From Pseudovibrio axinellae (lineage in GTDB: Bacteria > Pseudomonadota > Alphaproteobacteria > Rhizobiales > Stappiaceae), in assembly GCF_900110875.1 (NCBI RefSeq), contig NZ_FOFM01000001.1, positions 62,001 through 126,000 of the forward strand: a stretch of DNA of 64,000 bases, read 5' to 3'. The translations under genes were made by a program, and so were the position numbers. A model generated the notes under the pieces. It made no database searches. It saw nothing but the letters and a program-made list of their open reading frames with translations, and was not told where the DNA came from. This document shows positions 1-64,000 of the stretch, piece by piece (positions within the stretch are counted from its first letter, which is position 1; each line of letters begins with the position of its first letter).

Positions 1-3000
1 GTGTTCCAATGGCAATTTGCGGCGACCACTGTTCTTCGGCAACATCGGCCCCACCAGACTTCAGCTGGGCAACCGCCTCCTCCAGCATCTGCTGATAAAG
101 CTCAAACCCAACCTCTTTAATATGCCCAGACTGTTCTTCACCCAACAAATTGCCGGCTCCGCGAATATCAAGGTCATGGGAGGCCAGCTGGAAGCCCGCC
201 CCCAAATTCTCCAAGCTTTGCAGCACCTTAAGGCGACGTTCTGCCGTTGCAGTCAGCGTTTTTTTCGCCGGAACCGTAAACAGTGCATAGGCCCGCGTCT
301 TAGAGCGGCCCACTCGTCCGCGAATCTGGTAGAGCTGCGCAAGGCCGAACATATCTGAACGGTGAACAATCAGAGTGTTCGCGTTTGGTATGTCCAGACC
401 AGATTCCACAATGGTCGTCGCCAAAAGCACGTCAAACTTGCCCTCATAGAAGGCATTCATGATGTCATCAAGTTCGCCAGCGGGCATCTGACCATGGGCT
501 GAAACCACTTTAACTTCAGGCACATGCTCTTCAAGGAAAGCGCGAACTTCTGCAAGATCAGAGACACGCGGACACACATAAAAACTCTGACCGCCCCGGT
601 AGTGCTCACGCAACAAACTTTCGCGGATAACCATCTGGTCAAACGGGGATATGAATGAGCGAACCGCCAAACGATCGACCGGCGGCGTTGCAATAAGGGA
701 AAGCTCACGAACACCTGTCAAAGCCAACTGAAGGGTTCGAGGAATCGGGGTAGCAGACAGCGTCAGAACGTGAACATCACTTTTCAGTTCTTTCAACCGT
801 TCTTTATGCTTCACGCCAAAGTGCTGCTCCTCATCGATGATCAAGAGCCCCAAGTCTCTGAAACCAATAGCTTTACCGAGAAGAGCGTGAGTGCCAATCA
901 CCACATCAACTGAGCCTTCTTTGAGGCCTTTCTTGGTTTCGGAAAGCTCTTTGCCGGGAACAAGTCGCGATGCTTGTCGCACTTCGATCGGCAGACCATG
1001 AAAGCGATCAGCAAATGTTCTGTAATGCTGTCTTGCCAACAAAGTCGTTGGAACCACAACAGCCACCTGACGACCCGACATAGCAGCCAAAAACGCAGCG
1101 CGCAGAGCAACTTCCGTTTTTCCAAAGCCCACATCACCACAAATCAAGCGGTCCATCGGCCGACCTGATGCCATATCATCAAAAACCGATTCAATGGCAC
1201 TCATCTGGTCATCAGTCTCATCGTAGACAAAGCGAGCAGAGAATTCGTCATACGCCCCTTCTGGGGCCGTGATCGCTGGAGCGGTGCGCAACGCTCGTTC
1301 AGCTGCAATCTTGATTAGCCCATCTGCTATTTCAAGAATGCGTTTTTTCATCTTGGCTTTACGGGCCTGCCATGCGCCGCCGCCAAGTTTATCTAGTTGA
1401 ACTTCCTGATCTTCTGATCCATATCGCGTCAGCAGCTCAATATTTTCGACCGGGAGATAGAGCTTATCAGACCCTGCATATTGAAGTTCCAGACAGTCAT
1501 GCGGTGCACCAACAGCTTCAATGGTTTTCAACCCAATGAAACGACCAATACCGTGTTCCACATGAACGACGAGATCATTCGGTGAAAGCGCAGTCGCTTC
1601 CGTTAGTATATTTGCGCCTTTGGATTTTTTGCGGCGTTGACGAACCAGTCGATCACCGAGGATATCCTGTTCACCGATAAAGGCGAGGTCATCAATCTCA
1701 AAGCCATGCTCAAGACCAAGTATGATCAAGGCGGTCAACCCTACTGGTACCTTGCCAAGCTCCTCAGAATTGCCTGCATACCCAGTTTGTTTAAGCCCAT
1801 GATCTTCAAGAACTTGCCCCAAGCGCTCGCGAGAGCCTTCACTCCAGCACGATAAGACGGCCCTGCGACCATCCTTGGCTAAATTCGAGACATGGCTCGA
1901 CAGAGCATCAAAAATATTTATGTCGCCTGCAGCCCGTTCTGCTGCAAAATTACGGCCCTGACGCCCGCCCATATCAACCACAGTCTTTCCGGTCCCTGGA
2001 GGTAAGGCGAACGGGGATAACTGAGCAGATGCTCTATCAGCAACAAGTGCACCAAACTCAGCTTCTTGAAGATACAAAGAAGCCGTGGGAATTGGCTTAT
2101 AGGGCACACCGCTTGAAAGGGCTTTGTTGCTTAACCCATCCTGACGGGCGGCAAAATGCTCTTCCACCTGTTCAAGACGTTCCTTGATCATATCGCTAAC
2201 ATTGGCGTCCAGTACGACAGGGGTTTCCCCAATGTAGTCAAACAATGTGGCAAGGTTTTCGTGGAACAACGGCAACCAATGCTCGACCCCTGTATACCGT
2301 CGCCCTTCACTGATGGACTGATAAAGAACATCATCAGGGCCAGCGGCTCCGAAGGTCGTTACATAGTTTCTGCGAAATCGCGAAATCGTCTCGGGTTCAA
2401 GGATAATCTCGCTCATAGGAACGAGAGTAAGTCCCTTCTTTTGTGCAAGTGTTCTTTGGCTTTGCGTATCAAACGAGCGAATAGATTCCAAAGTGTCGCC
2501 AAAAAAATCCAGACGGACAGGTTCTTTAGTTGCGGGAGAGAATAGATCAACAATACCACCGCGAACCGCATATTCACCTGTTTCACGAACAGTTGGAGTG
2601 CGGGCAAACCCGTTCACGTCCAGCCATTTTATGATTTTTTCCGGGTTAACGCGATTGCCCGGTTTAAAGGAAAGAATTTGATGTGATGTCCACTCACGCG
2701 CTGGCAAGCGTTGCATAGCGGCGTTGACCGTGGTGATCAGAACGAATTTCTTTTTCTTTGGCAGCCCCTTGGCCAAGCGGAGCAATGTCAGTAACCGGCG
2801 CGCAACAATTGCTCCATGGGGCGAGACACGGTCATAGGGCAGACAATCCCATGCCGGTAGTTGGAGCACTTCGACATCGGGTGCAAAAAAACCAAGAGAC
2901 TCTGTTATCGCGGCCATACGAGTTGCGTCGCGTGCCACATATGTAAGCGCAAGGCCGCCCTCTTGAACCTGTGCAAGGATTTTTGAAAGCACATAGGCTT

Positions 3001-3064
3001 CTGCTCCATCGGGAACAGAAGCCAGCGTTATGTTTTCACTTTTCTTGAGTAAATTTTCAAACAC
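1..3064 (-). CDS. mfd: Transcription-repair coupling factor Mfd (3' end beyond window)
   Basis: Mfd is the DNA translocase that removes RNA polymerase stalled at lesions and recruits UvrA. About 1021 codons are visible; the family is usually about 1150 residues, so only the C-terminal end is missing. I read the N-terminal UvrB-like module, a CarD-like RNA-polymerase interaction segment (VEHGIGRFIGL, about residue 505), Walker A GDVGFGKT (about 641), the DEEQHFG box (about 740), an SATPIPRT motif and QIRGRVGRS in helicase lobe 2. The start is a GTG at 3064: the frame has a stop 24 bases upstream and no other start in between, with an AAGG 12 bases upstream. sdhE lies upstream on the same strand. 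Confidence 0.95.
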   Translation of the reverse strand, partial: MFENLLKKSENITLASVPDGAEAYVLSKILAQVQEGGLALTYVARDATRMAAITESLGFFAPDVEVLQLPAWDCLPYDRVSPHGAIVARRLLTLLRLAKGLPKKKKFVLITTVNAAMQRLPAREWTSHQILSFKPGNRVNPEKIIKWLDVNGFARTPTVRETGEYAVRGGIVDLFSPATKEPVRLDFFGDTLESIRSFDTQSQRTLAQKKGLTLVPMSEIILEPETISRFRRNYVTTFGAAGPDDVLYQSISEGRRYTGVEHWLPLFHENLATLFDYIGETPVVLDANVSDMIKERLEQVEEHFAARQDGLSNKALSSGVPYKPIPTASLYLQEAEFGALVADRASAQLSPFALPPGTGKTVVDMGGRQGRNFAAERAAGDINIFDALSSHVSNLAKDGRRAVLSCWSEGSRERLGQVLEDHGLKQTGYAGNSEELGKVPVGLTALIILGLEHGFEIDDLAFIGEQDILGDRLVRQRRKKSKGANILTEATALSPNDLVVHVEHGIGRFIGLKTIEAVGAPHDCLELQYAGSDKLYLPVENIELLTRYGSEDQEVQLDKLGGGAWQARKAKMKKRILEIADGLIKIAAERALRTAPAITAPEGAYDEFSARFVYDETDDQMSAIESVFDDMASGRPMDRLICGDVGFGKTEVALRAAFLAAMSGRQVAVVVPTTLLARQHYRTFADRFHGLPIEVRQASRLVPGKELSETKKGLKEGSVDVVIGTHALLGKAIGFRDLGLLIIDEEQHFGVKHKERLKELKSDVHVLTLSATPIPRTLQLALTGVRELSLIATPPVDRLAVRSFISPFDQMVIRESLLREHYRGGQSFYVCPRVSDLAEVRAFLEEHVPEVKVVSAHGQMPAGELDDIMNAFYEGKFDVLLATTIVESGLDIPNANTLIVHRSDMFGLAQLYQIRGRVGRSKTRAYALFTVPAKKTLTATAERRLKVLQSLENLGAGFQLASHDLDIRGAGNLLGEEQSGHIKEVGFELYQQMLEEAVAQLKSGGADVAEEQWSPQIAIGT

Positions 3065-3148
3065 GGGAGGGGCAACCTTATTACTTTATATCTGGAGCGG
3101 ACAAAACTTCTGCACCTGACCATCTATTATTCAGAGGCCTCACGAAGC

Positions 3149-3454
3149 TTAAGTCTCCGTCTTATCCTTGTAGTAATTCAGAATTTTTTGGAACAGTTCG
3201 GTGTTGGCCTCATCTGGCACCGGTTTTGTGCCGATGAACCATGAAAAGAGGTCTTGATCATGATGTTGTAAGAACACCTCAAGCTCATCCAATTCACCAT
3301 CATCCATCTGCGCAATATGTTTTTCAACATACCCGCCCAACATGATATCCATTTCCTTCATACCACGATGGTGGCAGCGGAAAATAATACGCTTTCGACG
3401 GTTATCCATCGCGTTGTTCTTGTTTTGATCTTCACGCTGCGCACTCTGATCCAT
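3149..3454 (-). CDS. sdhE: FAD assembly factor SdhE (DUF339 family)
   Basis: This small cytosolic protein helps attach FAD covalently to the succinate dehydrogenase flavoprotein. The 101-residue length, the RRKRIIFRCHHRGMKEMD stretch near the N-terminus (the family's RG motif with preceding arginines) and the acidic helical C-terminus ending in a W-F-x-G region are typical. Three ATG codons stand in tandem. I chose the third (3454) because AGGGG lies seven bases before it and is too close to the first two. sdhE between mfd and recG is a familiar alphaproteobacterial arrangement. The 177-base gap to recG should contain divergent promoters. Confidence 0.9.
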   Translation of the reverse strand: MDQSAQREDQNKNNAMDNRRKRIIFRCHHRGMKEMDIMLGGYVEKHIAQMDDGELDELEVFLQHHDQDLFSWFIGTKPVPDEANTELFQKILNYYKDKTET

Positions 3455-3631
3455 CATCATTCCCCTAGAAGATCATTGAGACCTGTCACTATCTGCAAAT
3501 AGATAGGGCCATATCGTTTCGCCTGTATACAACCCTTATTTTCATCTGTCAGTGTTTTCTTAAGGGCGTTGCACAAATCACAGGAACATGGCACAGATCA
3601 GTTCTATTGTTCACCTTATGGTCTATGTAGC

Positions 3632-5734
3632 ATGCGCCCTACTCGCCTTGATCCTCTTTTCGCCTCAGTTACTAAATTACCTGGGATTGGTCCGAAAATT
3701 GCTAAGACAATCACAAACCTGCTTGTCGGCAGTCCTGACCGCGAGGCACGCATATCGGACCTGCTGTTCCATGTCCCTGTGAACGTGATTGACCGACGCT
3801 TGCGCCCTGGTATTGTGGGTTCGCCAGAGGGAGCAATCGTCACCTTAGAATTGCACATTGATCACCATCGCGCGCCACCTCGCAACAGCCGTGCCCCCTA
3901 TAAGGTGCAGGCACATGATGAGAGCGGAACAATAGAACTGGTCTTTTTCCGTGCTCATGGCGACTACCTGCACCGCACTTTGCCAGAGGGCGAAAAGCGT
4001 ATCGTTTCTGGTAAGGTGGAGTGGTTTAACGACCGTGCGCAAATGGTCCACCCAGATCATATGGTCTCTGAGGAAGAGGCTGAAAACCTACCGCTTGTAG
4101 AGCCTGTCTACCCGATGACGGCAGGACTTGCCTCAAAAACTCTGCAACGCGCAATGGGCACCGCCCTTGAGTTCCTGCCTAAGTTGCCAGAATGGCAAGA
4201 TAAATCCTTTGTGGATCAGCGTGGCTTTCCGCCATTTGACGAGGCCTTGCGCTCCATTCACAAGCCAGAGGATTCGCAGGTTCTGGCTCCACAAGGTAAA
4301 GCTCGTGCTCGTTTAGCTTATGATGAGTTCCTCGCAAACCAGCTTGCACTTGCGTTGGTGCGCAACTCCCTGCGCCATATGGGTGGTTGTGGGAGAAAGG
4401 GTGATGGCTCTTTACGTCGGAAGATTCTTGCAGCTTTGCCCTTTGAACTTACTGATGGGCAGCATGCAGCCCTAAACGAGATTTTTGCTGACCTTGAAGA
4501 GCCAGCACGCATGCTTCGCCTCCTTCAGGGTGACGTTGGCTCAGGCAAAACTGTTGTAGGTCTTCTTGCGATGGCTGCTGTCATTGAAACTGGTAGTCAG
4601 GCCGCGATGATGGCGCCTACTGACATTTTGGCACGCCAACACTTCGCCTCAATGAAACCACTTTGCGATGCAGCTGGCATCCGGGTTGCTGTCCTTTCTG
4701 GAAAAGACACAGCAAAAACCAAGCGCGAGATTGGTGCGGCGCTGGAAGCTGGAGAAATCGACTTAATTGTCGGAACGCATGCACTCTTCCAGTCTACTGT
4801 AAACTTCAAAGACCTTGGCATAACGATCGTCGATGAACAGCACCGTTTCGGCGTTCACCAGCGACTGGCACTGTCTTCTAAGGGCGCTCATGTGGACGTT
4901 TTGGTAATGACCGCAACGCCGATCCCGCGCACACTCGTCCTCTCCTATTTCGGAGATATGGATGTCTCTCGTTTGACGGATAAGCCCAAAGGGCGGCAAG
5001 AGATTAAAACCGTTTCTATTTCTCTGGACCGTATTGGAGAAGTGGTTGAACGGCTAAAGACAATGATCGTTCAAGGCCAGAAGATCTATTGGGTGTGCCC
5101 ACTGGTTGAAGAGTCTGAAAAGATTGACCTTGCGGCGGCAGAGGAGCGTTTCAACGACCTTCAAAACGCACTTGGTCCAGTGGTTGCACTTGTTCACGGA
5201 CGCCAGAAATCTGATCAAAAACAAGCGGCTATGGACGCCTTTAAAACAGGCGATGCGCGCGTACTTGTCGCCACCACGGTGATTGAGGTTGGGGTTGATG
5301 TTCCAGATGCAACTATCATCGTCATTGAGCATGCAGAGCGTTTCGGGCTTGCTCAGCTTCACCAGCTCAGAGGACGTGTCGGGCGAGGAAGCCTTGCCTC
5401 CTCTTGCTTACTACTTTTCAAAGCTCCACTGAATGAAACAGCGGCAGCCCGGCTTAATATCCTGCGTGAGACAAATGACGGTTTCTTGATTGCAGAGGAA
5501 GATTTGCGCCTTCGCGGAGAAGGTGAGCTTTTGGGAACCCGCCAGTCCGGCACCCCCGGTTTCAGGCTTGCATCCATAGAAGACCATGCTGATCTCATGG
5601 AGGTTGCACGCGATGATGCAAAGCTCATACTCGCAACAGACCCTGAGCTAGAAACAGAAAGAGGCGACGCTTTGCGCCACCTTCTTTATTTATTTGCCAG
5701 GGATGAAGCAATTAGGCTGCTAAGAGCAGGTTAG
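3632..5734 (+). CDS. recG: ATP-dependent DNA helicase RecG
   Basis: RecG is a branch-migration helicase that remodels stalled forks and Holliday junctions. The 700-residue product matches the family. It starts with a helix-hairpin-helix-like LPGIGPK segment, followed by the wedge/OB domain, Walker A GDVGSGKT (about residue 300), DEQHRFG (about 400), TATPIPRTL and QLRGRVGRG (about 580). An in-frame start 63 bases upstream exists, but family members begin MRPxxLxPLFA, which matches the ATG at 3632. The stop lies one base from the end of the convergent DUF502 gene, so there is no room for a separate terminator. Confidence 0.95.
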   Translation: MRPTRLDPLFASVTKLPGIGPKIAKTITNLLVGSPDREARISDLLFHVPVNVIDRRLRPGIVGSPEGAIVTLELHIDHHRAPPRNSRAPYKVQAHDESGTIELVFFRAHGDYLHRTLPEGEKRIVSGKVEWFNDRAQMVHPDHMVSEEEAENLPLVEPVYPMTAGLASKTLQRAMGTALEFLPKLPEWQDKSFVDQRGFPPFDEALRSIHKPEDSQVLAPQGKARARLAYDEFLANQLALALVRNSLRHMGGCGRKGDGSLRRKILAALPFELTDGQHAALNEIFADLEEPARMLRLLQGDVGSGKTVVGLLAMAAVIETGSQAAMMAPTDILARQHFASMKPLCDAAGIRVAVLSGKDTAKTKREIGAALEAGEIDLIVGTHALFQSTVNFKDLGITIVDEQHRFGVHQRLALSSKGAHVDVLVMTATPIPRTLVLSYFGDMDVSRLTDKPKGRQEIKTVSISLDRIGEVVERLKTMIVQGQKIYWVCPLVEESEKIDLAAAEERFNDLQNALGPVVALVHGRQKSDQKQAAMDAFKTGDARVLVATTVIEVGVDVPDATIIVIEHAERFGLAQLHQLRGRVGRGSLASSCLLLFKAPLNETAAARLNILRETNDGFLIAEEDLRLRGEGELLGTRQSGTPGFRLASIEDHADLMEVARDDAKLILATDPELETERGDALRHLLYLFARDEAIRLLRAG

Positions 5735-5735
5735 C

Positions 5736-6485
5736 TTATTGGGCAACCACGTCCTTCTCACCGCGACTGTCCTTATTTGCCTTCTTGCGCTGATGTTTCT
5801 CAACGGCCCTTTTGTCATTCCCCTCCAGAAGTTTGGGATATTCTGGGCTGACGAGACCAGCTGAAATCACCAGTTTGGCTGCATCTTCCACGCTCATTGA
5901 AAGCTCAATGATATCTTCGCGCGGTACAAACAGTAAAAAACCTGAGGTCGGGTTTGGCGTCGTTGGCAGGAAGACTGAAATCGTATCTGCATCGTCTTTT
6001 AAGCAAGCAGCGACCTCACCCTTGGTATCAGTCGCCAAAAACACAATAGCCCACAGTCCTTTACGTGGGTATTCAATGAGCCCAGCCTTTGTAAAGTTAC
6101 CGCCCTTTTCGTTCAGTACTGTCTCAAAGATCTGCTTGAGCGCTGAGTACAGATTGCGTACGAGTGGCATGCGACCCAGAATGGATTCACCCACGCTAAT
6201 GAACGAGCGGCCTGCGATATTGGCTGCCAAAAACCCGATAACCGTGATTGCAACGAGAGCTGCAAACAGTCCGAAACCTGGCACCTCAACGGATAAGTAG
6301 TTGTCTGGATTGTATAATGCCGGCAGAAATGGCTTTACCCAGGCATCGATGAGATGAATCAGCGACCAGCTCAGATAAAGGGTAATGCCCACCGGTCCGG
6401 TGATCACAAGGCCAGTAAAAAAATAGTTCCGCAGCCGCGTCATTAGTCCAACGCGCTTCGGTTTCTTATCCCCGTCAGATCCCAT
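5736..6485 (-). CDS. DUF502 family inner-membrane protein
   Basis: This 249-residue protein belongs to the widespread DUF502 family, whose function is unknown. Two hydrophobic segments are visible, about residues 18-45 (containing GLVITGPVGITLYL) and 71-92 (GLFAALVAITVIGFLAANI). A soluble region follows with the family-typical SGFLLFVPREDI stretch near residue 190, and the C-terminus is highly charged (KKANKDSRGEKD). The gene converges on recG. An 8-bp inverted repeat lies in its leader at 6533-6558. Confidence 0.85.
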   Translation of the reverse strand: MGSDGDKKPKRVGLMTRLRNYFFTGLVITGPVGITLYLSWSLIHLIDAWVKPFLPALYNPDNYLSVEVPGFGLFAALVAITVIGFLAANIAGRSFISVGESILGRMPLVRNLYSALKQIFETVLNEKGGNFTKAGLIEYPRKGLWAIVFLATDTKGEVAACLKDDADTISVFLPTTPNPTSGFLLFVPREDIIELSMSVEDAAKLVISAGLVSPEYPKLLEGNDKRAVEKHQRKKANKDSRGEKDVVAQ

Positions 6486-6532
6486 CGGCCATATTTCCTA
6501 ATTTAGGGAGCCATCCGCATGAAGGCTGCGGC

Positions 6533-6558
6533 AAGAAGCAGGTATACCCATGCTTCTT
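6533..6558. other. Inverted repeat in the DUF502 gene leader
   Basis: AAGAAGCA (6533-6540) and TGCTTCTT (6551-6558) form a perfect 8-bp stem around a 10-base spacer that itself contains GGTATACC. It lies 48-73 bases upstream of the DUF502 start codon. No U-run follows on either strand, so a terminator is unlikely. It could be an operator or a leader hairpin. Nothing else was recognised between 6486 and 6746. Confidence 0.4.
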
Positions 6559-6746
6559 TACGAACTAGTGCATTTTGTGGGTTTTGCAAGTTCGCCTTGA
6601 AAAAGAATTCACGGTTCTGATTTAATGGGGTGGATATGTTTGGAATGAACATTGTTTGAACCGCTTATCATCAAACTCCAACTCTTGTCAGCACTCACCA
6701 ACACAGCGTATAAAGCGGGACATGCTTGCCGGAAGTGGAGCTCCTT

Positions 6747-7118
6747 GTGAAAAAGCTACTCTATCTTATATTCGGATTAGCCCTCGTGGCCACAGGGATC
6801 GTTGGCATCTTTCTTCCCTTGCTGCCAACCACCATTTTCTTCATCCTTGCAGCTGGTTGTTTTGCAAGATCGAGCCCTCGGCTGGAAAGCTGGATACTCA
6901 CGCACCCAAAGATTGGCCCGAGTGTCATTTACTGGCAAGAGCACAGGGCAATCCCAAAAAAGGCAAAATTCTTTGCCTTCTCTGGGTTGATTTTCGGATA
7001 CTTGATGTTTCTTAAAATGTCTCACCCAAACGTTTTATTGGCCATCGCTGTTGCTCTTATGGTGTGTGCTGTTGCTGGGTACATTGCTAGCAGACCCTCA
7101 AAACCAATTGTGACCTAA
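6747..7118 (+). CDS. DUF454 (YbaN-like) inner-membrane protein
   Basis: This 123-residue small membrane protein has the DUF454 layout: an N-terminal hydrophobic helix (LIFGLALVATGIVGIFLPL), the conserved PLLPTTIFFILAAGCFARSS patch, the HPKIGPSVIYWQEHRAIPKKAK loop region, and two closing hydrophobic segments. The function is unknown. I chose the GTG at 6747, which is preceded at good spacing by GTGGAG (6735-6740). A TTG 21 bases upstream is possible but has no better support. A 6-bp hairpin (7117-7132, AAGGCG/CGCCTT) overlaps the stop codon, between this gene and convergent cueR. Confidence 0.85.
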   Translation: MKKLLYLIFGLALVATGIVGIFLPLLPTTIFFILAAGCFARSSPRLESWILTHPKIGPSVIYWQEHRAIPKKAKFFAFSGLIFGYLMFLKMSHPNVLLAIAVALMVCAVAGYIASRPSKPIVT

Positions 7119-7146
7119 GGCGATTTCGCCTTCACTTCCAGCGTCG

Positions 7147-7551
7147 CTAATGCTTTGCGTTACTTAGACTATCCAGAATCGGGCAGTCAGGCCGGTGATC
7201 ACCAGCACACGCATTTATAAGATGGGTTAGTGTATCACGCATCGCTAGCAGATCGCTGATTTTGGCCTCAATCTCGCGCACATGCTCTGCAGCAATCCTT
7301 TTTACATCTGAACTGCCGCGCTCCTTGTCTTCGTAGAGTGCCAAAAGGGCACGGCACTCTTCAATGTTAAATCCAAGGGAGCGGGCACGGCCTATGAACG
7401 TCAACTTATGTAGCTCTGTTTCTTCAAAGATCCGGTATCCATTTTCATTGCGTTTAGGATGAAGGAAACCAATATCTTCGTAGTAACGAATGGTCTTTGT
7501 CGGGATACCTGAGCGTTCTGCTACTTCGCCAATATTCATCATCATGTCCAT
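7147..7551 (-). CDS. cueR: MerR-family copper efflux regulator CueR
   Basis: This 134-residue copper-responsive activator belongs to the MerR family. The N-terminal winged helix-turn-helix reads IGEVAERSGIPTKTIRYYEDIG, and a long dimerisation helix occupies the middle. The C-terminal metal loop contains CAGDHRPDC, the two-cysteine arrangement expected for Cu(I)-sensing CueR. It begins four bases after copA ends and is probably co-transcribed with it, giving autoregulation from the CueR-type promoter upstream of copA. The start is uncertain among closely spaced ATG codons; MNIGEV at 7539 is the alternative. Confidence 0.93.
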   Translation of the reverse strand: MDMMMNIGEVAERSGIPTKTIRYYEDIGFLHPKRNENGYRIFEETELHKLTFIGRARSLGFNIEECRALLALYEDKERGSSDVKRIAAEHVREIEAKISDLLAMRDTLTHLINACAGDHRPDCPILDSLSNAKH

Positions 7552-7555
7552 TCGA

Positions 7556-10012
7556 TTAAACCGTTGCCGCTTTGACCCAGCGTAGCCGCAAGGCGTTGGT
7601 TAAGACAAACACGCTTGAAAGCGCCATGGCTCCTGCGGCGAGAACGGGAGAGAGAAGCGGGCCTCCGAAGGGATATAGCACACCTGCTGCAACCGGGATC
7701 AATAATGTATTGTAGCTGAAGGCCCAAAACAGGTTCTGTCGGATATTGCGCATGGTTTGCTGACTGATATGGAAGGCATTGACCACACCATTCAAGTCTC
7801 CAGCCATCAACACCACATCCGCAGCTTCAATCGCCACATCGGTACCTGTGCCAATAGCGATACCTACATCAGCAGCAGCCAGCGCCGGTGCATCATTGAT
7901 GCCATCTCCCACAAAGGCGAGTTTTCCAGAAGCCGATTTACGCAGGTCTTCCAGCGCGCGGACTTTGCCCTCTGGCAACACTTCGGCGACAACACTGTCA
8001 ATGCCGAGTTCATTGGCAATGGCATTTGCGGTTTTCTGATTGTCACCTGTAATCATGACTATGTTCAAACCAAGTGCTTGCAGGGTTTGGATTGCGTGCG
8101 GACTGGTTTCTTTAATTGGATCAGATACCGCAATCACCGCAGCGATTTTTCCGTCGATAGCAACATATAGTGGGGTCTTACCCCGGGTTGCCAGCGCGGA
8201 GGCCTTACCCGAGAGCTGCTCCAAGTTGATGCCTTCTCTCTGCATCAATCGGTCAGCGCCAACCAGTACGTCATGACCTTGGACAACTGCGCTCACACCG
8301 AAACCAGTCAATGAGTTAAACTTGTCCGGTCTTGGCAAGGTCATTCCGCGTTTTTCAGCAGCTTTTACGATTGCGGATGCAATGGGATGCTCAGAGCTAT
8401 GCTCTGCAGCTGCAACTAAATGCAGAACATCATTTTCATCCAGACCTTCACAGGTAATAATGTCAGTCAATTCAGGGCGCCCGGCTGTCAGAGTGCCGGT
8501 TTTGTCCAGCGCAACCGTGCCGGTTTCCTGAAGCATTTGTAGTGCATCACCTTTGCGAAACAAGACACCAAGCTCAGCTGCCCGTCCTGTACCAACCATG
8601 ATCGACGTTGGGGTCGCCAAGCCCATTGCACATGGGCAAGCAATGATAAGTACGGCAACGCCTGCAACCAGCGCCATACTCAACACAGGGTCAGGACCAA
8701 ACAGAACCCACACACCAACTGTGAGGAGTGCGCTGATAATCACTGCTGGCACGAATCTGAAGGTGATTTTATCAACCAGTCCCTGTATCGGCAGCTTCGC
8801 GCCTTGTGCCTGTTCTACCATCTGAATGATTTGAGAAAGCACTGTGTCGCTGCCCACTTTACCGGCTTTAATGCTTAGTGTACCGGTGCCATTGATGGTG
8901 GCCCCGACGACCGTGTCGCCTAAAGCTTTTTCGGCCGGAATGGGTTCACCAGTGATCATGCTTTCATCTACGAAAGAAGTTCCTGATACGACTGTCCCGT
9001 CGACCGCGAGCTTCTCACCTGGGCGCACCTGGATTACATCACCAACAACGATCTCCTCAATGGGAACCATAACGGTTGCGCCATCGCGTTCAACACGTGC
9101 TGTTTTGGCCTGCATCCCGATCAGCTTTTGAATAGCTTCGCCCGTACGCCCTTTGGCCCGCGCCTCTAAAAAGCGACCGAGCAAAATAAGCAGGACGATC
9201 ACAGCTGCCGCTTCGTAGTAAACATTAGTTGTACCAGCTGGAAGCAACTGAGGGGCAAAAGTGGAAACCAGAGAAAACACATAGGCCGCCGCTGTTCCAA
9301 GTGCCACCAGCGAGTTCATGTCTGGGGCGCCTTTGAAAAGTGATGGAAACCCCTTTGTATAAAATTGGCGCCCAGGCCCTAAGAGCACGAGGGTGGTCAG
9401 GACAAACTGTAAGTAGTAGCTGTTTTGCAGACCAATGGAGTTGGACACAAACATATGTACGCCAGGTATGAAGTGGCTCCCCATTTCAATCAGGAATACC
9501 GGAAGGGCTAGCGCGGCGGCAAACAGTGTCCTGTTCTTTAACAGACGAACTTCATCGGCTTTACGATCAACTTTATCAGTGAGAACTTCTTTTTCCAGCG
9601 TTGCAGGATAGCCCGCTGCGGTGACCAAATCAGCGATCTCAGAGGGTGTTGTTGCTCCCGCTGCGTAGCGTACGGTTGCACTTTCCGTTGCGAGATTAAC
9701 ATTGGCTTCCAGTACACCAGCTCCGGCCCTCAGAGCCTTCTCAGCACGGCCGACGCAGGAGGCGCAGTTGAGGTTTGTCACTGCAAAGGTGATGCTCTCA
9801 GAAACTGCCGGATACCCTGCCAACTTGAGTGCGCTGGCTACATCTTTTGCTGAGAGGGTTTCGTCGTAATTCACCTGTACGCTCTCATTCGCCAAGTTGA
9901 CTGAGGCGCTGATGACGCCAGAGATGCTTTTTAAGGCCTTCTCGACACGACCAACACATGAGGCGCAACTCATGCCTTCAACCTGCATTTTGAGTGTAGA
10001 ACTGTGGGACAT
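7556..10012 (-). CDS. copA: Cu(I)-exporting P1B-type ATPase CopA
   Basis: CopA pumps Cu(I) out of the cytoplasm using ATP. The 818-residue protein has two N-terminal heavy-metal-associated domains with CASC motifs (Cys16/Cys19 and Cys83/Cys86). It carries the TGE actuator motif (about 354-356), the CPC transport motif in the membrane (459-461), the phosphorylated Asp in DKTGT (about 503), an SEHP motif and the GDGINDAP hinge. Several hydrophobic helices flank these motifs. cueR follows directly, and the promoter at 10043-10073 has the CueR architecture. No periplasmic copper oxidase or CusABC genes lie nearby. Confidence 0.96.
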
Positions 10013-10042
10013 AACTTCACCATTTCGTTGTTTCTTGAAAGC

Positions 10043-10073
10043 ACCCTAAGGGTTCCAGCAACTGGAAGGTCAA
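10043..10073 (-). promoter_or_regulatory. CueR-type promoter/operator of copA-cueR
   Basis: Read on the minus strand, a -35 element TTGACC (10068-10073) is separated by 19 bases from the -10-like TAGGGT (10043-10048). The long spacer contains the dyad CCTTCCAG-TTG-CTGGAACC. A 19-base spacer with an embedded dyad is the hallmark of MerR-family promoters, where the regulator twists the DNA to align the two boxes. The -10 box lies 31 bases upstream of the copA ATG. Confidence 0.85.
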
Positions 10074-10300
10074 GCACAAACCTAGTGTATCTTGCCCACC
10101 TATACACAGTGACTTCATTTCGCTTTGAACGCGCAGCTGCAAGAAACCCATTTGCCGCGGTGTATGGCCATGGATCTGTGGCTTGGCGAAGGGTGCAAAC
10201 CCACGGGCATTCAATCGTGTGTAACAATTATGGCAGGCGAAGACTTGTAGCGTATCATTTACGCATTGGGGCACCTCAAAGATTGCCTCATGCAGCACCT
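10074..10300. other. Intergenic stretch without a recognised gene
   Basis: Short overlapping frames occur here on both strands, but none has a ribosome binding site or a recognisable product. The stretch separates the copA promoter from the terminator of the aldehyde-oxidase gene pair. I see no repeat or RNA motif. Confidence 0.5.
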
Positions 10301-10337
10301 AAAGGAAAAGGCGAGCCCTGATCAAAGAGCCCGCCTT
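10301..10337 (-). terminator. Rho-independent terminator after iorB-type gene
   Basis: On the minus strand AAGGCGGGC (10329-10337) pairs with GCTCGCCTT (10308-10316) in a 9-bp stem with one mismatch, followed by a T-rich run (TTCCTTT). It sits 25 bases after the stop of the molybdopterin subunit gene and should end that operon. Confidence 0.65.
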
Positions 10338-10362
10338 ATTGATACTTCACATATTTTTCAGA

Positions 10363-12549
10363 TTAGGCAAAGTTCACACCAGCATTGACCATTGGGAGTT
10401 CGGTGACCCGTGGTCCTTTCACTGCGATCGCATTTGCAAGCGCTGGCGCTGATGGCGGTGTACCTGGCTCGCCAACACCTGTTGGTGCCTCTGTGGACAG
10501 AACAATGTGTGTTTCGATCTCACCGATATCACCGATGCGCAAAGGCTCATAGTCCGGGAAATTGCTCTGCACGACTTCACCCTCTTCCAGAGTAATTTCA
10601 TCGCGCATGGCATGACCCAGCCCGTAACCGATACCACCTTCCATTTGTGCTTTGATCACATCTGGATTAACCGGGATACCGCAATCCACCGCACAAGTTA
10701 CTTTCTCGATCTTTACGCCTGCTTCTGCGTCGCCGGAAATTTCGACTACTTCAGCGACATAACTGCGGAAAGAGCTGTGCACAGCTATACCCTGACTGCG
10801 CCCTTCAGCTGCCTTGCCCCAGTTGCCTTTTTCAGCAGCCAGCTTAAGAACATTCGCCATGCGCTTTTGCTCAGGTACATCACCCGATAGGTGAGCGAGG
10901 CGGAATTCAACAGGATCACGGCCAGCAGCTGCTGCTGTGGCATCCATCATGGTTTCCATGACATAAGCTGTGTGCGTGTGGCCAACTGAACGCCACCACA
11001 AAACAGAAGTCGCGGCTTTCGTGTCGGTGAGCCCTGCAAACATACCCGGAATGGAATAAGGCGTTGGTGTCACCCCTTCCACAGACATATCGTCAATTCC
11101 ATCATGGACCGCAAAGGCCTCAAATGGCGTGCCTTTTGCAATTGACTGGCCTGCTACACGATGATCCCAACCAACGATATTACCTGTTGAATCAAGACCT
11201 ACACGCACCTTATGAGCAAATGCTGGACGATAGTAACCACCAGTTATGTCATCTTCTCTGGACCAAACCAGTTTCACCGGACGGCTGCGATCTGTCATCG
11301 CAAACGCGAGGGCAGCCTCGGTTTGATAGTCTACTGTTGGTGTTGCACGGCGCCCGAAAGAACCTCCTGCAAACATAGTGTTGATCTGCACCTTTTCCAT
11401 TGGAAGCTGCAGCACCTTAGAGAGCACCATATGTGGTGAGGTCGGCATCTGACTGCCATCATGCAAGACAACGCCGCCGTCCTGTGTTGGCTCGATGGTG
11501 CAGGTCAGAGGTTCCATTGGCGCGTGTGCCAGCAGAGGGAAGTAAAATGTTTCCTCAACCACTTTGTCTGCATTTTCAATCGCAGCCGCGACCGTACCTT
11601 GGTCGTTCTTGGTCAGGTTATATTCGGGCTCGCTGTTCACAGCTGCCATCAGTTCCTTATAAACGTCTTCAGAACTGCGGCTTTCAGCTGCGGAATAGTC
11701 CCATGTGACTTCGATAGCATCGCGAGCCTGCAAGGCTGCCCATGTATCGTCAGCGTAAACGACGACACCAGCTTTATTTGGCAGCATCGCAGCGCGGATG
11801 AAGCCTTTCACAGATAGTGCTGCACTGTCGTCAAAGGAAACAGCAAGCGCACCACGACGCATTGCCCGTTTCACCGCAACGACCATCTGGTCGTCAAGCT
11901 GAATATCCATCGCATATTTGGCGGTGCCGTTAACCTTCGGCGGAGTGTCTTTGCGGTGGATGCTGGCGTTGCCAATGAGCTTAAATTCCGAAGGATCTTT
12001 CAAACGTGGATTTTCTGGTGCTTCCAGTTGGCTGGCTGCTTGAACAAACTCGCCAAGTGGCGCAGTTTCTCCGCCACCAATGATCACACCGTCTTCCAGC
12101 TTCAGTTGCTCAACTGGCAACTCCCATGCCTGAGAAGCCGCCTGAAGAAGTACTTCTCTAGCGGCTGCACCTGCTTGTCTGTACTGCAGAAAACTATTGA
12201 ACATCGCGGTCGAACCGCCTGTGCCCTGGAAAGGCCCAAACGCTGTGTTGTTGTATAGTTTTGGGTTGGATGGCGCGAACTCATACTCAATCGCCTCCAT
12301 GCTGACACCCAGCTCCTCTGCAATCAACGTCGTCAGACCAGTGGCTGGACCCTGCCCTTTTTCAAAGTGTTTGACGATTGCAGTAACGGTTCCGTCTGAT
12401 GCAATCCTCACGAACGGATTGAGCATCGTTGTGTCAAAGCCATTTGTCGCTGCCATAACACCAGATGGCGCTGCACCAATGACAAGAACAGCAGCGGCTG
12501 ATGCGGCTGCGCCTTTTAGGAAGCCGCGACGAGAGGTAGAAACGCTCAT
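10363..12549 (-). CDS. Molybdopterin-binding aldehyde/isoquinoline oxidoreductase large subunit (IorB type)
   Basis: This is the catalytic subunit of a molybdenum hydroxylase of the xanthine-oxidase superfamily, in the isoquinoline 1-oxidoreductase IorB group of about 730 residues. The product is 728 residues. The N-terminus has a twin-arginine signal (SRRGFLKGAA then a hydrophobic Ala-rich segment), so the enzyme is probably exported folded. Recognisable parts are the GTAKYAMDIQ domain start, the AGGSFGRRATPT cofactor segment, the GIGYGLGHAM region and a C-terminal GVGEPGTPPSAPALANAI motif with the likely catalytic Glu. I chose the ATG at 12549, one base after the small-subunit stop, because it starts directly before the Tat motif. 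The substrate cannot be read from sequence. Confidence 0.88.
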   Translation of the reverse strand: MSVSTSRRGFLKGAAASAAAVLVIGAAPSGVMAATNGFDTTMLNPFVRIASDGTVTAIVKHFEKGQGPATGLTTLIAEELGVSMEAIEYEFAPSNPKLYNNTAFGPFQGTGGSTAMFNSFLQYRQAGAAAREVLLQAASQAWELPVEQLKLEDGVIIGGGETAPLGEFVQAASQLEAPENPRLKDPSEFKLIGNASIHRKDTPPKVNGTAKYAMDIQLDDQMVVAVKRAMRRGALAVSFDDSAALSVKGFIRAAMLPNKAGVVVYADDTWAALQARDAIEVTWDYSAAESRSSEDVYKELMAAVNSEPEYNLTKNDQGTVAAAIENADKVVEETFYFPLLAHAPMEPLTCTIEPTQDGGVVLHDGSQMPTSPHMVLSKVLQLPMEKVQINTMFAGGSFGRRATPTVDYQTEAALAFAMTDRSRPVKLVWSREDDITGGYYRPAFAHKVRVGLDSTGNIVGWDHRVAGQSIAKGTPFEAFAVHDGIDDMSVEGVTPTPYSIPGMFAGLTDTKAATSVLWWRSVGHTHTAYVMETMMDATAAAAGRDPVEFRLAHLSGDVPEQKRMANVLKLAAEKGNWGKAAEGRSQGIAVHSSFRSYVAEVVEISGDAEAGVKIEKVTCAVDCGIPVNPDVIKAQMEGGIGYGLGHAMRDEITLEEGEVVQSNFPDYEPLRIGDIGEIETHIVLSTEAPTGVGEPGTPPSAPALANAIAVKGPRVTELPMVNAGVNFA

Positions 12550-12550
12550 A

Positions 12551-13012
12551 TCAAGCCTCCATAATATCTGATGCGCGCACGATCGCAGTGCGGATGCGTT
12601 GATAGGTGGCGCAGCGACAGGCATTACCATCCATGTATTCGTCGATCTCATCCACTGTTGGCTTTGGATTCTCTATAAGCAAACCAACTGCCGACATGAT
12701 CTGACCTGATTGGCAATAGCCACATTGCACCACATCCAGCTCTGTCCACGCCTGCTGCACAGCTTGCGCTGGTGTAGACTTTAAGCCTTCAATTGTGGTC
12801 ACTTCGGCGTCTTCAACATCTTCAATATAGGTTTGGCAGGAGCGAACAGGCTCTCCATCCAAATGCACAGTGCAGGCACCACAAGAGGCGACACCACACC
12901 CAAACTTTGTGCCCGTCAGTTTCAAATGGTCTCGGATTACCCACAAGAGTGGGGTTCCTGGTTCGGCGTCGACCTTATGTGTCTCGCCGTTCAGCTTTAT
13001 GGAAATTGCCAT
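12551..13012 (-). CDS. [2Fe-2S] small subunit of aldehyde/isoquinoline oxidoreductase (IorA type)
   Basis: This 153-residue subunit carries two [2Fe-2S] clusters and passes electrons from the molybdenum site to the acceptor. The first cluster motif is FGCGVASCGACTVHLDG with a further Cys at PVRSC. The second is CGYCQSGQIM with CRC near the C-terminus. A longer in-frame extension exists upstream, but family members start MAxxxKxNGE, which fits the ATG at 13012. The partner large subunit follows after one base. A divergent AraC-type gene upstream may regulate the pair. Confidence 0.9.
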   Translation of the reverse strand: MAISIKLNGETHKVDAEPGTPLLWVIRDHLKLTGTKFGCGVASCGACTVHLDGEPVRSCQTYIEDVEDAEVTTIEGLKSTPAQAVQQAWTELDVVQCGYCQSGQIMSAVGLLIENPKPTVDEIDEYMDGNACRCATYQRIRTAIVRASDIMEA

Positions 13013-13288
13013 CAAAAAAATCCTTTTTTGATCCGTCGCGGTGGCTGGTTGTGCAATAAAATCAGGCGGTTTTGAGTGCAGCGGCTTTATATACGCAGTA
13101 CGCTTTTTGTTTTTTTTTAGCCTGACAGAGATGATGAGTAGATACACCTAACACTGCTTCCCGATAGTTTCAGTGGCAAATCACGCCAAAGTACTGCCAC
13201 ATCACGCCACTAGATATTTTGTGGCTAGCGCATTTTGAATAAAAACGAGAAGAAAGAGCTGCAGTACAAACGCAGTCGGGCCCACACG

Positions 13289-14281
13289 ATGAAACACAAT
13301 CCGCTTTACCCTGGCGCTGTCATGATGGCGCAAATTATCCGGTCTTTGGACCTATCAGTCGAGCGCGTGATGCGACGAGCGGGAGTTTGTGCTGAACATT
13401 TGACCCCAGCAGCCAAAGGAATCACACAAACCCAGTATTTCGCACTTTGGGATGCGCTGCAAAAAGAACATGGCGGCAATGACCTGGCTGTGAAACTCGG
13501 CAGGGCTGTTCTTCAGGGCTCATTTGTCCCTCATCTTTTTGCGTTTTCTTGCAGTCCTAACATTGAAGAGGGAGTGAAACGCCTTGCTCTTTTCAAACCG
13601 TTGATCGCCCCTATTCGGTTGGAAGTCGAACGCGCTGATGAAACGGTATCCATTCTATTCAAGGCAAGTGATACCAGCGTCCCCTTCCCTGAAATATTGG
13701 CCCAGTTTGAAATTGTTTATTTCACCATATGCAGCCGCTTGTTTACGGGCGAACCGATCATTCCTGTCTGCGTTGGAGGACCTGTCGACAAGCTGGACTG
13801 GGCAGCTGTGGAAGAAGAGATTGGCGTCAAGGCGAGCGCAGATCATGTTGCTCACATCACACTTTCCTTACAAGATGCAACACGTCCTCTCATTACACAA
13901 ATGGAAGGTATGTGGGATACATTTGAAGATGGATTACGTAAGAAACTACAAAGCACCGGCAGCTCCAATGAGATGTCGCGGCGGGTAAAAAATGCGCTTC
14001 TTGATAGCTTGCCTGCCGGACAGAACACAATTGATAGCGTCAGCCAGCGGCTCAACGCGAGCAAACGGACGTTGCAAAGGAAGCTCAAAGACGAAGGTCG
14101 CAGTTTTCAAGACATCTTGAGCGAAACCCGTTCCGAACTGTCTCAGCATTACCTGATGGGCAGCGATCTTAGTATTCCAGAGATTTCATATCTCCTTGGT
14201 TACCGCGACACTGGGTCCTTCTACAGAGCTTTTCAAGGCTGGACCGGCAAGACGCCAATGGAGATCCGCGGGATAGCGTAA
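13289..14281 (+). CDS. AraC-family transcriptional regulator
   Basis: This 330-residue regulator has an N-terminal ligand/arrangement domain of the AraC-like PF12625 type (YPGAVMMAQIIRSLDLS... to about residue 190) and a C-terminal double helix-turn-helix (DSVSQRLNASKRTLQRKL and the ISYLLGYRDTGSFYRAF segment, about 245-325). It is transcribed divergently from the oxidoreductase pair, which suggests it controls that pair. The ATG at 13289 fits the family better than a TTG 54 bases upstream, though neither has a clear ribosome binding site. The effector is unknown. Confidence 0.85.
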   Translation: MKHNPLYPGAVMMAQIIRSLDLSVERVMRRAGVCAEHLTPAAKGITQTQYFALWDALQKEHGGNDLAVKLGRAVLQGSFVPHLFAFSCSPNIEEGVKRLALFKPLIAPIRLEVERADETVSILFKASDTSVPFPEILAQFEIVYFTICSRLFTGEPIIPVCVGGPVDKLDWAAVEEEIGVKASADHVAHITLSLQDATRPLITQMEGMWDTFEDGLRKKLQSTGSSNEMSRRVKNALLDSLPAGQNTIDSVSQRLNASKRTLQRKLKDEGRSFQDILSETRSELSQHYLMGSDLSIPEISYLLGYRDTGSFYRAFQGWTGKTPMEIRGIA

Positions 14282-14346
14282 ACACCTTTTCAAAAACAAG
14301 GTTGCGAAGAAAGCTTCATGAAACCTTAGGATGCTAATGGCCTGCT

Positions 14347-14874
14347 ATGGCTATTCTATTTGTGTTTTCAGGGTTGCCGGGCGTTGGAAAAACAACACTG
14401 GCAAGAGCACTTGCACCACGGTTGCAAGCTGTACATCTGCGTGTTGATTCAGTTGAGGCTGCACTTAAGACATCTGTGCTTGCAATTTCACCTGCGGAGG
14501 ATGCCGGGTACGTCGCTGCCGCCGCAGTTGCAATGGACAACCTGCGACTTGGAAATAACGTGATTGCAGATGCGGTAAACCCGATTGAGATCACCCGCAA
14601 CATTTGGCTGGAAGCTGCGCTGGGCGCGAAAGTGAAGGCCATGCATATTGAAGTGGTTTGTCCAAACGAGTTTGAACACCAAAGGCGTGTCGAGAGCAGG
14701 CATAACGACATTTCAGCCATGTGCCCGCCAACCTGGAACGATGTGAAGCGTCGCAAATTTGAACCATGGAAGAAGCACCGCCTTGTGGTCGATACCTTTC
14801 AAAAGCCCATACAAGACAATGTGGAGGACATCTTAGAGAGCTTTAGCCAGCTGGTTCGGTACGGCTCTTATTAG
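14347..14874 (+). CDS. P-loop AAA-type kinase-like protein
   Basis: This 175-residue protein has a Walker A motif at its N-terminus (GLPGVGKTTLARAL, about residues 9-22). It resembles the small P-loop kinases that phosphorylate small molecules, such as gluconate- or shikimate-kinase-like and zeta-toxin-like folds. A hydrophobic strand ending VIADAVNP (about 76-83) could supply the catalytic Asp, and a lid-like RRVESRHND segment follows. No specific substrate is indicated. It stands alone 65 bases after the AraC gene. The 256 bases downstream, up to the response regulator, contain nothing recognisable. Confidence 0.75.
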   Translation: MAILFVFSGLPGVGKTTLARALAPRLQAVHLRVDSVEAALKTSVLAISPAEDAGYVAAAAVAMDNLRLGNNVIADAVNPIEITRNIWLEAALGAKVKAMHIEVVCPNEFEHQRRVESRHNDISAMCPPTWNDVKRRKFEPWKKHRLVVDTFQKPIQDNVEDILESFSQLVRYGSY

Positions 14875-15130
14875 GGTATCTGGTACTTGGGCGCTCTGAG
14901 TGTTTGCATAAGAGACAATGGAGTACCCTTTGCTGTGAGGCAGAGGTTCCGTGATTACGCCTGAATGCTCCCTCAATTAGAAGCCAGGGGTCATTGTTTG
15001 GCTCATGCTGCACCTCCCGAATATAGGTAGGTCTACGATCACTTCCTGCAAAATTCAGTTTCAAGTTTTTTCTGAATGTGAAAGAACGGAGGCAAACAGA
15101 CTATAGGCTTTGCTGTGCGGGAACGGATGT

Positions 15131-15799
15131 ATGCGCGTATTACTGGTTGAGGACGAGCGGCTGATCGCAGACGCCATCAAAACCTTTCTGGAACGCCACG
15201 AATTTCGAGTGGACTGGATCGACGATGGCCTTTTGGCAGAGGAGGCACTGAAAAATAGCGTTTTTGACCTTGTCATTCTCGACCTAGGCCTTCCTGGCCA
15301 AGACGGCTTAGCGTTTTTAAAATCTGTTCGTGATGATCAAAAAGACACCCCCATCGTCATCCTGTCGGCTCGGGAGACAACCAAAAACAGGATCGACGGT
15401 CTTAACTTGGGCGCTGATGACTATCTGACCAAACCGTTTGATATGAACGAGCTCTTGGCAAGGTGTCGTGCGCTCGTGCGGCGTTCGGCCGGGCGCACAC
15501 GAATGTTGTTGCAACATGGGGCGCTTACTCTTGACCTTGATCAGAAGAAAGCCTGCTACAGCGGAACACATGTCATACTGCAACCGCTTGCCTTCCGATT
15601 GCTCACAATACTTTTGGAACGGCGTGGCCGCGTGGTCTCCAAGTCGGACCTCATGGAACAACTTTATGGCTGGGAGGAAAACGCTGAGAGTAATGTTCTA
15701 GAAGTGTATGTCTCACAGATCCGTAGAAAGACCTCGTCCCAAATGATCAGAACTATTCGAGGCGTGGGCTACATCGTAGATGAGGATATACCGGCATGA
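15131..15799 (+). CDS. OmpR/PmrA-type response regulator
   Basis: This 222-residue two-component response regulator has a receiver domain (acidic pair at VEDER, phospho-acceptor Asp in VILDLGLPG near residue 51, conserved Lys in YLTKPFD near 101) and a C-terminal winged helix (VYVSQIRRK... RTIRGVGYIVDE). The QseB/PmrA group is the nearest match. An upstream in-frame start exists, but MRVLLVEDE at 15131 matches the family N-terminus. The last codon overlaps the kinase start (ATGA), so the two are translationally coupled. Confidence 0.92.
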   Translation: MRVLLVEDERLIADAIKTFLERHEFRVDWIDDGLLAEEALKNSVFDLVILDLGLPGQDGLAFLKSVRDDQKDTPIVILSARETTKNRIDGLNLGADDYLTKPFDMNELLARCRALVRRSAGRTRMLLQHGALTLDLDQKKACYSGTHVILQPLAFRLLTILLERRGRVVSKSDLMEQLYGWEENAESNVLEVYVSQIRRKTSSQMIRTIRGVGYIVDEDIPA

Positions 15800-17109
15800 A
15801 ACTATCCTCGATCCGTAGCCGTATTTTGGTCATGCTGCTCCCCCTTCTCCTGATGGTATGGGGGATCTTTTCTGTTGCAATTTACCATTTGACCGAGGAG
15901 GAACTCGTCGAGGCGCATGAAGCGCAGACATACCAGCTTGCGCGAATGCTTGCCGAAATGGGTGGAGATACTATCTCCCCTAGCTTCTTGCGTGAGGACC
16001 ACCTTGGCGGAGACTATTTCATTGTCATTCGAGATGGGAATGGTGAAGATAGGTATTTATCGGCAACACACGCCCAATTGCCCAAAACACTTAAACTGAG
16101 CGCCCAACAAGTTAAATCTAATGGGCACACCTGGATCGTCTGGCAGTTTCCCGGCGAGAAGACAGACCAACGATACATCATTGGGGTCATAAATGATGAA
16201 AGGAGTGAGCTGCTTGAGCAAACGATGCTCAATGTTTCACTCCCCTTCGCTCTTGTCCTCATACTGTCAATCTTCACAACCGTCTATATCGTAAAGAGAG
16301 GCTTGCGTCCGTTGACTAATCTGTCGCAAACTCTAGCCACCCAAGATCCTGAAAGCCTTGGGAAAGTCTCTGCGGACAAACAGCCCGATGAGCTTATTCC
16401 TATCGTGAACTCCCTCAACGCCCTATTTGATCGAATTGAGGACTATTTGCTGCGAGAACAACGTTTTATCGATGATGCAGCGCATGAGCTGAGAACCCCC
16501 CTGACCGTTGTGAAAGCCCAATGTCAGGTCATTGAGCGCGAAAAGCTTGATGAAGCAACGCGGCTTCGTTTTGACAACATTATTGAGGGCGTTGATCGTG
16601 CAACTCATCTTGCAGCCAAACTCTTGGAACACGCGCGTGCGGGACAGGACTTCACTAAAGAGTTAGATGCTCAGGACCTGAAGCCATTGCTCCAAACCAG
16701 TATTGCTCAGCAAGCGCACGCAGCGCGCGAAAAACACGTCGATCTTCAATTACTTTTGACAGAACAACTATCAGGTGTTGTTGATCGTGACGATTTAAGT
16801 GCGATTATGGATAACCTGATCGGCAATGCGATCCGGCATACACCTGTTGATGGACACGTAAGCGTTAGTGGTGAGCGCAAACAGGGGTGGATTCAGCTGA
16901 GTGTTGAAGACAGCGGCGCTGGCATTGCACAGGAGTACCAGGGTAAAGTTTTTGAACGATTTTTCCGCATGCCTGGTCAAACAGGCTCCGGGGCAGGCCT
17001 TGGCCTTTCAATTACCCAGACTTTGTGCCGACGCAATGGCATAGAGATATCACTTTCAACAAGTGAAAAGCTGGGAGGCGCTCGTTTTACACTTAAACTG
17101 AAGGAATAG
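15796..17109 (+). CDS. Sensor histidine kinase (QseC/PmrB-like)
   Basis: This 437-residue membrane sensor kinase is partner to the upstream regulator. A first transmembrane helix lies at about residues 9-30 and a second at about 140-165 (LPFALVLILSIFTTVYIV). The roughly 110-residue periplasmic sensor region lies between them. A HAMP-like linker follows, then the H-box with phospho-acceptor His (DDAAHELRTPLTVVKAQ, about 232) and the N, G1 and G2 boxes (DNLIGNAIRHTP, DSGAGIAQEY, GSGAGLGLSIT). The next gene encodes a ferric-reductase-like protein, so sensing of metal or redox stress is possible but unproven. Confidence 0.92.
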   Translation: MKLSSIRSRILVMLLPLLLMVWGIFSVAIYHLTEEELVEAHEAQTYQLARMLAEMGGDTISPSFLREDHLGGDYFIVIRDGNGEDRYLSATHAQLPKTLKLSAQQVKSNGHTWIVWQFPGEKTDQRYIIGVINDERSELLEQTMLNVSLPFALVLILSIFTTVYIVKRGLRPLTNLSQTLATQDPESLGKVSADKQPDELIPIVNSLNALFDRIEDYLLREQRFIDDAAHELRTPLTVVKAQCQVIEREKLDEATRLRFDNIIEGVDRATHLAAKLLEHARAGQDFTKELDAQDLKPLLQTSIAQQAHAAREKHVDLQLLLTEQLSGVVDRDDLSAIMDNLIGNAIRHTPVDGHVSVSGERKQGWIQLSVEDSGAGIAQEYQGKVFERFFRMPGQTGSGAGLGLSITQTLCRRNGIEISLSTSEKLGGARFTLKLKE

Positions 17110-17159
17110 TGTCGCAAACTTCAGGTAGGTTTCAGCTTCCCGTTGCTTTTAGGGGAAGC

Positions 17160-17265
17160 ACTTAGATTAAAACTTACAGCAGACAACATTCGGTACTAAG
17201 CGGGCATGATGCAAGCGCCGAACGGTGTGAGTTTGATCTTGATGCGCATCGTCAACTTAGATTGA
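17160..17265 (+). promoter_or_regulatory. Directly repeated ACTTAGATT(A/G)A motif upstream of the ferric-reductase gene
   Basis: ACTTAGATTAA (17160-17170) and ACTTAGATTGA (17255-17265) agree in 10 of 11 positions. They bracket the leader between the two-component genes and the flavocytochrome gene; the second copy ends 10 bases before the start codon. A second CTTA lies at 17173. Response regulators of this group bind CTTA-containing direct repeats, so these are candidate binding sites. The spacing between copies (95 bases) is unusual. Confidence 0.3.
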
Positions 17266-17275
17266 GCGTACCGGA

Positions 17276-18604
17276 ATGAAACCAATTGGCCTCACCCTTA
17301 TAATCGCAAGTATCCTTCCTCCTTTGCTTTTGTTTTCTCAGTTTGGCGGTCAAGCAGACTTTGGTGCGCTGTTGAGCCAATACCTGGGTATTGTCTCTTT
17401 AATTTTCATGGGACTGATACAGGTGATGGCAACGCGAGTGAAGGGTATTGAGGTCCTGTTTGGCCCGCTTGACCGCGTTTATGTCCTGCACAAATGGCTG
17501 GCAATCTTCGCCATTGCTGCCGCGTTCCTACATGAATCGATTGATGCTGAAGCGTTCTCAAGGTTTGTTACAAGCAACGGAACGGGTGACCTTGCAGAAG
17601 ATTTAGGTGAGATTGGTTATAACGGCATTCTGGTCTTAGGTCTGGGTTCTTTGGCCACCTTTATTCCCTATAAGATCTGGCACTGGACGCATCGGCTTAT
17701 TGGCATTTTCTTTGCTCTAGCGGCCTCCCACTTTCTGTTGATGCCGAATGTCTTTTCCTGGAGTGACCCGCTTGGTCTTTACGTTTCTGCTTTTTGTTTT
17801 GCAGGTATTTTCTCGTTTGTTTACCTGACCTTTAAAGGCTTTGCCGGGCGTACAAAAACCTACACGGTTAAAAGTGTCGAGGTCTATGGACGTATTACCA
17901 GTGTCACTCTCAAGCCTGAAGGCAAACCGATTTCTCACCGTGCCGGACAGTTCGCCTACGTATCTTTTGATCAAAGCGGACTGGGGGAAGTGCACCCCTA
18001 CACTATCGCCTCAGCTTCGAGGCCGGATGGGATGGTCCGTTTTTGTATCTCAGCTTTGGGCAGTTACACTTCCCGCATTCATCAATTGCAGGTCGGCACA
18101 AAAGCAAGCCTAAGCAAAGGATATGGAGGCTTCCGCCCCATTGTGTCACATCAAGACCAGATCTGGATTGCTGGCGGCGTTGGCATCACCCCTTTTCTTG
18201 CGTGGGCGCAAACCTTAACCGGGCAGGAAACCGGCAAAGTCTTCTTATATTATTGCGTTCGTAACCGGGTGGAAAATCCGTTTAAGGATGAACTGGAGGC
18301 GCTTCAGAAACGTCTACCCAATTTACATATTCAGTATTTTGAGTCCGATATGGGTGAATATATCGATGCACGCCTGCTTAAGATTTTGCAGGGCACCTTC
18401 TTCAATAAAATGCCGATTGCATTTTGCGGACCTAAGGCGATGAGGAAAAAGCTGCTTGTTGATCTTAAGGCACTCAACTACCCAACCCGGCAGTTTCATT
18501 ACGAAGAGTTTCAGATGCGATCCGGGATCGGCCTTCGCAAGCTCCTTATGCTCCTTCTTGAGCAGGTGAGCTTTTATTCAGGGAAGTTTGGTGCTGCCAA
18601 TTAA
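17276..18604 (+). CDS. Ferric-reductase-like transmembrane flavocytochrome
   Basis: This 442-residue membrane oxidoreductase has an N-terminal ferric-reductase-like heme domain with several membrane helices. Candidate heme-ligand histidines sit in LHKW, FLHES, WHWTHR and ASHFLL. The cytoplasmic FAD/NAD(P)H module has the FAD motif HPYTIAS (about 242), an AGGVGITPFLAW nucleotide motif (about 302) and FCGPKAM. The C-terminal FHYEEFQMR matches the family. It probably moves electrons from NAD(P)H across the membrane to a metal or oxygen. It lies 166 bases after the two-component genes and ends at a strong terminator. Confidence 0.85.
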   Translation: MKPIGLTLIIASILPPLLLFSQFGGQADFGALLSQYLGIVSLIFMGLIQVMATRVKGIEVLFGPLDRVYVLHKWLAIFAIAAAFLHESIDAEAFSRFVTSNGTGDLAEDLGEIGYNGILVLGLGSLATFIPYKIWHWTHRLIGIFFALAASHFLLMPNVFSWSDPLGLYVSAFCFAGIFSFVYLTFKGFAGRTKTYTVKSVEVYGRITSVTLKPEGKPISHRAGQFAYVSFDQSGLGEVHPYTIASASRPDGMVRFCISALGSYTSRIHQLQVGTKASLSKGYGGFRPIVSHQDQIWIAGGVGITPFLAWAQTLTGQETGKVFLYYCVRNRVENPFKDELEALQKRLPNLHIQYFESDMGEYIDARLLKILQGTFFNKMPIAFCGPKAMRKKLLVDLKALNYPTRQFHYEEFQMRSGIGLRKLLMLLLEQVSFYSGKFGAAN

Positions 18605-18620
18605 ACGGTAAACAAGAAAG

Positions 18621-18655
18621 AAAGGAGCTGTCTCTCTCATGTGCCAGCTCCTTTT
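18621..18655 (+). terminator. Rho-independent terminator after the ferric-reductase gene
   Basis: AAAGGAGCTG (18621-18630) pairs perfectly with CAGCTCCTTT (18645-18654) around a 14-base loop, with a short T-run. The stem starts 17 bases after the stop codon. Confidence 0.8.
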
Positions 18656-18791
18656 GACCTTCTGCCTTCAGTTAATTGCAAGAACATCATGCCGCTGAAC
18701 TAATCAATGAATTTATATCAATATATTAATTGAGTTATAGGAGGTTCAATTGAAGCCAATACAGTGCATCTTTTTATAGGATTATTGGCTC

Positions 18792-19673
18792 ATGACAAAA
18801 ATTGCCTCACAATCAATCACGACAGGGGTTCCGCTCCCTTCAGATGATCGTCGCTCGAAAAATCCAATTGTTTGTTATGAAGTTTCACAGTTACCTGCTT
18901 TTGATGCAAAGCTGTATCAGCAAGCAAAAGATACAATGCAGAAGGTTGGTGAGGTCGTCGTGCCTCCAAGAGATGGCGGGTATTTCGAAGTACCAGCCGG
19001 TCATTTTTTCCGGATTGTATCTGTCGAGGGCCCTCAGGTCGGCGATCTCAATCTATGGAATGCACATAACCTCAACGAACGGTTTTTTAGCGGGAAAACC
19101 CGGCAACTACATGCCTCTCATCTGACTACGGGAGATCGTCTTTGGAGTAATATGCCGTTTCTTCGACCTATGGCGACAATCACTCAAGACACTTTAGACT
19201 GGTATGGATGGGACGAAGATGGAGCTGGTGTTCATGATGTTATCGGTACCCGGTGTGACCCCTATACCAATCACATGCTTAAAGGTGTCGATTATAACCA
19301 TTGCTGCCACTCCAATTTGACCCGCGCCTTTGCAAAAGTGAAGGGGTTGTCCTTGGATGGATCGGAGCCCCATATTCATGATGTAATGAATGTATTCATG
19401 TGCACGGGCTTTACCCATGACACGCACAAGTATTTCATGAAGGCAAGCCCCGTACGTCCCGGCGACTTCATCGAGTTCTTTGCAGAAATCGACATTCTTG
19501 GCGCTTTATCAACCTGCCCCGGCGGTGATTGTGGAAGCGGGCACTCCGACGACATCAAACCTTGTTACCCACTCCTTGTTGAAATCTTCAAGCCCGCAGA
19601 AGGCAGCCTGAAACACTGGTCAGAAGCAAAGCGGAGCGGTTATAACGGACAGCACAAAGCGAATACTGAGTAA
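18792..19673 (+). CDS. DUF1989 / urea carboxylase-associated family protein
   Basis: This 293-residue protein belongs to the DUF1989 family, often found with urea carboxylase or guanidine metabolism and suggested to act on small amino or amidino compounds. Family features include a QVGDLNLWN segment, RLWSNMPFLRPM, CDPYTN with CCHSN downstream, and CPGGDC near residue 250; the cysteines and histidines could bind metal. No urea carboxylase, allophanate hydrolase or transporter gene lies nearby, so the substrate is unknown. A convergent alcohol dehydrogenase gene ends 30 bases downstream. Confidence 0.82.
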   Translation: MTKIASQSITTGVPLPSDDRRSKNPIVCYEVSQLPAFDAKLYQQAKDTMQKVGEVVVPPRDGGYFEVPAGHFFRIVSVEGPQVGDLNLWNAHNLNERFFSGKTRQLHASHLTTGDRLWSNMPFLRPMATITQDTLDWYGWDEDGAGVHDVIGTRCDPYTNHMLKGVDYNHCCHSNLTRAFAKVKGLSLDGSEPHIHDVMNVFMCTGFTHDTHKYFMKASPVRPGDFIEFFAEIDILGALSTCPGGDCGSGHSDDIKPCYPLLVEIFKPAEGSLKHWSEAKRSGYNGQHKANTE

Positions 19674-19703
19674 TTGAAGACGCTGGTGCACGGACTCACC
19701 CAG

Positions 19704-20690
19704 CTAGGGAACAAGCACTGCGGCACCAGAAAAACTGCCATTGCGCAGATCCTCAAGCGCCTCGTTGGCCTGCTCCAGCTTGTAAGGGATGCACTGGGTT
19801 TTAACATTGACTTCCTTGGCCAGCGGAAAAAACTCCTTTGCATCTTCACGGGTCAAGTTTGCAACACTCACAACTTCACGCTCTTGCCAGAGTAATGAAT
19901 AGGGCATTTGCGGAATATCACTCATATGTATGCCCGCGCAAACGACACGCCCGCCTTTGCGCAGTGCATTCAACGCAACGGGCACAAGGTCACCAACAGG
20001 CGCAAATATAATCGCTGCATCCAGTTTCTTCGGTGGAGTTTCTAGTGAGCTGCCCGCCCAGGCCACACCCAATGTCTTTGCAAATTCCTGAGCGAGGTGA
20101 TCCTGAGGTCTCGTAAATGCAAACACATTACGCCCTTGCCAAATACATATCTGTGCAGTGATGTGAGCAGCAGCTCCAAACCCATATAAGCCTATATTCC
20201 CAGCACCGCCTGCTTTTTTTAAGGCACGCCACCCGATGAGCCCTGCGCATAAAAGAGGCGCAAGTGATACAGGGTCTGACTGACTGTCTAGCTCAAAAGC
20301 AAAGTTTCTGTCGGCTACCGTATGAGTGGCAAAGCCTCCATCGCGCGTATAACCAGTAAACACTGGATCATCACATAGGTTTTCTTGGTGAATTCGACAG
20401 AACGAGCAGCATCCACACGTGTGACCAAGCCAGGGTATCCCAACCCTTGTACCGATCTTCAGGTCATGAACCCCTGTACCACATGCCCGAACCCTCCCCA
20501 CAATTTCATGGCCAGGGATCAAGGGTAGCTTTGGGTGCTTGAGATCACCGTCTACGACATGAAGGTCTGTCCGGCAGACTGCACATGCTTCAACCTGTAC
20601 AAGGACTTCCCCCGCCTGCGGCGGCGGTGTGACCGCCTTTTCGTGAAGTACAAGCGGCTTTCCAACCTCGGTCAGAACCATAGCTTTCAC
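19704..20690 (-). CDS. Zinc-dependent alcohol dehydrogenase (medium-chain, AdhP/AdhA-like)
   Basis: This 328-residue medium-chain dehydrogenase interconverts alcohols and aldehydes with NAD(H). It shows the catalytic zinc Cys in CAVCRTDLH (about 38), the GHEIVG motif (about 60), the four-Cys structural zinc loop CGCCSFCRIHQENLC (about 93-107) and a Rossmann GLYGFGAAAH segment (about 172). Members of this single-gene group are often annotated as zinc-binding alcohol dehydrogenases with loose substrate choice. It is monocistronic, convergent with the DUF1989 gene. Confidence 0.9.
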   Translation of the reverse strand: MKAMVLTEVGKPLVLHEKAVTPPPQAGEVLVQVEACAVCRTDLHVVDGDLKHPKLPLIPGHEIVGRVRACGTGVHDLKIGTRVGIPWLGHTCGCCSFCRIHQENLCDDPVFTGYTRDGGFATHTVADRNFAFELDSQSDPVSLAPLLCAGLIGWRALKKAGGAGNIGLYGFGAAAHITAQICIWQGRNVFAFTRPQDHLAQEFAKTLGVAWAGSSLETPPKKLDAAIIFAPVGDLVPVALNALRKGGRVVCAGIHMSDIPQMPYSLLWQEREVVSVANLTREDAKEFFPLAKEVNVKTQCIPYKLEQANEALEDLRNGSFSGAAVLVP

Positions 20691-21052
20691 AGCGGAGTTC
20701 CTTCTTAGCGACTTGGTTCAGGTTACGCGATACACTTGCTCGAAGTGCGTTCACCTATAAGGAGACCGGCCTTCCGCCTTGATGAAAAGAGGAAAGGCCT
20801 TATGTCTACATTCTATTACTACGCTACGTTATCAAGGTAATATTTTACATCACCAAAATACGTTAAATCAATCAATAATAATAGAAAATCACCTCCATAT
20901 TTCAAACCTACCTTTTATCAATATCCGTCATAACAATCCTGTCCACTCGACGCTAAGGTAACTTTAGCGGGTCAACCAAAGGTCACGACAAAGTTAAACG
21001 TTCCAGATCTCAACCTCATAATCTCTCGTTTCAAAGCAGAGTGAAGCCATCC
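20691..21052. other. Intergenic region with an imperfect hairpin
   Basis: The stretch separates the divergent alcohol dehydrogenase and the 908-residue protein gene. GGCCTTCC (20768-20775) and GGAAAGGCC (20791-20799) can form a stem with one bulge, 78-109 bases upstream of the dehydrogenase start. The following part, 20815-20940, is AT-rich. A 60-codon frame at 20779-20961 has no ribosome binding site or similarity that I recognise and is not called as a gene. Confidence 0.4.
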
Positions 21053-23779
21053 ATGCCGACGATAAAAACGAACAAAACAGACATTCAAATGAGTGATACT
21101 GAGGATACTTGGGCGCAATTGGTTTTTAAGGAAATTGGCGAAACCTACCCCATTCTCGCGACGGCATTCGATGAGCTTTATACAGCCTTGCGTGAGCAGG
21201 AAGACGCCGAAATAACAGCTGCAGCTTTACAAATGGATGAGCAGGACAGACTAGAGGCAGAATATGCAGCTAAGATAGCTCGTATCGAAACAATGATGCT
21301 GGATAACGTCGAGCGGATCTCTGAGCTAGAAGCTGACCTTTCAGAGCTCAAAGGGAATCCGTTAGAGCATGACCCTGCGCCTGACGATGCCGATGCCAGC
21401 ATCCTTTCAGTTCTAGCAGAGCAACTCAAGAGCTACCAAACGAACAAGGAAGAACTTTACGCAGGTCTGAGGCACTTTGGCAGCCAGGAGGAAGAGAAAA
21501 ATGCATTTGAGGTTGCATACGAGACAGTTGGCCTGCTTTTGGAAAAGGCACATTTTGAACATGACCTTAACAATTTTGTAGCTTGTGAAGGAACGCTTGA
21601 TGAAGTGCAGAGCAAACTCTCTTCGATGCAAGCTCTCTTACAAGATGCAAAGGAGGCTTCATCACCCCCACCTAAGGGAACTCTTCTGGAAGACCTGAGC
21701 GAAGATATAGCCCGTGTCATTGATTGCATCGCAGCCCTAAACACGATTGGATACAGAGGTTTATCCACGCGCCTTCTCACAGCCTTAAATAAAAACCAGT
21801 CCTCAAAGTCCAGCAAGGGTTCACCCGCATGGGAGGAGTTAAGGAAGGAGACCCTGGCCTGCCAAGCGGCTATGCTTGAGCTTTCCAGCATGACTAAATA
21901 CATCAAAAAACTCTGTGAGAGCATGGCTACTGCCGGACCAAGCGAAGCTGCTGAAGACACACTTGCAGAGTTAGATAACTACCAATCAGACCCCGCTCGC
22001 AGTCTCCCCTCCGTTATGTGCTTTATTTCCACGTTGAAGGCAGCCGCAATTCGCAGAGAAAAATGGATCAAGAACAAAGAGTGGGCGCAAACAAATTTGG
22101 ATATCCGCACCAGAAACTACAAAGCTCAACTGGAGAAAATAGTCCTTTTTGACGAAGACGACCAGCTGATTACAAAGAAAAGTACAACACTAGCCTATGC
22201 CCGCGCGGACGATGTGGATGGGTTGAAGAAGGATGCGATGATGGACATCCCCAAACGCCCTAAAGATAAGAATGCCAAGGCGGTCCCCCGAGCCACCGTC
22301 GATAGTCTGCTAGAGTCTTTTGACTTTTTGGAGGAAATACGTTCATCGGGCGTAAGCGGTATTGAAGCCATTGCAATTGAAGAGTTTTTAAAGACAGAAG
22401 ACATTTTGGACGGCGTGAACCGAAACCCAGAGGGGTATAGTGATTTCCAAAAGAGAATTCAAAAAATCTTGGACAAAGTTGAACGAACAAAAAGCGGCAA
22501 GGAAGCCCTTTTTTATATCGAAGCAAAGATGAGCCTTGAAGATAGTGTTCGGGTCCTAAGAGAAAAAGCGCCCAGCATGAACATCAACAAGGCTATTCGA
22601 GAGTGTCGCGAAATTGAGACCCAAACGCTTGAACCGCTGCTTGCCAACCTAAAGTCTGCACTGGAGTACAAAAAGATCTTTGAAGGGAAAATCGACCCAG
22701 TCGAAAAACTCTTCAAATTGATACCTATTTTGCTCTCCAAATTAGGCGCTGCGCGTCCTGAACTCGCCCAGAAATTCAAGGCCATCTGGCAACCGGAAGA
22801 TGAAAAAATCTATCACGGCGAATTAGAACTGTTGCTAAGACAAGCGAAAGTAACATGTGAAAACTCGGCAAATCTTGAGGACCTAAAAGAAGCTGTCAAC
22901 CAGATCAATCGTGTCAATGTTCAGGCTCGAAGGTATGCCAAGGAATTAAAGACACGTCTGGAAAAGCTGGCAGAAGGTGGCAACTCTCAAATTACAGATA
23001 CTGAGGAAGACTTTTTTCATAAGGTTGAAGAGGACTACAAACAAGGTATCCAGCAAGAGAAGGATCGAAAGGTTTCAAAGGGCAATTTCAACCAAAAAAT
23101 GGGTCCGATGAAGGATGAGTTGGAAATGCTCACTGCCAAAGCTTCCTCATGGAAAAATGTAAAAGCTAAGATAAAAGGCATTGAGCGCATCGATGAAACG
23201 AAGTTCGATCCAACACAGTTCAAAGACCTGCTGACCGAGGTCAAATTGCTTGAACAAGAGTGTGCGGTCAGCGGTTCATATGAAGACAATATGGGGAGGC
23301 TTGATGAGCTCAAAGGTATGTTTGATGCATTACGGAGCGAGTTAACTGGTTTTCGGGAGGACATTGCCAAAGACATAGGAACCGCAACTGAGAAATGTGT
23401 TGCACGCATGGATTTGGCGAGGTCATTTGCTGAAGACAATTTCGTCAACGTTGTGGCCAGCAAACAGGAAACTAACGAAAACTACGTCAACAAGAGTACA
23501 TTAAAGGCATTCGCCAATTGCGTTGCCAAGCCTATCGTTTCAGGAGATCTTACGAAGCACGCACAAACAATTGCTGACAAGCGAAAACCAATTGAAGAAC
23601 GCAAGAAAGCACGCGAGGAAGCATTGCGCATCGTTCGCCCGTTACTAGCGCGACTGGATGGCGACAACGCAATAACACTTTATCGCAGGCATCCGTTCAG
23701 CGACCTAAAAAACGATTACAACATGCTTCGGCCTGCGCTTGTGCAACTAGAGGTCAAGCTTTTGACGCTGGCATCCTAG
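21053..23779 (+). CDS. Large helical/coiled-coil protein of unknown function
   Basis: I do not recognise this 908-residue protein. It is strongly charged (Glu/Lys/Asp-rich) and predicted almost wholly alpha-helical, with long heptad-like stretches, for example about residues 55-110 (LEAEYAAKIARIETMML...) and 610-760. There is no signal peptide or membrane segment. The start could be GTG 21041, ATG 21053 or ATG 21089; I prefer 21053, which has a GAG/GAAG stretch upstream. Its last 38 residues contain a D-N-x-I-T-L...P...AL-x2-LE pattern resembling the C-terminus of the T6SS-island protein at 34296. It is flanked by unrelated genes and appears monocistronic. A structural or secreted role is possible. 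Confidence 0.7.
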   Translation: MPTIKTNKTDIQMSDTEDTWAQLVFKEIGETYPILATAFDELYTALREQEDAEITAAALQMDEQDRLEAEYAAKIARIETMMLDNVERISELEADLSELKGNPLEHDPAPDDADASILSVLAEQLKSYQTNKEELYAGLRHFGSQEEEKNAFEVAYETVGLLLEKAHFEHDLNNFVACEGTLDEVQSKLSSMQALLQDAKEASSPPPKGTLLEDLSEDIARVIDCIAALNTIGYRGLSTRLLTALNKNQSSKSSKGSPAWEELRKETLACQAAMLELSSMTKYIKKLCESMATAGPSEAAEDTLAELDNYQSDPARSLPSVMCFISTLKAAAIRREKWIKNKEWAQTNLDIRTRNYKAQLEKIVLFDEDDQLITKKSTTLAYARADDVDGLKKDAMMDIPKRPKDKNAKAVPRATVDSLLESFDFLEEIRSSGVSGIEAIAIEEFLKTEDILDGVNRNPEGYSDFQKRIQKILDKVERTKSGKEALFYIEAKMSLEDSVRVLREKAPSMNINKAIRECREIETQTLEPLLANLKSALEYKKIFEGKIDPVEKLFKLIPILLSKLGAARPELAQKFKAIWQPEDEKIYHGELELLLRQAKVTCENSANLEDLKEAVNQINRVNVQARRYAKELKTRLEKLAEGGNSQITDTEEDFFHKVEEDYKQGIQQEKDRKVSKGNFNQKMGPMKDELEMLTAKASSWKNVKAKIKGIERIDETKFDPTQFKDLLTEVKLLEQECAVSGSYEDNMGRLDELKGMFDALRSELTGFREDIAKDIGTATEKCVARMDLARSFAEDNFVNVVASKQETNENYVNKSTLKAFANCVAKPIVSGDLTKHAQTIADKRKPIEERKKAREEALRIVRPLLARLDGDNAITLYRRHPFSDLKNDYNMLRPALVQLEVKLLTLAS

Positions 23780-23929
23780 AGGATGCTTAGCAACCGAGCT
23801 CTGTTCCATCTGTTCGGGGGGGCTGCCCTTGCTTGATCTAACCACTCGTTAGCATCTCTCTTTAACTAGTGAGATTGTCCTTTTCCAAAGCGCTTTTGTC
23901 TGCTACGAACCGCCTTACTCAGAAATGGG

Positions 23930-23967
23930 TGCCGGTCGCAGCCTACCCGGCAACAGCGAAAACAAGG
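23930..23967 (+). promoter_or_regulatory. Class-I preQ1 riboswitch controlling queC
   Basis: Stem P1 is TGCCGG (23930-23935) with CCGGCA (23947-23952). The loop begins TCGCAG, and the A-rich tail AAAACAAGG (23959-23967) would form the pseudoknot. Loop and tail match the class-I preQ1 aptamer as known from thermophilic Firmicutes. The AAGG of the tail (23964-23967) is also the ribosome binding site of queC, 10 bases before the ATG. Ligand binding should therefore hide the site and repress translation. The preceding 150 bases after the 908-residue gene show no other element. Confidence 0.85.
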
Positions 23968-23977
23968 ACTAAATGCT

Positions 23978-24676
23978 ATGAAAACTATCGTAATCTGCTC
24001 CGGCGGATTGGATTCGGTTACGCTCGCCTACAAGGTTGCGCGTGAACATGAATTATTAGGACTCGTTTCGTTCGATTACGGGCAAAGGCACAAGAAAGAG
24101 CTGGACTATGCGGCACATGCTGCAAAACAGCTCGGTGTGCCGCATTATATTCTGAACATGAGCCAGATTGGAACACACTTAAGTGGTTCCGCTCTTACAG
24201 ATGACCTTGATGTTCCTGATGGCCACTACGCTGAAGAGAACATGAAAGTCACTGTGGTTCCAAACCGAAATGCAATCATGCTCTCCATCGGCTTTGGCAT
24301 TGCTGCTGCGCAGCAAGCTGATGCTGTGGCTGCTGCAGTTCATGGGGGAGATCACTTCATCTACCCTGATTGCCGTCCTGAGTTCATCAAAAGCTTTGAG
24401 GCAATGCAAAAGCTGGCTTTGGCCGGCTATGCCGATGTAAGCCTTTACACGCCGTTCGTTGAAATCTCCAAAGGAGCCATCGTCACAGAAGGGGCCAAAC
24501 ACAACGTCCCCTTTGAAGACACATGGTCTTGCTACAAAGGCGGAGAGAAACACTGTGGGCGCTGCGGCACTTGTGTTGAGCGACGCGAAGCTTTTGATTT
24601 GGCAGGCGTTGATGATCCAACAGACTACGCGGACCCGGACTACTGGAAGTCCGCTGTGGAACGAGCGGATACATAA
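23978..24676 (+). CDS. queC: 7-cyano-7-deazaguanine synthase QueC
   Basis: QueC converts 7-carboxy-7-deazaguanine to preQ0 using ATP and ammonia, in queuosine tRNA-modification synthesis. The 232-residue product has the PP-loop ATP motif SGGLDSVT at residues 8-15 and a C-terminal zinc site with cysteines in SCYKGGEKHCGRCGTC (about 189-204). It is the first gene of queCDEF behind a preQ1 riboswitch, and its stop overlaps the queD start (TAATG). Another ATG five bases upstream is out of frame. Confidence 0.97.
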   Translation: MKTIVICSGGLDSVTLAYKVAREHELLGLVSFDYGQRHKKELDYAAHAAKQLGVPHYILNMSQIGTHLSGSALTDDLDVPDGHYAEENMKVTVVPNRNAIMLSIGFGIAAAQQADAVAAAVHGGDHFIYPDCRPEFIKSFEAMQKLALAGYADVSLYTPFVEISKGAIVTEGAKHNVPFEDTWSCYKGGEKHCGRCGTCVERREAFDLAGVDDPTDYADPDYWKSAVERADT

Positions 24677-25032
24677 TGTACAAAATCACAAAGGAATTTC
24701 ACTTTTCGGCTTCGCACCAACTTTGTGAAATGCCGGAGGATCATCCTTGCGCGCGACTACATGGTCATAACTATATCGTTGAGATTGAGTTATCCAGCGC
24801 GTCACTCAATGCCTTTGGCTTCGTGGTGGACTTTACCGAACTTAAGCCACTTAAAGGGTTTATTGATGAGGAATTGGATCATCGTCATCTGAATGATGTT
24901 TTCAAGCACGATCAAGTAACCTCTGAGTTCCTGTCTAAATTCATCTTTGAGTTTTGTAAGGAGCACTGGTCAGAAACGTCGGCAGTGCGTGTGAGTGAAA
25001 CTCAAAAGACATGGGCGGAGTACCGACCATGA
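24676..25032 (+). CDS. queD: 6-carboxy-5,6,7,8-tetrahydropterin synthase QueD
   Basis: QueD turns 7,8-dihydroneopterin triphosphate into 6-carboxytetrahydropterin, the second step toward preQ0. The 118-residue length is normal. Zinc-ligand histidines are in FSASHQL (about residue 14) and LHGHNY (about 29-31), the nucleophilic Cys is in HPCARL (about 25), and DHRHLND (about 70) matches the active-site signature. It overlaps queC by one base and queE by four. Confidence 0.96.
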
Positions 25033-25751
25033 CCAAGCTCAGTATCAGCGAAATTTTTGGCCCAACCATTCAGGGCGAAGGAGCATTGATTGGTGAGCCG
25101 ACCATTTTCGTACGTGCTGGCGGTTGCGATTATCGGTGCAGCTGGTGTGATACGCTTCATGCGGTCGACAGTGCCTATCGTCATACTTGGCAGCAAATGG
25201 ACAGCCTCGACGCTTGGCAGAGGATTGAAGAGTTATCCAGCGGACAGCCCATCACCATTTCTCTTTCTGGTGGTAACCCAGCCATTCAAGACTTTTCGGA
25301 ACTGATACGACTTGGCAAGGCTAAGGGATATAAATTCGCGATTGAGACCCAAGGCTCTGTGGCACGTGATTGGTTTGCCGAGCTTGATACCTTGGTTTTA
25401 AGCCCCAAACCGCCCTCATCCGGTGAAACCGTTGATTGGAACAAGTTCGATGCGTGTCTGGATGCAGCACTCAATACGGTAGCCTGCGTCATCAAAATAG
25501 TTATTTTTAACAATGCTGATTATGAGTGGGCGAAGACTGTAAGTGAACGATACTCCTACATGCCCATTTATCTGCAACCGGGAAACCACACACCGCCCGA
25601 GCCTGAGGACGATGATGCGACAATAGACATGGACGGCATCATGGATCGCATGCATTGGCTGGTGGAGAAAACTGTTGCCGATAAATGGTTCAAACCGCGC
25701 ATCCTGCCGCAGTTACATGTCCTGTTGTGGGGCAATAAACGCGGGGTATAA
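25029..25751 (+). CDS. queE: 7-carboxy-7-deazaguanine synthase QueE (radical SAM)
   Basis: QueE is the radical S-adenosylmethionine enzyme that contracts 6-carboxytetrahydropterin to 7-carboxy-7-deazaguanine. The 240-residue product has the 4Fe-4S motif CDYRCSWC (CX3CX2C) near residue 32, the [10 protein letters not shown]-terminus, and a SLSGGNPA motif for SAM binding. I chose the ATG at 25029, which overlaps the queD stop (ATGA), over an in-frame start 18 bases upstream. Confidence 0.96.
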
Positions 25752-25824
25752 GTCGGAATTTCGGAAGTGGTTTAATAGTCTTCTTCAAAAGAACATGCGC
25801 AAGAATAAAGAACTCGAGATAGCA

Positions 25825-26292
25825 ATGAGCAAAGACGACATCTACAAGAACCTTACTATGCTGGGCGGCGAAACCGTTCAGCCCCAATCACCTGAAGAGG
25901 CTGTTTTAGAAAGGGTACCTAACCCACAACAAGGAACGCCTTATGCTATTCGCTTCACCGCTCCAGAATTCACGTCCTTGTGCCCAATCACCAACCAGCC
26001 AGACTTTGCGCATTTGGTGATCGACTATGTCCCAGATGAATGGTTGGTCGAGAGCAAGTCCTTAAAGCTGTTCCTGACGTCCTTCCGCAACCATGGTGCT
26101 TTCCACGAAGATTGTACGGTTTCGATCGGCAAGCGTCTCGTTGACACGCTCAAACCAATCTGGCTGCGTATTGGTGGATACTGGTACCCGCGCGGCGGCA
26201 TTCCTATTGATGTGTTTTATCAAACTGGAGAAGAGCCCAAAGGTGTCTGGATCCCTGAGCAAGGTGTGCCGACATACCGGGGCCGCGGCTAA
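25825..26292 (+). CDS. queF: NADPH-dependent preQ0 reductase QueF
   Basis: QueF reduces the nitrile of preQ0 to the aminomethyl group of preQ1. The 155-residue length marks the single-domain (type I) form. Visible are the nucleophilic Cys in [12 protein letters not shown] (about residue 54), the substrate Glu in the ESKSLKLFL signature (about 75), and [11 protein letters not shown]. It begins 73 bases after queE and ends the operon at a strong terminator. A start ten codons upstream (ATG 25795) is also possible. Confidence 0.95.
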
Positions 26293-26300
26293 GGTTTCAC

Positions 26301-26341
26301 AGTTGGGGTTGCATAAAGGCTGCCAACCCCAACTTTCTTTT
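26301..26341 (+). terminator. Rho-independent terminator of queCDEF
   Basis: AGTTGGGGTTG (26301-26311) pairs perfectly with CAACCCCAACT (26324-26334), an 11-bp stem with a 12-base loop, followed by a T-rich tract to 26341. It lies between queF and the convergent rbsK and reads best as a plus-strand terminator. Confidence 0.88.
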
Positions 26342-26348
26342 CGATGAC

Positions 26349-27266
26349 TTATCGGCCCATCAGGGCTTTGACCTCTTCCAAACTTGGCGCTGAAGTTGCA
26401 GCACCCTGCTTTGTCGTCGATAATGCGCCACAAGCAGCCGCGAAGCGAACTGCCTCTTTCAAGGTTTTCTTTTTGGACAGCGCATAGGCCAATCCACCAT
26501 TAAAGCAATCACCTGCAGCAACGGTATCGATCGCATTGACTTTGTACGGTTCGATGAACCCTTCAGAATTGTCATCCTTAAAGTACACACCGCGCGCACC
26601 CAATTTCACGACAGCTGCAGCAACACCTTTCTCGCGCAGCAAGTCAGCGGCATGAGCTGCTTCCTTTGCATTGGTTGGTCGAAAACCAGTCATAATTTCA
26701 GCTTCAGTTTCGTTTGGCGTTACCACATCTACGTTTTGCAAGAACCCTTCTGGCAAACCGTTCACCGGGGCTGGTGCAGGGTCAAAAATCACGATTCCGC
26801 CGGCTGCACGCACTTTCTTTGCAGCACTCAAGCATGTTTGGACTGGAATCTCCAACTGCATGAGCATGATCTCTGCGCCATTCAGCAAATCTGAAGTACG
26901 CTCCAGATCACTCTCGTCAACCGCAAGGTTTGCCCCGCCAATAACTGTAATACTGTTCTCGGAGTTAGCATCCACACCAATGACGGCGATGCCAGTTCCA
27001 TGCACAGCATCGCTTAGCACATAGTGCGTTGAAACGCCCATATCCGTTAGATGCTGTTTGGCGATATCTCCAAAACCATCCTTACCAATTCGCCCAACCA
27101 GCTGAGCATCCCCACCCAGCTTTGAAAGAGCGACCGCCTGATTGCAGCCCTTTCCCCCTAGATTGATTGAGTAGCTGTGTCCATGCAGCGTTTCTCCAGG
27201 CTGCGGCAACCGATCGGAACGGGTTGTGATATCAACATTGATAGACCCGACAATGACGATGGACAT
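26349..27266 (-). CDS. rbsK: Ribokinase RbsK
   Basis: RbsK phosphorylates ribose to ribose-5-phosphate. The 305-residue PfkB-family protein has the N-terminal VGSINVDITTR and GGKGCNQAVALSKLGG motifs (about residues 5-48), and the C-terminal anion-hole signature DTVAAGDCFNGGLAYAL with its catalytic Asp (about 250-266). It is the last gene of the rbsDACBRK operon. Confidence 0.95.
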   Translation of the reverse strand: MSIVIVGSINVDITTRSDRLPQPGETLHGHSYSINLGGKGCNQAVALSKLGGDAQLVGRIGKDGFGDIAKQHLTDMGVSTHYVLSDAVHGTGIAVIGVDANSENSITVIGGANLAVDESDLERTSDLLNGAEIMLMQLEIPVQTCLSAAKKVRAAGGIVIFDPAPAPVNGLPEGFLQNVDVVTPNETEAEIMTGFRPTNAKEAAHAADLLREKGVAAAVVKLGARGVYFKDDNSEGFIEPYKVNAIDTVAAGDCFNGGLAYALSKKKTLKEAVRFAAACGALSTTKQGAATSAPSLEEVKALMGR

Positions 27267-27275
27267 GAATTATCC

Positions 27276-28271
27276 CTAGTTAATAACTGAACTGCGGACG
27301 ATAAGCTCTGGAACCAGTCTGATAACTGCTGGCATTTTTACTTTTTCTTCCAGGTGACTGATGAGCGCTTCGGCAGCGCTCAAACCCAGTTCAAAACTGG
27401 GCTGTTTGACGGTTGTGAGCGTTGGAGCCATGTAAGAGGCGTACTCAACGTCATCGTAACCGATAATAGAGATATCTTCTGGAATGCGCAGATTGCGTTC
27501 CTGAACAGCGCGATACGCACCCATTGCCATCAAATCGTTGAAGGCAAAGACTGCTTCAGGTTGGCTATCTGCATCCAAAATTCGCTTCATGCCTTCATAA
27601 CCGCCAGATGCAGTCAGAAGGCCAGCAGCTTGCCATTTTTGCTCAATTGGAAGACCGGCTTCTTCCATTGCAGACTTAAAGCCATTGTAACGTTCGATAG
27701 ACCGTGGGTGATCTGGTGGCCCCATTAGGCACCCAATCTTTGACAGGCCGCGTTCAATAAAATGGCGGGTTGCCAGTTTCCCACCCAACACAGAGTCATC
27801 TTGCAAAGTGCAAGCGTTTGGGTGCGGAGCTGAATCAAGAATAGCTCTTGGCAAGTCGCCAAGCTTACTAAGCTGCTCATAAAGTACAGGGTCGGTCTTG
27901 GTGGTCATCACCAAAAGCGCATCAATGCGGCGCTGAAGCAACGTATTGAGATTTGCCAGCTGCCTGTCGGATTGGTGACCCGAGTTACACAAAATGAGGC
28001 TGAAATTGTTTTGATAGCACCCCTCTTCCACCCCTCGCACAACGTCTGCGAAAAATGGGTTGGAGCTGCTTGATACCAACATGCCTATGATGTTGGTTCG
28101 CTTAACCTTGAGCGCGCGAGCCATCATGCTTGGTTGAAACCCAAGCGCCTTGATAGCTTTTTGCACTTTTTGTTTGGTCACAGGAGCAACGTAACGTGTT
28201 TCGTTGATTACATGAGACACTGTAGATGCGGAAACCCCCGCTGCCTGAGCAACATCCTTAATACTGACCAT
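27276..28271 (-). CDS. rbsR: LacI-family ribose operon repressor RbsR
   Basis: This 331-residue LacI/GalR-type repressor has the helix-turn-helix and hinge at the N-terminus (IKDVAQAAGVSASTVSHVIN... MARALKVKRTNIIGML) and a periplasmic-binding-protein-like ribose-sensing domain from about residue 60. Its place inside the ribose operon, between rbsB and rbsK, makes it the likely repressor. The probable operator is the palindrome upstream of rbsD at 32209-32252. Confidence 0.92.
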   Translation of the reverse strand: MVSIKDVAQAAGVSASTVSHVINETRYVAPVTKQKVQKAIKALGFQPSMMARALKVKRTNIIGMLVSSSSNPFFADVVRGVEEGCYQNNFSLILCNSGHQSDRQLANLNTLLQRRIDALLVMTTKTDPVLYEQLSKLGDLPRAILDSAPHPNACTLQDDSVLGGKLATRHFIERGLSKIGCLMGPPDHPRSIERYNGFKSAMEEAGLPIEQKWQAAGLLTASGGYEGMKRILDADSQPEAVFAFNDLMAMGAYRAVQERNLRIPEDISIIGYDDVEYASYMAPTLTTVKQPSFELGLSAAEALISHLEEKVKMPAVIRLVPELIVRSSVIN

Positions 28272-28292
28272 TTTCGCTCCGGGTTAAGGGAC

Positions 28293-28316
28293 GGATCTGG
28301 CGCGTTTGCCAGACCC
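28293..28316 (-). other. Hairpin between rbsB and rbsR
   Basis: On the minus strand GGGTCTGGC (28308-28316) and GCCAGATCC (28293-28301) form a 9-bp stem with one mismatch around a 6-base loop, 24 bases after the rbsB stop. No U-run follows. Such a hairpin usually protects the abundant binding-protein message and lowers expression of the genes behind it. Confidence 0.5.
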
Positions 28317-28339
28317 GATTTCGTTCATTTTACGTGCAC

Positions 28340-29221
28340 TTACTTGGTAACAAGCTTCAGCGCAACTGGAGTGTATGTTTCGACAGTTTCACCTTTGAGA
28401 ACTTTGTCTGCAGTGTCTACGCCGATGAGGCCAATCATACCAGCTTGTTGTGCAACAGTTGCCAGCATTGCACCTTCTTCAACCGCTTTTACACCATCAC
28501 TTGTTCCGTCAAATCCAACAACGAGGACGTCACGATTTGCAGCTTCGATCGCTTTGATTGCACCCAGAGCCATTTCATCGTTGTGCGCAAATACAGCATT
28601 TACTTCCGGCTGAGCCTGAAGGATGTTCTCCATCACGTTTAGACCTTTTGTACGGTCAAAGTCTGCTGGCTGAACTGCAACGATTTCAATATCAGGGGCG
28701 CCTGCAATTGCTTTGTTAAAGCCCTGACCACGATCACGCGCTGCAGAAGTACCTGGTACACCTTCCAACTCAACAACCTTACCCTTGTTGCCAAGTGTCT
28801 CAACGATCAATTGACCTGCCATTTCGCCGCCGAACACGTTGTCAGAAGCAACATGGGAGATGACTTTTCCGCGTGATGCACCGCGGTCAAGGGTGATGAC
28901 TGGAACGTTTTTGTTGTTTGCAGCACGAATAGAGCTGGAAACTGCGTCTGAGTCTGTTGGGTTAATGAGCAACAGAGCAACATCTTTGCTCAGAACGTCT
29001 TCAACGTTTGCCAGTTCTTTAGCCGGATCATTCTGACTGTCGAGCACAACAATTTTGTAGCCAAGCTCATTTGCGCGGGCCTCGGCACCTTCCTTCAAAG
29101 TTACGAAGAATGGGTTGTTCAATGTAGACACCACCAGAGCGAGTGTGTCTTGCGCCATTGAAACTGCTGTAGAGCCGAGTAGAAGAGCTGCACCAGCTGC
29201 CAAACTCACTAGTTTTTTCAT
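28340..29221 (-). CDS. rbsB: Ribose ABC transporter substrate-binding protein RbsB
   Basis: This 293-residue periplasmic ribose-binding protein has a Sec signal peptide at residues 1-23 ([22 protein letters not shown]), then the sugar-binding fold with [28 protein letters not shown], and [11 protein letters not shown], all typical of RbsB. It delivers ribose to RbsC/RbsA, encoded just upstream. Confidence 0.95.
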
Positions 29222-29252
29222 AAAAACCTCCCGAGGTTTTGTTTATTCTTGC

Positions 29253-30197
29253 TCACGCGTTTGCTTTGCCACGGCTGTCGACGACAACCGCCAGAAGGAT
29301 AACCGCACCCTTTGCGATCATCTGATAGTAGGATGAAACATCCATAATATTCAGTGCGTTGTTCAACACACCGATGATTAAGGCACCAATAATAGTGCCG
29401 AAAACTCGTCCCTTGCCGCCTGCAAGGCTCGTGCCCCCGAGAACGACTGCTGCGATTGCATCCAACTCGTAGCCAAGACCGGCTGTTGGTTGAGCGGATT
29501 CGAGACGGGCAGTCAGGATGATGCCTGCCAGTGCAGCGAGCGCTCCGCTCAAAGCATAAACAAGGATTTTGACTTTTTTGACGTTGATGCCAGACAGACG
29601 TGCCACATTCTCGTTGCCACCAATGGCATAAACATAACGTCCAAAACGGGTCTGACTCAGGATGAACCAACAGATTGCAAAAATCACAATCATCAAGATG
29701 ACTGGGTGTGGAATGCCAAAGATGTAACCAGCTCCAAATTGATAGAAGCTTTCGGCAACATCATGGGAACCCGTTGAGACAGGGCGTCCCTGAGTATAGA
29801 CGAGCGTTGCACCACGGATCATGGTCATGCCAACAAGCGTGGCAATGAATGGCTGTACATTAAAGTAGCTGATGATAACGCCACTTGTCGCGCCCAGCCC
29901 TGCACCCACCATAATTGTCGCAAAAAGAGCAACAACAAGCGGGGTATCCATACCGATAAGACTTGCGCAAATCGCCCCGGCGAACGCCAAAATGGACCCA
30001 ACAGAAAGGTCGATACCTGACGTTAAAATAACAAAGGTCATGCCCATCGCGATGACCGCGTTGATGGACGTTTGGCGCAAGATGTTGAGCATATTGTCAA
30101 CACCAAGGAAGTTAGCATTCGCGAAAGACACGGCGGCCATCAGGATAATCAGGCCAATCAGAGACTTATTTTCACTGATAAAGTCGTTGAGCTTCAT
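29253..30197 (-). CDS. rbsC: Ribose ABC transporter permease RbsC
   Basis: This 314-residue inner-membrane permease has eight to ten hydrophobic helices. It shows the signature ILTSGIDLSVGSILAFAG (about residues 58-75) and the cytoplasmic coupling motif GGNENVARLSGINVKKVK (about 192-209). It lies between rbsA and rbsB, with five bases between rbsA and its start. Confidence 0.95.
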   Translation of the reverse strand: MKLNDFISENKSLIGLIILMAAVSFANANFLGVDNMLNILRQTSINAVIAMGMTFVILTSGIDLSVGSILAFAGAICASLIGMDTPLVVALFATIMVGAGLGATSGVIISYFNVQPFIATLVGMTMIRGATLVYTQGRPVSTGSHDVAESFYQFGAGYIFGIPHPVILMIVIFAICWFILSQTRFGRYVYAIGGNENVARLSGINVKKVKILVYALSGALAALAGIILTARLESAQPTAGLGYELDAIAAVVLGGTSLAGGKGRVFGTIIGALIIGVLNNALNIMDVSSYYQMIAKGAVILLAVVVDSRGKANA

Positions 30198-30202
30198 CTG
30201 TT

Positions 30203-31696
30203 TTATCCGTTTGTTTGGCCTGCGACTGCGCAGCGCATAATGTTTTCTTGTGTTGCTTCGTCACGGTCAAATGAGCCGGTAAGCTTACCATCGGACAAGA
30301 CGAGGATGCGATCAGAGATGCCCAGAAGTTCTGGCATGTCCGAGGAAATCAGAAGAATACAGAGGCCTTCTGCTTTCAGTTTATTGATGAGTGTGTAGAT
30401 CTCACGCTTAGCGCCAACATCGACCCCGCGTGTTGGCTCATCTAAAATCAGAACCTCAGGCTCCGGCACCAAAGACTTGGCGATAGAGACCTTTTGCTGA
30501 TTACCCCCAGACAAGTTGGAGATAATGGTGCTAGCGTCTCTGGTCTTGATAGCAAACGCTTCGATATATTCGCTTATCGTTACTGCTTCAGAGGTTTTAT
30601 TTACAATACCCAAGGTGTTGCAGAAGCGATCCAGCCCTGTAAGAGACATGTTGGACCCAAGTGATTGAGACTGAACCAACCCTTCTTGTTTGCGATCCTC
30701 CGTGACGTACCCAATTTTCGCCTTCACCCCATCTTGAGGTGACTTCAGGCTAATCTCTTGACCATCAATTTTGACGGACCCGCCTCTGATTGGGTTCGCA
30801 CCAAAAATTGCTTTTGCGAGCTCGGTACGACCTGCGCCAACAAGGCCTGCAAAACCAACAACCTCACCGGCATTTGCCGTGAAAGAAATTTCTTTCGCAC
30901 CTCGGGCTGTGAGTTTATCAACTTCGATGCGCACGTCGCCAGGCTCTGCAGGAACGAACGGGTATTGATCTGATAATTCGCGACCCACCATGTGACGGAT
31001 CAGATCATCCTCCGAAATATCGGCGACCGCTCCCTGGTGAACCATCTGGCCATCACGCAAGATTGCAATATCATCGCACATTTGGAAAATCTCACCCAGT
31101 CGATGAGAAATGAAGACCAGACCTTTACCCTGAGCACGAAGCTCATCAACAACCTCAAACAGGATGGCAGTTTCAATGTCTGTGAGCGCATCAGTTGGCT
31201 CGTCCATGATGATCACTTCAGCGTTCAATGAGAGTGCTTTAGCAATCTCAACCATTTGCTGTTGTGCGATGGAGAGTTTCCCCAATGGGGTCGTGGGGTC
31301 GATATCCTGCTTCAATTGAGCCAAATACTTCTTGGATTCACGCTGAACCACATCCCACTGGATTTTTCCCAGCTTGGTAGGTTCGCGGCCCAAATATATA
31401 TTCTCGGCAACGGAGAGGTCGGGCAAGAGGTTCAATTCTTGATGGATGATACCAATGCCAGCATCCATAGACTCCCGAGCGTTCGTGAACTCTACTTCGT
31501 GCCCCTTGTAAAATACCGTCCCTGCGTCTCGCTGATAGATACCAGAAATGATTTTCATCAGGGTCGACTTACCAGCCCCGTTTTCACCTGCGAGCGCGAC
31601 CACACGACCAGCGCGGATTGTCAAATCAACGGATTTAAGCACATTGATCCCGGAGAAGGATTTTTCAATTCCTTGAAGTTCAAGAAGGGTTGTCAC
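30203..31696 (-). CDS. rbsA: Ribose ABC transporter ATPase RbsA
   Basis: This 497-residue double ATPase of the sugar-importer class carries two nucleotide-binding domains. Domain 1 has Walker A GENGAGKST (about 38), signature LSIAQQQMVEIAKAL and MDEPTDALT. Domain 2 has the degenerate Walker A GLVGAGRTE that is normal for this class, plus LSGGNQQKVSIAKSL and LDEPTRGVDVG. It energises uptake through RbsC. One oddity is DAL in place of the usual SAL after MDEPT in domain 1. Confidence 0.95.
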   Translation of the reverse strand: MTTLLELQGIEKSFSGINVLKSVDLTIRAGRVVALAGENGAGKSTLMKIISGIYQRDAGTVFYKGHEVEFTNARESMDAGIGIIHQELNLLPDLSVAENIYLGREPTKLGKIQWDVVQRESKKYLAQLKQDIDPTTPLGKLSIAQQQMVEIAKALSLNAEVIIMDEPTDALTDIETAILFEVVDELRAQGKGLVFISHRLGEIFQMCDDIAILRDGQMVHQGAVADISEDDLIRHMVGRELSDQYPFVPAEPGDVRIEVDKLTARGAKEISFTANAGEVVGFAGLVGAGRTELAKAIFGANPIRGGSVKIDGQEISLKSPQDGVKAKIGYVTEDRKQEGLVQSQSLGSNMSLTGLDRFCNTLGIVNKTSEAVTISEYIEAFAIKTRDASTIISNLSGGNQQKVSIAKSLVPEPEVLILDEPTRGVDVGAKREIYTLINKLKAEGLCILLISSDMPELLGISDRILVLSDGKLTGSFDRDEATQENIMRCAVAGQTNG

Positions 31697-31738
31697 TGGG
31701 TGTCCTCTCCCAAAGCCCGATTAATTCCCGAATTCTCT

Positions 31739-32158
31739 TTAGAACGTTACGCCTGAATAGAAAATTACATTAGCATAAGGTGTGCACTCTCCCGTACGCA
31801 CCACCGCCCGGCATTTTCCGGTCAGTCGCTTGAATTCCTCGTGAGAGACGATCGTTGTCTCTACACTTTTGCCTTGGTTTTTCGAGACCTCAGAAATGAA
31901 TGATAGCAACCGGAGATGAAAAGCAGGTTGCTGCTCAATCAATTCCTCAGCTACGGCAATCCGCTCGATTTGCATTTCTTCCGAGATGGCAGCAGCCGTC
32001 TCCAACATGCCTGGGAGACCTCGTGTTATCGCAAGATCAATCCGTTCCACATTGTCGGAGATCGGGAGTCCGGCATCACCAACACACAGACCATCGCCAT
32101 GGCCCATCTGCGAGATAATGTTGGAGACCGGAGCGTTTAAAAGTACGCCCTTCTTCAT
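31739..32158 (-). CDS. rbsD: D-ribose pyranase RbsD
   Basis: RbsD interconverts the pyranose forms of ribose so that ribokinase receives its substrate. The 139-residue protein begins MKKGVLLNAPVSNIISQMGHGD, with the catalytic His in MGHGD (about residue 20), and ends with RTGECTPYANVIFYSGV, the family signature with its Tyr and Asn. It is the first gene of the operon, 50 bases downstream of the palindromic operator. Confidence 0.95.
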   Translation of the reverse strand: MKKGVLLNAPVSNIISQMGHGDGLCVGDAGLPISDNVERIDLAITRGLPGMLETAAAISEEMQIERIAVAEELIEQQPAFHLRLLSFISEVSKNQGKSVETTIVSHEEFKRLTGKCRAVVRTGECTPYANVIFYSGVTF

Positions 32159-32208
32159 TGCAGCAGTTCCTCCGCGCTGTCTCGATTGGTAGCAAGATAT
32201 CAGGTAAG

Positions 32209-32252
32209 AAATCTACGCGCAACCGTTTGCGCAAACGGTTGCGCGTAGATTT
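32209..32252. promoter_or_regulatory. Perfect 44-bp palindrome, probable double RbsR operator
   Basis: Two 22-base arms (32209-32230 and 32231-32252) are exact reverse complements with no spacer. Inside lie two LacI-type sites, GCGCAACCGTTTGCGC (32217-32232) and GCGCAAACGGTTGCGC (32229-32244). Each is itself a palindrome with one mismatch; their centres are 12 bp apart and they share GCGC. LacI-family operators have CG at the centre, as both of these do. The element lies just upstream of rbsD, where an RbsR operator is expected. Confidence 0.8.
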
Positions 32253-32881
32253 TGGAGAATTTGACCTGTTTAGAATGTTGAGCATGCATCAGTGAAATAC
32301 CTCGAAACCGCAAAAATATCAGAGCATATATAGGATTTTTTGCACTTAGTTTGCAGCTCACAGGAGCCTCTGTAGCACTTACCTGTGACAAAATGCGCAT
32401 ATGTTTTGCCAAATCGTTTCTGGGGATATGTTGCATTCGCACATGGAGCTAAAAGTGACCTTACGGGAATCTTTTTCAAAGACGCTCATCTCGATGATTT
32501 TTAGTCAATTAAAAGCTGATGGCGGTAGCAGGTGAGCATTCTTCGTTCACGGTGCTCATGCATACTTTTTAAGGCTATTGAACAGATCATCAGCAGCGCA
32601 TCCCCGGCTGACGGGTGAGTTCACCACGCGACACAACTCACTTGCTGTTCCCATGCTCAAATTCTCTGCGTAGCGAGCCATTTACAGCATATTGGCTGAC
32701 TTGTTTAACAATCAAACAAAATTTGCAGCATCCAAAAAGCAAATCTCTAAGAGGGCTGTTTTATATTTCCGCTGAGTACGATTGCACATGGGTTCTTCCC
32801 TACTTCCTTTGTCAGCCTCCGTTGATGGTGTTGGGATATGTGCGGAAGTCTTCCATTTCCGCCGCAACATGAATGTAGATA
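32253..32881. other. Long intergenic region between the ribose operon and the T6SS island
   Basis: About 630 bases without a convincing gene. Short frames on both strands lack ribosome binding sites and recognisable products. The region must contain the minus-strand rbs promoter near the palindrome and a plus-strand promoter for the P450 gene. I could not place either with confidence. No long repeats or integration-site remnants were seen. Confidence 0.5.
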
Positions 32882-34267
32882 ATGGAAAACAGGACTTCCC
32901 TTTACCGACCACCAGCGCCCTATCCAGGAGAAGCAAAAGAAGGCTGGAGAGACTTCCGCAATTATGTAGGCTCAGATCCTTTAAGCATGATCCCAAAAGA
33001 GCTTTACGAATGCGCCGTTTTCCAGTTCGACGATGTGGAACCGCTCAAATTTCTTATCAATGAACCCAAACTTCTTTCACGGGTCCTTGAAGAGCAACGG
33101 GCTAGCTTTTCGAAAAGCGGCGGGCTCGCAGAGCTTATGAAACCAATCTTACATAATGGGCTGTTTTCTGCTGAAGGTGTCGATTGGAAAGACCAGCATG
33201 AAATGGTCACGCCGATTTTTTCGAATACCAGTGTGCGAATTTCGTTCGGCTACATTCAAGAAGCACTGAGCTCATTTGGAGAACGGTTGCAAGCTTATGC
33301 GGACAGTGGGAAGACTATTAAGCTTGCAGAGGAAATCAATTTCCTGATTGCAGATATCAATTTTCGTTGTGTATTTTCTAAGCCAATTGAAATTCAACTG
33401 GAGCACCAATGCTTTAACTCCATCATGAAATATGAGGAAGAGGTTACGGAAACAGCATCAGATCTTAATCAGCGTTATGGCAAATCTGAACCTGCATTTA
33501 CAGATGCTGCTTTGAAGACAGCGGAGGATGTGAGAAAGGTCATCTCCCAAATCATAGACGATCACATTCACAATAGACCGCCAAATTCGCAGAATTTCTT
33601 CCAAGTTCTCCAAAACGCACGCGTCCCTTCAACTGGTAAGCATTTTACAAGATCGCAGCTTATTGATCAGGTCGCGAGCATTTTCCTGTCCAGCCACGAA
33701 ACAACTTCTGCTGCTTTATGTTGGTCTATCTTTATACTTGCCCAGTGCCCAAAAATCGTTGAGCGCATTCGCTCTGAAGTCCAGATGGTCACCGCTTCTG
33801 CCCGTATCTCCTATGAGCATCTGCCTCGCCTGCGCTTTACACGCGATGTATTTAAGGAGGTCTTACGACTCTATCCGCCGGTCCTTTACCTGTCACGAGT
33901 TGCAAGAGAAGATACACTCCTGGGCAACACTCTAATTCCTAAAGAGTCGATGGTTATCATCAGTCCGTGGATTGTTCATCGGCACAATTCATTCTGGGAG
34001 AACCCGGACCAGTTTGACCCTGACCGTTTTTCACGAGGAGAAGCAAAGGCGACCCTTGGAAGCTACTTCCCATTTGGCCTTGGTCCACGCATGTGTACAG
34101 GAGCCAGCTACGTCACATTCCTAGGGATCAAGGTGATCGCACAATTGTGCACCATGTTCGACTTTGAAACGCTGAATACAGATGAAGTACGGCCAGACAG
34201 TTCTCTTTACTTAAAACCGTCCAGACCAGTTTTGTGCAAGGTGCACAAAAGGAAAAACAGCACCTAA
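32882..34267 (+). CDS. Cytochrome P450
   Basis: This 461-residue soluble P450 monooxygenase has no membrane anchor. The I-helix region reads FLSSHETTSAAL (about 265-276), where the usual A/G-G-x-D/E-T-T shows SSHETT. The K-helix ExxR is EVLR (about 328-331), the PERF-like segment is FDPDRFSRG, and the heme loop is FPFGLGPRMCTG with the ligand Cys near residue 412. The family form is closest to CYP4-like bacterial P450s. No ferredoxin partner gene is nearby. It lies 28 bases upstream of an unknown T6SS-island gene on the same strand and may share its transcript. The substrate is unknown. Confidence 0.9.
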   Translation: MENRTSLYRPPAPYPGEAKEGWRDFRNYVGSDPLSMIPKELYECAVFQFDDVEPLKFLINEPKLLSRVLEEQRASFSKSGGLAELMKPILHNGLFSAEGVDWKDQHEMVTPIFSNTSVRISFGYIQEALSSFGERLQAYADSGKTIKLAEEINFLIADINFRCVFSKPIEIQLEHQCFNSIMKYEEEVTETASDLNQRYGKSEPAFTDAALKTAEDVRKVISQIIDDHIHNRPPNSQNFFQVLQNARVPSTGKHFTRSQLIDQVASIFLSSHETTSAALCWSIFILAQCPKIVERIRSEVQMVTASARISYEHLPRLRFTRDVFKEVLRLYPPVLYLSRVAREDTLLGNTLIPKESMVIISPWIVHRHNSFWENPDQFDPDRFSRGEAKATLGSYFPFGLGPRMCTGASYVTFLGIKVIAQLCTMFDFETLNTDEVRPDSSLYLKPSRPVLCKVHKRKNST

Positions 34268-34295
34268 TCGCATGCTAAAACGTCGAGGTTACCCG

Positions 34296-35471
34296 ATGGA
34301 TCCCAAGGAACTACAGCAGTTAAAAGCAAGCATACAGAAAGCGCGCCGGCAGCCCGTCAACTTTGCGTATTCACCGAACAAGAACCCAAAAGAAGACGAT
34401 GCGTTGCTGCTTCACCCACGCAAGAAACCAAAAATGTTGCTTCTTGCAGTTAAGAAAGTGACGAAAAACCCAAAGAGTATGTGTGGGGAAGTCTCTATAA
34501 AAAGCAAGGACATGACGCTTCAGTGCATTGGTAAGCCACCTACTCAAGGGCTTATCAAGATGATGCGGAAGTTCCTTATTAGCCAAAAACTGACATTCAA
34601 AATTCACGTACTCGACGAAGACGGTGAAACTATTCATTCCGACCATCATGAAACTGAAGAGCATGAGAGCGAGGACATCATACTTAATGCATCCACGCAA
34701 GAAGATGATGAACTCACTTCTGCTGGAGCGACAGACACATTTGAGGAAGAGGAGCTGCAAACTAGAAGTACAGAAGACATAACAGAGGCACAGGAAGAAA
34801 AAACCACAGCGCAAGAAACCAGCGATGCCGCGGCTAAAAAAGATAACCAGGATCAGGCTTTGCGGGAAAAACTGACGGCGATCCTTTCCGCAACGGCGAA
34901 GAGAGTTGGCAAGGCCCTTGGAGATGATGAAGCGCTGGATAGCTCACTTAAGCAGAAGCTCGAAGAGCTCAAAAACTCAGTAAATAAACTCGATGAGAAA
35001 GCCACACAAGCTGGTGTGAAGGACATACTTGAGCTTCTAGCTCATCACCCAGGCGCACGAAAAGTAGATCAGAAAGAAGTCGCTGTGGCTGTGAAGGAAC
35101 TCCAGCTTCAGCGTAAGAACGTGGAAACCAATCTTGGGAGCCTGCTTTCCAGTTTAAAAAGCCACCCAGACCCACGCATGCGTCTCATAGCAGCGAAAGG
35201 CCCATCTCAAGCATTAATGGGTGATGCCAGTGTGTTGAAGGGGCATTTAGATGTGGTTATGGGTGACCTTAAAGCTTGGGGAGGCGCACCTGCAAACAAA
35301 CGTGATGCAGTTGCAAAAAAACTGTCCTCAAGCATTGCCACACTCAATACCCATATGAATTCCGATAATCTTATTAGCCTTCTAGAGAAAAACCCACTCG
35401 GCGTATCAGTTTCGATAAAGAAGCCTATTGCCGATGCTTTGAAAGGACTTGAGGAAAAGATTGCCACCTAA
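34296..35471 (+). CDS. Unknown three-part protein at the T6SS island edge
   Basis: I do not recognise this 391-residue protein. Residues 1-105 form a compact basic domain (NFAYSPNKNPKEDDALLLHP, then strands and a helix KMMRKFLISQKL). Residues about 110-195 are a Glu/Thr/Asp-rich low-complexity linker. Residues about 195-391 are helical and hold two related segments, one near 243-280 (DILELLAHHPGARK...) and one at the C-terminus (NLISLLEKNPLGVS...). The ATG at 34296 has GAGG seven bases upstream; an earlier ATG at 34272 lacks one. The C-terminal segment resembles the end of the 908-residue protein at 21053. The position next to tss genes suggests a T6SS cargo or accessory, which is inference. 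Confidence 0.7.
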   Translation: MDPKELQQLKASIQKARRQPVNFAYSPNKNPKEDDALLLHPRKKPKMLLLAVKKVTKNPKSMCGEVSIKSKDMTLQCIGKPPTQGLIKMMRKFLISQKLTFKIHVLDEDGETIHSDHHETEEHESEDIILNASTQEDDELTSAGATDTFEEEELQTRSTEDITEAQEEKTTAQETSDAAAKKDNQDQALREKLTAILSATAKRVGKALGDDEALDSSLKQKLEELKNSVNKLDEKATQAGVKDILELLAHHPGARKVDQKEVAVAVKELQLQRKNVETNLGSLLSSLKSHPDPRMRLIAAKGPSQALMGDASVLKGHLDVVMGDLKAWGGAPANKRDAVAKKLSSSIATLNTHMNSDNLISLLEKNPLGVSVSIKKPIADALKGLEEKIAT

Positions 35472-35545
35472 CCGAAACACTAACGAAGCCGCTTTAGCAT
35501 ATTGGCGGCTTAATCTTTCAAGATGGTACCAAAGGAGCATCTGCG

Positions 35546-36559
35546 TTGCCCTGCTTCTGTTTCTGCCCTGACATTTTACCCAATATCACCCTCAATCAGC
35601 TGGCTCCGTTAGTTATGAAAGCGGGTGAGGCAACCAAACTCCCCCGCATTAAAGGACCAGCCATCAAGGTCCCTCCTCCTCATTTATTATTAGGACTTCG
35701 CCCTTTCAATTTTCTGAGCCTTGCTCAATTTTTGCAATTAAACCAGAGCATCAACCACCGCCTTACGGCAGCGTCGGATCTGGCACTTACAACAACAGAG
35801 TCCACAACTTTGCCAGCGACCCATATCAAGCTCAAAAAACTTGCTCAAACTTCAGCGAAGTTCGTGTTGCCTTTTGCACTTAATCTGGCTGCACTCCCTG
35901 CGCACATTCTTGCAAAATTGGGACTGGCAGCGCAGCTTATTTTGCAAATCAAAGGCCTCGGGCTAAATCCATTCAATCTTCACCTAGGCAAACTCACGAT
36001 CATGCTTCCAAAAGCCAAACTAGCCCTGCCTTTGCTTGGTCTGGTCGATGTAGGTCTAAAACAAAAACTGAATATGAATGCCGAGGCCGATTTACGCGCC
36101 TTATCAAAAATGCTCGCTGACTTTGGTCGATTGAATCTTGGGTTTAAATTCGACCTGAAGGCAGCCTTTAAGATTCTGGCGGCCTTGAATGTGATAGGCC
36201 TTTTGCAGCAAGCGTTTGGGGAAAACCTATTTTCAGGAAACATAAAAGTCTGGGCACGTATTACTGCAAAGCTAAAGATCTTTTCAAAACTCCTCCCAAA
36301 GCTTGTATTGAAGTTGCCTGCCCTGAAGCTTGACCTAAGCAAACTGGGCCTGAAGGCACACCAAGTACACTGGCTTAAGAATGCCAACCGCATTTCGGTA
36401 CGAGCGACCGCCCGAGCTTCGCTGAAGGCATCAGCGCGTTTGAATGCAGCAGCATTTGCCAGAACTGAAGCTGCCATTGGCCTCACCTCCGCTTTGTCCG
36501 CTGCTCTCCACATAAAGCCTAGCTCGAATTGTTGTCGCCGCTGCGCGTTAGTATTCTAG
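35546..36559 (+). CDS. Cysteine-bracketed Leu/Ala/Lys-rich protein, unknown
   Basis: I do not recognise this 337-residue protein. It starts MPCFCFCP and ends SSNCCRRCALVF, so Cys clusters lie at both ends and none between. The body is strongly basic and rich in Leu, Ala and Lys, with repeated amphipathic patterns such as KLPALKLDLSKLGLKAH and LILQIKGLGLNPFNLHLGKL, and a final Ala/Arg/Ser-rich helix. Acidic residues are few. The start is TTG at 35546, supported by AAAGGAG 8 bases upstream. The 3' end overlaps the convergent kinase gene by 41 bases. A membrane-active or DNA-binding role is possible; both are speculation. Confidence 0.65.
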   Translation: MPCFCFCPDILPNITLNQLAPLVMKAGEATKLPRIKGPAIKVPPPHLLLGLRPFNFLSLAQFLQLNQSINHRLTAASDLALTTTESTTLPATHIKLKKLAQTSAKFVLPFALNLAALPAHILAKLGLAAQLILQIKGLGLNPFNLHLGKLTIMLPKAKLALPLLGLVDVGLKQKLNMNAEADLRALSKMLADFGRLNLGFKFDLKAAFKILAALNVIGLLQQAFGENLFSGNIKVWARITAKLKIFSKLLPKLVLKLPALKLDLSKLGLKAHQVHWLKNANRISVRATARASLKASARLNAAAFARTEAAIGLTSALSAALHIKPSSNCCRRCALVF

Positions 36560-37355
36560 AGCGTTCGCACGGAGCGTAACACGTCAGATTCCGAACAATA
36601 TCCTGCCAGTTTTCAGGTAATCGGGTGACACTTAAATTACCCTTTCGAAATAATTTTGCATCGTCATACGAGTTTTTGATGTGGTCATCGTATCCATATA
36701 TTTCTCGGATGATTAGACCCAGCGCATATAAATCGGCTTCCATCGAAATGGAATTTGTTCCCAATCCCAGTTGTTCTGGAGCGGCATAGCTTAAGTGAGC
36801 TGTGAAGCTGTTTTTGGGCCTTAAAAAAGGTAGTTCTTCGGCGAAGGCACAAAAGCCAAAATCAAGGAGGACAACTCCACATTCCCCTTCGTCACTCAGA
36901 AGAATGTTGTTTGGTGCAAGGTCAAGATGAGCGATCCCTTTATCATGGAGAAGATTGACGGTCATGACTAGGTTTTCGCATATCTGGCTCCGCTCTTCTG
37001 GAGACAAGACGTCCTTTGCTATGATTTCTGATAGGAGGCCTCCGTCAACCATCCTCAACCTAAGCCTGACCTCGCCTTGGCTTTCGCTTATGGCTACAAA
37101 CCTGGGTGCAATGAAGCCATCCAACTGCATCAACGCTTTCCTTTCGCGCAGCAGAGTCTGTTGGGAGAGGTCTGATGAAAGAAGTGTTTTTTCCGCAATC
37201 ATGCAGTTTGAAGTCGCACACCTGTAAAATCTAACTGTACTATTAGACGTGTATTTGCTTTGCACTTTCAAAAGACCCTCAAACTTCAGACCGGTGCTCG
37301 CGCACGATGCTATTTTTCCTTTTTTAGGCAACCAGTTAATAACGATATTTTCCAT
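36519..37355 (-). CDS. Serine/threonine protein kinase-like protein of the T6SS island
   Basis: This 278-residue protein is a cytosolic kinase domain without a membrane segment. The catalytic loop reads HLDLAPNNILL (about 144-154), the magnesium loop DFGFCAF (about 168) and the activation-segment end YAAPEQLG (about 190). A likely ATP-binding Lys sits in MIAEKTLL and the alpha-C Glu in LLRERKAL. The glycine-rich loop is not evident, and the usual HRDLKPEN Lys is Ala. Kinases of T6SS loci (PpkA) phosphorylate FHA proteins to trigger assembly, and an FHA gene lies at 54144. No PP2C phosphatase is seen in the window. It is divergent from tssA. Confidence 0.75.
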   Translation of the reverse strand: MENIVINWLPKKGKIASCASTGLKFEGLLKVQSKYTSNSTVRFYRCATSNCMIAEKTLLSSDLSQQTLLRERKALMQLDGFIAPRFVAISESQGEVRLRLRMVDGGLLSEIIAKDVLSPEERSQICENLVMTVNLLHDKGIAHLDLAPNNILLSDEGECGVVLLDFGFCAFAEELPFLRPKNSFTAHLSYAAPEQLGLGTNSISMEADLYALGLIIREIYGYDDHIKNSYDDAKLFRKGNLSVTRLPENWQDIVRNLTCYAPCERSRILTRSGDNNSS

Positions 37356-37520
37356 TCAATCCTTACCGTACACACAATGACATGACCTCACGGAATATTA
37401 TAGTTTTATATTGAGTGGCACCCCTACTCCATTAGAAAACTGCCGGTAATGAGCGCACATACTTGGCAGATATCAGGCCATCATTCCCAATGCGCAGCAG
37501 CAAAGCGGGACAGATTTCGA

Positions 37521-38561
37521 ATGGATCCAACGGCTTCCCTTCAACCAATTGAGGAGAACGCACCTTGCGGCCCGGATCTTGAATATGATCCTGACTTCCT
37601 GACAATGGAAACTGCTGCCAGCGGCACCCAGGACCACCAAATTGGGGAAGCCATTATTAAAGGGGAAGAACCCGACTGGAAAGAAGCGCTAAGGCTTTCT
37701 TCTCAAATACTTACAAGAACATATGACCTTCGTGTTGCAATCATACATACCCAGTCCTTGGTTTCACTTGAAGGCTTTCCAGGCTTTGCGAAGGGGCTCA
37801 GTTTCATCGCGAAGATGCTGGATACATTCTGGGACACATTGCACCCAGAGCTTGATCCTGCTGAGGGCCACGACCCAATTATGCGTGCAAATGTCCTGTC
37901 CGCGCTCAATGACAGGCGTACAACACTCAACTTGTTGAGAAACACCTCTTTGGTGAACTCCCGCATCTTCGGCGTCTGGTCTTTGAATGAGATAGCAATT
38001 GCACGTGGTGATTCAGAACTTCCAGAGGGCCGAGACCGGCCAGATATTGCCTCCTACGATGCAGCGTTACGCGAGACAGGTCACGAAAACATTAGCGAAG
38101 TCGTTCACGCTATTGGGACTGCAATTAAAACATCGGAGCATATTCGCGATTTTTTCTCCCATCACGGAGGACTACTCCTTGACGACCTTTTGCGAGAGCT
38201 ACGCCAGGCGCATTTTTTGCTGGCTCCAGCATTGGAGCTCGAAAATGAAGAAAACAGAGAAAATTTCCATGAAGATGAATGTACAATCGGAAGCCATACG
38301 GGAAAGAAAACAGGAAGCTTTACCGGAACAGTTATAAACCGAACTGACGTCTTAAGGGCTCTTGATGAAGTTTGCGCTTATTACAAGCGTAGTGAACCTT
38401 CAAGTCCGGTCCCTCTTCTACTTCACAGGGCCCGACGCCTTGTGGATCTTGACTTCTATTCCATCATTAAGGACCTGGCACCTGATGGGGAATTACAAGT
38501 TTTGAACATTCGCGGAGCACGCCCCGAGGATGACGACGAGAAATTCGGCTCAACGGACTAA
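37521..38561 (+). CDS. tssA: T6SS baseplate/priming protein TssA
   Basis: TssA guides assembly of the T6SS baseplate and tail. The 346-residue product has the ImpA N-terminal domain (ENAPCGPDLEYDPDF, about residues 11-25, and the LKTPGxxx-like WDTLHPELDPAEG region near 110) and a shorter C-terminal region, similar in length to H1-T6SS TssA. I chose the ATG at 37521, which fits the family N-terminus, over a start 72 bases upstream. tssB follows after 41 bases. The 165-base gap to the divergent kinase gene should hold both promoters. Confidence 0.9.
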   Translation: MDPTASLQPIEENAPCGPDLEYDPDFLTMETAASGTQDHQIGEAIIKGEEPDWKEALRLSSQILTRTYDLRVAIIHTQSLVSLEGFPGFAKGLSFIAKMLDTFWDTLHPELDPAEGHDPIMRANVLSALNDRRTTLNLLRNTSLVNSRIFGVWSLNEIAIARGDSELPEGRDRPDIASYDAALRETGHENISEVVHAIGTAIKTSEHIRDFFSHHGGLLLDDLLRELRQAHFLLAPALELENEENRENFHEDECTIGSHTGKKTGSFTGTVINRTDVLRALDEVCAYYKRSEPSSPVPLLLHRARRLVDLDFYSIIKDLAPDGELQVLNIRGARPEDDDEKFGSTD

Positions 38562-38602
38562 CTAAAGTTTGACTAGGACAAAACCACCGGGAACACGATC
38601 AC

Positions 38603-39136
38603 ATGGCAAAACAAAGTAGTCAAAAATTTATCGCGAGGAATAGAGCCCCTCGAGTCCAGATCGAATATGACGTGGAACTTTATGGTGCGGAAAAAACCAT
38701 TCAGTTGCCATTTGTTGCTGGTGTAATGGCGGACCTCTCCGGCAAGCCAGAAGACCCACTTCCTCCAGTTGGTGACCGTAAAGCCCTTGAGATTGACGTC
38801 GACAATTTTGATGAACGTATGAAGTCGATGAAACCACGTGTCGCTTTTCGTGTTCCGAATACGCTTACTGGAGAAGGTAATCTCAGTGTGGACCTAACAT
38901 TTGAAAGCATGGACGACTTCTCACCTGCTGCCGTGGCACGCAAGGTCGATGCGCTTCGTACATTGCTTGAAGCACGCACTCAGCTTTCAAACCTAATGAC
39001 CTATATGGACGGCAAATCTGGCGCAGAAGAATTAATCGGCAAAGTTTTGAATGATCCGGCGCTTTTACAAACACTCGCCGCCGCTCCGAAGGAAGCCGAC
39101 CTCGCTGCTGAAGAGAAGGACGAGAATAATGGCTGA
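38603..39136 (+). CDS. tssB: T6SS contractile sheath small subunit TssB (VipA)
   Basis: TssB pairs with TssC to build the contractile sheath around the Hcp tube. The 177-residue product opens with SSQKFIARNRAPRVQIEYDV, almost invariant in the family, and has the LPFVAGVMADLSGKP and EIDVDNFDERM segments and the FESMDDFSPAAVARKV helix. It overlaps tssC by eight bases. Confidence 0.97.
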   Translation: MAKQSSQKFIARNRAPRVQIEYDVELYGAEKTIQLPFVAGVMADLSGKPEDPLPPVGDRKALEIDVDNFDERMKSMKPRVAFRVPNTLTGEGNLSVDLTFESMDDFSPAAVARKVDALRTLLEARTQLSNLMTYMDGKSGAEELIGKVLNDPALLQTLAAAPKEADLAAEEKDENNG

Positions 39137-40634
39137 AGCTGAAAAGCAACCAGATGTCGAAGCCCAAGAGGTGCAGGCCGAAGCTATTGACCCCAATGCT
39201 TTTGACTCCCTTCTTAAACAAGAGTTCAAACCAAAATCTGACAGTGCTAAAGAGGCTGTTGAAGGAGCGGTCCAAGCTCTGGCTGAGCAGGCCCTACTTA
39301 ATACGACGTTGATTTCAGATGACACTTTGAAGTCCATTGAGTCCATAGTGGCTGAGATTGACCGCAAACTCTCAGAGCAAATACAACTCATACTCCATCA
39401 CAATGACTTTCAAAGCCTTGAGGGATCCTGGAGAGGTCTGCATTACCTGATCAACAACACCGAGACGGACGAGATGTTGAAGATCCGTGTGATGAACATT
39501 TCCAAAAAGGACCTTAGCAAGACCTTAAAGAAATATAAGGGTACCGCTTGGGATCAGAGTCCCGTCTTCAAGATAATTTATGAGGAAGAGTATGGGCAAT
39601 TTGGCGGCGAGCCATACGGCGTTCTGATTGGCGACTACTATTTCGACCATACTCCGCCAGACGTAGCTCTCTTAAATGAGATGGCAGAGATTGCTGCAGC
39701 AGCCCATGCCCCATTTATCGCGGGAGCCAGCCCCACACTCTTCCAAATGGAATCTTGGCAAGAACTTTCGAACCCTAGAGATCTAACCAAGATCTTCCAA
39801 ACACCCGAATATGCAGCCTGGCGCTCGTTGCGTGATGCTGAGGATTCTCGTTACATCGGGCTCGCGATGCCTCGGTTCCTATCACGTTTGCCCTATGGAG
39901 CGATGACTGAGCCTGTCGAAGAATTTGACTTTGAAGAGGACACATCTGGCGCAAACTCGTCCAAATATGTCTGGTCAAACTCCGCGTTCGCGATGGCTAC
40001 CAATATCACTCGTTCGTTCAAAATGTACGGTTGGTGTTCACGAATCCGCGGTGTTGAATCAGGTGGCGCAGTCGAAGGTCTACCAGCACATACCTTCCCA
40101 ACAGATGATGGCGGTGTGGATATGAAGTGTCCTACCGAGATCGCGATTACAGACCGCCGCGAAGCAGAACTTGCTAAGAATGGTATGATGCCTCTGCTAC
40201 ACCGCAAGAATTCTGACCTTGCTGCGTTCATAGGCGCTCAGTCACTACAAAAGCCTGCCGAATATACGGACCCAGATGCCACAGCAAACGCAAATCTTGC
40301 AGCGCGGCTACCGTACCTTTTCGCGAGTTGCCGCTTTGCTCATTACCTAAAGTGCATTGTACGAGACAAAATCGGCTCCTTCAAAGAGCGGCAGGACCTG
40401 CAGAACTGGTTGCAAGATTGGATCATGCGCTACGTAGATGGCGACCCTGCCGGGTCCAGTGAACTCACAAAGGCAGAGAGACCTTTGGCCTCTGCTGAAG
40501 TCGTGGTTGAAGCTGACGATTCCAACCCAGGTTACTACAGTGCAAAGTTCTTCCTGCGCCCACATTATCAACTGGAAGGACTGACGGTTTCCTTGCGGTT
40601 GGTATCAAAACTCCCGTCAGCCAAAGGCGGCTAG
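39129..40634 (+). CDS. tssC: T6SS contractile sheath large subunit TssC (VipB)
   Basis: TssC forms the sheath with TssB. The 501-residue protein has the acidic N-terminal helix region, the LEGSWRGLHYLINNTETDEM core segment (about 98-117), GVLIGDYYFDHTPPDVALL (about 173) and the C-terminal Gp18-like region ending YHYQLEGLTVSLRLVSKLP-type sequence. I chose the ATG at 39129, preceding MAEAEKQ, over an in-frame upstream start that would lie inside tssB. A second, fused TssB-TssC paralog lies at 48849. Confidence 0.96.
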   Translation: MAEAEKQPDVEAQEVQAEAIDPNAFDSLLKQEFKPKSDSAKEAVEGAVQALAEQALLNTTLISDDTLKSIESIVAEIDRKLSEQIQLILHHNDFQSLEGSWRGLHYLINNTETDEMLKIRVMNISKKDLSKTLKKYKGTAWDQSPVFKIIYEEEYGQFGGEPYGVLIGDYYFDHTPPDVALLNEMAEIAAAAHAPFIAGASPTLFQMESWQELSNPRDLTKIFQTPEYAAWRSLRDAEDSRYIGLAMPRFLSRLPYGAMTEPVEEFDFEEDTSGANSSKYVWSNSAFAMATNITRSFKMYGWCSRIRGVESGGAVEGLPAHTFPTDDGGVDMKCPTEIAITDRREAELAKNGMMPLLHRKNSDLAAFIGAQSLQKPAEYTDPDATANANLAARLPYLFASCRFAHYLKCIVRDKIGSFKERQDLQNWLQDWIMRYVDGDPAGSSELTKAERPLASAEVVVEADDSNPGYYSAKFFLRPHYQLEGLTVSLRLVSKLPSAKGG

Positions 40635-40766
40635 CCTTTTAGCTGACGTAGCCCATGGCGGTGTTTGTACAGTTCCGAAATACCAAATGCTGTCAACCGG
40701 CACTACACCCTATGCGGTTCGCCGTTTAGTGCCACAAAACAAGAAACCTAAAGTGGAGCAAGCGTC

Positions 40767-41297
40767 ATGTCAATTGATGCATATGTAATCTTTGAAGGGC
40801 CTGGTGCCGGAGCTATCGCCATTGAAGGCGAAACACAAGATGATGAGATGGCAAAAAAGAAAGCCTTCGAAATAGCTACTTTCAGCATGGGAGCCGAAAA
40901 CACTATGGATATTGGTTCCATGCGTGGCGGTTCCGGTGCAGGTCGTGTGAAGTTTAAAGAGTTCACTATTGAAAAGAAAACTGACCGTGGTTCCCCTGGT
41001 CTCTTTCTCGCCTGCTGTAACGGCGGTATTTACGAAACCGTCACATTGATGCTGCGTCGTTCTGGTGGCGCATCAGGGAAATCGGGAGTTATCTTCCTTA
41101 CCTTCACCATGAAGCTGGTTGCAATCAAAGAGATCAGTTGGGAAGGCAATGACGATGAGTGTAAAGAATCTATTCAGATGGAATATGGTGCTGTCCAAAT
41201 TGATTACATCATGATGGATACCACTGGTGCCATGGGCAAAACGCTTACTGAAAAGTGGAGCCGCATCAAGAACACACGAGATCTTGTTGTTAAATAG
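40767..41297 (+). CDS. hcp: T6SS tube protein Hcp
   Basis: Hcp hexamers stack into the inner tube and carry small effectors. The 176-residue protein has the family pattern: AYVIFEGPGAGAIAIEGE at the N-terminus, FKEFTIEKKTDRGSPGLFLACCNG and the C-terminal IDYIMMD. No effector extension is fused to it. A 132-base gap separates it from tssC, enough for its own promoter, and a hairpin follows at 41323-41343. Confidence 0.94.
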   Translation: MSIDAYVIFEGPGAGAIAIEGETQDDEMAKKKAFEIATFSMGAENTMDIGSMRGGSGAGRVKFKEFTIEKKTDRGSPGLFLACCNGGIYETVTLMLRRSGGASGKSGVIFLTFTMKLVAIKEISWEGNDDECKESIQMEYGAVQIDYIMMDTTGAMGKTLTEKWSRIKNTRDLVVK

Positions 41298-41322
41298 CAG
41301 TGCATTTTTCTTATCGTTTTGT

Positions 41323-41343
41323 TTGCCGGGGCTGACCCGGCAA
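41323..41343 (+). other. Hairpin between hcp and tagJ
   Basis: TTGCCGGG (41323-41330) and CCCGGCAA (41336-41343) form a perfect 8-bp stem with a 5-base loop, starting 26 bases after the hcp stop. No U-run follows, so read-through is likely. It could stabilise the abundant hcp message and reduce tagJ translation, whose ATG is 9 bases beyond the stem. Confidence 0.6.
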
Positions 41344-41351
41344 GCATTCCT

Positions 41352-42230
41352 ATGCGCAACAGTCTGGAGTGGTCCCGTATGCATGCGAAGGAACATCTAG
41401 CCACTGGCAACCTCAAAGAAGCACTCGAAAGCACTCAGGAAACTGTGCGCGAGCACCCAGAGGACGTGAAAGAACGCATCCTTCTCTTCCAGCTGTATTG
41501 TATAAACGGAGACTGGCTCAAGGCCAAGAAACAACTGCCAGTCATTCGTCAGTTTGATGTGAGCGCTATTCCCATGGTCGAAACCTATTCCCGACTGATC
41601 GACATGGAGCAATTTCGGGAGGAGGTTTTTTCAAGCGATAAAACGCCCCTACTCTTCGGCGAACCGAAAGAGTGGCTTTCCTATCTCATTCAAGCACTCA
41701 AGTTCGATGTAAAGAAAAACAACCAAGCGGCCACTGAGCTGCGCGAGCAAGCTTTTGAAGAGGCCGAAGCCATTTCTGGAGCCATAAATGGTGAAACATT
41801 TGAGTGGCTTGCCGATGCCGACCCACGATTAGGCCCCGTCCTCGAGCTGATGATGAGCAACGCCTACTATTGGGTTCCATTTTCCGCGATTAAGTCAATC
41901 AGAATTCCTGAACCACGTGATCTACGCGACATGTGCTGGACACCAGTGAACCTGCTTTGGGTCAATGGAGGCCCTGCTAATGGTTTCATTCCAACACGTT
42001 ATGTCGAAACCGTACTTGCTGATGATGCCAACCTCAAACTCTCTCGACTTACAACGTGGGTCGATGAGAAGCCGGTTGGTCAACGCATGTTCGTATCTGA
42101 AGCGACTGAGGTTTCGTTGCAGGAGATACGCTCCGTCAACTTTGATAGTGCTTTGGACATTCACAAGGAGTTAGGCCCAATACATAGCGGTGATGACGGT
42201 CCATCATCAAGGAAACCAGATCATGGTTGA
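41352..42230 (+). CDS. tagJ: T6SS accessory protein TagJ (ImpE family)
   Basis: This 292-residue ImpE/TagJ protein is an accessory that binds the sheath subunit TssB and links it to ClpV in H1-like systems. An N-terminal TPR-like helical region (AKEHLATGNLKEALESTQETV) is followed by the conserved C-terminal domain with EWLADADPRLGPVLELM and WVPFSAIKSI. The ATG at 41352 is preferred; an upstream TTG would start inside the hairpin. Its end overlaps tssE by eight bases. Confidence 0.9.
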   Translation: MRNSLEWSRMHAKEHLATGNLKEALESTQETVREHPEDVKERILLFQLYCINGDWLKAKKQLPVIRQFDVSAIPMVETYSRLIDMEQFREEVFSSDKTPLLFGEPKEWLSYLIQALKFDVKKNNQAATELREQAFEEAEAISGAINGETFEWLADADPRLGPVLELMMSNAYYWVPFSAIKSIRIPEPRDLRDMCWTPVNLLWVNGGPANGFIPTRYVETVLADDANLKLSRLTTWVDEKPVGQRMFVSEATEVSLQEIRSVNFDSALDIHKELGPIHSGDDGPSSRKPDHG

Positions 42231-42729
42231 GCACCCCATTGCTGAAAGACTGGTCCCGTCCTTGTTGGACCGGCTCACAGATGACAACCCATTTCAGCAA
42301 GTGGAAGCGCGTGATGCACGAGTTGTAGGTTCAGTTAACCTTCGGCGCTCCATTCAACGTGACTTAGAATGGCTTTTTAACACAACGCACCTTGGTTCAG
42401 ATATCAATCTTGATGGTCTACCTGAAGTAAAATCATCTGTTCTAAATTTTGGAATCCCTGATTTAGGAGCCCTTACGAATAAAAGCGTTGAGGATATAGA
42501 GACAATTTTACGTGAGGCAATCGCCAACTTTGAACCGCGGATTATTGAAGATACGCTTGTGGTCTCTGTTGTTGAGCCGAACAAGCCACGGCGAGCCAAT
42601 CGTTTAGACTTCCAGATTGAGGGAAAGCTCTGGTCGCAGCCATTGCCACAGGCCCTCTATCTGCGCACTGAATTCGATTTGGATGTAAACGCTGTGCAAA
42701 TTGCAAAACCGCGCCAGCGAGGTTCCTGA
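42223..42729 (+). CDS. tssE: T6SS baseplate protein TssE (gp25-like)
   Basis: TssE is a lysozyme-like gp25 homolog of the baseplate wedge that starts sheath polymerisation. The 168-residue protein has RLVPSLLDRLTDDNP near the N-terminus, SIQRDLEWLFNTT and SVLNFGIPDLGAL, typical of the family. The C-terminal EPNKPRRANRLDFQIEGKLW segment also fits. ATG 42223 overlaps the tagJ stop; the next gene begins one base after the stop. Confidence 0.94.
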   Translation: MVEHPIAERLVPSLLDRLTDDNPFQQVEARDARVVGSVNLRRSIQRDLEWLFNTTHLGSDINLDGLPEVKSSVLNFGIPDLGALTNKSVEDIETILREAIANFEPRIIEDTLVVSVVEPNKPRRANRLDFQIEGKLWSQPLPQALYLRTEFDLDVNAVQIAKPRQRGS

Positions 42730-42730
42730 T

Positions 42731-44608
42731 ATGAAGCCTTGGTTGCTTCCATATTACAACAGAGAGCTGCAACATATTCGAGAAAGTGCCTCTGAGTTTG
42801 CTGAAGCCTATCCCAAAATCGCTGGGCGTCTTGGGTTGAGTGGTTTTGAATGTGCTGACCCTTATGTGGAACGACTTTTAGAAGGGTTTGCTTTTCTTAC
42901 TGCTCGCGTTCAGTACAAGCTGGATGCGCAGTTCCCTCAATTTACTCAGCACTTGCTTGAAATGGTGTACCCACACTTTCTTGCACCTGTTCCATCCATG
43001 TTGATTGCAAACCTTCAACCAGACATGACACAGGGATCGCTGAAAGATGGTTATTCCATCCCTCGTGGAACTCAGCTGCGCAGCCGCAAGAGCACACGAG
43101 ATGCAACACCGTGCATCTACAAAACGGCTCACGAAACGACGCTTTGGCCGCTGACGATCGAAGCCACAGACTATCTGGCAAGCCCAAGTGAATTGGCTGC
43201 ACAAAAGGTGGTTGTCAGAAACGGAGCAAAGGCTGGCCTTCGTATTCGCCTAAAGACGGTTGGCAATATTCCGTTTAATGAACTTGCCCTCGATAAGTTA
43301 CCGATTTACCTGCGCGGTGGCGGGTCCCAGCCTGTCAAGCTTTACGAGCAGATCATTGGCAATTGTGCAGGTGTAACCATTCGCTCGACCCGCCTCCCCA
43401 CTCCCTGGCGGATCAACTTGTCCTCAGAAGTCGTAAAGACACGCGGCTATGCTGATGAAGATGCATTACTGCCTTATGGAGCACAGTCCTTTAGTGGTTA
43501 CCGATTGCTTCAGGAGTATTTTGCCTTTCCACATCGGTTTTTATTTATCGAACTGACCAAGCTACAAGAAGCAGTAAGGCGGTGCGAATGCGATGAAATG
43601 GATATTTTCCTGCTCTTCAATCGCGTCGACAAGGATTTGGAGCGAGCAGTTGACCGAGCAAATCTCTCGCTATTTTGCACACCAGCAATCAACCTGTTTT
43701 CGACGCGACTTGATCGCCTTCATATCAACGATAAGCGCAGTGATCACCATGTGGTGCCGGACAGGTCTAAGCCCTTAGATTATGAGGTTTATCAATTAGA
43801 GGAGGTGGAAGGGTTCAGCTCACAAGGGGATGCTCCACAAATATTCAAACCCTTTTATAGCCTTTCGAACATACAAAACCTGCAAAGCGAAGGTGCCTAC
43901 TACACAATTCATCGCAAACAACGATTGCCGACAGCAAAGCGAAAAATAACTGGAGGACGCAGTAACTACCTTGGTACTGAGGTCTTTCTTAGTCTCGTCG
44001 ATGCGAAAGACGCCCCCTACAACCTTGCTCTCAACCAATTGGGCATTCGTGCGCTTTGCACCAATCGCGACCTTCCATTGTTGATGCCAATCGGTGGGAG
44101 CGAATCCGATTTCTCTCTTCCGGAAGGTGGACCTGTTGAAGCTGTAACCTGTATCGATGGTCCGAGCAGGCCACGTCCATCGAACATCTTTGGTGAGACA
44201 GCCTGGCGTTTTATAAATCACCTATCACTGAATTACCTGAGCATTGCAGATAACAACGATACAGACGGGGCGAAAGCGCTACGCTCAATCCTCCACCTCT
44301 ACGCACCATTGGGAGATACCTCGACAACCCAACAGATTGACGGCGTCCGCTCAATAAAGTCTACACGAGCAGTTCGCCGGTTGTCAGGGCGAGGTCTTTC
44401 CTCAGTTGCCCGGGGCCTAGAGCTGACCATCATACTTGAAGAGGCCGCTTTTGAAGGGACAGGCCTCTTTCTTTTAGGCGCTGTGTTGAACGAGTTTTTC
44501 GCCCGTTACGTCTCCATAAACAGCTTTACTGAAACAGTGATAAAGTCCAACACGCGCGGTGAGGTTATGCGCTGGAAGTGCCAAATCGGGAGACGCCACC
44601 GTCTATGA
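42731..44608 (+). CDS. tssF: T6SS baseplate protein TssF (ImpG/VasA)
   Basis: TssF is a large baseplate wedge protein that works with TssG, TssE and TssK. The 625-residue product opens with LLPYYNRELQHIRESASEFA and FAEAYPKIAGRLGL, the family signature, and has the FEGFAFLTARVQYKLDAQFPQFTQ-type helix (about 55-75). ATG 42731 is chosen because MKPWLLPYYN matches the family start. Its stop overlaps the tssG start (ATGA). Confidence 0.95.
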   Translation: MKPWLLPYYNRELQHIRESASEFAEAYPKIAGRLGLSGFECADPYVERLLEGFAFLTARVQYKLDAQFPQFTQHLLEMVYPHFLAPVPSMLIANLQPDMTQGSLKDGYSIPRGTQLRSRKSTRDATPCIYKTAHETTLWPLTIEATDYLASPSELAAQKVVVRNGAKAGLRIRLKTVGNIPFNELALDKLPIYLRGGGSQPVKLYEQIIGNCAGVTIRSTRLPTPWRINLSSEVVKTRGYADEDALLPYGAQSFSGYRLLQEYFAFPHRFLFIELTKLQEAVRRCECDEMDIFLLFNRVDKDLERAVDRANLSLFCTPAINLFSTRLDRLHINDKRSDHHVVPDRSKPLDYEVYQLEEVEGFSSQGDAPQIFKPFYSLSNIQNLQSEGAYYTIHRKQRLPTAKRKITGGRSNYLGTEVFLSLVDAKDAPYNLALNQLGIRALCTNRDLPLLMPIGGSESDFSLPEGGPVEAVTCIDGPSRPRPSNIFGETAWRFINHLSLNYLSIADNNDTDGAKALRSILHLYAPLGDTSTTQQIDGVRSIKSTRAVRRLSGRGLSSVARGLELTIILEEAAFEGTGLFLLGAVLNEFFARYVSINSFTETVIKSNTRGEVMRWKCQIGRRHRL

Positions 44609-45786
44609 CCGGCTCCTCGTTCACACCTCCTTCTTCTCTTAATAGCGCCAGAGATGCAAAGCGACAAACTGATGCGCGAGCCAGGTGGCAACCTCCTGCG
44701 CATAAGGAGGCCCCGCTTAGCGCTCGCTGGAAACGACGCTTTCAATTAGCGGAAAAAGATTACCTGAGTTATGAGTTTTTGCCGCTCGTGCGACTTATAG
44801 AGTGCGCCCACCCCAATAAGCCTCGGATTGGAACATCGCGGCGTTGCAAGGACGATCCTGTTCGGTTTTCGCACGAACCGCATTTACAGTTTGAAGCGAC
44901 CACCATTACTGCATTCAAACAAAGTATCGGAGCCAAACCCAACCGTCTGACAAGTCGCTTTCTAGGTTTGTTTGGTCCTAACGGTCCTATGCCTTTACAC
45001 CTGACTGGATATGCGTTCAAACGCGAACACCAACACCGTGACACCACGATGCGCGCGTTTGCAGACGTCTTTCATCATCGCGTTCTTAGCTTATTCTACC
45101 GCGCCGCAGTCACAGCAGAACCCGCTTTCAGTTTTGACCGCCCCGACGACGACAGGTTCTCCGTTTACACAGGTTCTATAGCTGGATTTGGGCCCACAGA
45201 GTTTCGGCATCGAGACAAATTTCCAGACGTGGTGAAATATCATTTTACAGCTCGCCTTGCCTTACAGACTCGCAACTGCGAGGGACTCCTTGCAATCTTG
45301 AGTAGCTTCTTCAATCTACCTGTCGATCTTGAAGAGTTCATTGGTGAATGGCTTTATCTTCCAAAAAACCAAGTCACCACATTAAACGGCTTCCGCAATG
45401 CAGGCGTCCTTGGGGTTGGAGCAGCCCTAGGTGCTCGTGTCTGGTCAAGCGATACAAAGTTCCGTGTGGTGTTTGGCCCTCTTTGCCTGCACGACTATGA
45501 AAGACTACTCCCCGACGGGGTTTCCATGCCTCGACTACTTTCTGCAGTACGGGCCTATTGCGGCGACGAGCTTGAGTGGGATGTAACACTTGTTCTTAAA
45601 CGCGAACAAACACCAAAAACCCACCTTGGCCAGTATGGAAAGCTCGGTTGGACCACCTGGTTATCTCCACAAAAACACGGCGGGCCAGTTCGAGACCTTA
45701 ATCTACGACCACGCGAGATTGTTCGAAAATCAAAAATGACAAATCAATCAAATGATCGTGCGGCGGCCGCCCAGGAGTCCATATGA
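44605..45786 (+). CDS. tssG: T6SS baseplate protein TssG (ImpH/VasB)
   Basis: TssG completes the baseplate wedge with TssF. The 393-residue product has the family features PLVRLIECAHPNKPRIG (about 57-73), RFLGLFGPNGPMPLHLTGY (about 118-136) and FADVFHHRVLSLFYRA (about 152). Its N-terminal 45 residues are Ser/Arg/Pro-rich and atypical. ATG 44605 overlaps the tssF stop; a GTG 27 bases upstream is less likely. It overlaps clpV by four bases. Confidence 0.94.
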   Translation: MTGSSFTPPSSLNSARDAKRQTDARARWQPPAHKEAPLSARWKRRFQLAEKDYLSYEFLPLVRLIECAHPNKPRIGTSRRCKDDPVRFSHEPHLQFEATTITAFKQSIGAKPNRLTSRFLGLFGPNGPMPLHLTGYAFKREHQHRDTTMRAFADVFHHRVLSLFYRAAVTAEPAFSFDRPDDDRFSVYTGSIAGFGPTEFRHRDKFPDVVKYHFTARLALQTRNCEGLLAILSSFFNLPVDLEEFIGEWLYLPKNQVTTLNGFRNAGVLGVGAALGARVWSSDTKFRVVFGPLCLHDYERLLPDGVSMPRLLSAVRAYCGDELEWDVTLVLKREQTPKTHLGQYGKLGWTTWLSPQKHGGPVRDLNLRPREIVRKSKMTNQSNDRAAAAQESI

Positions 45787-48449
45787 GTGATATCAAACGA
45801 GCATCCCTTTTCGGCAAACTCAACCCAACCTGTTATCAGGCCATCGACAGTGCGACTACCTTTTGTAAGATGCGCGGCAACCCATATGTTGAATTGGAAC
45901 ATTGGTTCCAGCAACTTTTAAGCGCACAAGATAGCGACTTGCATCGCATCATTCGAGAGGCTGGTATAGACGAAGCAAGGCTGGCGCGTGACCTCACCAA
46001 AGCGCTTGATAAACTCCCAAGAGGTGCAAGCTCAGTTAGCGACCTTTCTCAGCACGTTGAGGAAGCCGTGGAACGTGGCTGGGTCTACTCAACACTGATG
46101 TTCGCCGATAACGCAATCAGAAGCGGTTACCTCCTCATTGGGATCCTCAAGACTCCTGGGCTTCGTAACACGCTCTTTGGTATCTCCCGGTTGTTTGAAA
46201 ATATACCGATCGATGACATTGCAACACGCTACAAACAAGTCACCGAGGGGTCACCTGAAAACAGTGATGCCAAGGATGGCAGCCATATTGAAGCCGGAGA
46301 AGAGACTTCCGCTCCAGCTTTAAACTCCGGCGATGACTTTCTTAAAGCCTACACAACTGATGTTACCGCAAAAGCAAGGGCTGCACAGCTGGACCCTGTG
46401 ATAGGGCGCGAAGACGAAATTCGACAAATCATAGATACATTAATGCGACGCCGGCAGAACAACCCAATATTGACTGGAGAAGCGGGCGTTGGAAAAACCG
46501 CAGTGGTTGAGGGGCTTGCAATTCGCATTGCGCAAGGTGACGTTCCTCCTTCCATCAAGGACGTGCGTATTCTGCTTTTAGACGTCGGCCTCTTGCAGGC
46601 AGGAGCAGGCGTTAAGGGTGAATTTGAGGACCGCTTAAGCAAAATTCTGGATGCCGTTCGTTCATCAGTGCAACCCATAATTTTATTCATCGATGAAGCA
46701 CACACGCTAATTGGTGCAGGAGGGGCAGCTGGCACTGGAGATGCTGCAAACCTACTAAAACCAGCGCTTGCACGCGGTGAGTTGCGCACCATTGCTGCGA
46801 CCACATGGTCGGAGTACAAAAAGCATATCGAGAAGGACCCAGCTTTAGCGCGCCGGTTTCAAAACATTGTTGTCGATGAGCCTGATCCAGAAAAGGCCGT
46901 TGCTATTATGCGCGGTGTCGCAACGATGCTTGAAAAGCACCACCAAGTGCAGATTCTAGATGAAGCTCTTGAAGCTGCTGTACACCTTTCAATGCGCTTT
47001 ATTCCAGCTCGCCAACTTCCTGATAAAGCAATCAGCCTGATCGATACAGCATGTGCACGCGTTGCCTTGTCTCAACACGCCACCCCTGCTGCTGTTGATG
47101 ACTGCCGCAAACGTTTAGCTATGAATGAGACCGAACGGGATATTTTGGAACGAGAAACAAGGTCAGGGTTTGACGTTGGAGACAAGCTCTCAGATGTAGA
47201 AACAAAACACACAGAACTTGAAGAAGAGCTCAAAGCCCTGGAGGCTGAATGGCTCACTGAGCAAAAGCTTGTTAGTGATATCTTGAAGCTGCGAGAGAGC
47301 TACCGCCAAACAAGCGGCAATGCAGATATTGATGCCCAGCCAATTCGCGAAGAACTACACCAAAAACTTGAGGAGCTGACGGAGCTGCAGGGCGAACATC
47401 CGCTTATCATGCCGCAAGTTGATGGACAGGCGGTCGCAACCATTGTTTCTGATTGGACCGGCATTCCGACCGGGCGTATGGTCAGTAATGAAATCAAGAC
47501 CATCCTTAATCTAAGCGAAATCTTACAAAAGCGGATCATAGGCCAGGATCATGCAATGCAGATGATCGCCCGCCGTGTAAGAACCTCTCGTGCAAACCTT
47601 GATAACCCAAGCCGCCCTATTGGCGTATTTCTGCTGGTTGGGCCAAGTGGAGTTGGGAAAACCGAAACGGCTCTTGGGCTTGCTGAGACCCTTTATGGCG
47701 GGGAGCAAAACCTGATCACTATCAATATGAGTGAGTTCCAAGAGGCACATACGGTTTCAACACTTAAAGGTTCACCTCCAGGGTATGTGGGCTATGGCGA
47801 GGGCGGTGTTCTCACTGAAGCTGTGCGCCGCCGACCATATAGTATTGTCTTGTTAGACGAGGTTGAGAAAGCGCACTCCGATGTTCATGAGTTATTCTTT
47901 CAAGTGTTCGACAAAGGAATAATGGAGGATGGTGAGGGCCGGAAAATCAACTTCAAAAATACGCTCATTCTTCTTACAGCCAATGTAGGTAGCGATCTAA
48001 TCTTGAATATGTGCTCAGACGAAGACCTGATCCCTAAACCGGATGGAATTGCAAAAGCACTACGCCAACCACTCTTAGAAACATTTCCAGCAGCACTGTT
48101 GGGTCGCCTGGTTACAGTCCCATATTACCCACTACGCTCTAAGGTCATTCACAGGATCATTAACCTACAGCTTTGTCGCATAAGTGATCGTATGCTCAAG
48201 AACCACAATGTCACGCTGAAATGGGACGACACGGTCATAAGCTTAATTGAGAGTAGGTGCGCCGAGATTGAGAGCGGCGGACGCATGATTGATGCAATCC
48301 TGACCAACACTCTTCTGCCAGATATCAGCACCGAATTCCTAAAAAACATGAGTGAAGGCAAGAAAATTACGGCACTCACTGTTTCTGCAAAGGGTGATGT
48401 TTTTGACTATAAATACACAAAATCACGCAACGCGAAAAGTAAACCATAA
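45783..48449 (+). CDS. clpV: T6SS sheath-disassembly ATPase ClpV (TssH)
   Basis: ClpV is the AAA+ unfoldase that recycles contracted sheath. The 888-residue protein has an N-terminal domain that recognises sheath, Walker A1 GEAGVGKTAVVEG (about 233), LFIDEAHTLIGAGG, a coiled middle segment (about 440-520), Walker A2 GPSGVGKTETALG (about 620) and GSPPGYVGYGEGG. The second ATPase and short C-terminal domain are complete. It closes the tssA-clpV block; the next gene starts over 100 bases later. Confidence 0.96.
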   Translation: MSDIKRASLFGKLNPTCYQAIDSATTFCKMRGNPYVELEHWFQQLLSAQDSDLHRIIREAGIDEARLARDLTKALDKLPRGASSVSDLSQHVEEAVERGWVYSTLMFADNAIRSGYLLIGILKTPGLRNTLFGISRLFENIPIDDIATRYKQVTEGSPENSDAKDGSHIEAGEETSAPALNSGDDFLKAYTTDVTAKARAAQLDPVIGREDEIRQIIDTLMRRRQNNPILTGEAGVGKTAVVEGLAIRIAQGDVPPSIKDVRILLLDVGLLQAGAGVKGEFEDRLSKILDAVRSSVQPIILFIDEAHTLIGAGGAAGTGDAANLLKPALARGELRTIAATTWSEYKKHIEKDPALARRFQNIVVDEPDPEKAVAIMRGVATMLEKHHQVQILDEALEAAVHLSMRFIPARQLPDKAISLIDTACARVALSQHATPAAVDDCRKRLAMNETERDILERETRSGFDVGDKLSDVETKHTELEEELKALEAEWLTEQKLVSDILKLRESYRQTSGNADIDAQPIREELHQKLEELTELQGEHPLIMPQVDGQAVATIVSDWTGIPTGRMVSNEIKTILNLSEILQKRIIGQDHAMQMIARRVRTSRANLDNPSRPIGVFLLVGPSGVGKTETALGLAETLYGGEQNLITINMSEFQEAHTVSTLKGSPPGYVGYGEGGVLTEAVRRRPYSIVLLDEVEKAHSDVHELFFQVFDKGIMEDGEGRKINFKNTLILLTANVGSDLILNMCSDEDLIPKPDGIAKALRQPLLETFPAALLGRLVTVPYYPLRSKVIHRIINLQLCRISDRMLKNHNVTLKWDDTVISLIESRCAEIESGGRMIDAILTNTLLPDISTEFLKNMSEGKKITALTVSAKGDVFDYKYTKSRNAKSKP

Positions 48450-48555
48450 GAGAGCTAAAACAAAGCAGAGCTGAATATCTTCGGTTTATTTACCATAGAT
48501 CATAACTGAAACAACACATGTTCGGACTACTTTGAATACACCAAGGAGTCTGAGC

Positions 48556-48822
48556 ATGCAGAGCCTCAAGCAATCAAAGACGGAACCACCAGCGCGCCTC
48601 TTCTCGCAGCGTCAATTTTCATTGCAACTTCAGGGCTTGAACAACGATCAGTCGGCAACCATGCCGTTGCTGAACAACAACAATCTCACAAAGCAAGCCC
48701 GTGAAGGTTATTTACATGGCCCACATGCTCCTCACCTTGGCCACGTAGACAGAACACGGTCAACTCATAGACCGCCTAAGCGTGATGTTGCTGTCTACTG
48801 TCCCAAATCTAAAGGGCTTTGA
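48556..48822 (+). CDS. Small hypothetical protein ahead of the fused sheath paralog
   Basis: This 88-residue frame has a good ribosome binding site (AAGGAG at 48543-48548, seven bases before the ATG). The product is polar, rich in Gln, Asn, Ser and His/Pro (LLNNNNLTKQAREG, GPHAPHLGHVD), with no recognised domain, signal peptide or membrane segment. It ends 26 bases before the next gene, consistent with co-transcription. It may be a small T6SS-linked protein or a leader frame. Nothing was recognised between clpV and this frame. Confidence 0.4.
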   Translation: MQSLKQSKTEPPARLFSQRQFSLQLQGLNNDQSATMPLLNNNNLTKQAREGYLHGPHAPHLGHVDRTRSTHRPPKRDVAVYCPKSKGL

Positions 48823-48848
48823 AGAACAAACAGGTAAGAGCAAGAGAG

Positions 48849-50798
48849 ATGGTGATGGGTGCCTCAAGTAACGACGACGCTTTTGGTGAAGGGTTTGGTA
48901 GCACTGTTGATGGCGACGGATCGCAGTCCGCTAAAGGCCCTGCAACACATAAGTATGAACCAAATTTTGGTGATATTTCGTGCCAAGCTCCAAAACTAAA
49001 CATCACCACTCAAAGCCCTTTCCACTTGGTCGTGATTGGGGATTTCTCAGGCAGAGCGAACCGTATGGCCCTACATACTGCTAATGAACTTGCAGGGCTC
49101 AAAGGCCACAATGTTGACGTGGATACTGCAGAGGACCTTCCCGCTAGGCTCAAAATAAAACTTGATCTGGACTTAGCCGGGGATGGTCAAGTTGTTCATT
49201 TTGAGCCTTCCTCAATTGAGTCCTTTCACCCAGATGAGATCATCGAGGAGTTTGAGATCTTCGACGAGCTGAAAGCACTGCGTTCAGCATTGAAGAATGC
49301 AGGTACGTTCAGCAGCGCTGTCGCTACAATAGATGAATGGCAGGAAGAGCAAAGGGATCAACCGCTTAAACGCCGATCTGCTCGCGGTGCAATTATACCT
49401 GCTGATAAGAAACTGAGTGACTTTTCTTCCCTCATTGAACGCCCAATTGAAGAGCGCGAAGAAGCAGATGACCTGACTGAGCTGATTGGAAAAATCGTAT
49501 CGCCCTATATCACACCAGCCGATGATCCAGAGCTAGAAGATTATCTAGAGATCATTGAAACCGTGATGAGCACAACTCTTCGCAGAGTCTTACAGGATGT
49601 TGATTTCCAGTCACTGGAAAGCGTTTGGCGCGTGGTGGACATGCTCTCACGGCGCATAGAGACGTCTAGTTTACTAAAGATCACAATCTACGACATATCG
49701 GCGGAAGACTTTGCACATGATCTGAGCGCAACCAATACTCTAGAGGATACAGGTTTGTATCGTCTATTTGTCGAGAATGCTCTTCAAGAGGACGGTGTTG
49801 GCACCCCAAGTGCAATTGTCGGCCTTTATACATTCGATATGACGCCGCCGCATGCTGAACTCTTAGGTCGCATGGCTAAAATCTGCGCGCATGCTCACGC
49901 ACCATTCCTAACCTCACTTGATCGCTCAAATGCAACCAGGAAATTTGACGCCCTTCCAAAGGTAACAAAGGAAGCTTGGCAGAGCCTGCGTGCGCTGGAG
50001 GAGAGTAACTACATCGGCCTCAGTTTGCCGCGCTTTATGCTTCGCATGCCGTATGGTGCAAAGACGGACCCAATTGATGCTTTCAATTTCGAAGAATTTG
50101 ACGAAAAAATTGGGTTAAAAGCCATGCTTTGGGGAAATCCTGCCGCACTGGTTGGACTTGTCCTTGCCAAAGACTACGAGACCAGTGGTAGCGCCATGCA
50201 ACCTGGCTCCATCCTTACCGTCGATGAGATACCATTTCATTACGTGCATGATCAGTACGGAGATCAGGTTGCCTTACCCTGCACAGATCGCATAATCAGT
50301 CACCGCAGCATCGAGCCCCTTATGCAGCAAAACTTGATGCCAGTTGTCTCAATGAAAGGGCAACCGGAAGTTCGTATTGCCTCACTGCACGGCCTTGCGG
50401 GACAAGTTATTTCTGGCCGCTGGTGCGACCAGATCACGATCAAAAAGGCTAATGCAAAAAGCTCCAGTGCTTCTGGCGGCCTTGTGACTGATGGCGCAGC
50501 CGCTTTAGCTCAAGCTCCCAAAGGTGCTGTCGTTGTAGAAACGATAACTGATCCGAAGAAGACCCCTGAAACAATTTTTCGCATTGAAGTCGAAGCGCCA
50601 AAACCAGATATCACGGAACACGAGCCACAAACACATGAAGCATGTGAAGAATCCTCCCCTGAAACAGCTTTATCTGAGCCGGATAACTCTGAACTAGACG
50701 ACCTACTCGCTGACCTTTCTGCTGATGACGAAACACCAAGCAGTGGTGAGGGCGATGGCATGGACCCAGAACTCGAAGCACTTCTGGCAGATCTGTAA
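48849..50798 (+). CDS. Fused TssB-TssC-like sheath paralog with acidic tail
   Basis: This 649-residue protein joins both sheath subunits in one chain. Residues about 50-170 resemble TssB (PFHLVVIGDFSGR, then VDVDTAEDLPARLKIKL and FEPSSIESFHPDEI, parallel to TssB's VDNFDERM and FESMDDFSP segments). Residues about 220-530 resemble TssC (VDFQSLESVWRVVDMLSRRI, ALEESNYIGLSLPRFMLRMPYGA). The last 70 residues are Glu/Asp/Ser/Pro-rich and contain ELDDLLADL and ELEALLADL. I chose ATG 48849, with AAGAG eight bases upstream. The separate tssB and tssC are intact, so this is an extra sheath-like protein, perhaps at a baseplate or cap position. Confidence 0.85.
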   Translation: MVMGASSNDDAFGEGFGSTVDGDGSQSAKGPATHKYEPNFGDISCQAPKLNITTQSPFHLVVIGDFSGRANRMALHTANELAGLKGHNVDVDTAEDLPARLKIKLDLDLAGDGQVVHFEPSSIESFHPDEIIEEFEIFDELKALRSALKNAGTFSSAVATIDEWQEEQRDQPLKRRSARGAIIPADKKLSDFSSLIERPIEEREEADDLTELIGKIVSPYITPADDPELEDYLEIIETVMSTTLRRVLQDVDFQSLESVWRVVDMLSRRIETSSLLKITIYDISAEDFAHDLSATNTLEDTGLYRLFVENALQEDGVGTPSAIVGLYTFDMTPPHAELLGRMAKICAHAHAPFLTSLDRSNATRKFDALPKVTKEAWQSLRALEESNYIGLSLPRFMLRMPYGAKTDPIDAFNFEEFDEKIGLKAMLWGNPAALVGLVLAKDYETSGSAMQPGSILTVDEIPFHYVHDQYGDQVALPCTDRIISHRSIEPLMQQNLMPVVSMKGQPEVRIASLHGLAGQVISGRWCDQITIKKANAKSSSASGGLVTDGAAALAQAPKGAVVVETITDPKKTPETIFRIEVEAPKPDITEHEPQTHEACEESSPETALSEPDNSELDDLLADLSADDETPSSGEGDGMDPELEALLADL

Positions 50799-50819
50799 AG
50801 ATATAACCTGGAGAAGACG

Positions 50820-51101
50820 ATGGCAGAACTCATCGAAATTGATCGTGTTCCTGAAATTTTCGTCATGGAATACGGCGGGAATTACTATCTGGTCCGTGGT
50901 GCAGCATATCTCGATCAAATTCTGTTTGGCAAAGAGGCACTTGAAATCCCGATCCTTATTCAATCAGTCAACACTTGGGAGGAAGTTCTCTTGAACTGGG
51001 AAAATACGGGGGGATCTATGCCCTGGATTCTTAATCCAGGGATCGTGGAGCGAATGGAACGAGATAACTGCAAACTCACCACAACCAGTTTCAACGCCTA
51101 A
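50820..51101 (+). CDS. Small hypothetical T6SS-linked protein
   Basis: This 93-residue acidic protein has no recognised domain (MAELIEIDRVPEIFVMEYGG then aromatic-rich NYYLVRGAAYLDQILFG). It lies 21 bases after the fused sheath paralog and 39 bases before vgrG, on the same strand, so it belongs to that transcript. Strand-rich content and lack of signal peptide fit a small cytosolic adaptor or chaperone for the spike, but this is inferred from position only. Confidence 0.65.
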   Translation: MAELIEIDRVPEIFVMEYGGNYYLVRGAAYLDQILFGKEALEIPILIQSVNTWEEVLLNWENTGGSMPWILNPGIVERMERDNCKLTTTSFNA

Positions 51102-51140
51102 GGCATGACCAAACCCGTTTTAGTAATAGCAGGCCTTTGA

Positions 51141-53249
51141 ATGTGTGCGAACAAAGTAACTGAGAACCGACTGTTCACGATCAATTTCGACGGCGGAGAC
51201 GACAGTTTCCACCTTTGGAAGCTTAAAATGACAAGTGAAATTAGTGAATTATTCGAGATGACCGTGGACTGCAGGTCCTTTGAACACGACCTAAGCCTAG
51301 ATAAGATGCTTGGCCAATCTTTGACGGTTGAAATCAAGAAAGTATCAGGGACGAGCCTGAGCTCTGATCAGTATCTAAACGGGTTTGTCACTAAAGCGAT
51401 CTACACTGGTCAGGATCAAGGTTACTCGACCTATCGGCTCATAGTACGTCCTTGGCCCTGGTTTTTAACCCTCTCAAGCAATTGCCGGATTTTTCAGGAA
51501 AAAACGACGCCCGACATCTTAAAGGAGGTCTTTCAAGAGGCGGGGTTTACTGACTTCAAGAACAAGCTCAGTGACAGTTATGAGGCTCGTCCTTATTGCG
51601 CTCAATTCCAAGAAACCGATTTCAACTTTGTTTGCCGCCTCATGGAACAAGAAGGCATCTATTACTATTTCGAGTATGAAGATGGTCAGCACTCAATGGT
51701 ATTGGCTGACTCATATAGCGCCCATGAAAACATCAAGGGTGATTCAAGTTTGCCCTTCTATTCACAAGAGGATCACTTTCGACGTGGTTTAGATCATTTC
51801 TGGATCTGGCGCCACAACGAGGAAATCCAAACTGACGAAGTCGAAATCAACGACTACGATTTTACCAAGCCCACAAGCGACCTGAAGGCCAATGCCAGCG
51901 AAAAGAAGTCTCACCAACTTTCTGGGCGCACGCGATATCTCTATCCAGGTGTGTATGAGGAGGTCAGCGTTGGGGAGAAGCGCGCCAAAATAAAAGTTGA
52001 AGAGGCCAGCGCAGCTTATGCGAAGGTTTTTGCATGCGGCAATGTTCGCGGGTTGCGCCCGGGATACCTCTTTAAGCTTAGCGAATTTCCAGACGATCCC
52101 AGGCAGGAAAAAGAGTACCTCATCACCAAAGCTAGCTGCGAGGTAACAATTGAAGTAGGTCGTGAAGAGCAACAAGAATTTTATGATGCGATCTCATACG
52201 AAATAGAAGCAATCGACTCAAAGATCCAATACCGCAAAGCGTCCACAACCCCATGGCCAAACATGAACGGCTTACAGTCAGCGATTGTGACGGGAGCAGA
52301 TGGTGAGGAGATTTGGACCGACGAGTACGGGCGCATTAAGGTGCAATTTCATTGGGATCGGGACGGGCAAAAAGACGACAAATCTTCGTGCTGGGTGCGC
52401 GTTGCGCAGTTGTGGGCAGGCAAAGGCTGGGGCGGTTTGCATGTCCCTCGGGTTGGACAGGAAGTCCTTGTGGACTTTCTTGATGGTAACCCAGACCGCC
52501 CTATCGTGGTTGGCAGTGTCTATAATGGCGAGCAAACGGTTCCATACGAGCTGCCTGGAGAGGCAACAAAATCAACATTCAAGAGCGAAACGTCCAAGGA
52601 AGGCGGCGGCAATAACGAGTTCTTATTTGAAGACAAGAAAGACGAAGAACTTGTGCAGCTCACTGCTGAAAGAGATTACGAACGCACTGTTAAAAATAAT
52701 GAGACGGTCAAGGTTGGCTTTGACAAGCAGGAGGATGGTGATCAGACAATTGAGGTCTACAACAACCGTAGCCTTACAGTTGATCAAGGTGATGAAACAT
52801 ACACCATCAAGACAGGCGGGCGCACAACGACCGTTGAGAAGGACGACGCTCTTTCGATCAAATCCGGGAACCATTCGATCACAGTTGAAAGCGGAGATCA
52901 GAGTATCTCCATGCAACAAGGTGCTCAAAGCGTTGAGGCGATGAAGGACATCGGCCTAACATCTCAAAGCGGTGATGTGAAGGTCGATGCCTCTGCTGGA
53001 TCTGTCAAAATTTCTGGAACTCAAGCAATTGAGCTGTCCTGCGGTGGAAGCTCTATCAAGATGGACCCAATGTCGATCACCCTAACAGCGGGTCCAAGTT
53101 CACTTAAACTTGAAGCGGCTCAGGCGGAACTGAAGGGACTAATGGTGACTGTAAAGGGGGACGTTCAAGCCACTGTGGACGGAACTTTGACGACACTCAA
53201 GGGTGCCGGCATCACGACAGTGCAAGGCGCACTTGTAAAGATCAACTGA
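51141..53249 (+). CDS. vgrG: T6SS spike protein VgrG (TssI)
   Basis: VgrG trimers form the puncturing spike at the Hcp tube tip. The 702-residue protein has the gp27-like N-terminal domain (FTINFDGGDDSFHLWKL, EQEGIYYYFEYEDG), the gp5 OB-fold with EEIWTDEYGRIKVQFHWDRDG and SSCWVRVAQLWAGKGWGG, VLVDFLDGNPDRPIVVGSVYN, and a beta-helix tail to the end. There is no extra enzymatic domain, so effectors are probably non-covalently loaded. A DUF6931-like gene and PAAR follow. Confidence 0.96.
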   Translation: MCANKVTENRLFTINFDGGDDSFHLWKLKMTSEISELFEMTVDCRSFEHDLSLDKMLGQSLTVEIKKVSGTSLSSDQYLNGFVTKAIYTGQDQGYSTYRLIVRPWPWFLTLSSNCRIFQEKTTPDILKEVFQEAGFTDFKNKLSDSYEARPYCAQFQETDFNFVCRLMEQEGIYYYFEYEDGQHSMVLADSYSAHENIKGDSSLPFYSQEDHFRRGLDHFWIWRHNEEIQTDEVEINDYDFTKPTSDLKANASEKKSHQLSGRTRYLYPGVYEEVSVGEKRAKIKVEEASAAYAKVFACGNVRGLRPGYLFKLSEFPDDPRQEKEYLITKASCEVTIEVGREEQQEFYDAISYEIEAIDSKIQYRKASTTPWPNMNGLQSAIVTGADGEEIWTDEYGRIKVQFHWDRDGQKDDKSSCWVRVAQLWAGKGWGGLHVPRVGQEVLVDFLDGNPDRPIVVGSVYNGEQTVPYELPGEATKSTFKSETSKEGGGNNEFLFEDKKDEELVQLTAERDYERTVKNNETVKVGFDKQEDGDQTIEVYNNRSLTVDQGDETYTIKTGGRTTTVEKDDALSIKSGNHSITVESGDQSISMQQGAQSVEAMKDIGLTSQSGDVKVDASAGSVKISGTQAIELSCGGSSIKMDPMSITLTAGPSSLKLEAAQAELKGLMVTVKGDVQATVDGTLTTLKGAGITTVQGALVKIN

Positions 53250-53257
53250 GGTATAAC

Positions 53258-53851
53258 ATGGAAAAAGTACCTACAAATAACACCCTTCTACTTACGCCTT
53301 TCAAATCACTCAACGAACAACGTCCTCTAGAGCTTGGCGATGATGCGAAGTTGTTAATAGATGACGGGAACGCAGCTATTGAAGTTATTGATATGCTCGC
53401 CAATGAGAGTCTCATATCGGATGCCATCAAGGTTCTTGCTCATGCGCTGAGTAAGCCACGTGCGGTCTGGTGGGCCAGCCAGGTCACCCGTGCGTCTTTT
53501 CCAGAAAGTACCTCTCCTTCCCAACAGGATGAGACTGCTTTGAAAACTGCGGAGGACTGGGTTCGAAAGCAAGACGAGGACCTTCGCGTCACCGCAATGA
53601 AAGTTGCAGATGACGGCCAGTATAAGAGTGCTGCCAGCCTTGCTGCTGCGGCTGCCGGCTGGAGCGGCGGAAGCATGGGTTCTCCAGAGTTTGATCCAGT
53701 ACCTCCCCCAGAAAACCTGACTAGTATTGCCGTGGGGTCATCTATAGCTTTGTCGGTGTATGACAGCAACGTGGAGGACCCAAAAGAGTTCTTAGCCAAA
53801 GCTTTTAAATTAGGCCGAGCACTCGCTGATAATGAAATTGAGGCCCTATGA
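53258..53851 (+). CDS. Hypothetical protein between VgrG and PAAR (DUF6931-like)
   Basis: This 197-residue cytosolic protein resembles the DUF6931 family as I recall it, proteins coded next to VgrG/PAAR; the match is from memory. The N-terminus is helical with KPRAVWWASQVTR (about 67-79). A second half has a Glu/Lys helix (TAEDWVRKQDEDLRVTAMKVAD), a Gly/Ser/Ala segment (SLAAAAAGWSGGSMG) and a C-terminal helix. ATG 53258 has GAGG ten bases upstream, overlapping the vgrG stop. Its stop overlaps the PAAR start (ATGA). Likely roles are adaptor or chaperone for spike loading. Confidence 0.7.
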   Translation: MEKVPTNNTLLLTPFKSLNEQRPLELGDDAKLLIDDGNAAIEVIDMLANESLISDAIKVLAHALSKPRAVWWASQVTRASFPESTSPSQQDETALKTAEDWVRKQDEDLRVTAMKVADDGQYKSAASLAAAAAGWSGGSMGSPEFDPVPPPENLTSIAVGSSIALSVYDSNVEDPKEFLAKAFKLGRALADNEIEAL

Positions 53852-54138
53852 GTTTCCCAGCAGCACGTATGACAGACATGCATGTTTGTCCAATGGTGAA
53901 CGGTATCGTCCCTCACGTCGGAGGTCCGATATCCCTAGGAGCGCCGACGGTATTAATAGGGAACTTGCCCGCAGCTCGCATGAGCGACATGTGTGTATGC
54001 GTTGGGCCTCCTGACACAATTATGAAAGGCAGTGTCACCACGTTGATCGCGGGGCTACCCGCCGCGCGTATGCTGGATATCACTGCTCATGGCGGCACGA
54101 TAATCCTTGGTTGGCCCACAGTTCTGATCGGGGGCTGA
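53848..54138 (+). CDS. PAAR-domain spike-tip protein
   Basis: PAAR proteins sharpen the VgrG tip and bind effectors. The 96-residue product has three PAARM repeats (PAARMTDMHVCP, PAARMSDMCVCV, PAARMLDITAHGG) at about residues 4, 41 and 71, with Cys and His that can hold the tip metal ion, and repeated GAPTVLIGN / GWPTVLIGG strands. No effector domain is fused. It overlaps the upstream gene by four bases, and the FHA gene begins five bases downstream. Confidence 0.92.
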   Translation: MSFPAARMTDMHVCPMVNGIVPHVGGPISLGAPTVLIGNLPAARMSDMCVCVGPPDTIMKGSVTTLIAGLPAARMLDITAHGGTIILGWPTVLIGG

Positions 54139-54143
54139 GGGGT

Positions 54144-54959
54144 ATGACTGAACACACGAGCATCGTTTTGGTACTCATTTTGACCAAGGGGCATGAGTTG
54201 GTCGATACAGCAAAATGCACGCGGATATTGCACAAAGAGCGTTGCGTCATTGGGCGTGGAAGTCGCGCGGATTGGATACTTCCTGACCCTGCGAACCAAA
54301 TCTCTCGTCGTCACTGTTCCATTGAATGGACAGATGGCTTGTACCGCCTCACTGATACGAGCTCCAACGGGACGTTCGTCAATGATTGGGACGAACCTAT
54401 ACCCAATGGCGAAGCGTGTAACCTACAAGACGGCGACATTATCAAGGTTGGAACCTATTATATTAGCACTCAAATTCTGCCGGAGGATGCAGACTCTCGC
54501 CTGAATGCTGGTGACTTTTTTAAAGACCCCGAACGGCAGGAAACATTAGCAGATCTGCTCCCGAAGACTGACGAGGGTAGCATTGATGAGTGGATCGAGG
54601 ATGAAGTCGTTTCATCTGAGGATGAACTCGCTGACGCCCTTGAGGACCCGCTTGAGTCACCTGAGACAATCTTGCGTAGGACGACAGAAACGTTGGACCC
54701 TTACTCGACGGGGGAAGGAAAACCTGAGTTTCCTGCCGGAAATTATGGAACGGAGGGCAATAGTCTTGCGAACTCAGTTCCGTTTGACAGTGACTGCGGG
54801 ATTTCCAGTGAAGAAGGAGCAAGTGCCTGGGATCATAACAGCACCGAATCTGATGCCTTTAAATTGCCGAGGGCCCAACATCAAACCATCCCAGAGGACT
54901 GGGATTCGGACCCCAGCAATGGGGCTGAAAGCAAAACCCGTAAACCAAATGACGATTAA
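54144..54959 (+). CDS. FHA-domain T6SS regulator (Fha/TagH-like)
   Basis: This 271-residue cytosolic protein has one FHA domain at about residues 20-105 (CVIGRGSRADWILPDPANQISRRHCSIEW ends with phosphothreonine-binding Arg and Ser-Asn, SSNGTFVND). The remaining acidic region is low complexity and ends without the TagH C-terminal domain. In the H1-T6SS the Fha1 protein, phosphorylated by the PpkA kinase, triggers assembly; a kinase-like gene lies at 36519. It overlaps tssJ by eleven bases. Confidence 0.85.
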   Translation: MTEHTSIVLVLILTKGHELVDTAKCTRILHKERCVIGRGSRADWILPDPANQISRRHCSIEWTDGLYRLTDTSSNGTFVNDWDEPIPNGEACNLQDGDIIKVGTYYISTQILPEDADSRLNAGDFFKDPERQETLADLLPKTDEGSIDEWIEDEVVSSEDELADALEDPLESPETILRRTTETLDPYSTGEGKPEFPAGNYGTEGNSLANSVPFDSDCGISSEEGASAWDHNSTESDAFKLPRAQHQTIPEDWDSDPSNGAESKTRKPNDD

Positions 54960-55443
54960 GTACATAACGCACATTTCTTCTTTGTTGTTGATCGTTATCG
55001 GCCTGGTCTCGTGTTCAGCCGAAATGCCAACACCCGTCATGATCACAACCACAGTCATTGCAGATAAGGAGCTAAACCAAAACGCCCAAGGTATGTCGAC
55101 GCCTGTGCAGGTGAAGATTTTTTATCTTACCTCTGATGCGGAATTTAAAACTCATGACTTTTTCACTTTGTTTGGAAAAGCAGACAAGGTTCTGGGCAAA
55201 AACCTGTTGGATGTGAAGGAAGTTTTCATAGCTCCTGGAAAGATGATGAAGGTAGCAGTCAAGGTTGATCCAAGTGTGGCATTCGTTGCTGTACTTGGCG
55301 CTTTTCGGACTGTGGACACAGGGACGTGGAACTCGGTGACGATGGTGCCCAACAACTCTCCATCTTATCTTATTGCTTATCTGAGCAAGCTTGAGATTAT
55401 TTTGTTGCCAGACAAGACCGTAAAAGAAGGATGGTTTTATTAA
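54949..55443 (+). CDS. tssJ: T6SS outer-membrane lipoprotein TssJ
   Basis: TssJ anchors the TssLM membrane complex to the outer membrane. The 164-residue product has a signal sequence with lipobox LVSC and lipid-carrying Cys22. The mature protein contains the transthyretin-like fold with QVKIFYLTSDAEFKTHDFFTLF and KVAVKVDPSVAFVAVLGAFR, typical of SciN/TssJ. ATG 54949 is chosen because it starts the signal peptide; a much longer frame upstream lacks similarity. Its stop overlaps the tssK start (TAATG). Confidence 0.92.
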   Translation: MTIKYITHISSLLLIVIGLVSCSAEMPTPVMITTTVIADKELNQNAQGMSTPVQVKIFYLTSDAEFKTHDFFTLFGKADKVLGKNLLDVKEVFIAPGKMMKVAVKVDPSVAFVAVLGAFRTVDTGTWNSVTMVPNNSPSYLIAYLSKLEIILLPDKTVKEGWFY

Positions 55444-56780
55444 TGACCACTCATAATAAAGTTATCTGGTCAGAAGGTCTCTTTCTGCAACCGCAGCACT
55501 TTCAACAGCATGACCGCTATCTAGAGCAGCTGGTCAGTGATAGCATCTCAAGTATCCGTCCGCATCCTTGGGGGCACACCGATTTAAAGATCAATCAGGA
55601 AGCTCTTAAGCTTGGCCAATTTGCTCTCAACTTCGCAAGCGGACTCATGCCGGACGGCACTCCCTTCAAGATGCCACAGGAATGTGATGCCCCCTCCTCC
55701 ATTCCCGTGCCAGAAAATGTAACGAACTGCATTGTTTATCTTGCTTTGCCCATTCGGCAGCCTGGGGCCTACGAGTACGAGTACCCCGGAGCGCAGGAAA
55801 CTGCAGCTCGATATGTGGTGCAAGAGTCTGAAGCGCGAGATGCCATAACTGGCAGCGATGCCAGCGTGCAAATGGAAACCGGGCGCCTGAGGTTCTTCTT
55901 CAAGTTTGACTTTGAAGATCTGGAAGGATGGATTCGGCTACCGCTGGCCCGTATTGTGGAAGTAAGGGCCGACAAACAGGTCATTTTGGACGATGAGTAT
56001 ATATCCACCGGTCTGGCCTCCCACTCCTCAGCAGTTTTGTTCGCGCATATTCGCGAGGTCTGGGGTTTACTGAGCCACCGTGCAAATGCATTAGCGGGGC
56101 GTGTTTCCAACTCAGGCAACAAAGGCGTAGCCGAGATCTCAGACTTTCTGCTCCTGCAAACAGTCAATCGATATGAACCGTTATTCGCTCATTTTGCTCA
56201 AACACCGTCCCTGCATCCGGAAGACCTTTATCGGACATGCATTCAGCTTGTAGGCGAACTTGCAACCTTTACAGCCGCAACACGCCGCCCCTTGGAGCTT
56301 CCGGCATACCGACATGAGGTTTTAACTGAGACATTTGCCCCTGTCATCGCGCAGGTAAGGCAACATTTATCGGCTGTATTGGAACAGACGGCCGTCCCAA
56401 TCCCGCTAGAGAAACGCAAATACGGCATTCACGTTGGTATGTTGCTGGATCGTAGCCTTATTAAATCAGCCCGGTTTGTCCTTGCTGTGAGCGCAGACCT
56501 GTCCTCGGAGGCCATCAACCGCCATTTCCCTGGTCAGATCACCATAGGGTCTGTTGAACATATACGCGATTTTGTAAATTCAGCATTGGCAGGGATCGCG
56601 ATCAAGCAGCTACCTGTCGCGCCAAGGCAAATTCCCTATCGTGCAGGTACTGCATACTTTGAACTCGATCCAGCATCTTCACATTGGGATGAGATCCGCG
56701 TTTCTGGCGGACTAGCACTTCATGTCGCAGGAGACTTCCCAAAGCTGGTTATGGAACTTTGGGCGATCAGAGAGCAATAG
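55443..56780 (+). CDS. tssK: T6SS baseplate-membrane linker TssK
   Basis: TssK joins the baseplate to the membrane complex. The 445-residue product begins MTTHNKVIWSEGLFLQPQHFQQHDRYLE, the near-invariant family start, and has the PHPWGHTDLKINQEALKLGQF segment. The C-terminus ends with SGGLALHVAGDFPKLVMELWAIRE. ATG 55443 overlaps the tssJ stop by one base. Confidence 0.96.
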   Translation: MTTHNKVIWSEGLFLQPQHFQQHDRYLEQLVSDSISSIRPHPWGHTDLKINQEALKLGQFALNFASGLMPDGTPFKMPQECDAPSSIPVPENVTNCIVYLALPIRQPGAYEYEYPGAQETAARYVVQESEARDAITGSDASVQMETGRLRFFFKFDFEDLEGWIRLPLARIVEVRADKQVILDDEYISTGLASHSSAVLFAHIREVWGLLSHRANALAGRVSNSGNKGVAEISDFLLLQTVNRYEPLFAHFAQTPSLHPEDLYRTCIQLVGELATFTAATRRPLELPAYRHEVLTETFAPVIAQVRQHLSAVLEQTAVPIPLEKRKYGIHVGMLLDRSLIKSARFVLAVSADLSSEAINRHFPGQITIGSVEHIRDFVNSALAGIAIKQLPVAPRQIPYRAGTAYFELDPASSHWDEIRVSGGLALHVAGDFPKLVMELWAIREQ

Positions 56781-56807
56781 ATTGCTGACGGAGATGATGG
56801 AGCTGAA

Positions 56808-58211
56808 ATGATGGCAAAGAAGGATTTCACTGCCCTTTCGGTGGATTCAATCGACACCGTTATCTCAACTGACGCACCTGATCAACGCCAGGATGACATT
56901 GACAGTTCCAATCTTACGTTCCATCAACCGACAGATTTTTGGTTCCTTGGCGCAGATGATATTCAATTTGCCCCAATAGGAAATAATCCGTTGGTCATGG
57001 CGGCATCGAGCTTACTTGCCCTCGCAGCCCGTTTGCGAAACCACGCCCAACACCGCGATGTAAGTGTATTGAGGTCGCATGTCATTTCGGAGATTAGAGC
57101 GTTTGAACATAATGCGATGCTCAGTGGATTTTCTTCTAAAACTGTTCGCATTGCACGTTATGTCATTTGCGCAACTCTTGATGACATCATCCTCAATACT
57201 CCCTGGGGAAGCCGGAGTATTTGGGCGACACAAAGCCTCGTCAGCAACTTTCATAAGGATGTTTCAGGGGGCGACCGGTTTTATGATCTTTTAAGAAAGA
57301 CACAGGCAAATCCAAGTCGCGACAAAGACCATCTTGAACTTTTATACCTTTGCATCTCACTTGGCTTTGAAGGCCGTTTGCGGATTATGCCACAAGGTAC
57401 AAATACCATGTCGCGTCTGCGATATGGTATATCGCGGCTCATACGTTCGCTTCGCGGTGATCGCGAAACTGACCTATCTCCTCACTGGAGAGGCGTGGAG
57501 GATGCCTATAGGCCACTTAGATGGTCCATGCCCGTTTGGGGAACATTCTTCGGAACAGCGCTCATTGCGTTGCTGATCTATTCAGTTCTTGCATTTTGGC
57601 TTACTGAGAAGAGTGAGAAGATCGCGTTTCGCTATGAATCCTTGGTCAATACAAGCCCGATTGACTTAACGCACCAACCCGCTCCCCCCCGCTCGGCCTT
57701 ACCCAACCTTCCTCAAACTCAAGCGACACCTGCACAAGCAACTCCAGGACACTCTCTTTCAGCTTTTCAGGCGATCAGCGGCTTTCTTGCACCTGAAATC
57801 CGACAAGGGCTCGTGATCGTTATGAATGCCAATGGCAAAGTGATCATCCGCTTAACTGGGGCTGGCATGTTTGCAACGGCAAGAGATACCCTCACAGCAC
57901 GCTTCGTACCCGTGGTTAATCGTGTGGCTGCAGCTCTTAATACTCAGCCTGGAACAATTAATGTTGTTGGGTATTCGGATAATATCCCCATTCGAAACGC
58001 CCGGTTCCCCAATAACGTTTCCCTTTCAAGAGCCCGTGCACATTCCGTGGCAGATCTGATCAAAACCCAGCTCTTAAACAAAGCCCGCATCAACGCCATT
58101 GGCCGAGGTGCCGCAGATCCAATTGCATCCAATGCAACGGCAAATGGTAGAGCTCAAAACAGGCGTATTGATATCACGCTTGCACCTCCGAACGCGGGAG
58201 GACCGAATTGA
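56808..58211 (+). CDS. tssL: T6SS inner-membrane protein TssL with OmpA-like domain
   Basis: TssL is part of the membrane complex with TssM and TssJ. Residues about 70-240 form the DotU-like cytoplasmic domain (ARYVICATLDDIILNTPWG). A single transmembrane helix lies at about 242-265 (TFFGTALIALLIYSVLAFWL). A periplasmic Pro/Gln/Ala-rich linker leads to an OmpA-like peptidoglycan-binding domain (GYSDNIPIRNARFPNNVSLSRARA, GRGAADP, NRRIDITL, about 335-465). So this is the evolved form that anchors to the cell wall itself. It overlaps the tssM start (TTGA). Confidence 0.95.
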   Translation: MMAKKDFTALSVDSIDTVISTDAPDQRQDDIDSSNLTFHQPTDFWFLGADDIQFAPIGNNPLVMAASSLLALAARLRNHAQHRDVSVLRSHVISEIRAFEHNAMLSGFSSKTVRIARYVICATLDDIILNTPWGSRSIWATQSLVSNFHKDVSGGDRFYDLLRKTQANPSRDKDHLELLYLCISLGFEGRLRIMPQGTNTMSRLRYGISRLIRSLRGDRETDLSPHWRGVEDAYRPLRWSMPVWGTFFGTALIALLIYSVLAFWLTEKSEKIAFRYESLVNTSPIDLTHQPAPPRSALPNLPQTQATPAQATPGHSLSAFQAISGFLAPEIRQGLVIVMNANGKVIIRLTGAGMFATARDTLTARFVPVVNRVAAALNTQPGTINVVGYSDNIPIRNARFPNNVSLSRARAHSVADLIKTQLLNKARINAIGRGAADPIASNATANGRAQNRRIDITLAPPNAGGPN

Positions 58212-61200
58212 CGAACGTTCGGCGCTTTTTCCCTTTCTGGTTCGTAACACTCCTCATTACGCTGGTTGTGTGCGCGATCGTTTGGTTCTTTGGTCCGCGC
58301 CTTTCATTGCTGGGTGTCAAGCCGCTGGATATGGCTGTGGTTCGCATGTTGGTTGTTATGGTGTTGCTCATGGTGTGGGCGACACTCAATATCGTGCACC
58401 TTTCCCGGCGCGCGCGAAACGCCGAGGCAAAAAACGAAGAGGAGGAGGAGGAAGAAAAACCTGAGGTTAATAGCAACGAGCTAGCAAAAAGCGAAGCTGC
58501 GCTGGTCACCACAAAAGTGGAAAAAATCCTAAGTATCCTTAAAACCACAAGTGTTGACGGGAAGCCAGGCCGCAGGGTGATCTACCAATTGCCCTGGTAT
58601 TTGCTCATTGGACCAGAAGGGTCTGGAAAAACGTCTTGCCTGCTTCGCTCCGGCATGAAATTTCCTCTGGCTCATAAACTGGGCCAAAACGTTGACGGAG
58701 CAACAGCCGAACCGACACCAGAATGTGAATACTGGTTTAGCAATCATGCAATTATAGTTGACAGTGCTGGTCGTTATACGAGCCAAGACCAAGACGGGCC
58801 TGTTGATTCTGCGGGTTGGCAGACTCTACTTTCGCTGATCAAGAGAACTCGACGACGTCAGCCTCTGAATGGCATGATCATTGCGGTTAATCTTGCCAAG
58901 CTTGCAACACTACAGTCAGACAAACGCCTTGATATGGCGCGCACCTTAAAACAACGTATTAAGGAGGCGGAAAAGCAGCTTGGCTTACGTTTCCCAATCT
59001 ATGTCATGTTTACAAAACTGGACCTGATCGCCGGGTTCACAGATTATTTTCATTTCATGGGACGTGAAGAACGTCAACAAGTCTGGGGAATAACTTTCCC
59101 GCTTGACGATGTGAAGTCCTCAAAGAATGCGGCCGGTTATTTTTCCTCCGAATATGAGCTACTCATTGAGCGCCTCAACTCACGTAATTACGACTATCTG
59201 AGTAAAGAGACGGATATCCAGCACCGTGGCCTCATCTACGGTTTCCCTCAGCAAATGCTTGCGCTCAAAACCGTACTCAACGACTTTTTGACGGAGATGT
59301 TTCGGCCTAACCGCTATGAAGATCGCAGCTTACTTCGTGGCGTCTACTTTACCTCGGCTATTCAAATGGGTCAGCCGGTTGATTTGCTGGCAGGCCCACT
59401 CGCCCAAGCTTACGGTGTCGGCCAGCAAGCAATTCCTTCTGCACCACCCGACAAGCACGCATTTTTCCTTGAACGGTTGTTCTTCGATCTGATCTTCGGT
59501 GAAAGCAATTTGGCAGGAGAAAATAAACAGGTCATGCGCAAAAGGAAGATCAGAAAACGCCTCGCACTGTCTGCCTGTGCGATAATTCTTGCATTCCTGA
59601 CAACAGTCTGGGTCATCAGCTACCAGTTAAACCGGGAAAACATCATCCATCGTGCACAAGCTGACCTGGAAGAATATCCAAAGTTTGCAGAGCGAATTGA
59701 TTCCGTTCGCGTGAATGATAGCAACTACCTAGCGGTGCTCCCGATACTTAACTACCTGCGTGATTTACCTGGGGGCTATGCAGAGCAACACCAAACACCA
59801 GCACGAAACGAACGCTGGGGCCTTAATCAGATCCCTCAGGTCGCTAAAGATGCCGATGCACTTTACCATAACGGATTAGAGCGGTATTTACGACCGCGTA
59901 TGATGCTGCGCCTTGAGCAGCAAATGGTTGCAAATATTAGTAACCCAGAATTTCTCTTCGAAGCACTACGCATCTACCTCGAGCTGGCTGAAAAAGGCCC
60001 ATTGGAACCCGCAACGATACAGCGCTGGGAAGAGGTCGATTGGGGCAGGCTTTACAGTGACCCTCGCCAGATAACCGAGCGTGAGCAGCTTTCAAATCAC
60101 CTTGCGGTGCTACTCGCGAAGCCTTTCCTAGTCCGCATTGATGTCAACACCGAGCTGGTCTCTCAGGTTCGTGAGATTTTGAACGCCACGCCCATTACAG
60201 AGCTCGCCTATTCCTATATCAAGGCAGGTCAAGCCGCCCAAAATCTCCCGGAATGGCGTCCAGATGAAGCTGGAGGCTCAGCCACCACAAGAGTATTTTC
60301 GCGTTTTTCTGGCAAACCTTTGAGTGATGGAATTGCAGGTCTGTACACCTATGATGGCTTCCATGGCGTTTTCTTACCGCAGCTGGTGGATAGCATTCAA
60401 AGTTTTGTTCGAGAGAGCTGGGTGCTTGGTCCCAATGGTCAGCTAGAGAACAACGAGCAAACGGTTACGCGGATCGAGCGCGGCGTACTAGGGCTTTATC
60501 TAGATGATTATGCCCGCATGTGGGATGCAATGCTCGCCGACTTGAAGATCGTCAAGTTCTCAAGCTTGTCCCAAGCAACAGACGTTATCAACACTGCGTC
60601 CGGCCCTAATTCGCCTATCAGAAGTATTCTGGTATCGGTCGCAGAGCAAACACAGCTTACAAAAACTTATACTCCTTCAGACGCAACTGGTATTGCGCAA
60701 AACGTAGCTGGGGGGGCTGCACGAATTGCGCAGGAGGAAGCGCGTGCAACAACAAACTTGAGACAACAGCAACTGGTTGAGGTATTAGGCGAATCTGTAC
60801 CTACAAGTGAAGGAGGCCCGAAGGCAGTGCCTCCTGGAACCTCTGTTGCGACACGCTTTGAAGCGATTGATAGCTTTACACTGGGGACAGGAAGCGGAGC
60901 CACGCCACTGGACGGCCTGCTAACGAGGGTTACGGATCTTTACCGGGAGCTTAATCGGATCTTACTTGCTAGCAACAGCCAGCAAGATGCCTTGAGCTAC
61001 ATTCTTGGTGGAGGTAGTGACGCAGTTAAAACCTTGAAAGATGAAGCCCCCAACCTTCCTATGCCTTTACAGAGTTGGGTTCTGGAGATGTTACAGTTCT
61101 CCTCTCAAGTCACACTGAATAACGCGCAAAACGCCATCAATGCTGCTTGGAGTTCTGAAGTATTACCACTTTGCAGTACAGCTTTGCCAAACCGTTACCC

Positions 61201-61870
61201 TGTTGCTCAGGGCCAACAGGCTTCGGTCATGCTTGATGACTTTTCGACCCTTTTCAAACCTGGCGGAAAAATCGAAACATTCTTCAAAGCAAACTTAAAG
61301 TCATTTGTGAACACATCCTCAACGCCGTGGACATGGAGAGAGCCGGGTTCCACGAACAACCCAGCCTCCAAACAAGCTCTACAAGTATTTGAGAAGGCCG
61401 ATACTATTCAAAATGCTTATTTTGGACAAGGCGGCGATCAACCTTCTGTTTCTTTTACGATGACACCAGTGGATCTCGACATTGGCTCAACCCGTGTTGC
61501 TCTTAACGTGGATGGCACCACAGTGAGCTACGCACATGGCCCCACTCGCCCTGTCGAACTGAATTGGCCTGGAACAGGGGTACCTTCTGCAAGTATTGCG
61601 TTCTTTCCCGCGATCGCAGGGAAGCCCAACTCGATCAATCTAAATGGTCCTTGGGCTCTCTTCCGACTGCTGGAAAAGGCGAGCGTGACAAAGACCAAGA
61701 TCCCTGATCAATATAAAGTCAGGTTCACTCTTGAAAACCGCTTTGCCACCTTCAACCTCGTGGCCAACAGCGTGAACAACCCCTTCTCCGCAAAGTTGCT
61801 ACAAAATTTCACCTGTCGAAGGAGTGTGGTACCTCAACTTTCGAAAGTGAATAATGCTCGGAAATACTAA
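58208..61870 (+). CDS. tssM: T6SS inner-membrane protein TssM (IcmF)
   Basis: TssM spans the inner membrane and contacts TssJ in the periplasm. The 1220-residue protein starts at TTG 58208, overlapping the tssL stop. Transmembrane helices lie at about 9-28, 43-63 and 452-474. The cytoplasmic domain has Walker A GPEGSGKTSCL (about 135), VDSAGRYTSQD and FTKLDLIAGF, so nucleotide binding is likely. The large C-terminal periplasmic region carries the IcmF-related and TssJ-binding beta domains. It is the last core gene. Confidence 0.96.
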   Translation: MTNVRRFFPFWFVTLLITLVVCAIVWFFGPRLSLLGVKPLDMAVVRMLVVMVLLMVWATLNIVHLSRRARNAEAKNEEEEEEEKPEVNSNELAKSEAALVTTKVEKILSILKTTSVDGKPGRRVIYQLPWYLLIGPEGSGKTSCLLRSGMKFPLAHKLGQNVDGATAEPTPECEYWFSNHAIIVDSAGRYTSQDQDGPVDSAGWQTLLSLIKRTRRRQPLNGMIIAVNLAKLATLQSDKRLDMARTLKQRIKEAEKQLGLRFPIYVMFTKLDLIAGFTDYFHFMGREERQQVWGITFPLDDVKSSKNAAGYFSSEYELLIERLNSRNYDYLSKETDIQHRGLIYGFPQQMLALKTVLNDFLTEMFRPNRYEDRSLLRGVYFTSAIQMGQPVDLLAGPLAQAYGVGQQAIPSAPPDKHAFFLERLFFDLIFGESNLAGENKQVMRKRKIRKRLALSACAIILAFLTTVWVISYQLNRENIIHRAQADLEEYPKFAERIDSVRVNDSNYLAVLPILNYLRDLPGGYAEQHQTPARNERWGLNQIPQVAKDADALYHNGLERYLRPRMMLRLEQQMVANISNPEFLFEALRIYLELAEKGPLEPATIQRWEEVDWGRLYSDPRQITEREQLSNHLAVLLAKPFLVRIDVNTELVSQVREILNATPITELAYSYIKAGQAAQNLPEWRPDEAGGSATTRVFSRFSGKPLSDGIAGLYTYDGFHGVFLPQLVDSIQSFVRESWVLGPNGQLENNEQTVTRIERGVLGLYLDDYARMWDAMLADLKIVKFSSLSQATDVINTASGPNSPIRSILVSVAEQTQLTKTYTPSDATGIAQNVAGGAARIAQEEARATTNLRQQQLVEVLGESVPTSEGGPKAVPPGTSVATRFEAIDSFTLGTGSGATPLDGLLTRVTDLYRELNRILLASNSQQDALSYILGGGSDAVKTLKDEAPNLPMPLQSWVLEMLQFSSQVTLNNAQNAINAAWSSEVLPLCSTALPNRYPVAQGQQASVMLDDFSTLFKPGGKIETFFKANLKSFVNTSSTPWTWREPGSTNNPASKQALQVFEKADTIQNAYFGQGGDQPSVSFTMTPVDLDIGSTRVALNVDGTTVSYAHGPTRPVELNWPGTGVPSASIAFFPAIAGKPNSINLNGPWALFRLLEKASVTKTKIPDQYKVRFTLENRFATFNLVANSVNNPFSAKLLQNFTCRRSVVPQLSKVNNARKY

Positions 61871-61977
61871 TGCAGCTGCGTGCCAACAATGGTGGTGTCT
61901 CCCGCTGAAGACCGCCTTTACCATGTAGCTCAATAATAAACAGAAGGATCACCAACGATCCCAAAGTGGAGTCCACC

Positions 61978-64000
61978 ATGACTTTAACTCCGTCCCAGAT
62001 TAAATGGCTTTCTTTAGCGCAAGGTGGCGTCGAAGAATTCGTTGCCAATAGCGGCGATGAAGAAAAAAAGACGGAAAAGATTACTGATATTTTGGCCAAG
62101 TTGGATGCGGATAAAGAAGTTATTCGCAAGGCACAAGACTTTCAAATCGAACTTGCTCGACACCCCGCTTTGCTCAAGCTAACGCATAAAAACAAGAAAA
62201 TGCCCTGGATGAGCGGCGATATGCAGTCAGAAGTCGATTCCTACGCAGATGTGAAGGCTGATACGCCCCTTATCCCAGCTAAGGATGTCGACGCACTGCT
62301 CGCGGCCTTTGGCAAAATCCTGGAGCGCCAGGCTGAAATGCTTTCAGCTACAAAGACAGACGGCAAGACCCGACTGTTCACCGATGAAGACATAACACGT
62401 GAACTTTGGACACCTTTGATACGTGAGGGTATCATTCCTTCAAATATCGTTCCAGATAAGTACAGCCAATTTGCCCAAATGTTCAAAGGTTCCTCTGAGA
62501 TCTATGAGGGGAAATTGGAGGAACATAGCGAAACGGCTTCCAAATACGAAAACACCTTAGAAGCCATCGGATTTGCACGGGATGTGGTTTCCTTGGCAGG
62601 AAGCCTGGGTAGCAATGCCCTTACGATCGCAAATTTTGACGACCAGACTCATTCTCGTGCGGAAAAGCGCGAGATTGCCGCCAAACGACAGGTCTTGAAA
62701 GGCAACCAGGACAAAATAACATCTGATCTGGCAACACAATTACAAATGAAACCTGGCGCGACAGATGGTGAGGTTCTCGACAAAGCAGCCGAGGTTGGCG
62801 GTTTTGAAGCTCAAATCACTCATTACCAAAATATCGAGGATGCGCAGATTAAACTTGTCGACAAGTTGGTGGGGCAAACCAAGCTATTTGAAGAAGAAAA
62901 GGCATTGCTCACGATGTCAACGTCCTTGCTGGATGCAGGACTTGCAACCACTGAGAAAGGCCTAAAGTTCTCTGAACGCGAGAAAAATATCAAGACAACA
63001 CTCATCTTTGCCCAGGACGTTGCCGACACTGTGGCAACCCAGATGAAACTTGTACTTGAAGGCGCATCCAAAACCTACGAGCACGAACAACACCAGATCA
63101 CAGATCAGGTTGAATTTGCGGGAACAGCAGACAAAGACACATTACAAGGCCTCTCATACGCCTCCGGAGCTATGAGTTTATTTATTGAATCCAACCAGGT
63201 GGCACGTAAGATCACACTGGCTGTGAAAGCGAAAACCAACAAGGAAAAAGAGAATGCGGTTTTACAGATCGCGGGTTCAATGGCAGATTCTCTTGCTGAA
63301 CTTTTCTTCACAATGGGAGATGTGCAAGGGCATGTGGATACCGGTAAGAAGGATTCAAAACATACACGAGCAGATGAAAGCAAAGCCTACGCATATGGCA
63401 GCGTCGGTCCTGGCCCCGGCAATGAAGACGATCAGACAGAGCTTATTGGAGTTGCGATTAAGGCGTTCTTTGTCGCGAGCGTGAATGTGGGTGCCGCCGT
63501 TAAAGCGCTCAAAGAGCGGAACTACCTCTCCTTTACTGAATCCCTTATGCTGGGGATGGTGCAAGCAGCCTCCTCTGCAACCACAGGCCCATTGGCCGCA
63601 ATGGCCAAACCTGAAATTGAGCTAAATACCGATGCGCAGAGAGCGCAGTTAGATAAGCTTACTCCCCAAGAACTTCTGGACAGCAAGCTCGAGCGCTCTG
63701 GCTGTAACTTTACACGTACAGAACGTGAAGCCTTTCTCGATGGTTTTGACGACCCAAGTTACTTACACACGATCACCAACAACATTCGCGAAATGCAGGA
63801 TGCCTTTCGCGAAACGAAAAAGGACCCGCAAGTATCTGAGGAACTCACGAAACGCACCAACACAGCAATTCAGAACCTCGAAGCGAAAAAGTCGTGGGAC
63901 GCACTAGCAGATTTTAAGAGGAAACAATCCAACCCCGCGGAACGTGATGCCTTTATGAAGGAGCTCGAAGCAGACGTTGATGCTGAAACAAAGGCATTGA
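61978..64000 (+). CDS. Large helical protein of unknown function (runs off window end)
   Basis: The first 674 codons of an open frame are visible; the C-terminus is beyond the window. I do not recognise it. It is charged and largely helical: coiled-coil-like at about 130-330 (YENTLEAIGFARDVVSLAG, KAQDFQIELARHP), then a more hydrophobic, Gly/Ala-rich section at about 485-545 (GVAIKAFFVASVNVGAAVKAL, MLGMVQAASSATTGPLAAMA). There is no signal peptide. The ATG at 61978 has GTGGAG seven bases upstream. It lies 107 bases after tssM on the same strand, so it may be a T6SS effector or cargo. That is inference from position. Confidence 0.7.
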   Translation, partial: MTLTPSQIKWLSLAQGGVEEFVANSGDEEKKTEKITDILAKLDADKEVIRKAQDFQIELARHPALLKLTHKNKKMPWMSGDMQSEVDSYADVKADTPLIPAKDVDALLAAFGKILERQAEMLSATKTDGKTRLFTDEDITRELWTPLIREGIIPSNIVPDKYSQFAQMFKGSSEIYEGKLEEHSETASKYENTLEAIGFARDVVSLAGSLGSNALTIANFDDQTHSRAEKREIAAKRQVLKGNQDKITSDLATQLQMKPGATDGEVLDKAAEVGGFEAQITHYQNIEDAQIKLVDKLVGQTKLFEEEKALLTMSTSLLDAGLATTEKGLKFSEREKNIKTTLIFAQDVADTVATQMKLVLEGASKTYEHEQHQITDQVEFAGTADKDTLQGLSYASGAMSLFIESNQVARKITLAVKAKTNKEKENAVLQIAGSMADSLAELFFTMGDVQGHVDTGKKDSKHTRADESKAYAYGSVGPGPGNEDDQTELIGVAIKAFFVASVNVGAAVKALKERNYLSFTESLMLGMVQAASSATTGPLAAMAKPEIELNTDAQRAQLDKLTPQELLDSKLERSGCNFTRTEREAFLDGFDDPSYLHTITNNIREMQDAFRETKKDPQVSEELTKRTNTAIQNLEAKKSWDALADFKRKQSNPAERDAFMKELEADVDAETKAL

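What the first reader, a model, noticed from the sequence alone, without database searches (positions are those of the whole stretch)
48849..50798. Fused TssB-TssC sheath paralog beside an intact sheath pair
The reading frame joins a TssB-like segment to a TssC-like segment, while separate tssB and tssC exist ten kilobases upstream. A permanently fused paralog could be a specialised sheath ring, a baseplate initiator or a cap, or a second sheath for a subset of spikes. It is coded directly before the small 50820 gene and vgrG, which ties it to the spike rather than the tube.
Basis: partly seen in the sequence, partly recalled or inferred. Interest (0 to 1): 0.65.

Follow-up and report, generated by a model that had tools for sequence, protein, structure and literature searches.

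The report
Armless fused sheath-protein mimic (T6SS)
A bacterial molecular spear gun carries, beside its normal two-part spring sheath, a one-piece copy of the sheath building block that has lost the arms needed to link up, so it is probably a helper of the sheath rather than a second sheath; a longer version was named TssCL in 2022, but nobody has reported testing what it does.

Summary
The 649-residue protein at 48849-50798 joins a TssB-like part (residues 55-150, Pfam VipA, above the curated cut-off) to a TssC-like part (234-512, VipB), and an intact tssB/tssC pair lies 10 kb upstream. The fusion is not new: a longer relative, TssCL, was described in roseobacters in 2022 (PMC9515649), with function untested. 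The window gene, from a Pseudovibrio relative, is a short form without TssCL's extra N-terminal TssB.

Added here: the family is one clade that also occurs in Burkholderiales, a Myxococcota-affiliated MAG and other unnamed lineages. In every member examined, the gp25-like C-terminal TssC domain and the N-terminal TssB arm, which together make the 'handshake' that links sheath subunits, are missing. The predicted fold matches a single-chain phage/pyocin sheath protomer without those arms. The TssC N-terminal ClpV-docking helix appears to be kept, and alpha- and betaproteobacterial members end in a conserved MDxELxALLxxL motif.

It is therefore very unlikely to be a second sheath. The best reading is a non-polymerising sheath accessory, perhaps acting on ClpV-driven sheath turnover (inferred). 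The link to the spike holds only in Alphaproteobacteria and one MAG.

The parts
48849..50798 (+). Fused TssB-like/TssC-like gene, 649 aa; short form of the TssCL clade (frame open from TTG 48819)
49011..49298 (+). TssB-like part (TssB'), residues 55-150; lacks the canonical TssB N-terminal arm
   Evidence: Pfam VipA 28.9 bits, profile positions 25-122 of 155; hhalign to canonical TssB starts at its residue 34; PDB profile hits are TssB chains
49398..49448 (+). Residues 184-200 (KKLSDFSSLIERP): counterpart of the TssC N-terminal, ClpV-docking helix
   Evidence: position before the VipB part; profile alignment through PDB 5urw TssC N-terminus; helix type matches that of the same genome's TssC; function inferred
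49548..50384 (+). TssC-like part (TssC'), residues 234-512; VipB without the VipB_2 gp25-like domain
   Evidence: Pfam VipB 154.8 bits, no VipB_2; 0 of 23 relatives have VipB_2; fold match Z 20-28 to TssC chains
50688..50795 (+). C-terminal tail motifs ELDDLLADL (residues 615-623) and MDPELEALLADL (638-649), predicted helices
   Evidence: end motif in 76 of 84 relatives by a strict pattern, plus 4 with one change; helices 614-624 and 640-648 in the model
38603..39136 (+). Canonical tssB (sheath small subunit), separate gene
39051..40634 (+). Canonical tssC (sheath large subunit) with VipB and VipB_2; its real start probably lies after the end of tssB
45783..48449 (+). tssH/clpV, sheath-recycling ATPase: proposed partner
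   Evidence: AAA+/ClpB-type domains in a T6SS locus; partnership inferred
50820..51101 (+). Small gene between the fused gene and vgrG; no Pfam family; found in only about a dozen related loci
51141..53249 (+). vgrG (tssI), spike; constant neighbour in alphaproteobacterial loci only

Best explanation
The gene encodes a short form of the TssCL clade: one chain in which a TssB-like and a TssC-like part fold together into the middle and outer layers of a T6SS sheath protomer. It has lost the inner layer, namely the TssB N-terminal arm and the TssC gp25-like domain with its C-terminal donor strand, which builds the tube by handshake [shown by sequence and predicted fold]. It therefore cannot polymerise as a normal sheath subunit and works as an accessory of the ordinary TssB/TssC sheath encoded beside it [inferred]. 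[quoted passage not shown] MDxELxALLxxL tail; in many roseobacters it is also chained, through an acidic linker that often repeats this motif, to an intact sheath-type TssB [shown by sequence]. Most likely mechanism: it sits on or near the sheath and modulates its turnover by offering extra docking helices to the ClpV ATPase [inferred; I put this ClpV step alone at about 0.35]. The confidence below is for the identity plus 'non-polymerising accessory of the sheath'.
For: VipA and VipB in 23 of 23 relatives, VipB_2 in none, while canonical TssC and ImpD have VipB_2. TssB' starts at canonical residue 34; the handshake is built of exactly the missing parts (PMC5807055). The AF2 core is confident; single-chain PVC/AFP/R2 pyocin sheaths align model ~55-531 to chain ~20-294 of ~383, without N-arm and C-terminal part. 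One clade, 100/100. Canonical TssC present in 16 of 16 fused-bearing genomes. In the genus it occurs in the 7 genomes that carry this system's TssC. Low dN (0.12 in the core) with saturated synonymous sites. Internal helix type matches that of the genome's TssC: LLDxI-like in L116, G472, G257, DFxxL-like in alpha and beta (profile alignment). C-terminal motif in 80 of 84, repeated in many roseobacter linkers above shuffles. The N-terminal TssB of long forms derives from the lineage's own TssB, and TssB' is a separate old clade.
Against: No functional data anywhere: the 2022 paper left it untested. The TssC-type helix also packs in the outer sheath layer, so its survival may be structural. LDxLL-type motifs are common amphipathic patterns. 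Tail-less members exist (L116, G472, G257, G690). The window's own N-terminus lacks the LDALL motif that other Pseudovibrio have. The constant place before vgrG in Alphaproteobacteria hints at another role.
Confidence: 0.6

Rival explanations
1. Sheath end-piece: the armless protomer docks on the last ring of the sheath (cap or brake) or on the first ring at the baseplate (initiator) through its middle and outer layers, and stops or starts strand exchange because it cannot donate arms. The tail binds TssA, TssK or another end component.
For: Loss of precisely the linking parts with the rest of the protomer fold kept; constant presence beside a normal sheath; native TssB added in long forms could anchor it.
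Against: Without either arm it has no known way to join the lattice; stacking contacts were not tested. No match to a cap or terminator fold was sought beyond Foldseek's own hits. A linker of up to 1,201 residues is odd for a ring part.
Confidence: 0.2
2. Spike or baseplate assembly factor: it helps load VgrG/PAAR, as its place before vgrG suggests.
For: Directly before vgrG in 68 of 68 alphaproteobacterial loci and one Myxococcota-affiliated MAG.
Against: Not next to vgrG in 13 of 13 Burkholderiales loci, and outside the cluster in two genomes. The small gene at 50820 is missing in most loci. The protein is made of sheath parts only.
Confidence: 0.1
3. A second, specialised contractile sheath made of the fused protein.
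For: TssB and TssC parts in one chain, as in phage sheaths.
Against: The handshake domain and arm are absent in the members examined; a canonical TssC is always present.
Confidence: 0.03
4. Equivalent of ImpD/TssC40, the second TssC that is required for Hcp secretion in Agrobacterium.
For: Both are divergent TssC-like paralogues in alphaproteobacterial systems (PMC3702570).
Against: ImpD-type proteins have VipB_2 and no VipA, branch within the TssC side of the tree, and G257 has TssC, an ImpD-like gene and the fused gene in one locus.
Confidence: 0.03

Closest known systems
TssCL of roseobacters (PMC9515649, Front Microbiol 2022)
   Same: Same clade: a VipA-like and a VipB-like part in one chain, no second TssC domain reported, encoded in a group-3 T6SS cluster that keeps tssB and tssC.
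   Different: TssCL was defined with two VipA domains and about 1,684 residues; the window protein has one VipA part, 649 residues and no long linker. The core of the ANG-M7 protein is about 39% identical to it (L089). The paper found TssCL only in Alphaproteobacteria; the clade reaches further.
TssC/VipB and TssB/VipA, the ordinary sheath pair
   Same: Homologous middle and outer layers.
   Different: Fused; TssB arm and TssC gp25-like domain missing; below the NCBIfam equivalog cut-offs for both (154 of 271.5 bits and 21 of 97 bits).
ImpD/TssC40 of Agrobacterium and relatives (PMC3702570)
   Same: A second TssC-like gene in alphaproteobacterial T6SS.
   Different: ImpD-type proteins keep VipB_2, have no TssB part and lie elsewhere in the tree.
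Single-chain sheath proteins of R2 pyocin, AFP and PVC
   Same: The model aligns over ~55-531 with Z about 14-16.
   [quoted passage not shown] this one does not.

Membership tests
TssCL (PMC9515649) | VipA-like and VipB-like parts in one chain | tested here: met
   23 of 23 relatives
TssCL (PMC9515649) | two VipA domains, the first about 86% identical to TssB | tested here: not met
   one VipA part only in the window protein; long forms such as L034 have two
TssCL (PMC9515649) | encoded in a T6SS cluster that also has separate tssB and tssC | tested here: met
   16 of 16 genomes with TssC
TssCL (PMC9515649) | common descent with roseobacter TssCL | tested here: met
   one clade with 100/100 support
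TssC/VipB sheath large subunit | VipB plus VipB_2 (gp25-like) domains | tested here: not met
   VipB only
TssC/VipB sheath large subunit | passes the NCBIfam equivalog TIGR03355 cut-off | tested here: not met
   154.4 bits against 271.5
TssB/VipA sheath small subunit | passes the NCBIfam equivalog TIGR03358 cut-off | tested here: not met
   21.4 bits against 97.25, though Pfam VipA is above its cut-off
ImpD/TssC40 | TssC-like with VipB_2 and without a TssB part | tested here: not met
ClpV substrate or adaptor (works like) | binding of a docking helix to the ClpV N-domain | not testable with these tools
   only sequence resemblance and matching of helix type; no complex prediction available

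The most novel reading that the evidence does not exclude
A widespread, previously unrecognised class of sheath regulator: a sheath protomer stripped of its linking arms and turned into a soluble or tethered adaptor that controls sheath disassembly (or ends polymerisation) through repeated short helices; in roseobacters it is re-attached to the sheath by an added native TssB and a flexible acidic chain of up to about 1,200 residues.
Probability: 0.35. Interest if true: 0.75.

Novelty: new variant of a known kind. Interest (0 to 1): 0.48.

Why it matters
The sheath is the engine of the T6SS, and how its length, stability and recycling are set is still open. A sheath subunit that evolution has stripped of its polymerising parts, kept under selection in several lineages and, in many roseobacters, re-linked to a sheath-type TssB, gives a natural handle on that question. 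It also corrects the view that TssCL is only a roseobacter or alphaproteobacterial fusion and makes it unlikely that it simply builds a sheath.

Tried and rejected
Second sheath: rejected on domain content. ImpD/TssC40 equivalence: rejected by tree and domains. Assembly or annotation artefact: rejected, because the fusion recurs in about 80 loci. Spike gene by position: weakened by the Burkholderiales and orphan loci. dN/dS for the fused gene: synonymous sites saturated, only dN is usable. Pfam and NCBIfam scans of the small 50820 and 48532 frames: no family. The VIA-align list shows no cap or terminator protein as such, but it looks only at Foldseek's own hits and lists mostly sheaths, so this says little. 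The second structure job was not used. No complex prediction was possible with these tools.

Full report
WHAT IS THERE. The + strand frame 48849-50798 (open from 48819) encodes 649 residues. Residues 55-150 match Pfam T6SS_VipA (28.9 bits, cut-off 24) and residues 234-512 match VipB (154.8 bits). A profile of the N-terminal part from 15 relatives retrieves TssB/VipA chains from the PDB as its only significant hits (best E 1.5e-6) and aligns with canonical TssB by hhalign at 97.5%. T6SS genes surround it: tssA, tssB, tssC, hcp, tagJ, tssE, tssF, tssG and tssH upstream; a small gene, vgrG, a DUF6931 gene, PAAR, FHA, tssK, tssL and tssM downstream (tssF, tssK and tssM named from their annotated relatives through the matches). 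The closest public relatives are Pseudovibrio. The genome has three VipB genes: two ordinary TssCs, one of them on another contig, and this one.

WHAT IS MISSING. Canonical TssC has a second Pfam domain, VipB_2 (gp25-like); the window's own TssC has it, and so do four ImpD-type second TssCs. None of 23 diverse fused proteins has it, while all 23 match both VipA and VipB. The TssB part also begins late: the hhalign match starts at residue 34 of canonical TssB, leaving out the conserved RNRAPRVQIEYDVE arm. The cryo-EM study of the P. aeruginosa sheath states that the tube is held by a handshake sheet made of TssC strands beta-11 and beta-12, the C-terminal strand of a neighbouring TssC and the N-terminal strand of a TssB (PMC5807055). 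The fused protein has thus lost both halves of that layer and kept the middle and outer layers. That VipB_2 corresponds to the TssC half of the handshake is my reading of the domain order, not a coordinate-level mapping.

FOLD. AlphaFold2 with 23 sequences gives a confident core (most ten-residue blocks 71-96 pLDDT from residue 40 to 530, with a poor stretch at about 174-202), a low-confidence tail, and helices at 614-624 and 640-648. Foldseek's best hits are the T6SS sheath large subunits. The second look by VIA-align gives Z 20-28 for TssC chains. For single-chain sheaths such as PVC, AFP and R2 pyocin it aligns model residues ~55-531 to chain residues about 20-294 of 383, Z about 15-16. So the TssB' and TssC' parts fold together as one protomer, without the first ~20 residues and the last ~90 that form the links in those proteins.

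FAMILY. One scan of genome contigs gave 80 loci, mostly Rhodobacterales but also Burkholderiales (Aquabacterium, Roseateles, Rubrivivax, Aquariibacter) and one 'Deltaproteobacteria' MAG that the tree tool lists under Myxococcota (L116); Eleftheria terrae has it on a plasmid. In a tree of the VipB part the 26 fused proteins form one side of a branch with 100/100 support against 33 TssC and 4 ImpD; long branches are present, so the deep order is unsure. Samples suggest rarity: 2 besides the window among 88 genomes with a TssC-like match of 398 in the phylum, and 1 besides the window among 70 of 385 in the class. In the genus, 7 of 16 genomes have it (one split by a frameshift), and these are the ones with the TssC of this system. 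All 16 fused-bearing genomes checked also have canonical TssC.

TWO FORMS. The window protein is a short form. In 46 loci the same frame starts with a TssB domain (45 at more than 200 bits and one cut by the contig end), is 862-1936 residues long and has an acidic linker of 83-1201 residues before the fused core. In Leisingera caerulea this N-terminal TssB is 83% identical to the locus's own TssB, against 27% for the TssB' part. A TssB tree puts the N-terminal domains beside the canonical TssB of the same lineages, while TssB' is a separate, long-branched clade with 100/100 support. The short form is therefore probably the older state, and a native sheath-type TssB was added later, possibly twice; short forms nested among long ones also point to losses. 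I read this as a hint that the protein works at the sheath; that is inference.

SHORT MOTIFS. The chain ends in MDxELxALLxxL in 76 of 84 sequences by a strict pattern, and in four more with one substitution; a second LDxLLAxF/L motif lies before it. The spacer between them is not conserved. Many roseobacter linkers repeat the motif (up to 18 times, against 0.0-0.3 expected from shuffles; a few have none). [quoted passage not shown] In L116 it reads SLLDDVLAQT (its TssC: SLLDQIIDQG), in G472 SFLDSIMQETQ (TssC: GLLSQIMTETR), in G257 SILDTMLAADR (TssC: GLLEQAIAATK). In alpha- and betaproteobacteria it reads LSDFxxLI or LDDFARL, where TssC has DFaaLLxKEFRPK. A profile alignment to the TssC of PDB 5urw runs through this helix. 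[quoted passage not shown]). Binding by the fused protein is not shown, and this helix also packs in the outer sheath layer.

NEIGHBOURS. In 68 of 68 alphaproteobacterial loci and in L116 the next recognised T6SS gene is vgrG, with the small 50820 gene between them in only about a dozen. None of 13 Burkholderiales loci shows this; there the gene often follows tssK or tssM, with a TagF-like frame (my reading of its sequence) between in several. In G257 it stands beside an FHA gene; in G472 and G690 it is outside the cluster. Proximity to vgrG is thus a lineage trait, not a rule. The locus list is biased towards Rhodobacterales.

KNOWN OR NEW. The long form was described in 2022 as TssCL, with two VipA and one VipB domain, found only in Alphaproteobacteria, function untested (PMC9515649). 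No other paper in the held library used the name in this sense. New here, as far as these tools show: the short form, the spread beyond Alphaproteobacteria, the loss of both handshake halves, the retained TssC-type helix, the conserved C-terminal motif and its repeats in the linker.

MECHANISM. Shown by sequence and predicted fold: a conserved, armless, single-chain sheath-protomer mimic that accompanies a normal sheath in every genome checked. Inferred: it cannot polymerise and acts as a sheath accessory. Further inferred, at about 0.35: it offers docking helices to ClpV and so tunes sheath turnover. An end-piece role (cap, brake or initiator) is the main rival; a second sheath and an ImpD equivalent are disfavoured.

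Noticed in passing
L034:11842-16791 (Leisingera caerulea NZ_CP081075.1): RefSeq's CDS starts at 14821 (656 aa), but the frame is open from 11842 (1649 aa) and begins with a TssB domain; the 3 kb before the annotated start have no listed gene.
   Followed up: partly
L138:4760-7865 and L139:1349-2782 (G257): One T6SS locus holds three sheath paralogues: TssC, an ImpD-like TssC and the fused gene.
   Followed up: partly
L140:8854-10416 (G472) and L184 (G690): Fused genes without a T6SS neighbour; in G472 the T6SS cluster with tssB and tssC lies on another contig.
   Followed up: partly
L040:9914-11913 (Pseudovibrio denitrificans JCM 12308): The fused gene is split into two overlapping frames (393 and 287 aa), as in G548: a frameshift or an assembly error.
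   Followed up: no
window 53258-53851: A DUF6931 protein between vgrG and the PAAR gene, present in nearly all alphaproteobacterial loci with the fused gene; function unknown and a possible partner.
   Followed up: no
window 48819-48940: Other Pseudovibrio fused proteins start with MSDSDKDDDLDALLNDII; the window protein has MVMGASSNDDAFGEGF instead, with no sign of the motif in the other forward frames.
   Followed up: partly
G000:C39:36969-37868: The genome has another TssC, of the LLDQIM type, on a different contig; it has no fused partner among the genome's three VipB matches.
   Followed up: no
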